From the IMG/VR virus record IMGVR_UViG_3300020471_000848, positions 1 to 36,105 of that record: 36,105 bases of DNA; one strand, given 5' to 3'. Below the pieces are notes generated by a model. The model saw nothing but the letters and a program-made list of their open reading frames with translations. It searched no databases and was not told the DNA's origin. The stretch comes from a virus. The position numbers were made by a program, and so were the translations under genes. Below, piece after piece: positions 1 to 36,105 of the stretch (positions are counted from its first letter, which is position 1; each line of letters starts with the position of its first letter).

Positions 1-148
1 CGGCCATCATGCCCATGACGTCCGCTTCCGCTCCGTCCTGGTTGCCCATCTTCGCATCACGCACACCGTTCCCACGGGCAATCAGACTACGCATTCGGCC
101 AACCATTTGGCAGACTTGGACTTCGTCGGGTTGGAGGGCGAGGATCAC
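1..148 (-). CDS. Small phage protein, 5' part; continues in frame at the other window end
   Basis: Starts with GTG at 148, which overlaps the TGA of the upstream gene (GTGA), behind a GGAGG ribosome site. It encodes 49 residues plus one base before the window edge. That base joins the last two bases of the window (36105, 36104) to make GAG, after which 23 more codons and a TGA follow at 36103-36032, giving a 73-aa protein. The motif NGVRDAKMGNQDGAEADVMG recalls a small phage protein type of unknown function (from memory, unverified). It lies in the leftward operon that leads to TerL. Function unknown. Confidence 0.75.
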   Translation of the reverse strand, partial: MILALQPDEVQVCQMVGRMRSLIARGNGVRDAKMGNQDGAEADVMGMMA

Positions 149-360
149 AATAGTTCCTCCACCTCGCCGACAAATACGTGAATAGGACCGTCATTCATCC
201 TTGATTCCTCCACGTTGAACCAAAAAAAATCATTAGCCTCTTCGTAGTCCATGCCGTCCCTGTCCATAAATACGTGTATCACCTTATCGACATCGTAAAC
301 AAGTTGCCCACTTGTGGACTTGCCTATTACAGCATCATCCAATCCGTCCCACTTAATCAT
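145..360 (-). CDS. Hypothetical acidic 71-aa protein
   Basis: The start is ATG at 360, which overlaps the TGA of the upstream gene (ATGA) and has GAGGGA just ahead. The longer in-frame ORF beginning at 441 would overlap the upstream gene much further. The protein is acidic (DRDGMDYEEANDFFWF; ends GEVEELL), without signal peptide, membrane segment or recognised domain. It is part of a chain of translationally coupled small genes upstream of the terminase. Not recognised. Confidence 0.65.
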   Translation of the reverse strand: MIKWDGLDDAVIGKSTSGQLVYDVDKVIHVFMDRDGMDYEEANDFFWFNVEESRMNDGPIHVFVGEVEELL

Positions 361-590
361 TCCCTCGCTTGAATCTCCATTCCCACCACTATCCCTTCTT
401 CGAGCGTTTGGACCGCAATTTCTTCCGGCCCAACCGTCCATCCCTCCGAATCCGTTCCAACGTCTCTTGGCTTAATTTCAAGCATGGTGGACCCAGCTTT
501 CTCAAGTCGCACCGTGGTAGCTCGACAACTGAGACGGGTATCGCTCGCCCGTATTTTTTCCAAAAGATCGGGTTGAATCCGGGTGGACAT
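357..590 (-). CDS. Hypothetical 77-aa protein
   Basis: ATG at 590 follows the upstream stop by one base; an in-frame GTG at 602 is an alternative start that would add four residues. The N-terminus (MSTRIQPDLLEKIRASDTR) is helical and basic, followed by a charged middle and an acidic C-terminal part (GPEEIAVQTLEEGIVVGMEI). No known family recognised. It sits in the ATGA-coupled small-gene chain and shares its stop region with the next start. Confidence 0.6.
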   Translation of the reverse strand: MSTRIQPDLLEKIRASDTRLSCRATTVRLEKAGSTMLEIKPRDVGTDSEGWTVGPEEIAVQTLEEGIVVGMEIQARE

Positions 591-591
591 T

Positions 592-777
592 TCACAAATC
601 ACTCTTCGCTCTTTCTTCCGTTATCTCGCGCCAAAGGTCGGAACATCTTCGCTTGAGTCCCATGTTCTCCTCTTCGAGCTTTTTGTTCCTCGCGACCAAC
701 TCGTCCCGTTCCTTGGTCAGACGGACGACCATTTGTTGCCAGGTGCTTATCTTCTTGGTCGGTTGGTAAACGTTCAT
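592..777 (-). CDS. Small coiled-coil protein, 61 aa
   Basis: Starts at 777 behind a strong purine-rich site (GAGGAGGAGGAC) supplied by the Glu/Asp codons of the upstream gene, whose TGA overlaps the ATG. Residues about 15-55 are almost entirely helical with heptad-like spacing and high charge (LTKERDELVARNKKLEEEN), so a coiled coil is likely. It could be a small scaffold, adaptor or assembly factor. No family recognised. Confidence 0.65.
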   Translation of the reverse strand: MNVYQPTKKISTWQQMVVRLTKERDELVARNKKLEEENMGLKRRCSDLWREITEERAKSDL

Positions 778-950
778 TCGTCCTCCTCCTCGTCAATCTC
801 AGGTTCAAATTCAATGACGTCGTTGTAATACTCGTCCAAGGCTTCGCTCAAACAATTCAATATGTCCTCCTTCACCAAGTCGCTCTCCTGTTCCCATCTG
901 TGAAAAAGAGCTTTCATTTCGTGAATGCATTGTCTGCTTGCTTGGCTCAT
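774..950 (-). CDS. Hypothetical 58-aa acidic protein
   Basis: Short gene of 59 codons including the stop. ATG at 950 overlaps the TGA of the upstream gene (ATGA), and its own TGA overlaps the next ATG at 777. It is helical in the N-terminal half (ECs such as CIHEMKALFHRWEQESDLVK) and ends in an acidic tail (EIDEEEDE). Coupling on both sides supports it as real despite its length. Function unknown. Confidence 0.6.
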   Translation of the reverse strand: MSQASRQCIHEMKALFHRWEQESDLVKEDILNCLSEALDEYYNDVIEFEPEIDEEEDE

Positions 951-1150
951 GGGTTGTTCTTGAAATCAAACCTTCCGTAGCCAACTGGCATTATGCGTTG
1001 AACGCTCGTACGGATAGCCCTTTTCTCACCTTCTTCGTCCACCTCGAATCCAATGATTCGCGTATTCGCCCAAAAGCGTTCCCATGCTTCGTGCGCTTCC
1101 GGCAAAGTGAGTTGCTTGTCACTCCTCTTCCTCTTCTTCGGTTTCGTCAT
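947..1150 (-). CDS. Hypothetical 67-aa protein
   Basis: Starts at 1150, just after GAGGAAGACGAGG, inside the 3' end of the preceding acidic peptide gene, and ends in TGA overlapping the next ATG. The N-terminus is strongly basic (MTKPKKRKRSDK), followed by a helical Trp-rich part (EAHEAWERFWANTR) and a C-terminal part that may be beta (RIMPVGYGRFDFKNNP). Nucleic-acid contact by the basic N-terminus is possible but only inferred. No family recognised. Confidence 0.6.
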   Translation of the reverse strand: MTKPKKRKRSDKQLTLPEAHEAWERFWANTRIIGFEVDEEGEKRAIRTSVQRIMPVGYGRFDFKNNP

Positions 1151-1220
1151 CCTCGTCTTCCTCGACTCCCCACATCTCGTCGCATTTCCAATCGTCGTTC
1201 GGTTCTATTGGGTCAATCAT
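1119..1220 (-). CDS. Very acidic 33-aa peptide
   Basis: ATG at 1220 overlaps the TGA of the upstream HTH gene (ATGA). The second half is nearly all Asp and Glu (VEEDEDDETEEEEEE). The downstream gene starts within it at 1150 in another frame, so the Glu codons (GAG/GAA) also serve as that gene's ribosome site. Either the peptide is a DNA-mimic-like or electrostatic partner, or the ORF mainly carries ribosomes to the next gene. The sequence alone cannot decide. Confidence 0.45.
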   Translation of the reverse strand: MIDPIEPNDDWKCDEMWGVEEDEDDETEEEEEE

Positions 1221-1657
1221 ACCAACCGATCCTTCCTGTCGTACCTGCCCACCAAGCGATACATGTCGCCCTGTTCATGAACCAACTTGACAACCGCACC
1301 CAAGCCAAACTTGCCGGGTTGGGCCTTGAACTTGCCATGTGTCCCGTCCTTGAATTCGACAAGTCGCAAATAGGGATTCTTGGGCAACGTATATACCTTC
1401 GCGAGTTTCTCCAAAGGTTCGCCCAAAGTCTGACGGATCATCCCTTCCTTCACCATCGCAGACTCGGAAGGTTCCTCCTTCTTGTCCTCCTTCAAGTCCG
1501 CTTCCAATTCCAACAACATGGCAACCGCTTTCTTGCTCAAGCGACCCATGCTCAAGTTCATCCGCAAACTACCGGGCTTGATGCCCAACTTTTGCGCAAA
1601 TTCAGAATGTTCAATACCCGACTCCGCCAAGATCCTTTTCGCTCGCTCAGTATCCAT
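1217..1657 (-). CDS. HTH protein heading the leftward late operon (regulator or terminase small-subunit candidate)
   Basis: 146 aa. Residues 4-50 form a probable Xre/lambda-type helix-turn-helix: RAKRILAESGIEHSEFAQKL, then LGIKPGSLRMNLSMGRLSK. A charged linker (about 54-66) leads to a C-terminal part (GKFGLGAVVKLVHEQGDMYR) that looks beta-rich. It is the first gene of the leftward chain running through TerL and portal, and is divergent from the gene at 1722 across a 64-bp control region. It could be a transcription regulator of that switch or a small terminase; both are inference. SD is weak. Confidence 0.65.
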   Translation of the reverse strand: MDTERAKRILAESGIEHSEFAQKLGIKPGSLRMNLSMGRLSKKAVAMLLELEADLKEDKKEEPSESAMVKEGMIRQTLGEPLEKLAKVYTLPKNPYLRLVEFKDGTHGKFKAQPGKFGLGAVVKLVHEQGDMYRLVGRYDRKDRLV

Positions 1658-1682
1658 GCGTAGTCACTCGTAGTATTTAATC

Positions 1683-1711
1683 TTGCTATGTCAAGCAATT
1701 TGCACTAAAAC
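1683..1711. promoter_or_regulatory. Divergent control region with operator-like dyad and candidate rightward promoter
   Basis: The 64 bp between the divergent genes hold a dyad TTGCT-N6-AGCAA at 1683-1698. On the plus strand, TTGCTA (1683-1688), 17 bp, TAAAAC (1706-1711) resembles a sigma70 promoter, which would start transcription close to the ATG at 1722. On the minus strand TTGACA occurs within the dyad, but no good -10 lies at the right distance. The HTH protein encoded on the left is the natural candidate to bind here. Confidence 0.4.
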
Positions 1712-1721
1712 CCGAAAAAAT

Positions 1722-2252
1722 ATGCCGAGAATCTACCGAAGACGCAAAAAACCAAACTCCGTACGAGGATTCGTGGATGACATGACAAAGAATAAAATAA
1801 TCAATTCAGCCGCGAAAATCGCAGCCAAACAGTCAAGCGCAACCGCAGAAGCGAAAGAACTCAAAAAGCTCGACCCGGAACTCAGACAGTCGGTCGCGAA
1901 CTTTCTCCGTTATCGACTGGACATGACCGAACAAGAATTCCTAAACCATGTAAACAACAAGCTTTCCAACATGGTCGGGGACTCGCTCAACATACTGCAT
2001 TCAAAACTAGACGAAATACCTCCGCAAAACCTTGCCTATGCGGTCTCCATCATCATGGACAAGTTCCTCACCGTCTCAGGCAGACCGTCCAACATAACCG
2101 CATCCGCAAACGTCACCCTCGGACAATCGGACATGTCCCCCGATCAAGTCCGAGAGATCCTCAAGGGTGCGTCCAAAACAGTCAAAGAACAACCAACCGA
2201 GGCATCCGATCAAAAAGTAGTACACCTGGAAGAAGATCAAGAAGATGGGTGA
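1722..2252 (+). CDS. Hypothetical 176-aa helical protein; weak terminase-small-subunit candidate
   Basis: Start chosen at ATG 1722 (MPRIYRRRKKP); an in-frame TTG at 1683 would place the first codons inside the promoter and dyad. The N-terminus is basic, the middle helical, and the segment IPPQNLAYAVSIIMDKFLTV with SGRPS resembles the 'lPxxdlAxaxGIxxDKxxLLxGxPT' pattern seen in some phage small-terminase-like proteins. The tail is acidic (EEDQEDG). It overlaps the HNH gene start by 8 bp, and HNH nucleases often neighbour packaging genes. The assignment is tentative. Confidence 0.6.
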   Translation: MPRIYRRRKKPNSVRGFVDDMTKNKIINSAAKIAAKQSSATAEAKELKKLDPELRQSVANFLRYRLDMTEQEFLNHVNNKLSNMVGDSLNILHSKLDEIPPQNLAYAVSIIMDKFLTVSGRPSNITASANVTLGQSDMSPDQVREILKGASKTVKEQPTEASDQKVVHLEEDQEDG

Positions 2253-2853
2253 CAAAGGGTTGGGGCCGAAAATCATCCGGTTCCGAATGCTCGGTTGGTC
2301 ATACAGCAAAATACAACAACATCTAAACTGTTCCAAGTCCACCATTTCCTACCACCTAGGACACAAACAAAAACAAAAGGTCCGAGACAGAGAAGCAAGA
2401 TACAAAGAAGAATCCCCGATGCCGCTCATAGTCAAACGACTTTGGCACTTCAAGAATCCACGCACCATCTCCCCGCCGAAAGAACCTTGGTATCAGCACA
2501 AATCGCCCAGGCAAATACAAAAGGCCATAACCCAAAAATCACACCAGTTCCAAAAATCAATGACTTTCAATTACAAAGACGTTCATGCAAAATTCGGAGA
2601 TCATTTTCCTTGCGCCCTGACAGGCAGACCACTCGATTGGAACAGTCCGGACGATTATCAATACGATCACATCGTACCCATCGCTCGCGGCGGGGACAAT
2701 ACGCTCAACAATCTGCAAATACTATGTGTCGAAGCAAATCAGGCAAAGGGTCACCTCACGGACGAGGAATTCATCGAACTGTGCAAAGAGGTAGTCATTC
2801 ACAAAGGATACAAAATATACAAACCGCTCGATGCGACTACGAGTGGCTCATAG
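2245..2853 (+). CDS. HTH-HNH endonuclease
   Basis: 202 aa. Residues about 8-38 form a helix-turn-helix (MLGWSYSKIQQHLNCSKSTI) as in resolvase or HNH-linked DNA-binding domains. A basic linker follows, then a C-terminal HNH nuclease: C123-ALTG, DHIVPIARGGDNTLNNLQIL at 141-160 with H142 as the likely catalytic base, then C161 and Asn/Lys of EANQAKG. It should cut or nick DNA with a metal ion. In this position it may be a packaging-associated HNH or a homing-type enzyme. The start ATG lies in the end of the upstream gene. Confidence 0.85.
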   Translation: MGDKGLGPKIIRFRMLGWSYSKIQQHLNCSKSTISYHLGHKQKQKVRDREARYKEESPMPLIVKRLWHFKNPRTISPPKEPWYQHKSPRQIQKAITQKSHQFQKSMTFNYKDVHAKFGDHFPCALTGRPLDWNSPDDYQYDHIVPIARGGDNTLNNLQILCVEANQAKGHLTDEEFIELCKEVVIHKGYKIYKPLDATTSGS

Positions 2854-2969
2854 CCCTTGCCCAACTGTACGACCAAGGGTGGCCTGCCATTAGGCATGGG
2901 CATGGGATTAACACCTCCTCAAATAACGCTACAACCCGCATAGGTATCAAGAAAAGCAGGTACGGCTAA
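2834..2969 (+). pseudogene. Out-of-frame coding-like tail after the HNH gene
   Basis: In the +1 frame relative to the HNH gene, an open stretch reads EWLIALAQLYDQGWPAI and then SSNNATTRIGIKKSRYG before TAA at 2967-2969. It has a protein-like look (LYDQGWPAI plus basic C-terminus, reminiscent of HTH ends) but no start codon of its own near 2834. It may be a frameshifted remnant of a small gene or a former C-terminal extension. Not certain. Confidence 0.3.
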
Positions 2970-3030
2970 GAGGGGGGTAGCTTATTCGTGCATTGACTCT
3001 GACAAGATGGGGTGCGGTATGGGCGAGGGA

Positions 3031-3114
3031 TGCGGTAAGGCGCTTATTGCGTGCGGTAAGGCGCTTATTGCGTGCGGTAAGGCGCTTATTGCGTGCGGTA
3101 AGGCGCTTATTGCG
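3031..3114. repeat. Four tandem 21-bp iterons, candidate replication origin
   Basis: Four perfect head-to-tail copies of a 21-bp unit start at 3031, 3052, 3073 and 3094. The core is GGTAAGGCGCTTATTG, which contains a dyad TAAG-GCG-CTTA. A degenerate copy precedes (GTGCGGTATGGG at about 3012-3023). The copies directly follow one another without spacers. Iterons of this size bind replication initiators in many phages and plasmids. The array lies in a gene-free stretch beside AT-rich sequence, which supports an origin. No initiator protein was identified, so a regulatory role remains possible. Confidence 0.6.
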
Positions 3115-3626
3115 AAAAAAGTTGTGCGGGGGGTGATGATAATACAGAAATTAGCGCGGACACGCACGCACCCCCGCCCCCCCTCTGACCCGTGTCAGTA
3201 GCTCGCGCCTGGCCGCGTCTCGATATGGCGCCGGATTGAGGCCATTTTCGGGCAGCACAAGATTCCTAGTCTCTTGTATTTCCTCACCGTTGCGAGGATT
3301 GCGGGAATCCGTGGCAGAGCTAGGCGATTGAGTTGCGGGTATCCTTGGCCTAGCGTAAATCAATTCATGTATTTGTATATATGGTGGATTTGCTTGTTTT
3401 GTAGATTTGCTCGGTTCACGCACGAATTCTATTTTTGCCATCCGAAGGCGAAATGAATTTCCTGATAATCCATTATCATTAAGCCTTGCCCGCAACCCTG
3501 GCCACGTTACCCCGCAAAACTTTTTTTCATTTTTTTCTTGCGCCTTGTGTCGCAACTTGTAGTATTGTGATTATCCAACGCGGGAAACCCCGCAAAACTA
3601 AACAAATCAAACCAAGGACAAGACAA
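3115..3626. other. Gene-poor leader between iterons and early operon
   Basis: A 512-bp stretch without a convincing gene. It has a C-rich run (about 3171-3182), T-runs at 3521-3538, a 13-bp direct repeat ACCCCGCAAAACT at 3509-3521 and 3587-3599, and a small hairpin GCGGG-AAAC-CCCGC just before the first gene. A minus-strand ORF (3151-3555, TTG start; or from ATG 3438) is open, but lacks a good ribosome site and any recognised motif. The region most likely holds origin and promoter signals. Confidence 0.4.
3538..3565 (+). promoter_or_regulatory. Candidate promoter of the rightward early operon
   Basis: TTGCGC (3538-3543), a 16-bp spacer and TAGTAT (3560-3565) make a fair sigma70-like promoter about 62 bp upstream of the first ATG at 3627. 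It lies between the two ACCCCGCAAAACT repeats, which could bind a regulator. Prediction by eye only. Confidence 0.4.
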
Positions 3627-3959
3627 ATGAACACATCAGAATTCGACTCACTTATTGATTCACTCGCGGAATCCGTAAAAAATTATAACCTCGACGAATC
3701 TTTCGACTATTGGCACGCAATCCGTGAGATATGCGACAATTGCGCTCATTCTTCCTTTTGGGTCAAAGCTTGGTGCTTGGTTGATTTTGTCAGATTTGAA
3801 AACCGCGACCTTTTCGACAAGGCGGAAGATTCCCGCATAGAGAATGACCCTAATACGGACAACGTCAGATTAGACGATTATATCACGAGTCAAGCTTTCC
3901 ACATTCTACAGGTTGCAACTCTTAAAAGATGGCAAGAACTGCAAGGCAAAAACTCGTAA
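3627..3959 (+). CDS. Hypothetical 110-aa protein, first gene of the early operon
   Basis: Start at ATG 3627 (MNTSEFDSL) with AAGGAC 8 bp upstream; the open frame extends to 3486, but that part crosses the promoter. The protein is acidic, with aromatic and Cys residues in the middle (REICDNCAHSSFWVKAWCLV). No signal peptide or clear membrane segment, and no known family. As the promoter-proximal early gene it is a candidate host-takeover protein, purely by position. Confidence 0.65.
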   Translation: MNTSEFDSLIDSLAESVKNYNLDESFDYWHAIREICDNCAHSSFWVKAWCLVDFVRFENRDLFDKAEDSRIENDPNTDNVRLDDYITSQAFHILQVATLKRWQELQGKNS

Positions 3960-3993
3960 TTTTACAAACTACAAATAACGTCACAACGATACC

Positions 3994-4074
3994 ATGACAT
4001 ACGACATCCTTATCCTTCTCGCCCCATGGATTCCCGTTCTTTGGGCCATGCATCAATCAATCATTAACAGCTAA
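3994..4074 (+). CDS. Possible 26-aa hydrophobic peptide
   Basis: A short ORF in the gap between two early genes. The hydrophobic stretch YDILILLAPWIPVLWAMH could form one short membrane helix. No Shine-Dalgarno site is visible, but its start shares the context ATACCATG with the next gene. Weakly supported. Confidence 0.3.
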   Translation: MTYDILILLAPWIPVLWAMHQSIINS

Positions 4075-4078
4075 TACC

Positions 4079-4315
4079 ATGAAAACTCTTACAGAATACA
4101 TAAAACACGATGCCGATTTACCTTTGATTCGCAATGGTCTTGAGCTTGGACGTTGGGACATTCCGCAAGTAATTGAGCGAACGTCTCATTATTGGCAACG
4201 CGAATTGATTAAAAGCGAGTGGTATAAAGCGAACCAAAAGGATATCTCCCTGATGCTTGAAACGGTTGAAACGAACAAGCGCGAAGCCGTGCAGTTTCTC
4301 AAAGGGGGCGAGTGA
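4079..4315 (+). CDS. Hypothetical 78-aa protein
   Basis: ATG at 4079 (MKTLTEYIKHDADLP). No strong SD is visible (context AATACC). The product is probably all helical (LGRWDIPQVIERTSHYWQRE), mixed charge, ending FLKGGE. Its TGA overlaps the next start (TGATGG). Not recognised; member of the early operon of small proteins. Confidence 0.6.
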   Translation: MKTLTEYIKHDADLPLIRNGLELGRWDIPQVIERTSHYWQRELIKSEWYKANQKDISLMLETVETNKREAVQFLKGGE

Positions 4316-4539
4316 TGGAAACTTACAAAAGCTTTACATGGCAACGCCATACAAACGGGGTCCTCGACTGCTTGGATATATGGAACGCTGACAGCGTCTT
4401 GCCGCAAACGCCGCACCTGTGCATGATGGATGAAAACAAGCACCGTCTTGCCACCAACCTGCGCGCTTGTTTCGGTTTCCTGACGTTGCATAAAAGCACG
4501 TTGCTTGCCTCAGCCATTCTCAAAGGAGAAAGCGAATAA
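4315..4539 (+). CDS. Hypothetical 74-aa protein
   Basis: ATG at 4315 is preferred; a GTG at 4312 in the same frame would add one residue. The preceding GGGGGCGAG can act as ribosome site. The protein contains Trp, Cys and His residues (LDIWNADSVLPQTPHLCMMD) and a hydrophobic second half (LRACFGFLTLHKSTLLASAI). No family recognised. Stop TAA overlaps the next ATG (TAATG). Confidence 0.6.
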   Translation: METYKSFTWQRHTNGVLDCLDIWNADSVLPQTPHLCMMDENKHRLATNLRACFGFLTLHKSTLLASAILKGESE

Positions 4540-4772
4540 TGGCCCTCTACAAAATGTCGGACCTCGCGCCCTTGGCGTTGGCTGAAATCAACGAGATCAT
4601 TCGCTTGGCGGGACTAAAGGAGAAACTTGCGACGCAATGCGCGGGTCGAGAATCGACCACCGTTAAGAGCGCAAAGCGCGCGAGGCGGGGCAAGCAACTT
4701 GAACTTAACCTACAAAGACAAATCAGGAGAAAGCATGAAAGAAAGAATAAAACTAAAACAAACTTTTCATAG
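4539..4772 (+). CDS. Hypothetical basic 77-aa protein
   Basis: Starts at 4539 behind AAAGGAGAAAG. The N-terminal half is helical (LAPLALAEINEIIRLAGLKE). The C-terminal half is highly basic (KSAKRARRGKQ, RQIRRKHERKNK), suggesting RNA or DNA contact. The last 38 bp overlap the next gene, which has its own strong ribosome site. No family recognised. Confidence 0.55.
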   Translation: MALYKMSDLAPLALAEINEIIRLAGLKEKLATQCAGRESTTVKSAKRARRGKQLELNLQRQIRRKHERKNKTKTNFS

Positions 4773-4923
4773 CGCTTGGGGTAACCGTTGGACGTGTTCA
4801 ACGGCGATTGACTCGCTCGGGGTCATTGCGAACGTAACCGTGCAGCGCAACGGACACCTTAAGACCAAGAAGGACTTGAAAACAGTCAAGGCCATCATGC
4901 TTGAGCGCATAAGGAGAAACTGA
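4735..4923 (+). CDS. Hypothetical basic 62-aa protein
   Basis: ATG 4735 follows AGGAGAAAGC, so this internal start is preferred over the open frame reaching back to 4627. The protein reads MKERIKLKQTFHSAWGNRW and later VTVQRNGHLKTKKDLKTV, mixing short beta-like and basic helical parts, a composition often seen in small nucleic-acid-binding or regulatory proteins. Unknown function. Confidence 0.6.
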   Translation: MKERIKLKQTFHSAWGNRWTCSTAIDSLGVIANVTVQRNGHLKTKKDLKTVKAIMLERIRRN

Positions 4924-4926
4924 AAA

Positions 4927-5355
4927 ATGAAAAACGAAACAAAAGAGAAACGCGCGACGTTCACGCCGGGACCGTACACGGACTTATACGGACGCTTCTA
5001 TCGGGGTGGAACTATGAGAATCGAAACAGGACAAACCATTGCAGGACTTGCAGATTATCATTACAGCGCTAGCAAACACGCTCAAAAGTTTGAGGAGAAA
5101 TTTGAAGAGTATTTTTGCGGCTTTTCAAATGTTTGGTTGTGGACAACAGACGCAGCCATTGCATTCGACGATCAGCTACTAGAATTACTGGGCGAAGGGC
5201 CGTATAATTATTACCTAGATTGTTTGGGGAAATACGCGGAATTGATTTCCACGGAATCAATGAAAATGAATTGCGAAACCTTCTATGATACTGATTGGGA
5301 ACAATGGTTCAAGAAAAGGGCTAAAATTGCAATAAGAGAGAGGGCAAACAAGTGA
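4927..5355 (+). CDS. Hypothetical 142-aa protein
   Basis: ATG 4927 with AAGGAGAAAC 8 bp upstream. The N-terminus is basic and Gly/Tyr-rich (PGPYTDLYGRFYRGG); the rest is acidic and aromatic (FEEKFEEYFCGFSNVWLWTT), probably a small globular domain. No catalytic motif recognised. Its final codons overlap the next start (GTGA). Member of the early operon. Confidence 0.65.
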   Translation: MKNETKEKRATFTPGPYTDLYGRFYRGGTMRIETGQTIAGLADYHYSASKHAQKFEEKFEEYFCGFSNVWLWTTDAAIAFDDQLLELLGEGPYNYYLDCLGKYAELISTESMKMNCETFYDTDWEQWFKKRAKIAIRERANK

Positions 5356-5585
5356 ATACAAAGAGCATTAAGATACAATCTGCTTTAAGTTTGATTGACT
5401 CAATTATTGAAGAAACGAGGGACAAACCTGCATATCTTGAAAAAGAATGTCATCCAGCTGCATGGGCGTTGCGCGCAAAAGTTATCCTCAACGAGGTCAA
5501 TAATCAAATAGCGCATGAATATATAGTGGAGCAACTAAACGCGACTGAGCCATGCGTGAAACGTACGAAGGAGAAGGAAGGATGA
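5352..5585 (+). CDS. Hypothetical 77-aa protein
   Basis: GTG start at 5352 overlaps the TGA of the upstream gene (GTGA), a typical coupling. The product is mainly helical (SALSLIDSIIEETRDK; LRAKVILNEVNNQIAHEYIV) and ends in a Lys/Glu-rich tail that encodes the next ribosome site (AAGGAGAAGGAAGG). No family recognised. Confidence 0.6.
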   Translation: MNTKSIKIQSALSLIDSIIEETRDKPAYLEKECHPAAWALRAKVILNEVNNQIAHEYIVEQLNATEPCVKRTKEKEG

Positions 5586-5815
5586 GCGAGGAGAAAGTAC
5601 GGTTTGAAGGTATTGACGATTTCAATCGACCTGTTTTCAAGTCTGTAAACAATCGCAATCGTTACGGATTGACGGACGAGTTGTTTTCCCATGGCGCAAA
5701 AGAGAAATACGTTTTGCGATGCTTGGGAAGAATTGAGAACCTAACGTTTTTTGGCAAACGATTTAATTGCGAACCCACAGGCGGAACCTACCCCGTAGAG
5801 GTACAAACCCCCTAA
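5582..5815 (+). CDS. Hypothetical 77-aa protein, last gene of the first early transcription unit
   Basis: ATG 5582 overlaps the upstream TGA (ATGA) and lies behind AAGGAGAAGGAAGG. The product looks beta-rich and basic (VRFEGIDDFNRPVFKSVNNR; later FGKRFNCEPTGGTYPVEV). A strong terminator follows 22 bp after the stop. Function unknown. Confidence 0.65.
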   Translation: MSEEKVRFEGIDDFNRPVFKSVNNRNRYGLTDELFSHGAKEKYVLRCLGRIENLTFFGKRFNCEPTGGTYPVEVQTP

Positions 5816-5837
5816 CACCCTTTTGTTCTAGTCCTAT

Positions 5838-5873
5838 GCCCTCGCGGGGCGGGATACCTCGCGGGGGCTTTTT
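5838..5873 (+). terminator. Rho-independent terminator
   Basis: A GC-rich hairpin with 12-bp stem arms GCCCTCGCGGGG and CCTCGCGGGGGC (G-T pairs allowed) and a 7-nt loop is followed by TTTTT at 5869-5873. It lies between the two halves of the rightward operon, so the genes from 5925 need readthrough or their own promoter. Confidence 0.85.
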
Positions 5874-5924
5874 ATAGGGCTTGGACGGATAACGATAACA
5901 ACACTAAGGAGAAAGAACGACAAC

Positions 5925-6302
5925 ATGAAAAAGATAACCATTGACTTAACTGAAAAACAACATTGCTTGATTTCGAGAATTGCGAAAGAAGACAAACGCA
6001 AGTTGCAAGATCTTGTTTACGTGACGATCTCGGCAGGGCTTCGTTCCGTTTTTTGCGAACGTGCGATTCACGTCGAGAAGAAGCCGGACGAATATAGCGA
6101 AGAGGATCGAAAGCAGATTGCGAAGAACGAGAAACTCGAAAAGATCAAGGGTTGGGAAAACAAGACTTGGGAGGTGAAACGCGAAATGGGTTACAAGCAC
6201 GTTCACGACTGGCTCTCGAATTGCAACCGGGATGAAAAGGATTTCGTGGAAGAACTATCGGAATCGATTGAGTCCAACATTTACAAAGGAGAAACGGCAT
6301 GA
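5925..6302 (+). CDS. Ribbon-helix-helix-like protein, 125 aa
   Basis: ATG 5925 is preceded by AAGGAGAAAG. Residues 1-45 resemble an Arc/MetJ-type ribbon-helix-helix: a short strand KKITIDLTEKQ, helix LISRIAKEDKRKL, turn, then helix LVYVTISAGLRSVF. The remaining 80 residues are charged and helical. It is probably a DNA-binding regulator acting as a dimer (inference). It heads the second early unit after the terminator. The end KGETA arises because the next gene's ribosome site is read through in frame. Confidence 0.6.
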   Translation: MKKITIDLTEKQHCLISRIAKEDKRKLQDLVYVTISAGLRSVFCERAIHVEKKPDEYSEEDRKQIAKNEKLEKIKGWENKTWEVKREMGYKHVHDWLSNCNRDEKDFVEELSESIESNIYKGETA

Positions 6303-6607
6303 GCGAAATGATCGAGACAACCGATATTGAGGTTTTGGAAATCGCGTATCATCGCAATGGCGTTGGGGGTTACCCGTTCCACGTCGTTTCCTTCCGTAAC
6401 AAGGAGATGGATCGCGTATTTCTTGCAACCGTGTTTTTCGAGCATGATGACGAGGGAAACGAAACGCTTGGGTTCAATCCTCGCATTGCAATCATTGACC
6501 CGGAACTTGCGGCAAAAGGAATAATTGCGTTTGGGGAAAACTCATGGCGCGGGGATACCTACGCCTACGCACTTGCGGAAGCAATCAAGAAAGGAGAAAC
6601 GGCATGA
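6299..6607 (+). CDS. Hypothetical 102-aa protein
   Basis: ATG overlaps the upstream TGA within the cassette AAGGAGAAACGGCATGA. The protein is probably alpha/beta, with strands such as IEVLEIAYHRNG, PFHVVSFRN and RVFLATVFFEH, and a C-terminal helix (DTYAYALAEAIKK). It ends in GETA through the next cassette. No family recognised. Confidence 0.65.
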   Translation: MSEMIETTDIEVLEIAYHRNGVGGYPFHVVSFRNKEMDRVFLATVFFEHDDEGNETLGFNPRIAIIDPELAAKGIIAFGENSWRGDTYAYALAEAIKKGETA

Positions 6608-6930
6608 GTGAGTTAATATGGTTAACGGTCCCGCATCAGACTCACCCGGTTGCGGTTTGGTATGAGGACAAGGAGAAATTGGTCGAAGGATTGCATGAGC
6701 ATCATGTTGAGGAGGACTTGAAGTATTCCGAAGAGCTTGAAGACTTTGACAAGTTAATGGAGGCTGCGTCCATGAGTTACCATGCGACTGAGTTGATCAA
6801 CAAAGAGAAATACCTGGCAATGGTTGCGAATGAATTCGCGGATCTTGGGCATCACCAAAAGTTCAAAGCGATTAAGCAGATCGAAGAATGCGCGACAGTT
6901 TTGGGTTGGGCGGAAGGAGAAACGGCATGA
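6604..6930 (+). CDS. Hypothetical 108-aa acidic protein
   Basis: The start at 6604 lies in the repeated ribosome-site cassette; the longer open frame from 6544 is not needed. The N-terminus is MSELIWLTVPHQTHPVAVWY, followed by acidic helical segments with several His (GLHEHHVEEDLKYSEELEDF). It ends WAEGETA through the next cassette. Unknown function. Confidence 0.65.
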   Translation: MSELIWLTVPHQTHPVAVWYEDKEKLVEGLHEHHVEEDLKYSEELEDFDKLMEAASMSYHATELINKEKYLAMVANEFADLGHHQKFKAIKQIEECATVLGWAEGETA

Positions 6931-7133
6931 AAATAGACAAGCGATCAGAGGAAAGCGTGTATATCACGATCAACGGTTGGGTTTACTACATTGACGATTC
7001 AACTGGCGAGCAAATCATGGACAAGTGGCGCGAAGGATCTTCCTTTGACGAAGAAACGCGCCAAGCTCGCGAGGAAATGGAATCGGGCAATGAGAAATCC
7101 GAGTATCCGTTTGGGGAAGGAGAAACGGCATGA
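6927..7133 (+). CDS. Hypothetical 68-aa protein
   Basis: Starts within the third copy of the ribosome-site cassette. The N-terminal part looks like a beta hairpin (SVYITINGWVYYIDDST), followed by a charged helix (EETRQAREEMESGNEKS). It ends GEGETA. Small, acidic, without recognised family. Confidence 0.6.
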   Translation: MKIDKRSEESVYITINGWVYYIDDSTGEQIMDKWREGSSFDEETRQAREEMESGNEKSEYPFGEGETA

Positions 7134-7312
7134 GCGAGGAATCGAAGGTTTATGTCTATGAATGCTTTGGTGAGACAATCGCCTATGCCGAATCATTGGG
7201 CTTCGTTGATGACGTGAAAGACTCCGAATGGTGCGCGGACGCAGCTGATGGGCTTGAAGAAGAGGCTATTGAATTTATCGAATCCAAAGGCATCAAGGTA
7301 ATTATGGCCTAA
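7130..7312 (+). CDS. Hypothetical acidic 60-aa protein, last gene of the rightward operon
   Basis: Starts in the fourth cassette. Sequence MSEESKVYVYECFGETIAYA and then an acidic helix (AADGLEEEAIEFIESKGIKV); pI is clearly low. Its stop codon (TAA) is followed at once by an orphan ribosome-site cassette without an ATG. Unknown function. Confidence 0.6.
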   Translation: MSEESKVYVYECFGETIAYAESLGFVDDVKDSEWCADAADGLEEEAIEFIESKGIKVIMA

Positions 7313-7490
7313 GGAGAAACGGCACCCTCCTGAATGAGGCCGGATCTCCCGCTTGACTTCGCTTAATCCCTTAACGCCCCTAAAAAGCCTTTTGCTACTC
7401 TCACGCGGGTATTGACCCTCTTTTTTACCGAAACGCACGATTAGACCCCTTCTCGCGTCTCTAAAGTGCCTTTTGGTAGTTTCCCGAAGT
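7313..7490. other. Convergent intergenic region
   Basis: 178 bp between the ends of the rightward early operon and the leftward replication operon. After the orphan ribosome cassette it holds two diverged copies (about 70% by eye) of a 40-bp segment, 7360-7398 and 7438-7479, sharing CTAAA and GCCTTTTG cores. No convincing hairpin-plus-T-run terminator was seen for either strand. Confidence 0.4.
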
Positions 7491-8774
7491 CTACCATGAC
7501 GGTTCCGAAGGAGAAACGGGCGTTTCGTCATTCAATCGGCTCGGAACGTGGGTCGAGAATCGACCAATGCTTTTGTCGAAGTCCGCAAGGACGTATCCCG
7601 TTTGTCCGTTTCGGTTTTTCGCGAGGTGGATTCGGATGACGTCCTTGAAAGGAGAAACTTCCTTTTCCTTGGACAAGAGCATGACCACGTCCGCGTCCTG
7701 TTCGATTGAACCGGACTCACGCAGATCCGACAATGCGGGTTTGCGGTTTTGCGCTTCCAGGTTGCGGTTGAGTTGCGATAACGCGACCACGGGCAAGTCA
7801 AGTTCGAGTGCTTGTGCTTTCATGCTACGAGAAATCGCGCTGACTTCCTCATGACGGGAGGAGAAACCTGGAGAGGTGAGAAGCTGGAGGTAATCGATCA
7901 CCGCCAAGCCAAGTTCTCCTTCGAGTCTTTGCTGATGGAGAAATGCGCAAAATGCTTCGAGGGTTGCTTGGTTATCGTCCTTGAAGGTAATCGGCCATCC
8001 TCGTAACGCTTTGACGGTTTGTTCGATCTTCTGCCTGTCGGAATGAGAAAGCTCGCCTTGTGCGGTTGGGCGCGGAACTCCGCTCACGGAAGTGAGCAAC
8101 CTGGCAGCGCATTCCGGTGCTGTCATTTCGAGACTGGCGTAGGAGGAACGGATTCCCTTTTGCGCGGCTTGAGTCGCGAGGTGGATCGCCAATGCTGATT
8201 TCCCGATACCCGGTCTTGCGGCAATCACGTACAAGCTACCTTTTTTCAATCCTCCTTGAAGATGTGCGTCCAGTTTCGAGAAACCTGTGGGGATTGCGGA
8301 GACTCCGCCTGCGTTGATGTTGAGAAAGTCCGCTTGTGCTTGGGTGGCCGCGTCCTTGAGAGAAACCTGGCCTTTGCGTTTGGATAGCGCCTTGGCTACG
8401 GAATGCGTAAAGGCGGATGCGACCTCTTCTGCGGTTCCTCCTTCTTTGATTGTGTCTTGCGCCTTGAGTATCGCCAATTCGATTGCCCGATGATTGCGGT
8501 GTTCGATTAGGTAATCGACGTAACGCTCGATTTGTCCGCCTCCGTATTGTTCGCTTACGAAAGTCACGCTGTCCGCCAGGGACGGTTCCGCGATGAGGAC
8601 GTCCACCTCGTTGCAGTTTGGCGCGAGGTTCGCGATTGCTTTGAATATGCGTTGCCTTTCGGGGGATGAGAAATCTTCGGGTGTCAAATGTTCCAATGCG
8701 GTGGCCGAGGATCGGCCCGTGTCGTCGCGCATGGATGCGGCGAGTACCGCGATTTCCGCCAGTTCGTAATCCAT
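7491..8774 (-). CDS. dnaB: Replicative DNA helicase, DnaB family
   Basis: 427 aa, close to the family size. The N-terminal DnaB helical domain spans about 1-120. The RecA-like motor has Walker A ARPGIGKSA (186-194), the SLEM glutamate (E216), Walker B LAVIDYLQLL (290-299), the SQLNR motif (333-337), LRESGSIEQDADVV (351-364) and an arginine-finger region AKNRNGQTG (385-393). It should unwind the phage replication fork as a hexamer and recruit host primase. It follows the putative loader gene directly and is the last gene of the leftward replication operon. Confidence 0.96.
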   Translation of the reverse strand: MDYELAEIAVLAASMRDDTGRSSATALEHLTPEDFSSPERQRIFKAIANLAPNCNEVDVLIAEPSLADSVTFVSEQYGGGQIERYVDYLIEHRNHRAIELAILKAQDTIKEGGTAEEVASAFTHSVAKALSKRKGQVSLKDAATQAQADFLNINAGGVSAIPTGFSKLDAHLQGGLKKGSLYVIAARPGIGKSALAIHLATQAAQKGIRSSYASLEMTAPECAARLLTSVSGVPRPTAQGELSHSDRQKIEQTVKALRGWPITFKDDNQATLEAFCAFLHQQRLEGELGLAVIDYLQLLTSPGFSSRHEEVSAISRSMKAQALELDLPVVALSQLNRNLEAQNRKPALSDLRESGSIEQDADVVMLLSKEKEVSPFKDVIRIHLAKNRNGQTGYVLADFDKSIGRFSTHVPSRLNDETPVSPSEPSW

Positions 8775-8775
8775 G

Positions 8776-9237
8776 CTACAGTTCTCTGACTTGCGAGGTC
8801 TGCAAAATCTGAGGAAAGTTTTGCGGAAGGTAACCGTTCACCGCATTGGAAAATGCCTGGTTCCAATCGACGTATCGATAATCGTGAGCTTGCACTTGAG
8901 CTTTGAAAAATCTAACCGCTTGCTCATGGTTGACTCCGGCCTTCTCGCAAATTGCTTTTGGCGGATCGAAGTCATCGGGCATCGGGGTCTTGTTTTTCTT
9001 CCGAGGTGCGGGTTTTTTCTTTGCCGTGTTTTTTGGAGGATCGTTGGAAGTGGGGCTATGTGTAATTGTATTGATTTCGTAGAAATCACGCACGCACGCG
9101 AGGCGTTTACGTAGATCCTCCAGTACTATTACGGTAATCACGGAGGAACATTGGAGTCCTGTTAGTTCGCAATACTCGTCCAAAATTGCGGTTGCAGCTT
9201 CCCCAAGCATGATCCTTTTTTCTTTGTTTTTAGACAT
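8776..9237 (-). CDS. Probable replication protein or helicase loader
   Basis: 153 aa, ending one base before the DnaB start. The N-terminal half is helical (ILDEYCELTGLQCSSVITVI), followed by a Lys/Pro-rich basic linker (about 72-86). The C-terminal part (PPKAICEKAGVNHEQAVRFF, then YVDWNQAFSNAVNGYL) resembles the C-terminal DNA-binding segment of DnaT and phage replication proteins, where W-x-x-A/K-F closes the domain. Position next to dnaB supports a loader or initiator role. Family membership is inferred, not certain. Confidence 0.55.
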   Translation of the reverse strand: MSKNKEKRIMLGEAATAILDEYCELTGLQCSSVITVIVLEDLRKRLACVRDFYEINTITHSPTSNDPPKNTAKKKPAPRKKNKTPMPDDFDPPKAICEKAGVNHEQAVRFFKAQVQAHDYRYVDWNQAFSNAVNGYLPQNFPQILQTSQVREL

Positions 9238-9240
9238 GGT

Positions 9241-9348
9241 TCAGATCCCCAAAAGGGTAAGTACGAAACCCATTATCATCCATAAGAATACAAATACGGA
9301 CAGTAAAAACAGGCAGTGAAGTATAGCTTTTTGTAGTATGTTTTTCAT
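9241..9348 (-). CDS. Small single-pass membrane peptide, 35 aa
   Basis: ATG 9348 overlaps the TGA of the sigma-like gene (ATGA), so this start is preferred over the open frame to 9441. A short basic N-terminus (MKNILQKA) is followed by one hydrophobic span covering roughly residues 9-34 (LFLLSVFVFLWMIMGFVL). It may be an inner-membrane anchor or a small toxin or exclusion peptide; no function can be assigned. Confidence 0.5.
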   Translation of the reverse strand: MKNILQKAILHCLFLLSVFVFLWMIMGFVLTLLGI

Positions 9349-9689
9349 CGTTTTTTTAATTCTTTCTGAAGGTAATCGGTTCTCCTTCTGAGTTTGCGCA
9401 GAGCGGATTCTTGGATCTGTCGAATGCGTTCCTTCGAGCATCCTACGACCTCCGCAATATCGTCAAGCGTGTACGCCCATCCCGGCTTGGCAAAGGCCGC
9501 CATCGCACGCAGGTTCTCGTCCATTGAGCGACTCTTCTTGATCCGTACCAATCCCTTTTGCGGATCTCTATGCCCTACCACCCAATCTCGGGCGGTAGGC
9601 TGCTTCACCCCGTACTTCAAAGAAATGCGGAGTGAAGCCTGGGCTACCGTTTCACCCGGAAGTAACTTGAATTCGTCGAAGTCAGGCAT
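9345..9689 (-). CDS. Stand-alone sigma70 region-4-like DNA-binding protein
   Basis: 114 aa. Residues 72-102 (YTLDDIAEVVGCSKERIRQI, then ESALRKLRR) match the region 4.2 helix-turn-helix of sigma70 factors, including the RIRQI recognition helix and ALRKL ending. No region 2 or 3 is present. The first 70 residues contain another possible HTH-like segment (LRISLKYGVKQPTARDWVVG). It could contact -35 elements as a mini-sigma, or redirect host RNA polymerase to phage promoters. It overlaps the upstream gene by 8 bp. Confidence 0.75.
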   Translation of the reverse strand: MPDFDEFKLLPGETVAQASLRISLKYGVKQPTARDWVVGHRDPQKGLVRIKKSRSMDENLRAMAAFAKPGWAYTLDDIAEVVGCSKERIRQIQESALRKLRRRTDYLQKELKKR

Positions 9690-10218
9690 CGTTAGTATTC
9701 CTGACCAACCGTTTGACTTCGGCTTCGGCCTTTCGCTTCTTGCTGATTTTCCAATGCAACTCTTCTAACCTCTCGAACCATTTGGCAGGATCGGATTTAT
9801 AGTTCCTTGAGTAAGTAAAGTAAGGAAATCCACCGTGGTAATTGGTATGGTAGACTGTCCCCCACTCGTATCTTTTCCTCTTTACTCTGTGATAACCGGG
9901 TTCCCTAATAAAAAACCCACCTGGCATTCTGTTTTCCCACGGACTTGCTGAATTTTGATCGCACCACCCCTGTATACATGGTCCCGGTGGAGAATCACGG
10001 GTTTTGTTTTCCTTGTAATCCGCCTCAATGTCTTCAAGCGATATGTAAACTAGCGGCTCCCAAAGACCAGTACCCGGTTTCGCAAAATAAAGTACTTCTT
10101 TTTCGTAGTCTTTGAGTAAGTCGTATTCAACCTTGCAAAGAAACTTGTAGTACTTGCGCCTGTCTTTCAAACCCCGCAGTTTCGCTTTTCTGCGTTGTTT
10201 ATTAGCCTCTGATCTCAT
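9682..10218 (-). CDS. Hypothetical 178-aa basic protein
   Basis: ATG 10218 overlaps the RuvC-like gene by 17 bp. The N-terminus is strongly basic (MRSEANKQRRKAKLRGLKDR), the middle is Gly/Pro/Tyr/Trp-rich (REPGYHRVKRKRYEWGTVYH) with scattered Cys and His, and the C-terminus is a charged helix (SKKRKAEAEVKRLVR). Probably binds nucleic acid by composition. No catalytic motif identified. Confidence 0.65.
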   Translation of the reverse strand: MRSEANKQRRKAKLRGLKDRRKYYKFLCKVEYDLLKDYEKEVLYFAKPGTGLWEPLVYISLEDIEADYKENKTRDSPPGPCIQGWCDQNSASPWENRMPGGFFIREPGYHRVKRKRYEWGTVYHTNYHGGFPYFTYSRNYKSDPAKWFERLEELHWKISKKRKAEAEVKRLVRNTNDA

Positions 10219-10672
10219 TAGTTATTGTATGATAATGTCCGATTAGGACTGCATCTGCCGTGGCGAGTGTGATCTGTTTGCCAAGTTGCGGATACAAACG
10301 GGCGGCATGGTCCTTGAGGATGCGCTTTTTCTTTTGCCCACCCTGCCCTGCCACGTTGGCCAAGCCCTTCTGCCAAGTCTGCGGACGAACCATGTGACAC
10401 GGGATCTGCAATCCACGGGCAAGCCCTTCGTAATGACCACATGATTTGCCAAGCTTGAAACCCGTTGAGGACGGGATGTTCTTACCCGCGAAGGGTGGAA
10501 CGTCTTCCAAGACTAGTTCAAGCGTCAGGTCGGGGTCATCCTTGATCTCAAAGAGGTCATCCACGAAATCGGACAAGCTCGTAAACTTCCAAGCGTGTAT
10601 TGCTCTAGTTCCTATGAACTGACAGAACCCACCTGACGCACCCGGATCAATCGCTATGATCGTCTTCACCAC
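10202..10672 (-). CDS. RuvC-like Holliday-junction or branched-DNA endonuclease
   Basis: 156 aa. RNase-H-fold signature: IIAIDPGASGGF with D9 at the first strand, E56 in ELVLEDVPP, and D140 in TLATADAVLIG near the C-terminus; these fit the acidic metal-binding residues of RuvC-type nucleases. It would resolve recombination intermediates or trim branched DNA before packaging. Start is GTG 10672 (or the next GTG, 10669), inside the preceding gene. The partner genes (SSB, RecE-like nuclease, helicase) fit recombination-dependent replication. Confidence 0.85.
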   Translation of the reverse strand: MVKTIIAIDPGASGGFCQFIGTRAIHAWKFTSLSDFVDDLFEIKDDPDLTLELVLEDVPPFAGKNIPSSTGFKLGKSCGHYEGLARGLQIPCHMVRPQTWQKGLANVAGQGGQKKKRILKDHAARLYPQLGKQITLATADAVLIGHYHTITNEIRG

Positions 10673-10871
10673 CGCAATCCTGAGTGAACGTGATCGTCAA
10701 ATCGGGATCGCTCTGATGGTTCAAGTCTTCACCCTCCACCAATGCCAAGAGTTGCTCGATCAATCCGCCTTGGACGAGAATGGCGGCGTGCCAGTTCTCA
10801 TTATCCACATGATCTTTTGCAAATCCGATTCCCGCCTTAATTCGTCTGATTTGTTCTAGTCTATTAGCCAT
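10647..10871 (-). CDS. Hypothetical 74-aa protein
   Basis: ATG 10871 (MANRLEQIRRIKAGIGFAKD) with AGGAG 9 bp upstream; the open frame extends to 11093, but that part covers the upstream gene. The N-terminal helix with WHAAILVQGGLIEQLLALVE suggests a small helical bundle, and the tail is acidic (CGGEDDHSD). Overlaps the next gene by 26 bp. No family recognised; position suggests a replication accessory. Confidence 0.6.
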   Translation of the reverse strand: MANRLEQIRRIKAGIGFAKDHVDNENWHAAILVQGGLIEQLLALVEGEDLNHQSDPDLTITFTQDCGGEDDHSD

Positions 10872-11089
10872 TTTTCTGTCTCCTGATGGTTGTTTTTCAT
10901 GAACTTTTTCAACTCTTGCTCGCTCCAAGCTTGGTCGATTCCGCCTTGGCCACGTCCGCCTTTGATCTTGAAACAAGTCAATGCAACGTCTTCGGATTGG
11001 TGCAACTGGAGCAGGGAGTTGGTTGAGCGATACCCGGTAAACTTCAAAGCTTCCTTGGTAGTCATGAGCTTTACTACTTTCCCACTCAT
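10856..11089 (-). CDS. Small HTH-like protein, 77 aa; excisionase/MerR-type candidate
   Basis: ATG 11089 overlaps the TGA of the RecE-like gene (ATGA) and has GAGGAAAG ahead. Residues about 8-60 (TTKEALKFTGYRSTNSLLQL, later IDQAWSEQELKKFM) have the layout of winged HTH proteins of the MerR/Xis type, where 'TxxEAlxfTG' begins the helix-turn-helix. It may regulate transcription or, given the integrase in the same operon, act in excision. This is inference. Confidence 0.55.
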   Translation of the reverse strand: MSGKVVKLMTTKEALKFTGYRSTNSLLQLHQSEDVALTCFKIKGGRGQGGIDQAWSEQELKKFMKNNHQETEKWLID

Positions 11090-12072
11090 GCAACTTTCCT
11101 CGGCTGGTTGATTGCCTTGGTGAATTCCGAAACCTTGATGGTTCGCTTGCGTCCCCAATACTCCGATTTCAACCCATGCTGTTCGATAATCCGGTAGACA
11201 CGCTGTCGGTCAATCTTGAAGAGGACCGCAATCTCGGAGATGGATTTCCTGCCACGCGTGTTCGCAATCTCAAATCGTTCGGGTGTGCCGATGGTCTGAA
11301 CGTGGTCCCCGTATCCGGGCCACACGCCTGTCTTCATGCACCTTGCCCACGTTCTGCAAGCTTCCGCCATGCGCGACTTTTGTTTCTCCACTTGAACCGC
11401 GTCGATGGTGTACGCACTTGTGAGGAACGGAGGTGTTTTCTCGACTACGAGAAAGATGAATTTCTTGGGGTTGTAGCCCATCGAACGCAATCCTTCCATG
11501 TACCAGCAACTTTGAAAGTCATACCCATACCTTTTCACCGATGAATTGAAACCTCGCGGATCTCCTTCTTGCGTTGTTTTCAAGTCAATCACCTCACCCG
11601 TGCCTTGATTATACAGATCAGGACGTACCTTGCAGTCCGCTCCTTGATAGCCGAAGTACCCGCTTCCCTCGACAATGGTATCGGGCAAGTCCAAGTAGGT
11701 TTGCAACAACGGATGTTCCCTCGCTGAGTCCGCCATGCCCATGCAAAGGTCATAATCGCTTTGAGCCAACCACCTCTTGTTGGGTGCATGATCCTGCATT
11801 TCTTGGAAGGCCGCTTTGTACGCATTCGTACGTGGCCCGTTCCCGTCAATCGTGTCAGGCTTGACCGCATACTCGTCTTCGAGCTTGAACGGTTCAAGCG
11901 TTGCCGTGTGAGTACATCCGCCAATCACGAAATGTTTCGCATCGCTAGGAGTCGGGTGTTCCATATCCCACCACACCCGCGCCGGGCATGACGTGGACAA
12001 AGCCCACGCCACGCTCCGACTGAGTTCACCCTGCGAATGATACGCAGAGTTGCTTATGTCAGTTCGTAACAT
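11086..12072 (-). CDS. RecE-like PD-(D/E)XK exonuclease with fused C-terminal HTH
   Basis: 328 aa. Nuclease features of the RecE/DUF3799 type: H56 in GGCTHTATLEP, E135 in DTIVEGSGYF, D152 in CKVRPDLYN, VIDLKTT with D163 and K165, and Q187 in DFQSCWYMEG. It would degrade one DNA strand to feed recombination, likely with the SSB encoded just upstream (stop and start overlap, TGATG). Residues 274-300 (GRKSISEIAVLFKIDRQRVY) form an added helix-turn-helix not usual in RecE. No separate annealing protein was recognised. Confidence 0.85.
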   Translation of the reverse strand: MLRTDISNSAYHSQGELSRSVAWALSTSCPARVWWDMEHPTPSDAKHFVIGGCTHTATLEPFKLEDEYAVKPDTIDGNGPRTNAYKAAFQEMQDHAPNKRWLAQSDYDLCMGMADSAREHPLLQTYLDLPDTIVEGSGYFGYQGADCKVRPDLYNQGTGEVIDLKTTQEGDPRGFNSSVKRYGYDFQSCWYMEGLRSMGYNPKKFIFLVVEKTPPFLTSAYTIDAVQVEKQKSRMAEACRTWARCMKTGVWPGYGDHVQTIGTPERFEIANTRGRKSISEIAVLFKIDRQRVYRIIEQHGLKSEYWGRKRTIKVSEFTKAINQPRKVA

Positions 12073-12644
12073 CAGAAGGGTGCGGGTTCGTCACCACCAC
12101 TTGGTTCCGCGCTTGGCGCTTCTTCTGCGAACGGATCGTCTCCGGTGAACAACGCGTTGAGGTTCACCTTCATGGCCTTGACCGCAGCGTTGATCTCGTC
12201 ACTCCGTTTTTTGTGCGGCTTCGGGGTCATGACGTAAGAAGTCTCAAGTCCTTCGCCGGAACGAATGATCGAAATGTCGTACTTGCGCAAGTCACCCCAA
12301 TCCGCGTCCGCATCGAGCTTGATCAACTTATCCTTCAACCCCGCTTGGGTCAGTTCAAGAATTTGAATGCGTGACTCCGCATAGTTCCACACCAACATGG
12401 CAAAGAACTCCTTGGGTTTCTCGTCAAAGGTTTCCGAAACGGACTCTCCGGTTGTATAGCGCACGGGACGTCGTTGTCCTTCTTCGTTTGTTGTCCAACC
12501 AACCATCCCGACGATGAAACCCGGTGGAGTATCATCGATGTCTCCGACGACTCTGAACTTGTTCTCACCTTGAAGAAGTTTGGCGTAATTACCTCCGCTT
12601 CCCCCGCCACTTGGTGGCCGCTTTATATTACTTAATCTTCCCAT
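12072..12644 (-). CDS. Single-stranded DNA-binding protein
   Basis: 190 aa. The central beta-rich part (KFRVVGDIDDTPPGFIVGMV; FFAMLVWNYAESRIQILEL) fits an OB-fold phage SSB of the T7 gp2.5 or T4 gp32 kind. The C-terminal tail is acidic and ends in Phe (FAEEAPSAEPSGGDEPAPF), the hallmark that recruits replication partners. It starts the replication operon and is coupled to the RecE-like nuclease. The N-terminal Gly/Ser-rich stretch is a flexible lead. Confidence 0.75.
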   Translation of the reverse strand: MGRLSNIKRPPSGGGSGGNYAKLLQGENKFRVVGDIDDTPPGFIVGMVGWTTNEEGQRRPVRYTTGESVSETFDEKPKEFFAMLVWNYAESRIQILELTQAGLKDKLIKLDADADWGDLRKYDISIIRSGEGLETSYVMTPKPHKKRSDEINAAVKAMKVNLNALFTGDDPFAEEAPSAEPSGGDEPAPF

Positions 12645-12702
12645 TGTATGTATTTGTATTTTATTGTTGCATTGTACGTTTTAACGTGAAATTGGTGGGT
12701 TT
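12645..12702. promoter_or_regulatory. Divergent control region with perfect dyad ACGTT-TT-AACGT
   Basis: 58 bp between the SSB gene (leftward) and the ribbon-helix-helix gene (rightward). It is AT-rich and contains a perfect 12-bp inverted repeat at 12676-12687, followed leftward by possible -10 hexamers (TACAAT, TAAAAT on the minus strand). The likely reading is an operator for the adjacent ribbon-helix-helix protein controlling itself and the replication operon. Confidence 0.45.
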
Positions 12703-12906
12703 ATGCCAAGAGAAACATCAAAGACAAAACCAATCTCGCTCAGGCTTTCCCCTGAAGTTCGCGAACGTGTAAAAAAACTCGGTGATGATACCGGACTCAT
12801 CCAAGCCCAACTATACGATTTGATTCTTCGGGCTGGATGCAAGGCGATCCAAGAGGAGAACGACGAGATTTCGTTGCCTCTAAAGTTTCGCGTTGTAAAG
12901 AGTTAA
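12703..12906 (+). CDS. Ribbon-helix-helix repressor, 67 aa
   Basis: The only plus-strand gene in the replication-integration block. Residues 10-50: strand KPISLRLSPEVRERVKKLG, a turn, then helix TGLIQAQLYDLILRAGCKAI, a typical Arc/CopG fold that inserts a two-stranded sheet into DNA as a dimer. It is divergent from SSB across a 58-bp region with a dyad, so it is a good candidate for an autoregulatory repressor. Its last 110 bp overlap the convergent gene on the other strand. Confidence 0.75.
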   Translation: MPRETSKTKPISLRLSPEVRERVKKLGDDTGLIQAQLYDLILRAGCKAIQEENDEISLPLKFRVVKS

Positions 12907-13021
12907 GCTCTTCAATCAGATCGCCAATCGCGATTTCAGTCGGTGCTTCCGAAAGCAGGAGAACCGAATCTCCTCCGTTGTGTTCAATTTTCAGCCCATT
13001 CATGTCTATTGTTGTCTTCAT
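12797..13021 (-). CDS. Hypothetical 74-aa acidic protein downstream of the integrase
   Basis: ATG 13021 (MKTTIDMNGLKIEHNGGDSV); the open frame reaches 13270, but that part overlaps the integrase. It contains VLLLSEAPTEIAIGDLIEEL, a plausible folded acidic segment, and a basic C-terminus. No clear ribosome site. The 3' half lies antisense to the ribbon-helix-helix gene, so the two could interfere at the RNA level. Could be a small regulator or directionality factor; unproven. Confidence 0.45.
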   Translation of the reverse strand: MKTTIDMNGLKIEHNGGDSVLLLSEAPTEIAIGDLIEELNSLQRETLEATKSRRSPLGSPCIQPEESNRIVGLG

Positions 13022-13101
13022 ATATGTATTATTGTGGAGTTGTTTGTAGTTGGTTCGGGTGTACCTTTTATGATTGGGCAAGAGTTGGGGTAGGTTTGAG
13101 G

Positions 13102-14247
13102 TTAGAAGCTTCGGTTTACACTCGGAAGACCTGAGTATATCTTCGAGGTCATCTCGATTGAGGAGTGTCCCAAAGCTTTCGAGGATATGAATATGTCGTT
13201 GGACTTCATGATCCGATGGCCGCAATACTTCCGAAGTCGGTGAACGGGTCGCTTGTCGGTAATCCCGCAACTGTGCTTGAGGAACTGCGGGAAGTCGCGC
13301 ACGATCCTGTCCTCCTGCACCGGAACGATTAATGCATCGTCCGATGTTTTATTACTGATGATTTCGTCCCACCAAGCCGGATCGCATGGTCTGTCCTGGT
13401 ATTCACGTCCATCGATTTCCGAATCGTTGACGCCCTTGGGATTCCAAATGCGTATGAGCTTGTTCCCGTCCGATTCCCATAGGTCACCAAACTTGGCCCG
13501 TTGAATTTCTGAGGAACGCAATCCGAGTCCGTACGCCAATGCGTACGCCATGTACAATTCGGGGTCCAAGACCTTGAGTTGATTACACTTACTCTCGATC
13601 AACTGCCTTTCCTTTTCGTCCGGCATGAAAGGTTTCACCTTGATCGAATCAAGTTGCAAAGAAGTCCAGTTGGCAAAGAACGAGGTATCGATCCCACAAC
13701 GCTCTTTGTAGTACCGCACCCATCCCTTGCTAAAGATTGAGCGTGCCATGCGAACATCCGTAGGCTTACGCTCGAATTGAGCATAGTGTTCGCAAATGGG
13801 TTGGCCTCCGACTTTCTTCGCAAAGTACCGAATGTCATGCTCACATGGGTCGATATTGTACTTAGCCAATATCCGTTTCATGCAGACCACGTTCTTGCGC
13901 TTGGTATCGTCCGAAGCTTGTTTGCCCGTGGCAAGTCGGTTGAACTCATAAATCTTGTGCAACTCACAAATTTTCGGAGTTTTTCGTTCGATCCGTTGGT
14001 TAATAATTTCCAAAAGAGCGGGTTGTGCCAGTTCGCGAGCCTCGTCGGGACAAGAGGTGTCGAGAGATTTGCGAATCCGCTCGTCATTAATGTTCAATTC
14101 CATGACTTGAGTGGTTCGGGTTTTCCCGTGCCGAGGTTTGATTTCGACGCGGATGGGGTTAGTGTTGTTTAGATCAACTTTACCACTCTTTTCGTCAGGA
14201 AGAATTATAATTTTGCTCTTTTTTTGTAATCGATTTTTTTTGCTCAT
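13102..14247 (-). CDS. int: Tyrosine-family site-specific integrase
   Basis: 381 aa. The catalytic domain carries all expected residues: R244 (GLGLRSSEIQ), K271 (IWNPKG), H336 and R339 (VHRLRKYCGHR), H361 (ALGHSS) and nucleophile Y371 (TSKIYSG). Residues about 90-200 form the core-binding SAM-like domain, and the basic N-terminus may bind arm sites. It would insert the phage into the host chromosome. It begins only 41 bp from a tRNA-Lys fragment that is the probable attachment site, confirming a temperate lifestyle in principle. Confidence 0.95.
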   Translation of the reverse strand: MSKKNRLQKKSKIIILPDEKSGKVDLNNTNPIRVEIKPRHGKTRTTQVMELNINDERIRKSLDTSCPDEARELAQPALLEIINQRIERKTPKICELHKIYEFNRLATGKQASDDTKRKNVVCMKRILAKYNIDPCEHDIRYFAKKVGGQPICEHYAQFERKPTDVRMARSIFSKGWVRYYKERCGIDTSFFANWTSLQLDSIKVKPFMPDEKERQLIESKCNQLKVLDPELYMAYALAYGLGLRSSEIQRAKFGDLWESDGNKLIRIWNPKGVNDSEIDGREYQDRPCDPAWWDEIISNKTSDDALIVPVQEDRIVRDFPQFLKHSCGITDKRPVHRLRKYCGHRIMKSNDIFISSKALGHSSIEMTSKIYSGLPSVNRSF

Positions 14248-14287
14248 GTTTGTGGGAATTAGCGCATGACTTCTACAAGGACTCTCG

Positions 14288-14332
14288 CAAAAGATTAAGA
14301 GTCTCCTGCTCTACCAACTGAGCTACGCCGGC
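14288..14332 (-). other. Candidate attP: 5' part of a tRNA-Lys(CUU) gene
   Basis: Read on the minus strand from 14332: acceptor GCCGGCG, TA, D-stem GCTC with AGTTGGTA loop and GAGC, then anticodon stem GGAGA, loop CTCTTAA (anticodon CTT at 14299-14297) and TCTTT. After that no T-arm or matching 3' acceptor (CGCCGGC) follows, so it is not a working tRNA. Identity of phage DNA to part of a host tRNA beside an integrase gene is the classic attP pattern. Unusually, the 5' rather than the 3' portion is kept. Confidence 0.75.
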
Positions 14333-14474
14333 TCAAGTAACAAGTGTCGTTGAGATTTATAGACTTTGCCTCAAGGAATTCAAGGTTAATCTGTTCGACG
14401 TTGCTCATTCGTGATGCAACAAGATCGGACAATTTAGAAATCGTCAACATCTTTTTTAAAAAAAGTTTTGGTCA
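14333..14474. other. Spacer between attP candidate and late terminator
   Basis: About 140 bp without a supported gene, AT-rich near 14440-14470. A 51-codon minus-strand ORF (ATG 14450, ending inside the tRNA fragment) exists but has no ribosome site. The stretch probably carries integrase arm sites and the integrase promoter; none could be pinned down by eye. Confidence 0.3.
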
Positions 14475-14504
14475 CAAAAAAAGCGAGGGTTTTACCCCTC
14501 GCTT
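14475..14504 (-). terminator. Terminator of the late structural operon
   Basis: On the minus strand, a 9-bp stem AAGCGAGGG/CCCTCGCTT with a 6-nt loop is followed by a run of T (complement of the A-run at 14476-14482). A second small hairpin (GCGGATG-TCCC-CATCCGC, 14507-14524) lies just upstream. It follows the stop of the last virion gene at 14568 by about 65 bp and insulates the attachment site and integrase from late transcription. Confidence 0.85.
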
Positions 14505-14567
14505 GTGCGGATGTCCCCATCCGCCCTAAACAATCGTTCATAAGACAATGAACTAATTAAATGCAGG

Positions 14568-17500
14568 TTAATCGCGAACGCTGGTCTTGTCAAGTCCTCC
14601 GAGATAGCGCCAATAGATTAGATCGAGAGGCGTGCCTTGTAGCATTGCGCCCTTGTACTCACCATCCCCAACGATGGCAGATATGTCATCGGAAGCACGG
14701 TCAAAAACAGCGGTGGGCGGAGCAACAAAATCAATGAATGCTTTACCTAGTCCTTTCCTTCTCACGTTGTAAACGGTGTACCTGTTTACCCCAATCAGCT
14801 TCCATAAATTATCTTCAATCAACTCATCTCTCTTGATGGGTCTTCCATAGATAACGTCCTTGATAACGTCGGTCCCGGCATTGGCGGCGGCAAACAAGGC
14901 CGCAATTTGCACTAGGTCTTTTGTTCCCTTGGCGGCCAGCCTTACTCCCTTTTCTTGCTTGGATTGATTACCCTCTGCGCGACCTGCCAGATACAACTCT
15001 CCGCCTTCCTTGATGTTGCTTAATCCTGCGGTTCGGAACGTATCGATTTGTTTAATGGTAAAAGTCTTGAGCATATACATGATCCGCATATTTGGATTCC
15101 TCATGTACGCTGCGGGTACTTCGCTTGCGGTAGCAGGAGCAACGTCGAGAAGTTTATGAAAGACAAGCTCAGTAACTTCTGCGGGTGGTTCCTTGTTGCC
15201 TGGTGCGTTTGATCTTACTGCTTTGATAACCTCGTCAGTCCGGTCACCAAAGTACGGGAGCAATTCTTCCCGAAGCTTTTGAGAACCACCCTCGCTTTGC
15301 GCTAGCTTGTGGTACTTCCTCCAAGCGGCATTCATGTATGCGTTCTTTGCGAAAAGATCGAGTTGCTTAAGTCCGGTCTTGCGGAATAAATTATCGAGCA
15401 ACCCACTAAGTTTGTCACTATTGCCTATGTCCTCGAATTCTCGTTGGCTCAACCCTGTGAGTTCCGCAAAGTTAAACATATCCTTGCGATTGAACAAAGT
15501 TTTGAAGTGGTTGCCAAAACCATTAAAGTGGATACTGAAGACCTGGTCGGCAAGCTGAGTAATCGCAGACCCGAAGTTGGTCATGACTTGCAAATATCCC
15601 AAGTTTTTCAATGCTCTAGTGGTGTAGCTTTCAGTACCACCGGAGAACCTGGACTGTATTATTTGCCTGAGTTTCCCGACGTCTTCTGCTCCAAACTTCG
15701 TACCCTTGAGCAAATCCTCCGCCAAAGCATTAGCAAGCGATTCATCCACACCCGCACGCATTCCGACATCTGCCCCCATGACGTCCTTGAATCCTTCTCC
15801 TTGGACTGCTTGGCCTTTTGCTGGTTTGACCATACCAAGGAATTTCTTTCTTTCGACTGCTTCGACAGTTCCTCGGATGTAAGATTCAAGAGCATCTTCG
15901 GGTGACTCGTAAGCTTTTCGGATCTTATTGAGAGTCTTCTTGTCGAATATACTTCTTGGTTTAAAGTTGGAAGGAATACTACCCGTGACCGGGTATCCAC
16001 GAATCACCCTACTGGTAATCTCCGCCAACTCTTCGGGTGTAAGATCTTCTTTGTTGATTTTATTCTTCAGAGCAAACTCATCAATCGCTTTGTCGATTTC
16101 AGTCGTGGCCGCTCTTAACTCAGGATCATTGTCCATGAACTCCCTGAGTTCCTTGTAGTTTTTTACTTTACGCGGAAAGTAGTCTTCTATGTATCCCACG
16201 TCAAAACCACCCTCTTCGCGTGCATAAGCTCGGATTTCCTCCAAGGTGTCCCGCATCTGCTTCAACTCAGTCTTGATGTCCTGACTTACCTTTTCAGGCA
16301 ACCTCAGATCGTCGATTAAAATGACCATCCCTTTAAAGTCACCTTCAAGCAACAAGTCATCGAACTTTTCTCTTGTTTGAGGCTTACCCTTTAAAGCATT
16401 GCTCATGGATTTTATAAAGGGCATTGCGCCTTTCATAAGAGCAGTAGTTTTCTTGCCTGTACGCAAATCAAGATTCCGGAATTTCGCAGTAAACGTGGTC
16501 CCTAATTTCTTATCCAAGTTTTTGATTTGTCTTGAGATTGGTGTGACCAAGTCAGACGTAACGCTTTTCACGTCTTCAAACACTCTGCTCCACCATCTCT
16601 TTGGCGCAAAATCCCGGTTCTCAGAATTCTGTATCCTTTGGGATTTCATGGCGGTAGGCTCAACGGATTGCGGATCGCGCTTGGCTTGACTGTTGAGTTT
16701 CTTGAATTTCTTGGTCTTAAGGAATTTATTGAGAGACTTTCCTTTGAATCCAATGGCCGCTAATAAAAACGCCAATGGACCCGCTACTCCAGCTTGAGCC
16801 ATTGCCTCACTATCTTCGTCGTTTGCGAATGCTCCGTAAGTAGCTGCACCCCCTGCCCCTGCTCCCATTGCGATATTGAAATACTTCTCGTAACCGGGGC
16901 CGAGCTTGTCCTCTGCCATCTGTTCCGACTTGGTCATGGGATCGGCTTGCTGCATTGGTTGATCACCTGACTGGATGTCTTGCCTATTGGGTGGCATTTG
17001 TCTGCCCTGCATCTCTGCTTCAAGATCATCAAGAACCATGTTGTTGCGCCTCAGTATGCGTTGTTTTTCGACATTGAGTCTTTTGCGCTGATTACTCGCT
17101 CCCTTGTTCTTGCCGTGCTTATGGTCGAGCATGGCGATACTCTGTTGGATCTCACGCAGTCTTGCATTGTCTCCGACTTGTTGAGTGTTTAGATCGACCT
17201 CCCGCATGAGCGGGACAAAGATCTCTTCGGGTTGCCCCAATAACGTATCTAGGGATTGTTGTTGGTCAGAAAGTTCTCCTGTCGCGCCTTGTGGCATTCG
17301 TGCAATTTTTGAAAACTCACCTTCAAGTTCATCAAGCAGTTTGTTTTCCATCGCTTGCACGGACTCCTCTGCCGCTTCCTTGGGCGATTTCTTGGCCAAG
17401 GATTCAATGTCCTTAACATCAAGTAATGGAGTGCCTATCGCCAAGTTTTGAATGCCTCCTGCTTCCTTAATGTTTTCTTCGTGTTTACTAAGAAGCTCCG

Positions 17501-18095
17501 GCCTGGTCATGTCTTTCTCCGCACCTTCGACCAAATTGTTACTCAACCACTTTGCCTCCAATGCACCAAGCCCACCACCAAATGCACCACCAAACAAAAC
17601 GGTGGTTGCGATTTCTTCTCTTGTCGGAGCGCGTCCTTCGTCTCCGTATGTTCGTGCAAGTAATTCTCCGGTTGCCAAACCCGCACCTTCCGCTGAACGA
17701 ATTCCCGTCCTGGTAACTCCGCCTATATTCTTGAGTGCTTTTGCACCTGTGACCGAAGGGATCGCACCTAGTGCGGTTGCCGCTCCGAGTTCCGCCATTC
17801 CGAGATCCTCTTGGAACCCACGGTTGATTCGGTAATTTTGCGACATATAGTTTCCAAGCGCAGACCCACCTGCACCACCTATGATCGTACCCTTGGGTCC
17901 ACCTAATGAACCAACAAGTCCACCCACTATTGCGGGTACGACCTCAAGGCCGATAATCATGCCCGTGTCTATAAGGTCGGGGCCGGAAGGATTGTAGAGT
18001 TCTTCTATGTCGGGACCAAAAGTGTAAGTTTTGTCGAGATCCAGTTTGGCGACTTCACCGGAAAAAAAAGTGTACTGTCGATTAGGGTCTAACAT
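14568..18095 (-). CDS. Very large internal virion (ejection) protein, 1175 aa
   Basis: The largest gene and the last of the late operon, a position where short-tailed phages encode ejection proteins. Gly/Ala-rich hydrophobic segments at about 46-90 (MIIGLEVVPAIVGGLVGSLG), 100-115 and 420-450 (AGVAGPLAFLLAAIGF) could insert into the host membrane. The middle is charged and coiled-coil-like (about 590-700). The C-terminal 200 residues (YMLKTFTIKQIDTFR, VAPPTAVFD) recall the polyvalent-protein associated LPD38 type, tentatively. No lysozyme or transglycosylase motif was seen. Confidence 0.7.
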   Translation of the reverse strand: MLDPNRQYTFFSGEVAKLDLDKTYTFGPDIEELYNPSGPDLIDTGMIIGLEVVPAIVGGLVGSLGGPKGTIIGGAGGSALGNYMSQNYRINRGFQEDLGMAELGAATALGAIPSVTGAKALKNIGGVTRTGIRSAEGAGLATGELLARTYGDEGRAPTREEIATTVLFGGAFGGGLGALEAKWLSNNLVEGAEKDMTRPELLSKHEENIKEAGGIQNLAIGTPLLDVKDIESLAKKSPKEAAEESVQAMENKLLDELEGEFSKIARMPQGATGELSDQQQSLDTLLGQPEEIFVPLMREVDLNTQQVGDNARLREIQQSIAMLDHKHGKNKGASNQRKRLNVEKQRILRRNNMVLDDLEAEMQGRQMPPNRQDIQSGDQPMQQADPMTKSEQMAEDKLGPGYEKYFNIAMGAGAGGAATYGAFANDEDSEAMAQAGVAGPLAFLLAAIGFKGKSLNKFLKTKKFKKLNSQAKRDPQSVEPTAMKSQRIQNSENRDFAPKRWWSRVFEDVKSVTSDLVTPISRQIKNLDKKLGTTFTAKFRNLDLRTGKKTTALMKGAMPFIKSMSNALKGKPQTREKFDDLLLEGDFKGMVILIDDLRLPEKVSQDIKTELKQMRDTLEEIRAYAREEGGFDVGYIEDYFPRKVKNYKELREFMDNDPELRAATTEIDKAIDEFALKNKINKEDLTPEELAEITSRVIRGYPVTGSIPSNFKPRSIFDKKTLNKIRKAYESPEDALESYIRGTVEAVERKKFLGMVKPAKGQAVQGEGFKDVMGADVGMRAGVDESLANALAEDLLKGTKFGAEDVGKLRQIIQSRFSGGTESYTTRALKNLGYLQVMTNFGSAITQLADQVFSIHFNGFGNHFKTLFNRKDMFNFAELTGLSQREFEDIGNSDKLSGLLDNLFRKTGLKQLDLFAKNAYMNAAWRKYHKLAQSEGGSQKLREELLPYFGDRTDEVIKAVRSNAPGNKEPPAEVTELVFHKLLDVAPATASEVPAAYMRNPNMRIMYMLKTFTIKQIDTFRTAGLSNIKEGGELYLAGRAEGNQSKQEKGVRLAAKGTKDLVQIAALFAAANAGTDVIKDVIYGRPIKRDELIEDNLWKLIGVNRYTVYNVRRKGLGKAFIDFVAPPTAVFDRASDDISAIVGDGEYKGAMLQGTPLDLIYWRYLGGLDKTSVRD

Positions 18096-18104
18096 TTAGG
18101 TAAA

Positions 18105-19238
18105 TCAGAATTTTGGTTGCCCCATTAGCCTGTTGTCAGTTCGACCAAACATGGTGTTCTTTCTAACATTCGCTTCACGTTGTTCTTCAATTTGCTCGGC
18201 TCTCGCTGCTTCAGCATCAGCTAATTCTTTGTCAAAAGCCAATTTATCAGCAAGTGTTATAGGGATTTCTTCCCCCGTCTCAGTATCCTTTGCTACTAAC
18301 GGTGTATTTAGTATCGCTTCTGTTTGTTCTTTAACCAAGCGAGCTTCGTTTGCTTGAAGAGCTTGGATTCGCTTACTTGTCAAAGGTGCGTACTCGTCCT
18401 GGTTTTTCTTATATTCCTCGAAGGTTATCTGTACTTCCTCCCCGCCGCCAAAGGTTCCACCTAACGCACCCTTCGTTTTAACCTTGATCAGACTACTGTT
18501 ATTCTTGTCCAACAATGTGCTAATCTCGGAAAATCTTTTCTCCAAGTCGGGCATAGTTTTGCCGCTCATACCCAAAGCAGTATAGAATGAATTTAAGTCC
18601 CTGCTACGAATAAGACTTTTAATGTTCTCCATCTCCAACGGGAACATCTCTTCACCTTGTTGAATAGTCTGTTTGGTAGCTGCGGTCCTTGTTATCTGAC
18701 CTGCGAGATCAGCTTGTTGTTGTTCATGTGCATATTCTCCTGCGGCTTGTGCGATATCTGCCTGACCTTTTACTGTTCTTTTCCTGTCGCCCATAGTAAC
18801 CCTGTTAAACTCATTATCCAACCGTCTGTTTTCGTTCAATAGAGTCTGAGCTATTCCTTGAAGTTTGATTTGTTCTGTCCTCAAGGTATCAAGTTCAGCT
18901 TGCTTGTCTGCCGCTCTAAATGCGTTGTATTTGTCAAAGTCTGACATATTGCCTTTGCCCTCTTGAATTCTCTTGAGAGTCGGGCCAATCACCGGGTCTG
19001 CTTGCATTGAAGCGAGTTGTTCGGGGTTTTGCATCACTCGCCCGAAGTCTGCTTGAAAAACCGCTTCAGCCTCTTCCCGCTTCTGCTTATTCAACCCATA
19101 CTGCTGAATCATGTTCCCGATTTGCCCACCGAGGTTTGCAAACATTTGTCCCTGCGCGCGACCTGCCTCAATGATTGGTCGAGTATCGACCCGGCCAAGC
19201 GCTGATCCGTAGTTTCCTCTGAAGAATGGTTGTGCCAT
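18105..19238 (-). CDS. Internal virion protein, helical, 377 aa
   Basis: ATG 19238 with AAGGAGG 9 bp upstream. Apart from a Gly-rich N-terminus (about 1-45, ALGRVDTRPIIEAGRAQGQM) the protein is long-helical and Gln/Glu-rich (QIKLQGIAQTLLNENRRLDN) with a terminal coiled coil (FDKELADAEAARAEQIEEQR). It lies between two other large proteins in the order expected for ejection proteins (P22 gp20/gp16-like layout). Assignment rests on position and composition. Confidence 0.6.
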   Translation of the reverse strand: MAQPFFRGNYGSALGRVDTRPIIEAGRAQGQMFANLGGQIGNMIQQYGLNKQKREEAEAVFQADFGRVMQNPEQLASMQADPVIGPTLKRIQEGKGNMSDFDKYNAFRAADKQAELDTLRTEQIKLQGIAQTLLNENRRLDNEFNRVTMGDRKRTVKGQADIAQAAGEYAHEQQQADLAGQITRTAATKQTIQQGEEMFPLEMENIKSLIRSRDLNSFYTALGMSGKTMPDLEKRFSEISTLLDKNNSSLIKVKTKGALGGTFGGGEEVQITFEEYKKNQDEYAPLTSKRIQALQANEARLVKEQTEAILNTPLVAKDTETGEEIPITLADKLAFDKELADAEAARAEQIEEQREANVRKNTMFGRTDNRLMGQPKF

Positions 19239-19255
19239 GATTGTGTCCTCCTTGC

Positions 19256-20983
19256 TTATGAAAATAGTCCTGCGTTACCAAGCAGACCCCCACCTACAGC
19301 ACCAAGTCCACCGAAGATACCCGCTTGACGATTCGCGGCTGCGGCCTGTTGCGCGCCGTACATATTTGCTTGATTAGCGGCCATCTGACTTATGTATCCA
19401 AGACCCGCTTCCGGGTTCAAGTATTGCGGTCCGCTTTGCAAACCGTACCCCGCTTGTCCGAAGACTTGTTGTCCTTGTTGAAGTGCGGTTCCTCCTCCTC
19501 TGCCCAGTATCGCTTGGAACGGATCGAGTTGATCCTGGTTCTCGATTTGCGAAATCCTCGAAGCCGCATCCAGGTAACCGAGCAAGCCTTGTTGACGGAG
19601 CGATTCGCGGAGTCTCTCGGCATCCATTTTCGAGCCGACGTTGAATTGGTCAGCACCTATTCTGCGGGTATCGTCCGCAGTTTGAATTCCCGCTTCTTGT
19701 CCAAGGACGGATTGTGCAAATGCCCGGTTTTGCATCTTGCGTTGGTTGTCCTCCGCAACGCGAGCTTCCGCCTCTGCAATTGCACCCGACTGATCAAAGG
19801 TTCTCCCCATGAGCGTAGACCTTGCTCTTGCGGCTTCGGCAATTTGACGCTCCTCACGGTCAGTCAGTCCCTGACCAAGTGCTTCTTCGGCTTGCGTCAT
19901 GAGTCCTTGTCTAAGCGGATCTGCTTGGACTCCTCGGGCCTGAACTTGCGCGGGGTCGGATATTCCGACGTCTCTAAGCAAGTTGTCCTTTTGTTCCTCG
20001 ATCAAATCCTTCGCGCCTTGCATGGCGGATGCCGTGCCGGGTTTGTAGTCCTCCATGATTCCCTGGTACAGACCGGACAAGCGGGAGACGTCCTGCAAGT
20101 CGGCTTCGCGTTGACGGGAAAGGTTGCCCCGTTGAATGTCTTCGGCCAAGACGGATAAGCCCAAGAAGTTTCCTTTGTCATCAAAACCCGCTCTTCTCGT
20201 ATCGGCAGATGGCGCGACAAATTGATCTCCGACTTCTTCAGCAAGTCCTTGTGCCACGTCTCCTGCGGTTGCGGTTCGTGTTTCAAACTGTTTGAGTTCG
20301 CGAGTGTCACCAAGAAGGTCAACCATTCCCGTAGTCGTGCGAACTGTTTCGCCTGGTTGTAATTGTTCACCAGTGACGGGATTGACAAAGTCAAAGGTTT
20401 GAGTGACAACGTCGTTGTTTCCACCTGCTTCGGTAATGGCGGATTGCATTTTTTGGATTTGTTCGCTCCCAAGTATCAACATACCCTCGACGCTCATTTG
20501 TCCTATCTTGCCGGTGCTTGGATCTTTTCTTGGTATAGGAATACTTGTCAAGCCACCCGAAGTTGTATCAAGGATTTTATAGGTAGGAGGTATGGTTATT
20601 GTAGTCGGTCCAAATTTACCACCACCCTGAGTTGATGTCTCGCCTGGATCAGTCATAATAAGCTGAAACCTACCACCCCCTGCTTCAACCTTGTTCCCGT
20701 CTGCTTGGGTCACAACCTCAGTACCCGGTATTCCAAACTTGCCTGTAGTGGGATCACGAACGACTTGTTGTTCGGTACCCAATAATGTCTGCCTTAGTAC
20801 ATCCGTATCGGTCTGTGCGGTTTTACGCCTTACGGATTCTTCAAGGGGTAACAAGCTTTCAAGGCTTCCTATGTCAGCGAAGTCACCTGTTCCCTTTAGG
20901 AATTCAGCTTGTGCTTTTAGAGCTTCGGCAAGGCTTTCGCCATAAGACGGGGTACTCGGATAATTGATGTCGGGACTACTCAT
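19256..20983 (-). CDS. Internal virion or tail protein, 575 aa
   Basis: ATG 20983 overlaps the upstream TGA (ATGA) and has AGGAG ahead. The N-terminal half is mixed with beta-rich segments (GRFQLIMTDPGE, ITIPPTYKILDT); from about residue 290 it is helical and Gln/Ala/Arg-rich (REERQIAEAARARSTLMGRT), ending in a Gly/Ala-rich hydrophobic tail (FGGLGAVGGGLLGNAGLF). Such composition fits a protein stored in the head and ejected with DNA. No catalytic motif recognised. Confidence 0.6.
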   Translation of the reverse strand: MSSPDINYPSTPSYGESLAEALKAQAEFLKGTGDFADIGSLESLLPLEESVRRKTAQTDTDVLRQTLLGTEQQVVRDPTTGKFGIPGTEVVTQADGNKVEAGGGRFQLIMTDPGETSTQGGGKFGPTTITIPPTYKILDTTSGGLTSIPIPRKDPSTGKIGQMSVEGMLILGSEQIQKMQSAITEAGGNNDVVTQTFDFVNPVTGEQLQPGETVRTTTGMVDLLGDTRELKQFETRTATAGDVAQGLAEEVGDQFVAPSADTRRAGFDDKGNFLGLSVLAEDIQRGNLSRQREADLQDVSRLSGLYQGIMEDYKPGTASAMQGAKDLIEEQKDNLLRDVGISDPAQVQARGVQADPLRQGLMTQAEEALGQGLTDREERQIAEAARARSTLMGRTFDQSGAIAEAEARVAEDNQRKMQNRAFAQSVLGQEAGIQTADDTRRIGADQFNVGSKMDAERLRESLRQQGLLGYLDAASRISQIENQDQLDPFQAILGRGGGTALQQGQQVFGQAGYGLQSGPQYLNPEAGLGYISQMAANQANMYGAQQAAAANRQAGIFGGLGAVGGGLLGNAGLFS

Positions 20984-21318
20984 TTCATTCTCCTCTTAAC
21001 TTGTTCGTAACTAAAGTATTTTACAGGTTTGTTCTTGACGTGCCTCATCCATCCAACCCAAGGGAGTGGATAAGGTATGCGATCTATGAACTCTTTTACC
21101 GCACCGTCTCCAACTGCGGTTCGGACATACCAGGCATTAGGGTTTTCAACGTCCCATTGAGCGTCAGGATTACCTCCGTCTGTCCTGACTGCTTTGCCAA
21201 GCAGGAGTGAGTCAGGAGTCTTGAAGACGTATCCATGCGCAAGGTACACGGCAATGTCCTTGAATAAATCGGTTCCGATTTTTTCGTACAATGCAAGTGA
21301 CTGAGCCAATACGTTCAT
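20980..21318 (-). CDS. Hypothetical 112-aa late protein
   Basis: Start at 21318 (MNVLAQSLALYEKIGTDL) because this ATG overlaps the TGA of the upstream fiber-like gene; the frame is open to 21354. It contains IAVYLAHGYVFKTPDSLLLG and a Trp-rich C-terminal part (YPLPWVGWMRHVKNKPVKYF). Compact alpha/beta look; possibly an acyltransferase-like or chaperone protein by shape, but nothing diagnostic. Sits between a tail-fiber-like and an internal protein gene. Confidence 0.6.
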   Translation of the reverse strand: MNVLAQSLALYEKIGTDLFKDIAVYLAHGYVFKTPDSLLLGKAVRTDGGNPDAQWDVENPNAWYVRTAVGDGAVKEFIDRIPYPLPWVGWMRHVKNKPVKYFSYEQVKRRMK

Positions 21319-21761
21319 GTCGATACCGTCGCTCCCAACGCCACTCGTTTCCAATTTGTTCCGTCATCCACGGCCAAGCACTTGCTTCCACTATCCCCGT
21401 CCGTACAAAATACTATTCGCCCTGCGGTTCCTGCGGAGGGTAACGCGCTTACCACATAGCTTGGCAGGGTGATCAGAACCCCGCTCATCGTACCACCCGT
21501 CACGGCAATGGAATTGCTCGCCTGAGTGGCAATCGTGCCTAGCCCCAAGTTGGATCTTGCGGAACTCGCGCTAGTCGCATTTGTTCCCCCGTCTGCAATT
21601 GCGATGGGTGAAGATAATCCGCTTATCGTTCCTCCCGTGATGTTCACGTTTGATTCGTCAATGGTCACGGTGGGAACTCCGAGTTCGTTCAAATTGGCGG
21701 CAGTCACTTCAATACCCGTAGCGTACGTAAACCCGCGCGTGACTGATGCAGTAATGGCCAT
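21315..21761 (-). CDS. Tail-fiber-like protein, 148 aa
   Basis: Rich in Thr, Ser, Gly and Ala with the phrase PIAIADGGTNATSASSARSN and NLGLGTIATQ, which is a common tail-fiber repeat ('GGTGATTAAQARANLGLGT'-like). The C-terminal IVFCTDGDSGSKCLAVDDGT, NWKRVALG resembles the ends of many small phage fibers. It likely forms part of the receptor-binding tail apparatus. Coupled to its neighbours by overlapping start/stop codons (TAATG, ATGA). Confidence 0.7.
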   Translation of the reverse strand: MAITASVTRGFTYATGIEVTAANLNELGVPTVTIDESNVNITGGTISGLSSPIAIADGGTNATSASSARSNLGLGTIATQASNSIAVTGGTMSGVLITLPSYVVSALPSAGTAGRIVFCTDGDSGSKCLAVDDGTNWKRVALGATVST

Positions 21762-23395
21762 TACGCAACCTCCGCCCTTATGTTGAGTCCATCCGCAATC
21801 GCATCCAAGGACACGTGACGAAAGGACGGGGTTCCGATTGAGACTTGGATCTCGACTTGCGCGCCATAACCCCGTGTGCGTCCCGTACCGAAGCGAAAAA
21901 GTGCTTCTTCCGTTCCGGTTGCGGTATGAGTCAAGACGGTTTCCGAATTATCGGGATCAAGCGTATTGACTTTCACTTTGAACTTATCGGATGCTTTGGT
22001 ATTCGCTCCGAGTTGGCCACGTCTCCAACGCTTGACCTCTTGGTTGCCCAAAGTGTAAGCGCGGGTGACGAGTTTCCCCGCTATTGCGGTTGTTCCCGAC
22101 TCCGAGGTGGACCCGATCTTTCGTCCGCTATCGTCAATCGTGCTTTCCTCTAAGAGATACCATCCCGTGTCGTTGCACGCGAAGAGTCTGCGCCTGGTCG
22201 GGTTGCTCCCGTGCGAGCAAATGACCCAATCATCCACGTGGAACGCAAGACTGCCCGACATTGCGGGGTAACTGTCTACGCTGATCCATGTTGACGAAAG
22301 CAGCGAGTAGACAAATACGGCATTCGGAACGGTTGAAGATCCGGTAGGTACGGCGAGGTAGTATTTGTTGTCAAAGACCACTCCGCACGCTTTGTCTGCG
22401 TGGGCAAAGTTAACGTCAGCAAACTGATCTTGGATCTGCTGAGTCATCGGGATTGTTTCTCCCGATACCTTGCTGATTGCTACCCCCAAGCCCTTTGCGG
22501 GGTCAGTACCAGGAGTAAGGACGATCACTCCGTTATCCGACAAGAAGAATGTTTGAGGTCCGCTTTGGGCAATACTCTTGCGAGCTACGCAACCATGCTG
22601 ACGGGTGATCTCGTAAGTATTCGCGGCAGAGGTGGTCGCGATGTTGTTTATCATGTGAATGCTATTCCGCATGAAGACGATCAACTGGTCTTCTTGATAG
22701 GGGAAAAAGCCTACGAGAAAATCCGCTGAACCCTTTGAGATTCTGAATTGCGATTCTGCGGGGTAGTAGTTGTCCGTGTCTAGCAAATCACTCATTATCA
22801 ACGAGTAAGCTGAATCCGTTGGTTGCGGGATAATCAGACGGTTGCGGAAAAATACGCCAAAGTCCGTATTCGGGCATTGGATTCTACCCGCACCGGGTGA
22901 AGCATTTGCTTTAACTACGAAGTCAGTCGGGCTTGAGTAGTCACCATCCCATTCGAGCGGTGTCTTGTTCTTGCCACGAAACAAAATCAACTTCTCCAAA
23001 GACTGAACGAATGATGCGCCGTCTGCTTCTGCCACCACTTCTCCACCGGGGTAATCGATTGCGATACCCGAATTATTTGCATCGTTCCAAATGATCGCTT
23101 TGGTCTTCGTGGCAACCACTACGAATTCAGTACCCGTCGCGGGGTCGCTGAAGAGCGTGGATGCAAACACACGCTCGTCGCTCCCGTTGTAGGTCAAGGT
23201 CACGCTACCCGCCAAGAAGTCGATTCCCTTGCGTGTTTCCGCAAGGTCACCAATCAAACGCATGTTCTCCGATTTCTCGACAAATCCACCTTCCAGACTT
23301 GTCTTTTCCTTGTACGAATCTATTCCCCGAAATCCACGATCTCCTTCGCTTTGGACTTGGTCATCAAGTTGGCCGTATGATCGATAACGACTCAT
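21761..23395 (-). CDS. Tail tubular or stabilisation protein, 544 aa
   Basis: Start at 23395 (MSRYRSYGQLDDQVQSEGD) because that ATG overlaps the upstream TGA; an earlier ATG at 23419 is possible. The N-terminal phrase SENMRLIGDLAETRKGIDFL and the repeating beta strands (DERVFASTLFSDPATGTEFV; QTFFLSDNGVIVLTPGTD) fit beta-propeller tail-nozzle or P22-gp10-like proteins of short-tailed phages. It would close the tail tip below the adaptor. Function inferred from pattern and position. Confidence 0.6.
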   Translation of the reverse strand: MSRYRSYGQLDDQVQSEGDRGFRGIDSYKEKTSLEGGFVEKSENMRLIGDLAETRKGIDFLAGSVTLTYNGSDERVFASTLFSDPATGTEFVVVATKTKAIIWNDANNSGIAIDYPGGEVVAEADGASFVQSLEKLILFRGKNKTPLEWDGDYSSPTDFVVKANASPGAGRIQCPNTDFGVFFRNRLIIPQPTDSAYSLIMSDLLDTDNYYPAESQFRISKGSADFLVGFFPYQEDQLIVFMRNSIHMINNIATTSAANTYEITRQHGCVARKSIAQSGPQTFFLSDNGVIVLTPGTDPAKGLGVAISKVSGETIPMTQQIQDQFADVNFAHADKACGVVFDNKYYLAVPTGSSTVPNAVFVYSLLSSTWISVDSYPAMSGSLAFHVDDWVICSHGSNPTRRRLFACNDTGWYLLEESTIDDSGRKIGSTSESGTTAIAGKLVTRAYTLGNQEVKRWRRGQLGANTKASDKFKVKVNTLDPDNSETVLTHTATGTEEALFRFGTGRTRGYGAQVEIQVSIGTPSFRHVSLDAIADGLNIRAEVA

Positions 23396-23541
23396 TTCTT
23401 TTTCTTGATCTCCTGCCAAATTTTGAAGGACATGAATATGATGGTAAGCGTACCTGCGACAACTCCGATCACTTCGTGCAGGGAACCGCTGAATGTAGCT
23501 AGCGTTCCTCCGATTCCGAAAAGCGCGTCTCTGTCGATCAT
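23392..23541 (-). CDS. Small membrane protein, holin-like, 49 aa
   Basis: ATG 23541 with AGGAGG 10 bp upstream. One or two hydrophobic spans (LFGIGGTLATFSG; VIGVVAGTLTIIFMSFKIW) and a basic end (QEIKKKK), a layout shared with small holins. It follows another membrane protein gene with stop and start a few bases apart, so this block (24632-23392) is the probable lysis/membrane cassette. Confidence 0.55.
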   Translation of the reverse strand: MIDRDALFGIGGTLATFSGSLHEVIGVVAGTLTIIFMSFKIWQEIKKKK

Positions 23542-23542
23542 G

Positions 23543-24007
23543 TTATCTGCGTCCTCCTGGTGTAAAATAAAAGCCAATGATCATCGGTAATACGACTGAG
23601 CAACTGAATAAACTTATGGAACCCGTGGTAACGACCATAGGGGTTTGGCTTGCAGGAAAAGTGAAGAGTCCGAATAAAAACGACCGTTCGCCCTCTCCTG
23701 TAAGGTTCGTACTTGTAAGGATTGGAATGCTTGGGTAGACGGTGGTGATACAGGTGACGAAGCTGAACGTCCCCATCCCAATGAGCGCGAGCATCCTCCT
23801 TGTGGCGCGAGTAAAAGCACCACCGTCACCATTGTTAAGGCTTTGTTGAAATTTAAGCGCAAACTCATTGTTCCGGCACTCCCTTGCCATCTCCATGTCG
23901 TGCTTGGCGGCACGCGAATCGTTGATTATCCCAAAAACGCCTTTTAGGAGACTGCCCATCGCGGCAGATCCTCCGCCCGTTAAAAACAATGTCAGTAGCT
24001 CGAACAT
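23543..24007 (-). CDS. Multi-pass membrane protein, 154 aa, holin candidate
   Basis: N-terminal hydrophobic/amphipathic segment (LTLFLTGGGSAAMGSLLKGV), a charged stretch (about 30-70), then two membrane spans near 73-95 (LALIGMGTFSFVTCITTVYP) and 122-148 (TTGSISLFSCSVVLPMIIGF). Size and topology suit a phage holin or pinholin-type protein. Coupled to the upstream gene by TAATG. No endolysin was recognised next to it. Confidence 0.5.
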   Translation of the reverse strand: MFELLTLFLTGGGSAAMGSLLKGVFGIINDSRAAKHDMEMARECRNNEFALKFQQSLNNGDGGAFTRATRRMLALIGMGTFSFVTCITTVYPSIPILTSTNLTGEGERSFLFGLFTFPASQTPMVVTTGSISLFSCSVVLPMIIGFYFTPGGRR

Positions 24008-24333
24008 TAGTGTCCATTCCCGTTGTTCCCGTGTCGGAGTTTGTCGACGTGTTCATCAAGTTTGTCCACCCGGTCTTTCAAGTGTGCGATGTTCATGTCT
24101 TGAGTCGCATCGGCAGGTAATGCTCCGATCTCGCCACGAGGCCATTTGATCCGAAACTCGCTGTTCAGTTCCATTTCATGGTGCATACGGATATTCTCGT
24201 TTTCCAATGCCGAGATTTTATTCCATACCACGCTGTATCCCCATACGGCAGTCCCCACTAAAGCGATGGTTTTTGCCATGAACGCCAAGTTCGCTTTGAC
24301 TTGGGTGTTTTCTGAAAGTCCGTCATCGCTCAT
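24007..24333 (-). CDS. Membrane-anchored coiled-coil protein, 108 aa, spanin-like
   Basis: One transmembrane helix at about 20-38 (TIALVGTAVWGYSVVWN) followed by a helical region (KISALENENIRMHHEMELN) and a second coiled-coil stretch at the end (LKDRVDKLDEHVDKLRHG). An inner-membrane anchor with a long periplasmic coiled coil is the layout of Rz-type i-spanins, though a holin-accessory role is equally possible. ATGA-coupled to the upstream gene. Confidence 0.45.
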   Translation of the reverse strand: MSDDGLSENTQVKANLAFMAKTIALVGTAVWGYSVVWNKISALENENIRMHHEMELNSEFRIKWPRGEIGALPADATQDMNIAHLKDRVDKLDEHVDKLRHGNNGNGH

Positions 24334-24554
24334 TTCTTACCTATAATTTCGTAAATGCGTTTGACGTCGTCTCGACGATCCTCCGCAAGTTTTTCCAAGT
24401 TTCTGATTTTTTCGTAGTGACGGGCAGTTGCGATTTCGAGCTTCGCGTTTTTCGCTTTTTGCACGTCGATTTCTTCCTTCATGCGCTTGAGGAAAAAACC
24501 GAGGACGGACACGGCCACCCCAAGACCAAGAAACATATAGGAGGAAATTTCCAT
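24330..24554 (-). CDS. Membrane-anchored coiled-coil protein, 74 aa
   Basis: An N-terminal transmembrane segment (YMFLGLGVAVSVLGFFL) is followed by a continuous charged helix (KRMKEEIDVQKAKNAKLEIA; IRNLEKLAEDRRDDVKRIYE). Same architecture as the next protein, so the two may form a pair or be partly redundant. No lipobox (o-spanin) was seen. Role in lysis is inferred from the cassette. Confidence 0.45.
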   Translation of the reverse strand: MEISSYMFLGLGVAVSVLGFFLKRMKEEIDVQKAKNAKLEIATARHYEKIRNLEKLAEDRRDDVKRIYEIIGKK

Positions 24555-24557
24555 GAT

Positions 24558-24632
24558 CTACGTCCCCACTAGTATCGCAATGACAAGGAGCAAAATGACA
24601 TCGACTGCAAGTATGGTGTGGCATCGTTTCAT
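24558..24632 (-). CDS. 24-aa transmembrane micropeptide
   Basis: ATG 24632 overlaps the TGA of the upstream gene (ATGA) and the ORF ends 4 bp before the next gene. After MKRCH, nearly all residues are hydrophobic (ILAVDVILLLVIAILVG), enough for a single membrane span. Position at the head of the membrane-protein block and start coupling make it credible; function might be holin modulation. Confidence 0.45.
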   Translation of the reverse strand: MKRCHTILAVDVILLLVIAILVGT

Positions 24633-24862
24633 CCATTGGGTGGGTCAGGAGTCCATTCAGGGCTGGCGAGAATAGTAAGGATTTCCGAATGGTCGTATTG
24701 AGTTTTGCCTTCGAGAAAGCTTGGGGTCGATCCCTCGAACTTTACAAAAGTTTGAGAACCATCGAGTGAATATCTCAACGTTTCTGCCGAGGTTTCCATG
24801 ACCTGATCGAAGTCGATTGAAGAGACGTCTGAAGCACTGATTATTACGTATTTTTTGCTCAT
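24629..24862 (-). CDS. Hypothetical 77-aa late protein
   Basis: ATG 24862, 3 bp after the stop of the LamG-type tail gene. Sequence MSKKYVIISASDVSSIDFDQ, then SLDGSQTFVKFEGSTP and HSEILTILASPEWTP. Short beta-rich protein, probably tail- or host-interaction-related by position, since it directly follows the adhesin-like gene. Could be a fiber chaperone. Not recognised. Confidence 0.6.
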   Translation of the reverse strand: MSKKYVIISASDVSSIDFDQVMETSAETLRYSLDGSQTFVKFEGSTPSFLEGKTQYDHSEILTILASPEWTPDPPNG

Positions 24863-24864
24863 AA

Positions 24865-26307
24865 TTAAGGTGCGTCAGGAGTGTAAATAGGCCCATTGGT
24901 GAGGGTGCCGTTGTTTGTGTTCGACGACATATCGTAGACAGTCGTACCCGATCCCGCTTCGGTGCCATCACCCATGCGCCACCAAGCGACGAGATTCGTT
25001 GCAGAAACGGCGGCGGGTTTGCCATTGTTGTAAAGGGTCGTAACGTCCGAGGCCGACAGTCCTGAGCTGTAAACCGCAACGTCGTCGATTTGACCGTTCC
25101 AGTAGCCTGACAACATCGTGCCGACCTTAAAGGTAATCCCACTACCGCCCAAGGTGCTTGAAAAAGAGCCTGTAGTTCCTCCAACAGTGCCATTGACATA
25201 AATTTTCGACGTCGTGCCGTCCCAGGTGCCGCAAACATGATACCATCTGTTTAAGTCTAAGCCCGCAGTATATTTTGCCGTTCCCCCGTAACTTGACCCC
25301 GTTGAGAGCGCAAACCATACCTGAGTACCAACGGTTTCGAGAAAGAAAGCTCCGCCCGAACTATACTGCGAAGCGATGACGTTGAACGTGCTTAAGGTTT
25401 CAGCTTTAAACCACGCGCTTACGGACAAAGCAGAATACCCACTCACTAAATCGCTGACGTCCATGTAGTCATCCGATCCATCAAAGTTTACGCTCAAAAT
25501 GCTGAATCGATTGATGTTGGGAATGCTGTCCGAATACAAAGGCGCTCCACTCGGCGATGCGTTGTTACCGCCCGATCCTTGATCTGCTACCGTTCCAATC
25601 GTGCCACCGTTCGCTGGCGCTCCACCTCCCGAATTCGTGTCACCTGTTCCGTCTCCCATTCTCCACCATCCCACGGGATTGAGTGAAGAAATGTCGTTTG
25701 GGATTCCGTCATTGTAGATGGCGGTTATGTTTGAAGCCGATAATGCTGAATCAAAGACTGAGAATTCGTCCACCCTTCCGTCCAGATAAGCGGTGCTTCC
25801 CGTGCCGGAAGCGGGTTTCCCGAGTGCCGGACTTGGAGTCGAGGCATCGTAGTCTTTGTTATCCGTACCACTTCCGACGTTCGAGCCGTTTAAATAAATA
25901 GTCCCCGTAGTGCCGCTTCGAGTGTAAGCAACATGATGCCAGCGACCGACCGACGGAGTCGAATCGTATTCAGCGGTTTTTGCTACCGAGTTCCAAGCAT
26001 AAAACCTATATCCATTATTTTGCGAAATATACAAACTCGGAGATGCCGAAGACGAAGTAGCTCTAAAATCCCAGATGGGATAATATGCATTCCCTAAGCT
26101 ATCGATGTAAAACCAAGCGCTAATCGTAAAATCATTCGTTCCAAACTCAAAATCGGAAGATGCGGCTATGTTCAAACAATCGTCCGTGCCGTCGAATTCG
26201 GCTGACAAGCTGTTTATATATGCGCCGCCGCTAGGCAACCTGCCCGAAGAGGTTGACGCTTTTCCTCCTCCCAAGCCTAGACCTAGGGATATGGTGGAAT
26301 GAGTCAT
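24865..26307 (-). CDS. Tail adhesin with two LamG/concanavalin-like domains
   Basis: 480 aa. Two tandem beta-jellyroll domains: residues about 33-222 (SAEFDGTDDCLNIAASSDFE, NDFTISAWFYIDS, RWHHVAYTRSG, GRVDEFSVFDSALS) and about 270-460 (NFDGSDDYMDVSDL, LSVSAWFKAE, RWYHVCGTWDG, GQIDDVAVYSSGLS). Each closes with WWRMGDGT. LamG-3-like domains bind carbohydrate, so this is the likely receptor-binding or decoration protein of the tail. The internal duplication is evident at the protein level. Confidence 0.85.
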   Translation of the reverse strand: MTHSTISLGLGLGGGKASTSSGRLPSGGAYINSLSAEFDGTDDCLNIAASSDFEFGTNDFTISAWFYIDSLGNAYYPIWDFRATSSSASPSLYISQNNGYRFYAWNSVAKTAEYDSTPSVGRWHHVAYTRSGTTGTIYLNGSNVGSGTDNKDYDASTPSPALGKPASGTGSTAYLDGRVDEFSVFDSALSASNITAIYNDGIPNDISSLNPVGWWRMGDGTGDTNSGGGAPANGGTIGTVADQGSGGNNASPSGAPLYSDSIPNINRFSILSVNFDGSDDYMDVSDLVSGYSALSVSAWFKAETLSTFNVIASQYSSGGAFFLETVGTQVWFALSTGSSYGGTAKYTAGLDLNRWYHVCGTWDGTTSKIYVNGTVGGTTGSFSSTLGGSGITFKVGTMLSGYWNGQIDDVAVYSSGLSASDVTTLYNNGKPAAVSATNLVAWWRMGDGTEAGSGTTVYDMSSNTNNGTLTNGPIYTPDAP

Positions 26308-26567
26308 TAAATGTTGTAGGCAATTACTGCACCACTCGTCAGAGTAATGCTTGTGAAGTTGCCATACAGTACCGTTCCGGCAGAAAGAGTGGTTGCGTCT
26401 TGTCCGGTGCAGATGTCATCCAGGTTCGTAATGTTGCTCGATTGAGCGGCCAACACGGTGTCCTCCGTTGCTTGGATTGCAAAAAAAGTACCTGTGACCG
26501 CACCCGTCCCGTTAATGTAGGTTCCCCCGTTAAGACCGAGGCCGCGATATTCAGATGTAGATGCCAT
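26307..26567 (-). CDS. Small beta-rich virion protein, 86 aa
   Basis: Rich in Thr, Gly and Ser: GLGLNGGTYINGTGAVTGTF, FAIQATEDTVLA and SAGTVLYGNFTSITLTSGAV. The C-terminal phrase 'LxxGtvlyGxFtsItLtsGxviaY' is seen in small phage structural proteins near fibers or head decoration. It ends one base before the adhesin start (TAATG overlap). Likely a fiber-base or decoration component; inferred. Confidence 0.6.
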   Translation of the reverse strand: MASTSEYRGLGLNGGTYINGTGAVTGTFFAIQATEDTVLAAQSSNITNLDDICTGQDATTLSAGTVLYGNFTSITLTSGAVIAYNI

Positions 26568-26572
26568 AGTGT

Positions 26573-27409
26573 TTATGCAGTTGTGGCAATGGTAGTGCCG
26601 TATGTTTCAATTAAAAGTGGTCGGCTTTGCCCTTCTTGTCTTTCGAGTTTATCCAGCTCTACTTGCAAGACGGATTCAGCTTGTTGGTAAATTGCGTTCG
26701 CTTTCTCACCCTGGCCGTCTGCCGCCAACCAGTCCCCGTATGCGCCGAGTACGACGTACTCCGCTAGTTCCCAAGGGAAGTCGGACGCGCCACTCGCGTA
26801 GGTCGGGAAAGGCGAACGGTAATAGACCCATACGGGTGAGGTTGATGAGCGGTTGGGCAGGATCGCTTCCCCGTAATCGCTCGATCCAGTAACGTAAACG
26901 TTCCTGAACGCAATCTCGCTTGAGTTATTCGATCCGTATGGGTCTTGTTCGGTCACGCGAAAGACTTCGCTTATGGTCGTTCCGAAGTCGAGGTAGGCCA
27001 AAAGGTTTGCAGTTGCAGTTGCTCCGCTTCCACCACCTCCCGAAAAGGATACCGTGGGAATTCCCGTGTATCCCGTGCCGTTGTTGGTCATCGCAACTCC
27101 GTTTACTTCACCATCCGAATTGATGGTTGCGGTGGCAGCCGCAGAGCTACCCCCTCCCCCGCTGAACGCAACACTAGGTGCGGAAGAATAAGATGATCCA
27201 CCACTTCCGACGTCTACGCTTCTTACCCGCACGTCGGGTATGACTTGGGTGATCCGAGAAGCAAATGGCCAAGTCGTTCGATCCCAGGCCAAGCGACCAA
27301 ATCGATTGAAGCTCCTGACCGCTGCGGTTGATTCTGCCGTTAGCAGAGAAGCAACCCCAATCATGTTGGTGAGGTTGTCCGTAAGCGTGCTTACCGCAAC
27401 TACTCTCAT
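26573..27409 (-). CDS. Head-to-tail adaptor (P22 gp4/T7 gp11-like) with glycine-rich insertion
   Basis: 278 aa. N-terminal helices (DNLTNMIGVASLLTAESTAA; FNRFGRLAWDRTTWPFASRI) and a C-terminal helical part (EYVVLGAYGDWLAADGQGEK; IYQQAESVLQVELDKLERQE) fit ring-forming tail adaptors that sit under the portal. Between them, residues about 63-136 carry two copies of GS/TGYxxxPxVxFSGGGGSxA, a beta insertion. Its start overlaps the upstream TGA (ATGA). Confidence 0.65.
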   Translation of the reverse strand: MRVVAVSTLTDNLTNMIGVASLLTAESTAAVRSFNRFGRLAWDRTTWPFASRITQVIPDVRVRSVDVGSGGSSYSSAPSVAFSGGGGSSAAATATINSDGEVNGVAMTNNGTGYTGIPTVSFSGGGGSGATATANLLAYLDFGTTISEVFRVTEQDPYGSNNSSEIAFRNVYVTGSSDYGEAILPNRSSTSPVWVYYRSPFPTYASGASDFPWELAEYVVLGAYGDWLAADGQGEKANAIYQQAESVLQVELDKLERQEGQSRPLLIETYGTTIATTA

Positions 27410-27750
27410 GCCAGCCCCAAGCCTCCTTGAAAGGTTTTCTTGTCAAATGACTTTGCTTTGAGGGATGGGTTGTCGCGCAAGAATTCTTTGACGAATGATT
27501 TGTCACCCCAGCATCCGGGTTTGAATTGTTGCCAACGAAAGTATTCGCGTGCGGGGATGGTTGCTTTCAACTGACCGACTCCGTCCATTACGCCGCCGTG
27601 TTGGTTCTCCTTGCCGCATTCTATTTCGCGCTTTTTGGCCTCGTACCGTTCGAGATCCACTTCGTAACGCAAATGACGTTCAAGGTTTTTCATGAACATC
27701 GAACCGTTGCCCTGGTCTTTCTTCCACTTGGGAATGAAAATGTCAGACAT
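27406..27750 (-). CDS. Hypothetical head-tail region protein, 114 aa
   Basis: Begins MSDIFIPKWKKDQGNGSMFM and continues with a charged helix (LERHLRYEVDLERYEAKKRE) and REYFRWQQFKPGCWGDKSFV, a Trp/Cys-containing basic segment. Located between the capsid and the tail adaptor genes, as expected for a head-completion or virion component. No family recognised; no strong SD seen. Confidence 0.6.
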   Translation of the reverse strand: MSDIFIPKWKKDQGNGSMFMKNLERHLRYEVDLERYEAKKREIECGKENQHGGVMDGVGQLKATIPAREYFRWQQFKPGCWGDKSFVKEFLRDNPSLKAKSFDKKTFQGGLGLA

Positions 27751-27779
27751 AGTTGTTAAGGGTTATGTCTGTTGCGTCC

Positions 27780-27824
27780 GGGGCAGACTCGCGGAAAAAA
27801 GAACAAAAAACCGCGAGCCACCCC
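27780..27824. other. Long hairpin between capsid-side and tail-side genes
   Basis: Perfect 7-bp arms CTCGCGG (27788-27794) and CCGCGAG (27811-27817) around a 16-nt A- or U-rich loop, extended outward by GGGG/CCCC after an internal bulge. It lacks a downstream T-run, so it is not a standard terminator. It lies just after the decoration gene and could lower downstream expression or protect the mRNA 3' end. Confidence 0.5.
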
Positions 27825-27843
27825 AGAACAACAACAAAACTAA

Positions 27844-28314
27844 TTAGCCTACGTCGTTGGCGTCGTGCATGGCCAAGTAAATGTCCAACTCACCTGCGGT
27901 CAGCGCGGAAGGCGAACCGGAAGAAGAGTTGGTGAACTTGGCTTGCAAGGCATCGGAAGCGGCGGCGAACGAACCTGCGAGGGTTGCGGGTGCGGATCCG
28001 GCTCCAACGATGATCGGACCTGCGGAAAGGACGGAGGTTGCGGTGATGAAGTTGTCATCGTCGCCGTCCGTCCCAACTTTCACCGATAGGCCCCCGGTCC
28101 CCGCGAATGCCGTGGTCACGTTGACCATAGCTTTCGAGATAACGAAGTCGGCAGGTGTGTCACCAAGAGCAACCGTGACGGTATCGGAAGAACCGGAGCC
28201 TTCGTCAACGTCGGTGAAAAGGACTTTCCACTTGTGGGTAAAGCCTTGGGCGCGTTCCTGGTTTGAGAGAACACTCTTGCGAGCGTTTGGTAGAGTTACG
28301 TCTGTATTTGCCAT
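27844..28314 (-). CDS. Probable head decoration protein, 156 aa
   Basis: ATG 28314 with AAGGAG 10 bp upstream. Beta-rich sequence without charged helices: SDTVTVALGDTPADFVISKA, VNVTTAFAGTGGLSVKVGTD and ALQAKFTNSSSGSPSALTAG. Directly downstream of the major capsid gene with its own strong ribosome site, a typical place for a capsid decoration or head-fiber protein made in high copy. Family not identified by name. Confidence 0.6.
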   Translation of the reverse strand: MANTDVTLPNARKSVLSNQERAQGFTHKWKVLFTDVDEGSGSSDTVTVALGDTPADFVISKAMVNVTTAFAGTGGLSVKVGTDGDDDNFITATSVLSAGPIIVGAGSAPATLAGSFAAASDALQAKFTNSSSGSPSALTAGELDIYLAMHDANDVG

Positions 28315-28342
28315 GTCTTAAATCTCCTTGATGTTAGATGGA

Positions 28343-29308
28343 TTAATTGAAGTAACCGTGGGCAACTGGACTAAGGCAGGACAATGCAGCAATTACGTCC
28401 ACATACCCTCTTGACCCGCCGCCTTGGTCTTCCAATTCTGAGGAAGATTCAGCCTTGAGCGTGTGCATTGCAACATACTCAGGGTCAATCAGAAGTCCAG
28501 CATCAGCGTCAACGGTTTCACTACCTGACGTCCGATTTATTAGTGTACTAGGAACGATATTCACTAGACCAAAATCCCCCTCATAAACATTGACTGATAA
28601 GGTTATTTTCCTGCTCTCAGCGTCTTGGTTAACAACGTAGGTTCCGTTGGCTGCGGCAAGCTGACGAGAGAAGTTGCTGATCTCTTGCTTGAGGCTTGGT
28701 CCGGCAATCAAGGTAAGCTGTCCACCAGGCATTCCGTTGGCAGTATAAAGTTCTTGAAGAACGCTATTAAAGGTCGTTTCGGTTTGGGTTCCGGTGGTGT
28801 CGTTGGCAACGTTTTGCGCAAAGGCAGGAACGTCGGATGGTTGACCACCAACTCCAAGCCACTTGAGCATACCTCTAGTTTTGTAAGGCGTACCGGAGCC
28901 AGCTTCGGCTTGACGATCCTGTGCGGAGCAAAACGCCCCTTCTATATCCCTCTTGATTTGGCGTACACATTTTCCTTCCGCATTTGCCTTTTCACTTGCG
29001 ACACCAGCGGTATCCACAAGTTGTTGAATATCAGACACTTTCCAAGTCTGTCTGAATTTCTGCACATAATTCCCAATGCGCGCCCGGTCTTCTGCTTGAT
29101 TGGAAAATGATCCGACATCTTCGCCTTCACTAACTCCATTGAATGTACTAGTTTTGAGTCGGTCCACTTGGACTTCCACAAATGTTCCTGTAGCTCTACC
29201 CTTTTTCATCATGCTGATGAATGGAGTAGACTCAGGCTCTAAGATTGATATTGCGTCCGTCAGGTCTTCACGATTCCCTGCGGTATTATACGACGTTGAT
29301 TGTGCCAC
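28343..29308 (-). CDS. Major capsid protein, SU10/DUF5309-like
   Basis: 321 aa. GTG start at 29308 with AAGGAGG 8 bp upstream. The N-terminal stretch LTDAISILEPESTPFISMMK with GRATGT matches the start of SU10-type capsid proteins (DUF5309: 'eelsdiIsnisPeeTPFlsligkg'). Further segments VQKFRQTWKVSDIQQLVDTA and AKREIEGAF-like helices, then MPGGQLTLIAGPSLKQEIS and the C-terminal GLLIDPEYVAMHTLKAESSS fit the HK97 fold. It follows the scaffold gene, as usual. Confidence 0.85.
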   Translation of the reverse strand: MAQSTSYNTAGNREDLTDAISILEPESTPFISMMKKGRATGTFVEVQVDRLKTSTFNGVSEGEDVGSFSNQAEDRARIGNYVQKFRQTWKVSDIQQLVDTAGVASEKANAEGKCVRQIKRDIEGAFCSAQDRQAEAGSGTPYKTRGMLKWLGVGGQPSDVPAFAQNVANDTTGTQTETTFNSVLQELYTANGMPGGQLTLIAGPSLKQEISNFSRQLAAANGTYVVNQDAESRKITLSVNVYEGDFGLVNIVPSTLINRTSGSETVDADAGLLIDPEYVAMHTLKAESSSELEDQGGGSRGYVDVIAALSCLSPVAHGYFN

Positions 29309-29333
29309 TTTGGTATCCTCCTTGAATGTTTAA

Positions 29334-30428
29334 TTATGCGGTTGCCCGCTTTAGTTTTAGATAGTGTTGGTAGTCTGCCATGTCCCCGGACTTATCGAAT
29401 TTTGCCTTGGCCGATTGCAGAGCTTTCTTTCGTTGTGAGTTCTCCGTCCTTGGCTTGGCGGTTCCCGCTTCGGCGGATGCCACGGGAGCCTTGGGCTTGG
29501 GTTTCGGTTTACTCGTATTGACCTGGCGCGCTTGGAGTGCTTTCATCCCCTCGATCATCAAGCCGAGTGCAAAGTTGCCGTTTGGCAAATGCTCGACCAA
29601 TGGTTTGTAGAGTGGATTGCTCTTCACTTGCATGAACAATTTGTAATCCTCGCTTTCTCCATCACTAAGGAAGTCGAAGGTTTGGATTGCGTGTTGGTCA
29701 CTTTGCGTACGTTCCTCGATCCATTTCTGTCTCGCGGGTGCGTCCTTGCGGAGAACCTTACGAGCGTTTGAACGAATTCTGCGAAGATCGGCCTTGGTGT
29801 AGGTTTTGTCCCCATCCTTGGCCACGTACTCGTTCCCGTTATCGTCGTACTCAACTTCGTTCTCCAACCCTTCTTCGGCCCATTCGATGAGCGTGGTCAG
29901 GTTCTCGACTTCTTTGTTGAGTGTTTGGACGTCGTTCACGTTGTGGAGTGCATTGTCCTTCAGGAACGCAGGACTCTCGACTTGCACGGGTTCGGGCTTT
30001 GCTTGGGCTTGCGCCAGTAGCTCGGCATTCTCCTGTGCCAATGCTTTCTTCTGTGCGGTCAGATCGCCAAAGCGTTTGACTGCGCTTAGTGAAAGCGACT
30101 TTGCGAGTTCCTTGGTTTCTTCTTCAGACAAAGAATCCAGGTCCAAGTTGTATTTTGAAAGAACGGACTGCGGATCGTTGGACTCGGATTGCTCCGACTC
30201 TTCCGGTTCCTCAGTAGACTGAGTTTCCTCCAATTCTTCGGACTCTTCAGCTTCTTCAGAAGGTTCCGTTTCCTCTTCGGGTGATTCGGGTTGCTCTTCC
30301 TCCGACTGAGCTTTCAGCAAGTTTGCCGCATACTCTGCCATCGTCAGATTCCCCTCGTCAGGCGTTTCACTACCTTCAGCTTGGTCAGAGGTAGCAACTT
30401 CGGTTTCTTCGATTGATTCGACTGTCAT
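29334..30428 (-). CDS. Capsid scaffolding protein
   Basis: 364 aa from ATG 30428 (MTVESIEETEVATSDQAEGS). The open frame reaches 30485, but its first codons are the conserved promoter-like element, so the inner start is preferred. The first 80 residues are extremely acidic (PEEETEPSEEAEESEELEET). A helical middle (LAQENAELLAQAQ; LNKEVENLTTLIEWAEEGLE) and a basic C-terminus (SKPKPKPKAP; QRKKALQSAKAKF) follow, the usual scaffold layout that binds capsid subunits. It is immediately upstream of the capsid gene. Confidence 0.8.
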   Translation of the reverse strand: MTVESIEETEVATSDQAEGSETPDEGNLTMAEYAANLLKAQSEEEQPESPEEETEPSEEAEESEELEETQSTEEPEESEQSESNDPQSVLSKYNLDLDSLSEEETKELAKSLSLSAVKRFGDLTAQKKALAQENAELLAQAQAKPEPVQVESPAFLKDNALHNVNDVQTLNKEVENLTTLIEWAEEGLENEVEYDDNGNEYVAKDGDKTYTKADLRRIRSNARKVLRKDAPARQKWIEERTQSDQHAIQTFDFLSDGESEDYKLFMQVKSNPLYKPLVEHLPNGNFALGLMIEGMKALQARQVNTSKPKPKPKAPVASAEAGTAKPRTENSQRKKALQSAKAKFDKSGDMADYQHYLKLKRATA

Positions 30429-30450
30429 ATTGCTAGCGCTTTTGTCGCTG

Positions 30451-30479
30451 TTACAAATTGTAAGGCAAAATACCTTACA
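30451..30479 (-). promoter_or_regulatory. Conserved double-dyad element, copy B (upstream of scaffold)
   Basis: Minus-strand reading TGTAAGG-N7-CCTTACAATTTGTAA. It contains the half-site TTGTAA/TTACAA repeatedly and matches the copy at 34082-34110 at 25 of 29 positions. It ends 22 bp before the scaffold ATG and lies just after a terminator, as expected for a promoter that restarts transcription. CTGTAA-N17-TTTGTA could be read as -35/-10-like boxes. Confidence 0.55.
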
Positions 30480-30487
30480 GGGCAATT

Positions 30488-30532
30488 AAAAACGAAAAGC
30501 CCCCTGCGAGTTGGCGGAACTCAACAGGGGGC
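30488..30532 (-). terminator. Terminator between packaging and head genes
   Basis: On the minus strand: outer stem GCCCCCTG/CAGGGGGC-type pairing (30499-30506 with 30525-30532) and inner stem GAGTT/AACTC with a 5-nt loop, followed by TTTTCGTTTTT. It ends the operon segment 1657 to 30566 (via the junction), or attenuates it before the scaffold and capsid genes. Confidence 0.8.
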
Positions 30533-30565
30533 CACACACACATCCCCACATGTATGAATGCAAAG

Positions 30566-30805
30566 TCAGAGTCGGTAAAAGGTATCGAGTTCTTCGTCAA
30601 TCGCCTCAAGTTTTCCGCATAGCATATAGTGTCTGTTCGTACACTCGATGACCTCCTTGACTTGGAGTTGACGAATTACTTCCTCGCGCATCGATTCGCG
30701 CATCTCGATGTATTTCAAAAAATTGGGTTCACCCTTGAGAAAGCTTAATGCTTGAATCGCTTCTTCGGGATCGATTTCGTGAAAAGTCTTTTTCTTGCGG
30801 GGCAT
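30566..30805 (-). CDS. Hypothetical 79-aa helical protein
   Basis: Begins MPRKKKTFHEIDPEEAIQAL and continues as charged helices (FLKYIEMRESMREEVIRQLQ; LCGKLEAIDEELDTFYRL). Probably an all-helical small protein; perhaps an assembly or packaging cofactor because it is the last gene of the packaging segment before the terminator. No family recognised. Confidence 0.65.
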   Translation of the reverse strand: MPRKKKTFHEIDPEEAIQALSFLKGEPNFLKYIEMRESMREEVIRQLQVKEVIECTNRHYMLCGKLEAIDEELDTFYRL

Positions 30806-30806
30806 A

Positions 30807-31031
30807 TTATTTTCTTCCTTTCTTCCAACTTACTCGCTTGGGTCCGGTTTTGCGTTTGGCCACGCTTTTCTTGCATTGAGCTTTGGTTGGGCGGCAAGCT
30901 GGATAAGGCCGTTTGCTTTTTCCCTTCTTGGCTGATTTCCTGCCGCACGGTTTGCCCGTTTTGCAATCAACCCATCCGGTTGCCTTGTTTCGACCAAACC
31001 ACTTGGTCAGCCCACCCTTTGCCCGTGTCAT
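30807..31031 (-). CDS. Lys/Cys-rich small protein, 74 aa (DUF5872-like pattern)
   Basis: ATG 31031 overlaps the upstream TGA (ATGA); the open frame to 31109 is antisense-like extension. Sequence GGLTKWFGRNKATGWVDCKT and GKPCGRKSAKKGKSKRPYPA with CRPTKAQCKKSVAKRK. The pattern 'GLxkWFxxxWVDxxxxxxCGRksxxxxxRxYPxCrP' occurs in small proteins of aquatic phages and large algal viruses. Four Cys could bind zinc. Strong positive charge suggests nucleic-acid binding in the virion. Confidence 0.7.
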   Translation of the reverse strand: MTRAKGGLTKWFGRNKATGWVDCKTGKPCGRKSAKKGKSKRPYPACRPTKAQCKKSVAKRKTGPKRVSWKKGRK

Positions 31032-31183
31032 TTCTTTGCGGTTTTGTATTTCCCGCCACGCGCCTTGTAGGTCTTGGTCAACCACCCGGAAGCGTAAGCA
31101 CTTGGCCAAACCTTGTACTTGCGTTTGGCTTCTGCTTTGACTCTTGCGTAGAGTTTCTTGTTTGTCGGTACGTTCTTAGCCAT
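31028..31183 (-). CDS. Basic 51-aa protein (phage small-protein family, PSAY motif)
   Basis: Starts at 31183, directly after the TAA of the upstream gene. Contains VPTNKKLYARVKAEAKRKYK and WPSAYASGWLTKTYKARGGK; the 'vkxxakxkfxxxPSAYxsgxlvkxYkxxGGky' pattern recurs in small proteins of aquatic phages. Too short for many gene finders. Coupled to the next gene by ATGA. Function unknown; charge suggests a virion DNA-associated role. Confidence 0.65.
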   Translation of the reverse strand: MAKNVPTNKKLYARVKAEAKRKYKVWPSAYASGWLTKTYKARGGKYKTAKK

Positions 31184-31453
31184 TTAACACTTCCATCTTT
31201 TGCGAGCTTGTCTAAGCCTACTGTTTGGATTCTTTGCGGCCTTGGGGAACTTTTTCATCTGTCCTGCGGATCTAGCGCAGTATGATTTTCTTCGCTTGGC
31301 CGCCTTGCTACCCTTCTTGACTTTCCCGGTAACCGCACCCTTGAGCTTGCTACCGGGATTGTCACGACGGTATTTTGCAATGCCTTTCTTGGTCATACCC
31401 GCACCCTTCTTCGTAGGACGCTTGTGACCACCCTTGATCGTGTGTCCCTTCAT
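31184..31453 (-). CDS. Lys/Arg-rich 89-aa protein, DUF6321-like
   Basis: Sequence MKGHTIKGGHKRPTKKGAGM, TKKGIAKYRRDNPGSKLKGA, KKGSKAAKRRKSYCARSAGQ and the end RLRQARKRWKC. This matches well my recollection of DUF6321, a small basic protein found in aquatic phages and algal viruses ('GGHKRPTKKGAGLTkkGvakYRRxNPGSKLqtAVT', 'CARmsGq'). Likely a DNA-binding or capsid-interior protein; biochemical role is not known to me. Confidence 0.8.
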   Translation of the reverse strand: MKGHTIKGGHKRPTKKGAGMTKKGIAKYRRDNPGSKLKGAVTGKVKKGSKAAKRRKSYCARSAGQMKKFPKAAKNPNSRLRQARKRWKC

Positions 31454-31457
31454 GGGG

Positions 31458-31511
31458 TTACTTTCTTTTTTTGCGCTTAACGGTCTTGCGCATCATCTTA
31501 CGTCCTCTCAT
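31458..31511 (-). CDS. 17-aa polybasic peptide
   Basis: ATG 31511 overlaps the TGA of the upstream gene (ATGA) and has GGAGGAAC upstream, a strong ribosome site. The peptide MRGRKMMRKTVKRKKRK has 11 Lys/Arg out of 17 residues and the TAA is followed 4 bp later by the start of the DUF6321-like gene. It could condense DNA or bind RNA, or be a leader for the next gene. Confidence 0.5.
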   Translation of the reverse strand: MRGRKMMRKTVKRKKRK

Positions 31512-32008
31512 TGTGCGTTCCTCCAACTTACGTGGTTCATGTCAGACGGGGTGTATTTTGCATAGTACCCCTTGGTTAAAATTTTCTTTGATGCGGCACT
31601 TAGGTCTGCAAGCGGTTGAATCAAGATCATTCCGTAAACCGGAGAACCGTTACCCTCGAATTCATCCAGGTTGTCATCACTTGGATGATCGGGGTGAAAA
31701 CCTATTATCCAAATTCCCTTATGATCTTCGTTCTGCGAATCCAACCATGAATCAAAATCTTTTGCAGACATCTTGTCCCACCCCGTCCATGCAAAGACAT
31801 CCACCGAATCTTTTTCGGGCGGATTGTTTTCTTTTATACGAACCGCAAGATCCAAGTCGGGGCCGACGTGAACACGCACCTTTTCGTTTGCCCATGCTTT
31901 TTTTGCATACGGACAAGGTGGCAGACCGGAGAAGTTTTCACTTGGCTTTTCAAGCACTTCGCTTGACCACGACCTGATCTCTTCTTTGATCAGTTTCTCT
32001 GCAATCAT
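31508..32008 (-). CDS. Conserved-looking 166-aa phage protein of unknown function
   Basis: Start ATG 32008 overlaps the TGA of the portal gene (ATGA); the open frame to 32179 lies inside the portal gene. The protein has FSGLPPCPYAKKAWANEKVR, FHPDHPSDDNLDEFEGN and a C-terminal YGMILIQPLADLSAASKKIL with YYAKYTP. The CPYAK motif and the 'liQxxxdLxxASkxLxkxxYYxxYtp' ending give it a defined fold, but no enzyme class can be named. Position beside the portal suggests a structural or assembly link. Confidence 0.7.
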   Translation of the reverse strand: MIAEKLIKEEIRSWSSEVLEKPSENFSGLPPCPYAKKAWANEKVRVHVGPDLDLAVRIKENNPPEKDSVDVFAWTGWDKMSAKDFDSWLDSQNEDHKGIWIIGFHPDHPSDDNLDEFEGNGSPVYGMILIQPLADLSAASKKILTKGYYAKYTPSDMNHVSWRNAQ

Positions 32009-34077
32009 GCCGCGCTTGGGGTTTCCCCAAACTGTGTCGGGGCGGCTCCCAAGCGACCAATCGCCGCGTTCTCGCGTTGTTGAACTTGGAAGGTTCTTTG
32101 TTGAATGTAATTCTGAATACGCTCTTGCAACGCAGGATCTTCCTGTACCTTTTGAGTAACGTCGGGTTGAGCCAACCATTGCTGGAAGATTTGCAACTTC
32201 ATCTCATGCGCGTCGTTCGGACGAACGTTCGGAGGAACTCCCGCATAGATTTCCGCAATGGTTTGACGCTCTTCCTCAACTGCCTTTTGCGATGCAGTCT
32301 CCTTCGGGATCATGATGCTTTCCGCAGCACCGGGCAGGAGTTGATTGACCTGAATTTGTAGCAATCGTTCGGTATCAAGCGTACCGTTCCGGTCAAGGAC
32401 GGGGGCAAGTTCGGCAATCGCTTTGGTACGCTCCAGCATTTGAGCGGGGTCTTGCGAGGCCGCATCGAATTGGATGGAAAAGTCAAAGCGTTCGCCGGGA
32501 TTGCCCTTGTTGAACTTTTGCAAATCCTGCATACCCGTGACCCGAAAGAATTCTTGATCGGGTCCGTATTGTTGGTAAAGACTGTAAACTTGGTCAAGGA
32601 CTTGGCGAAGGTGATTGAATACCTTGTCGATCAAGAACTGTTGTTTCATCTGAGCCTCTACCGGATCAACGCCTGGTGCGTTCCTGCCCATGTAGCGGTT
32701 CACCTGCTCGATGATATATCTGCGAAGCTCGACGTTGACCGTTGAACCTCTCGGAGTATCCGCAAAACGGACTTCACCCGGAGTACGATAAGGCAGACGA
32801 ACACCCGGACCAAACCGACTTGGGGATCTACCTAGCGGATGCTCGATGGGCGGGAGCGTAGTCAAAGACTGTGCGTCGATGGCGGAGTCTACTTCCACCT
32901 TCAATGCTTGCTGATCGGGTTCGGCAATTTGCGGAATCGAACGGGTCGAATAAAGTCGCTTGGAGGTTCTCTCGTAAGTAGACACCACGAACGGGTACTT
33001 GCCGTGAGCGTAGTCCATCAACTGATGCTTGGCGAAGGAATCCGTAATACGCGGATAGAAAACCGTACAGTAAATACCGGGAACGTTGTCTTCGTCCAAA
33101 AGCCTTTGGTAAGCATAGACGATTTTGACGTATTGATCGTCGTCGTAAACGAATTGGTCTTGCTCGCGGATTTGGTAAAGCGTGTCCTCCGATTCCGCAT
33201 TACCCGCAGTATCGATCACTTGCTCGACGAAGTTCTTGTCCCATCCTTCGGAGTTGATCTTTGCCCGAATTTGTTCGGGAGTCATGTTCACCACGTGGAA
33301 GACGTAGGGTGCTTCTTGCGGGTCAATCGTGTAGTTCGGCCAAAAGACGTCCTCGTCCGGGGCCAACGCTTTTATCCTGGGGCGGCTCACGACTTCTCGC
33401 GTAACCGGAACGGTAGTCTCACCGTCTTTGCGTAGCTCGCGAAGCATTGCCCTGCCCTTGCCCTTGGAGACTCCGAATTGTTCCTTGAGTGTTTCACTCA
33501 ATTCATCATCCATCGATCCGTCTTGGATGACCTCCGCAATGGCTGGCAAAACTTGGGAAATTTCCGCAAGCTTGATCGTCTGTTGTTGTTTCAGTTCTTG
33601 TTGGTCGTACCAACAGTAAGTCACGGTCATTCCCTTTTCCAAGAGATGATTCAAAGACAATTCCATCTCAGAGTAGAACTCAGTCATCTTCGTATTGATG
33701 AGCCAACGAAGGAAGTTGCTTATTACGCTTGCACGCTCGACGTCGTTCGATTCGGTTGGTGAGGCAACGATATGTCCTCGCTTGATCGCGTTCATGACCA
33801 TAGCGACCTTGCAGTTGATTTGCTCGTCCACAAGTCGGACTTCGGCATCACTAGCGCCTTCCCACGGGAACACCTCGCCCGTCGTGCTTAACGATGCGTG
33901 TTTCTTGAAGTCATCGCTCTTTCCCGACCATTGACAATTCCTTACGTCGTAGTCGCGTTGTTTTCGGTCCAACCATTCGCCAAGGTCTGATTGCGTTTCT
34001 CGATAAGTCTGAGCCAAGTACGCGATGTCCGGTTTCTTGGAGACATACAAAAGTTCGGGATCTGCTGTGGACAACAT
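32005..34077 (-). CDS. Portal protein (head-tail connector)
   Basis: 690 aa, directly downstream of TerL. Long helical segments (AIAEVIQDGSMDDELSETLK; MKQQFLIDKVFNHLRQVLDQ), a central part with VYAYQRLLDEDNVPGIYCTV and EPDQQALKVEVDSAIDAQSL, and a Gln-rich coiled C-terminus. Size and order fit portals of short-tailed phages, forming the dodecameric DNA channel. The ATG is only about 4 bp downstream of the double-dyad element and has no Shine-Dalgarno site. Confidence 0.88.
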   Translation of the reverse strand: MLSTADPELLYVSKKPDIAYLAQTYRETQSDLGEWLDRKQRDYDVRNCQWSGKSDDFKKHASLSTTGEVFPWEGASDAEVRLVDEQINCKVAMVMNAIKRGHIVASPTESNDVERASVISNFLRWLINTKMTEFYSEMELSLNHLLEKGMTVTYCWYDQQELKQQQTIKLAEISQVLPAIAEVIQDGSMDDELSETLKEQFGVSKGKGRAMLRELRKDGETTVPVTREVVSRPRIKALAPDEDVFWPNYTIDPQEAPYVFHVVNMTPEQIRAKINSEGWDKNFVEQVIDTAGNAESEDTLYQIREQDQFVYDDDQYVKIVYAYQRLLDEDNVPGIYCTVFYPRITDSFAKHQLMDYAHGKYPFVVSTYERTSKRLYSTRSIPQIAEPDQQALKVEVDSAIDAQSLTTLPPIEHPLGRSPSRFGPGVRLPYRTPGEVRFADTPRGSTVNVELRRYIIEQVNRYMGRNAPGVDPVEAQMKQQFLIDKVFNHLRQVLDQVYSLYQQYGPDQEFFRVTGMQDLQKFNKGNPGERFDFSIQFDAASQDPAQMLERTKAIAELAPVLDRNGTLDTERLLQIQVNQLLPGAAESIMIPKETASQKAVEEERQTIAEIYAGVPPNVRPNDAHEMKLQIFQQWLAQPDVTQKVQEDPALQERIQNYIQQRTFQVQQRENAAIGRLGAAPTQFGETPSAA

Positions 34078-34081
34078 TGCG

Positions 34082-34110
34082 TTACAAATTGTAAGGCATT
34101 ACGCCTTACA
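34082..34110 (-). promoter_or_regulatory. Conserved double-dyad element, copy A (upstream of portal)
   Basis: Minus-strand reading TGTAAGGC-N5-GCCTTACAATTTGTAA: one dyad TGTAAGGC/GCCTTACA and an overlapping dyad TTACAA-T-TTGTAA. TTGTAA-N17-TTTGTA spacing is the same as in copy B at 30451-30479 (first box CTGTAA there). It occupies the 60-bp gap between TerL and portal. A phage promoter or operator is the best explanation. Confidence 0.55.
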
Positions 34111-34137
34111 AGTCAACGCAATCGTAGTTTGTCGTAG

Positions 34138-35823
34138 TCAGTAACCTCCGCCACCCGTTGCTTGGAGACTTGATTCGCTTATGTATTCCGCACCGCTCAC
34201 CATCAAGTAGCGCAAGCAGTCGATTTGGTCTTTGAAATGTTCGGCCCGACTCTGTCCCGAATACTCCATCATTGAAGTAATCAAGTTGTCGCAATGGTCG
34301 CTCACGAAGAGTTTAGGCGTATTGTCAACAGTCATGGGTTCGGTATCGTCCCAACTCAGGGCATCGTTTATTTTCGCAATACCCGCTTCGATATCCACGC
34401 CGGGTGCGGCGCGAAATACGAATCCAAGGTTGCTCATCGTGTTGATGATATTCGACTCACCCTCTTTTGTCCGTACCGTGGCCGCACCCATGCGCGGGTC
34501 AACGATTCGCTCGAATATGTCCTCCCCGTCTTCCAAGTCCTCGAAGTGATTCTTGTAATCAATATAACCCCATCCCAATGGACGCTGACCGGGACCAGGC
34601 TTACCCACGCTCTTTCCCGCGCCGTTCACGTGGGGCAAGGCCCAAGCGCCCATCGTGCTGTCAGGGAATTCGCGATATATGAATATCCTGCCGTCACGCA
34701 TGACTCCTGCCCACAAGGCAACCCAAGGTTTGCTACCGCCCGGATCGCAAATGAAGTAACGGGTGACGTCAATGGACGGGTCTTTGATGAACGGGATTTG
34801 TTCATGCTCGACCACGTTGGTCTCGCGGTTAAATTTTGGAAAGCGGCCTTGGAACGACTTGGACGGGATTCCGTACAGACGGGCAAGTTTTACTTCTTGG
34901 GGTTGCTTGGAATAAGTCCGTACCAATTCATGTCCGTCGATGAAGGGCGAGTCTTGTGTCCAAAAGTAATGTATCCTACAGTCAGGCCAATTTGCTGAGA
35001 TTTGTTCGACGGGTAATTCCCTTTGCAAGAGTTCGCTATATCGAGTCCTTACGGTTTCCGCACCCTTTAACAAACTATTGATCAAAGGTGTCCAACCTTG
35101 CAACGTTGTGAAGGTCAAAATCAAGCGTCCATGATAGTCAACCGTTCGACCAAGCAAGGTATTGAAAATACTCTCAGGAACCTCTTCGTCCATGTGGATG
35201 CAATGAGCAGACCATCCCTCGAAGATTTGCGGGTCTGCCATGTACTGACGATAATTATTGAAGTATATGGTCGAACCCCGTTCTGCGTTTGGATCGGTAG
35301 GAGGCAAGATCGCTTTGGCCGCATTGAACCCGTTCTTTTGATTGTACTGCAAACTATGATTCGCACTCTTCTTTTTTGCTCTTTTGTATCGAGCCGGAAG
35401 ATTTTGCCATATATAGCGTTGGGCATCAGCTATTGATCTTTCTTCGCTGACATGCATCGAACGGATCTCCGCTTCGGGAATGGATTGAGCAAGATGAACA
35501 AGCATACGGTTCGCAAAATAGGTTTTGCTGCTCCGATTCCCTCCCATAATCACGTGGATCTTGTCCTTGTCGAATCGTTCCATCACCCTGCGCCAACCGG
35601 GCAATGTCCATCCCCATTGGATCGGGTCTTCCTTTTCGGAACCAGGTTGATCCATTAATAGACGAGTAAGCGTTTGAGCGCGTTCGGGATCTTCTATGGT
35701 CAAGCGATCAATCTCTTCGGGACTCAACGCGCATACAAGCTCGCCCTTTTCGTACTTCAAGTCATCCGTCCAAGGAATTCCGAAGCGAGCGTCTACTTCG
35801 TCAGTATAGGTTATTTTAGGCAT
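34138..35823 (-). CDS. terL: Terminase large subunit
   Basis: 561 aa. ATPase domain: Walker A-like GGNRSSKT (94-101), Walker B CIHMDEE (208-214) and coupling motif ILTFTTLQG (235-243). Nuclease domain with RNase-H-type acids: D360 in FICDPGG, D442 in VDPRM and D532/D535 in KDQIDCLRYL. It pumps DNA into the procapsid through the portal and cuts the concatemer. It overlaps the preceding small gene by 13 bp. Confidence 0.95.
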   Translation of the reverse strand: MPKITYTDEVDARFGIPWTDDLKYEKGELVCALSPEEIDRLTIEDPERAQTLTRLLMDQPGSEKEDPIQWGWTLPGWRRVMERFDKDKIHVIMGGNRSSKTYFANRMLVHLAQSIPEAEIRSMHVSEERSIADAQRYIWQNLPARYKRAKKKSANHSLQYNQKNGFNAAKAILPPTDPNAERGSTIYFNNYRQYMADPQIFEGWSAHCIHMDEEVPESIFNTLLGRTVDYHGRLILTFTTLQGWTPLINSLLKGAETVRTRYSELLQRELPVEQISANWPDCRIHYFWTQDSPFIDGHELVRTYSKQPQEVKLARLYGIPSKSFQGRFPKFNRETNVVEHEQIPFIKDPSIDVTRYFICDPGGSKPWVALWAGVMRDGRIFIYREFPDSTMGAWALPHVNGAGKSVGKPGPGQRPLGWGYIDYKNHFEDLEDGEDIFERIVDPRMGAATVRTKEGESNIINTMSNLGFVFRAAPGVDIEAGIAKINDALSWDDTEPMTVDNTPKLFVSDHCDNLITSMMEYSGQSRAEHFKDQIDCLRYLMVSGAEYISESSLQATGGGGY

Positions 35824-36035
35824 TCAAACTTTCGATCCTCAACAAGTTTATCTAAATTTATGGCGATCATTCGATTAGACATAGCTAACTCATCCAAGCC
35901 AGCGGCTATAAGTTTAGCGGCTATGATTATAGGTTCTTTCTCCAGATCCTCCTGTTTGCAAGTAGGACATACATCCATGTACCATTCATGTGCTGTCTTT
36001 GAAGCCTGTTCCATTTGTGTTTTTGCATCTATCAT
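35811..36035 (-). CDS. Hypothetical 74-aa protein directly upstream of TerL
   Basis: ATG 36035 with AAGGAGG 9 bp upstream, overlapping the TGA of the junction-spanning gene (ATGA). Sequence MIDAKTQMEQASKTAHEWYM, one CPTC pair, then helices PIIIAAKLIAAGLDELAMS and NLDKLVEDRKFE. Its place before TerL would suit a small terminase, but it is shorter than usual and has no HTH. Function unknown. Confidence 0.6.
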   Translation of the reverse strand: MIDAKTQMEQASKTAHEWYMDVCPTCKQEDLEKEPIIIAAKLIAAGLDELAMSNRMIAINLDKLVEDRKFECLK

Positions 36036-36105
36036 AATTTGAACCTCCTTAGTTTATCCTGTTCCAACGCATAGCCCACGCCATGCCCCAAATCGGTCTT
36101 GTTCT
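36032..36105 (-). CDS. 3' part of the small protein that begins at position 148
   Basis: The last 74 bp of the window, read leftward, encode NKTDLGHGVGYALEQDKLRR then FKL and TGA, in exactly the frame required to continue the ORF that runs off position 1. The joined protein is 73 aa. Its TGA overlaps the ATG of the next gene at 36035 (ATGA), in line with the coupled genes around it. Confidence 0.7.
   Translation of the reverse strand, partial: NKTDLGHGVGYALEQDKLRRFKL

Follow-up and report, generated by a model that had tools for sequence, protein, structure and literature searches.

The locus considered here raises the question of why a phage genome would carry half of a host tRNA gene just ahead of its integrase gene, and from which promoter that tRNA would be read once the phage had integrated. 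The stretch of DNA analysed (the window) corresponds to positions 1-36,105 of the IMG/VR record IMGVR_UViG_3300020471_000848 (36,105 bases) and has the gene content of a phage, with an SU10-type capsid gene, a DnaB-type helicase, a terminase-like protein, a Holliday junction resolvase, Arc-like and other regulators, and a tyrosine integrase. The features of the locus, in the order in which they are read, are as follows.

14568..18095, minus strand: large virion-protein-like gene, directly upstream of the tRNA half
14481..14504, minus strand: intrinsic terminator, AAGCGAGGG-loop-CCCTCGCTT followed by a T run, between the late genes and the promoter-like box
14421..14447, minus strand: promoter-like TTGACG (14447-14442), 15 nt, GATCTT (14426-14421), conserved in place
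14333..14420, minus strand: leader, from the promoter-like boxes to tRNA nt 1, without coding signal
14293..14332, minus strand: 5' half of tRNA-Lys(CTT), tRNA nt 1-40, conserved part of the putative attP
14295..14301, minus strand: anticodon loop CTCTTAA, common to 5'-type and 3'-type relatives, where identity ends sharply
14248..14292, minus strand: spacer between the tRNA half and the integrase gene, almost unconserved
13102..14247, minus strand: tyrosine integrase of 381 aa, with its ATG 45 bp past the tRNA half on the same strand

Elsewhere in the window, a 114-aa protein encoded on the minus strand at 9345-9689 matches sigma-70 region 4 (PF04545, E 4e-9) and is possibly a phage transcription regulator. 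Four consecutive small genes on the plus strand (6290-7135) each end in GETA and each overlap the start of the next, as if one junction of ribosome-binding site and start had been copied with each gene. A short tandem repeat of ca. 4 copies at about 3020-3120 (ISALPHA / CGKALIA in translation) could represent iterons.

Read from 14332 to 14293, the minus strand gives GCCGGCGTAGCTCAGTTGGTAGAGCAGGAGACTCTTAATC, which comprises the acceptor 5' strand, the D-arm, the 5' anticodon stem, the whole anticodon loop and two further bases. An earlier note on this DNA had proposed that 14288-14332 contains a 5' fragment of tRNA-Lys. The fragment is real, as it corresponds to tRNA nt 1-40 and recurs in 12 other viral contigs; as for its extent, 14293-14332 is conserved, whereas the remaining bases (TTTTG, on to 14288) match the reconstructed host tRNA and vary among relatives. 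The half scores 27.1 bits against the Rfam tRNA model, just below the cut-off of 29, and no complete tRNA was detected in the window by ARAGORN. A tRNA end bounded at the anticodon loop and held in an attP beside the integrase gene is the mark of anticodon-loop tRNA integrating elements, and such an arrangement is found here.

Viral contigs were scanned with a DNA pattern, a 36-mer taken from the tRNA half, that is blind to protein content. The exact 36-mer occurs in five other contigs, all five with a homologous integrase (49-64% identical) directly downstream. A 40-mer with A at tRNA position 28 added seven further contigs, whose integrases are 79-82% identical to that of the window and which had all already been recovered through integrase similarity. 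Altogether, a homologous integrase (49-82% identical) lies just downstream in 12/12 contigs pulled out by the 5' half, a recurrence that excludes a chance match. Within the close clade of the window, only one of the 40 columns of the tRNA half is variable, as compared with 27/60 just upstream and 48/50 just downstream; the sole variable base, tRNA nt 28, is G or A and pairing is kept either way. In each of the nine loci carrying this half (5'-types) that were compared, identity begins at tRNA nt 1 and ends two bases beyond the loop.

A broader tRNA-Lys(CTT) pattern returned mostly ordinary full tRNA genes from viral contigs. L125 (4708-4739) and L128 (3591-3622) also have an isolated 5' half, belonging to another tRNA-Lys(CTT), with no family integrase in the stretch examined; these are perhaps other 5'-type elements.

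The gene located downstream of the half encodes a phage tyrosine integrase, with a PF00589 domain (E 1.4e-7, over the cut-off), a match to the phrog_1 integrase and the R..HxxR..H..Y residues (R244, H336, R339, H361 and Y371) invariant in an alignment of 13 sequences. It has no match when compared with named phages, and no convincing set of arm-type integrase sites was found among the repeats around attP.

A search by integrase alignment yielded 58 viral loci. In many of them (3'-types), this position ahead of the integrase is occupied by the 3' half of tRNA-Lys(CTT), running from CTCTTAA to CCA, and identity among the 3'-types spans the loop to CCA. In one of them, L010, the acceptor strand CGCCGGT pairs 7/7 with GCCGGCG of the window. 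A blind scan with the L010 3' half recovered the L010 contig and three more (L212, L213 and L215), which have the same 3' half and an adjoining homologous integrase (46-50% identical). Since L010-like 3' halves match, pair 7/7 and lie beside homologous integrases, it appears that one and the same host tRNA gene serves both 5'-types and 3'-types. A tRNA ending in GCCCGGT, with 5/7 acceptor pairs to the half of the window, is used by other 3'-types, indicating that hosts differ within the integrase family. The loop common to both types (CTCTTAA, 14295-14301) is predicted to be the 7-bp overlap region in which crossover takes place.

Joining the two halves at the loop rebuilds a full tRNA, with the 3' half taken from a relative (L010) standing in for that of the host: ARAGORN calls a tRNA-Lys(ctt) with 7/7 acceptor pairs and with anticodon and acceptor stems closed, and calls none in the attP region of the window or of L010 by itself. 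The window half is also accepted when joined with the 3' half of L041 or of L048, so that the specific part of this result is the 7/7 acceptor pairing and not the call. The joined pattern has no occurrence in the viral contigs. As a separate observation, L075, a far relative with 35% identity, carries a tRNA-Leu(TAA) 5' half before its integrase, about 400 bp upstream of 3001, and 5' polarity may thus occur at another tRNA.

The surroundings of the half are also shared. The order intrinsic terminator, TTGAC box, tRNA half and integrase is found in 10/10 5'-types, with the box 67-125 nt before the tRNA. In the 3'-types, a terminator-like hairpin is present in 23/24, the remaining one being cut short, and TTGAC lies upstream of the core in 22/24 and is absent from the interval that separates the 3' half from the integrase; in some of them the only TTGAC sits 16-27 nt before the core, where it may belong to the integrase site and not to a promoter. 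On the simplest view, the promoter of the integrase would lie upstream of attP throughout the family. Against the E. coli consensus, the promoter-like boxes of the window are weak (61/100 shuffles score as good), and the second box, GATCTT, is TATCTT in most relatives. A stricter scan of the window returned no promoter, what is conserved being TTGAC and its place only. As the boxes are weak by consensus, transcription from a phage promoter is taken as presumptive. With regard to the 5'-fragment type, in which a promoter precedes the 5' tRNA part, this part is present and the TTGAC box ahead of it is weak and conserved together with the terminator. A short frame that extends from the leader into the half and stops in the loop looked conserved and was discarded, since its variable columns are spread 10/7/10 over the codon positions and the frame therefore carries no coding signal.

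The tool results show the two halves, their common core, the link to the integrase, the fold of the composite tRNA and a conserved layout; from these we infer integration itself, transcription driven by the phage promoter and an exchange of promoters. The locus very probably serves as attP for a temperate phage, with a tyrosine integrase that recombines within the anticodon loop of a tRNA-Lys(CUU) gene of the host; the phage would give the 5' half, and the rebuilt gene would be read from a phage promoter. Crossover in this loop would join the phage terminator, promoter, leader and 5' half to the host 3' half, giving a complete tRNA-Lys gene read from what was formerly the integrase promoter of the phage. 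The host tRNA promoter and the host 5' half would end up before the integrase gene, which would be cut off from its own promoter by integration and come under that of the host tRNA. An intact copy of the host gene would read GCCGGCG...CTCTTAATC joined to TTTTGGTCGTGGGTTCGAATCCCTCCGCCGGTACCA. That the attP supplies the 5' part and that the tRNA would be driven from phage DNA had been anticipated in the earlier note, and sequence comparison supports it through the complementary 3' halves, the boundary at the loop and the occurrence of terminator and TTGAC in 10/10 5'-types.

Other explanations were weighed against this one. Were the window (part of) an integrated prophage, the 5' half would be the host's own, left at the integrase-proximal end, and a 5'-type prophage would likewise show it beside the integrase. 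However, phage genes flank the half on both sides, which places it in the virion genome, and the virion-protein-like gene directly upstream indicates an attP inside the phage genome and not a prophage end. What precedes the half in the window and in its relatives is the same conserved phage terminator, leader and late-gene end, whereas a flank derived from the host would not consist of this phage DNA; this synteny contradicts the prophage explanation and makes it very improbable. The half could also be regarded as a tRNA-like transcribed element, or a decoy, that takes no part in integration, as it sits in the integrase leader and would be transcribed along with the integrase. We give this hardly any credence, because relatives have the complementary 3' half at the same place and a shared crossover in the loop explains this simply.

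It might further be argued that the short core alone matters and that the rest of the half is a relic, the lysogen losing or replacing the tRNA by tRNA-dependent lysogeny or through a redundant host gene. Phages with cores of 8-10 bp do exist (PMC10865867), and four relatives (L067, L069, L073 and L078) retain merely a degenerate match. The whole half is nevertheless held at 1/40 variable columns while its flanks diverge. Moreover, no phage tRNA gene able to complement a broken host gene was found in the window, nor one over the cut-off in the records of 19 relatives, and these same records hold no complete tRNA of the same isotype as encoded by phages with tRNA-dependent lysogeny. A relic of this kind is therefore considered unlikely.

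The hope, expressed in the earlier note, that tRNA identity would reveal the host was disappointed, with matches to the tRNA pattern in 0/200 and 0/398 genomes of Pseudomonadota, the sole phylum sampled. Plasmid and phage records searched by blastn for the host tRNA gave best full-length matches of about 79-84%. No integrated prophage with this integrase was found, and the one integrase match in about 85,000 genomes is on a 3.6-kb contig without the tRNA half.

A maximum-likelihood tree of 49 integrases requires at least two changes between 5' and 3' polarity. Constraining all 5'-types to group together is rejected at a borderline level (AU p 0.04), so that one origin followed by a reversal, or two origins, are both possible. 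In L029, which is the same contig as L015, the 5' half is followed by TTTTGGTCGAATCCC, corresponding to the 3' half minus eight bases; this one contig suggests that an ancestor may have carried both halves. It seems to us an evenly balanced proposition that the family has switched repeatedly between the two halves of one host tRNA-Lys, which would have been possible because an integrase promoter upstream of attP, preceded by a terminator, was already in place. Integration of a 5'-type would then swap promoters, that of the phage keeping the host tRNA alive and that of the host controlling the integrase, and L029 would be the relic of a whole-tRNA intermediate.

Nine loci of the tree (L026, L030-L034, L038, L044 and L076) have no tRNA half at the attP place, and none was found elsewhere in their records, several of which are fragments. 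Most of them have also lost the N-terminal part of the integrase and kept the catalytic domain, the open frame beginning near residue 85-90, just after the promoter-like box. Loss of attP requires at least three changes on the tree, and possibly these integrases have taken on a new role or the phages have ceased to integrate. At the attP place in L067, L069, L073 and L078, a clade adjoining the 5'-types in which the target may have changed, only a degenerate tRNA-like stretch, GAGCAGTAGACAATCAATCTTTTGG, was observed.

Each ingredient of this arrangement is already known, since 5' fragments, a rebuilt tRNA read from an integrase promoter and integrase promoter switching have been described in Islander, pTN3-like elements and ICEKp1. 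In Islander, 159 of 3919 islands carry a 5' tDNA fragment and 2083 are anticodon-centred (PMC4383910). The window resembles the 5'-fragment islands and prophages in having a 5' tRNA fragment in attP and a crossover in the anticodon loop; unlike these chromosome-mapped islands, it is known as the virion form only and belongs to an uncultured phage group with 3'-type relatives. The pTN3-like archaeal elements also have the 5' half in attP, and their rebuilt tRNA is said to be expressed from the integrase promoter, an arrangement described as rare among bacteria (PMC8371274), with the tRNA promoter facing the integrase part after integration (PMC8371274, PMC5495485), so that there as here the rebuilt tRNA would be parted from its own promoter. 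In those archaeal elements, however, attP is inside the integrase gene, which is split upon integration at a tRNA-Leu site, whereas in this tailed phage it lies 45 bp before the ATG at a tRNA-Lys site and the gene would stay whole; the frame that crosses attP ends within the loop and is free of coding bias, and the integrase is thus not of the suicidal kind.

In circular ICEKp1, int is read from the other end of the element, and in the integrated form from the promoter of the host tRNA (PMC13023037). A similar state-dependent switch is proposed here, and the layout fits, with no TTGAC box between attP and the integrase in 24 3'-types; the difference is that in ICEKp1 the tRNA keeps its host promoter, which also reads int, whereas here the tRNA would change promoter too. 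Fionnbharth-type mycobacteriophages, which show tRNA-dependent lysogeny, likewise have a tyrosine integrase acting at a tRNA-Lys gene, and related integrases with and without tRNA rebuilding, yet in those phages the tRNA gene is complete and the core measures 10 bp (PMC10865867), as opposed to a 40-nt half and no tRNA gene in the window.

In a limited literature search, both polarities within one phage integrase family were not found described. What appears less usual is one such family with both polarities at one tRNA and, on its tree, at least two switches between them. In bacteria, only a small minority of elements restore a host tRNA by means of a promoter of their own, and this rare polarity occurs here next to the common one, at apparently the same tRNA gene and with a shared layout of terminator, promoter, attP and integrase. 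With both polarities in one family, the change of polarity and the cost to the host of depending on a phage promoter for its tRNA become testable.
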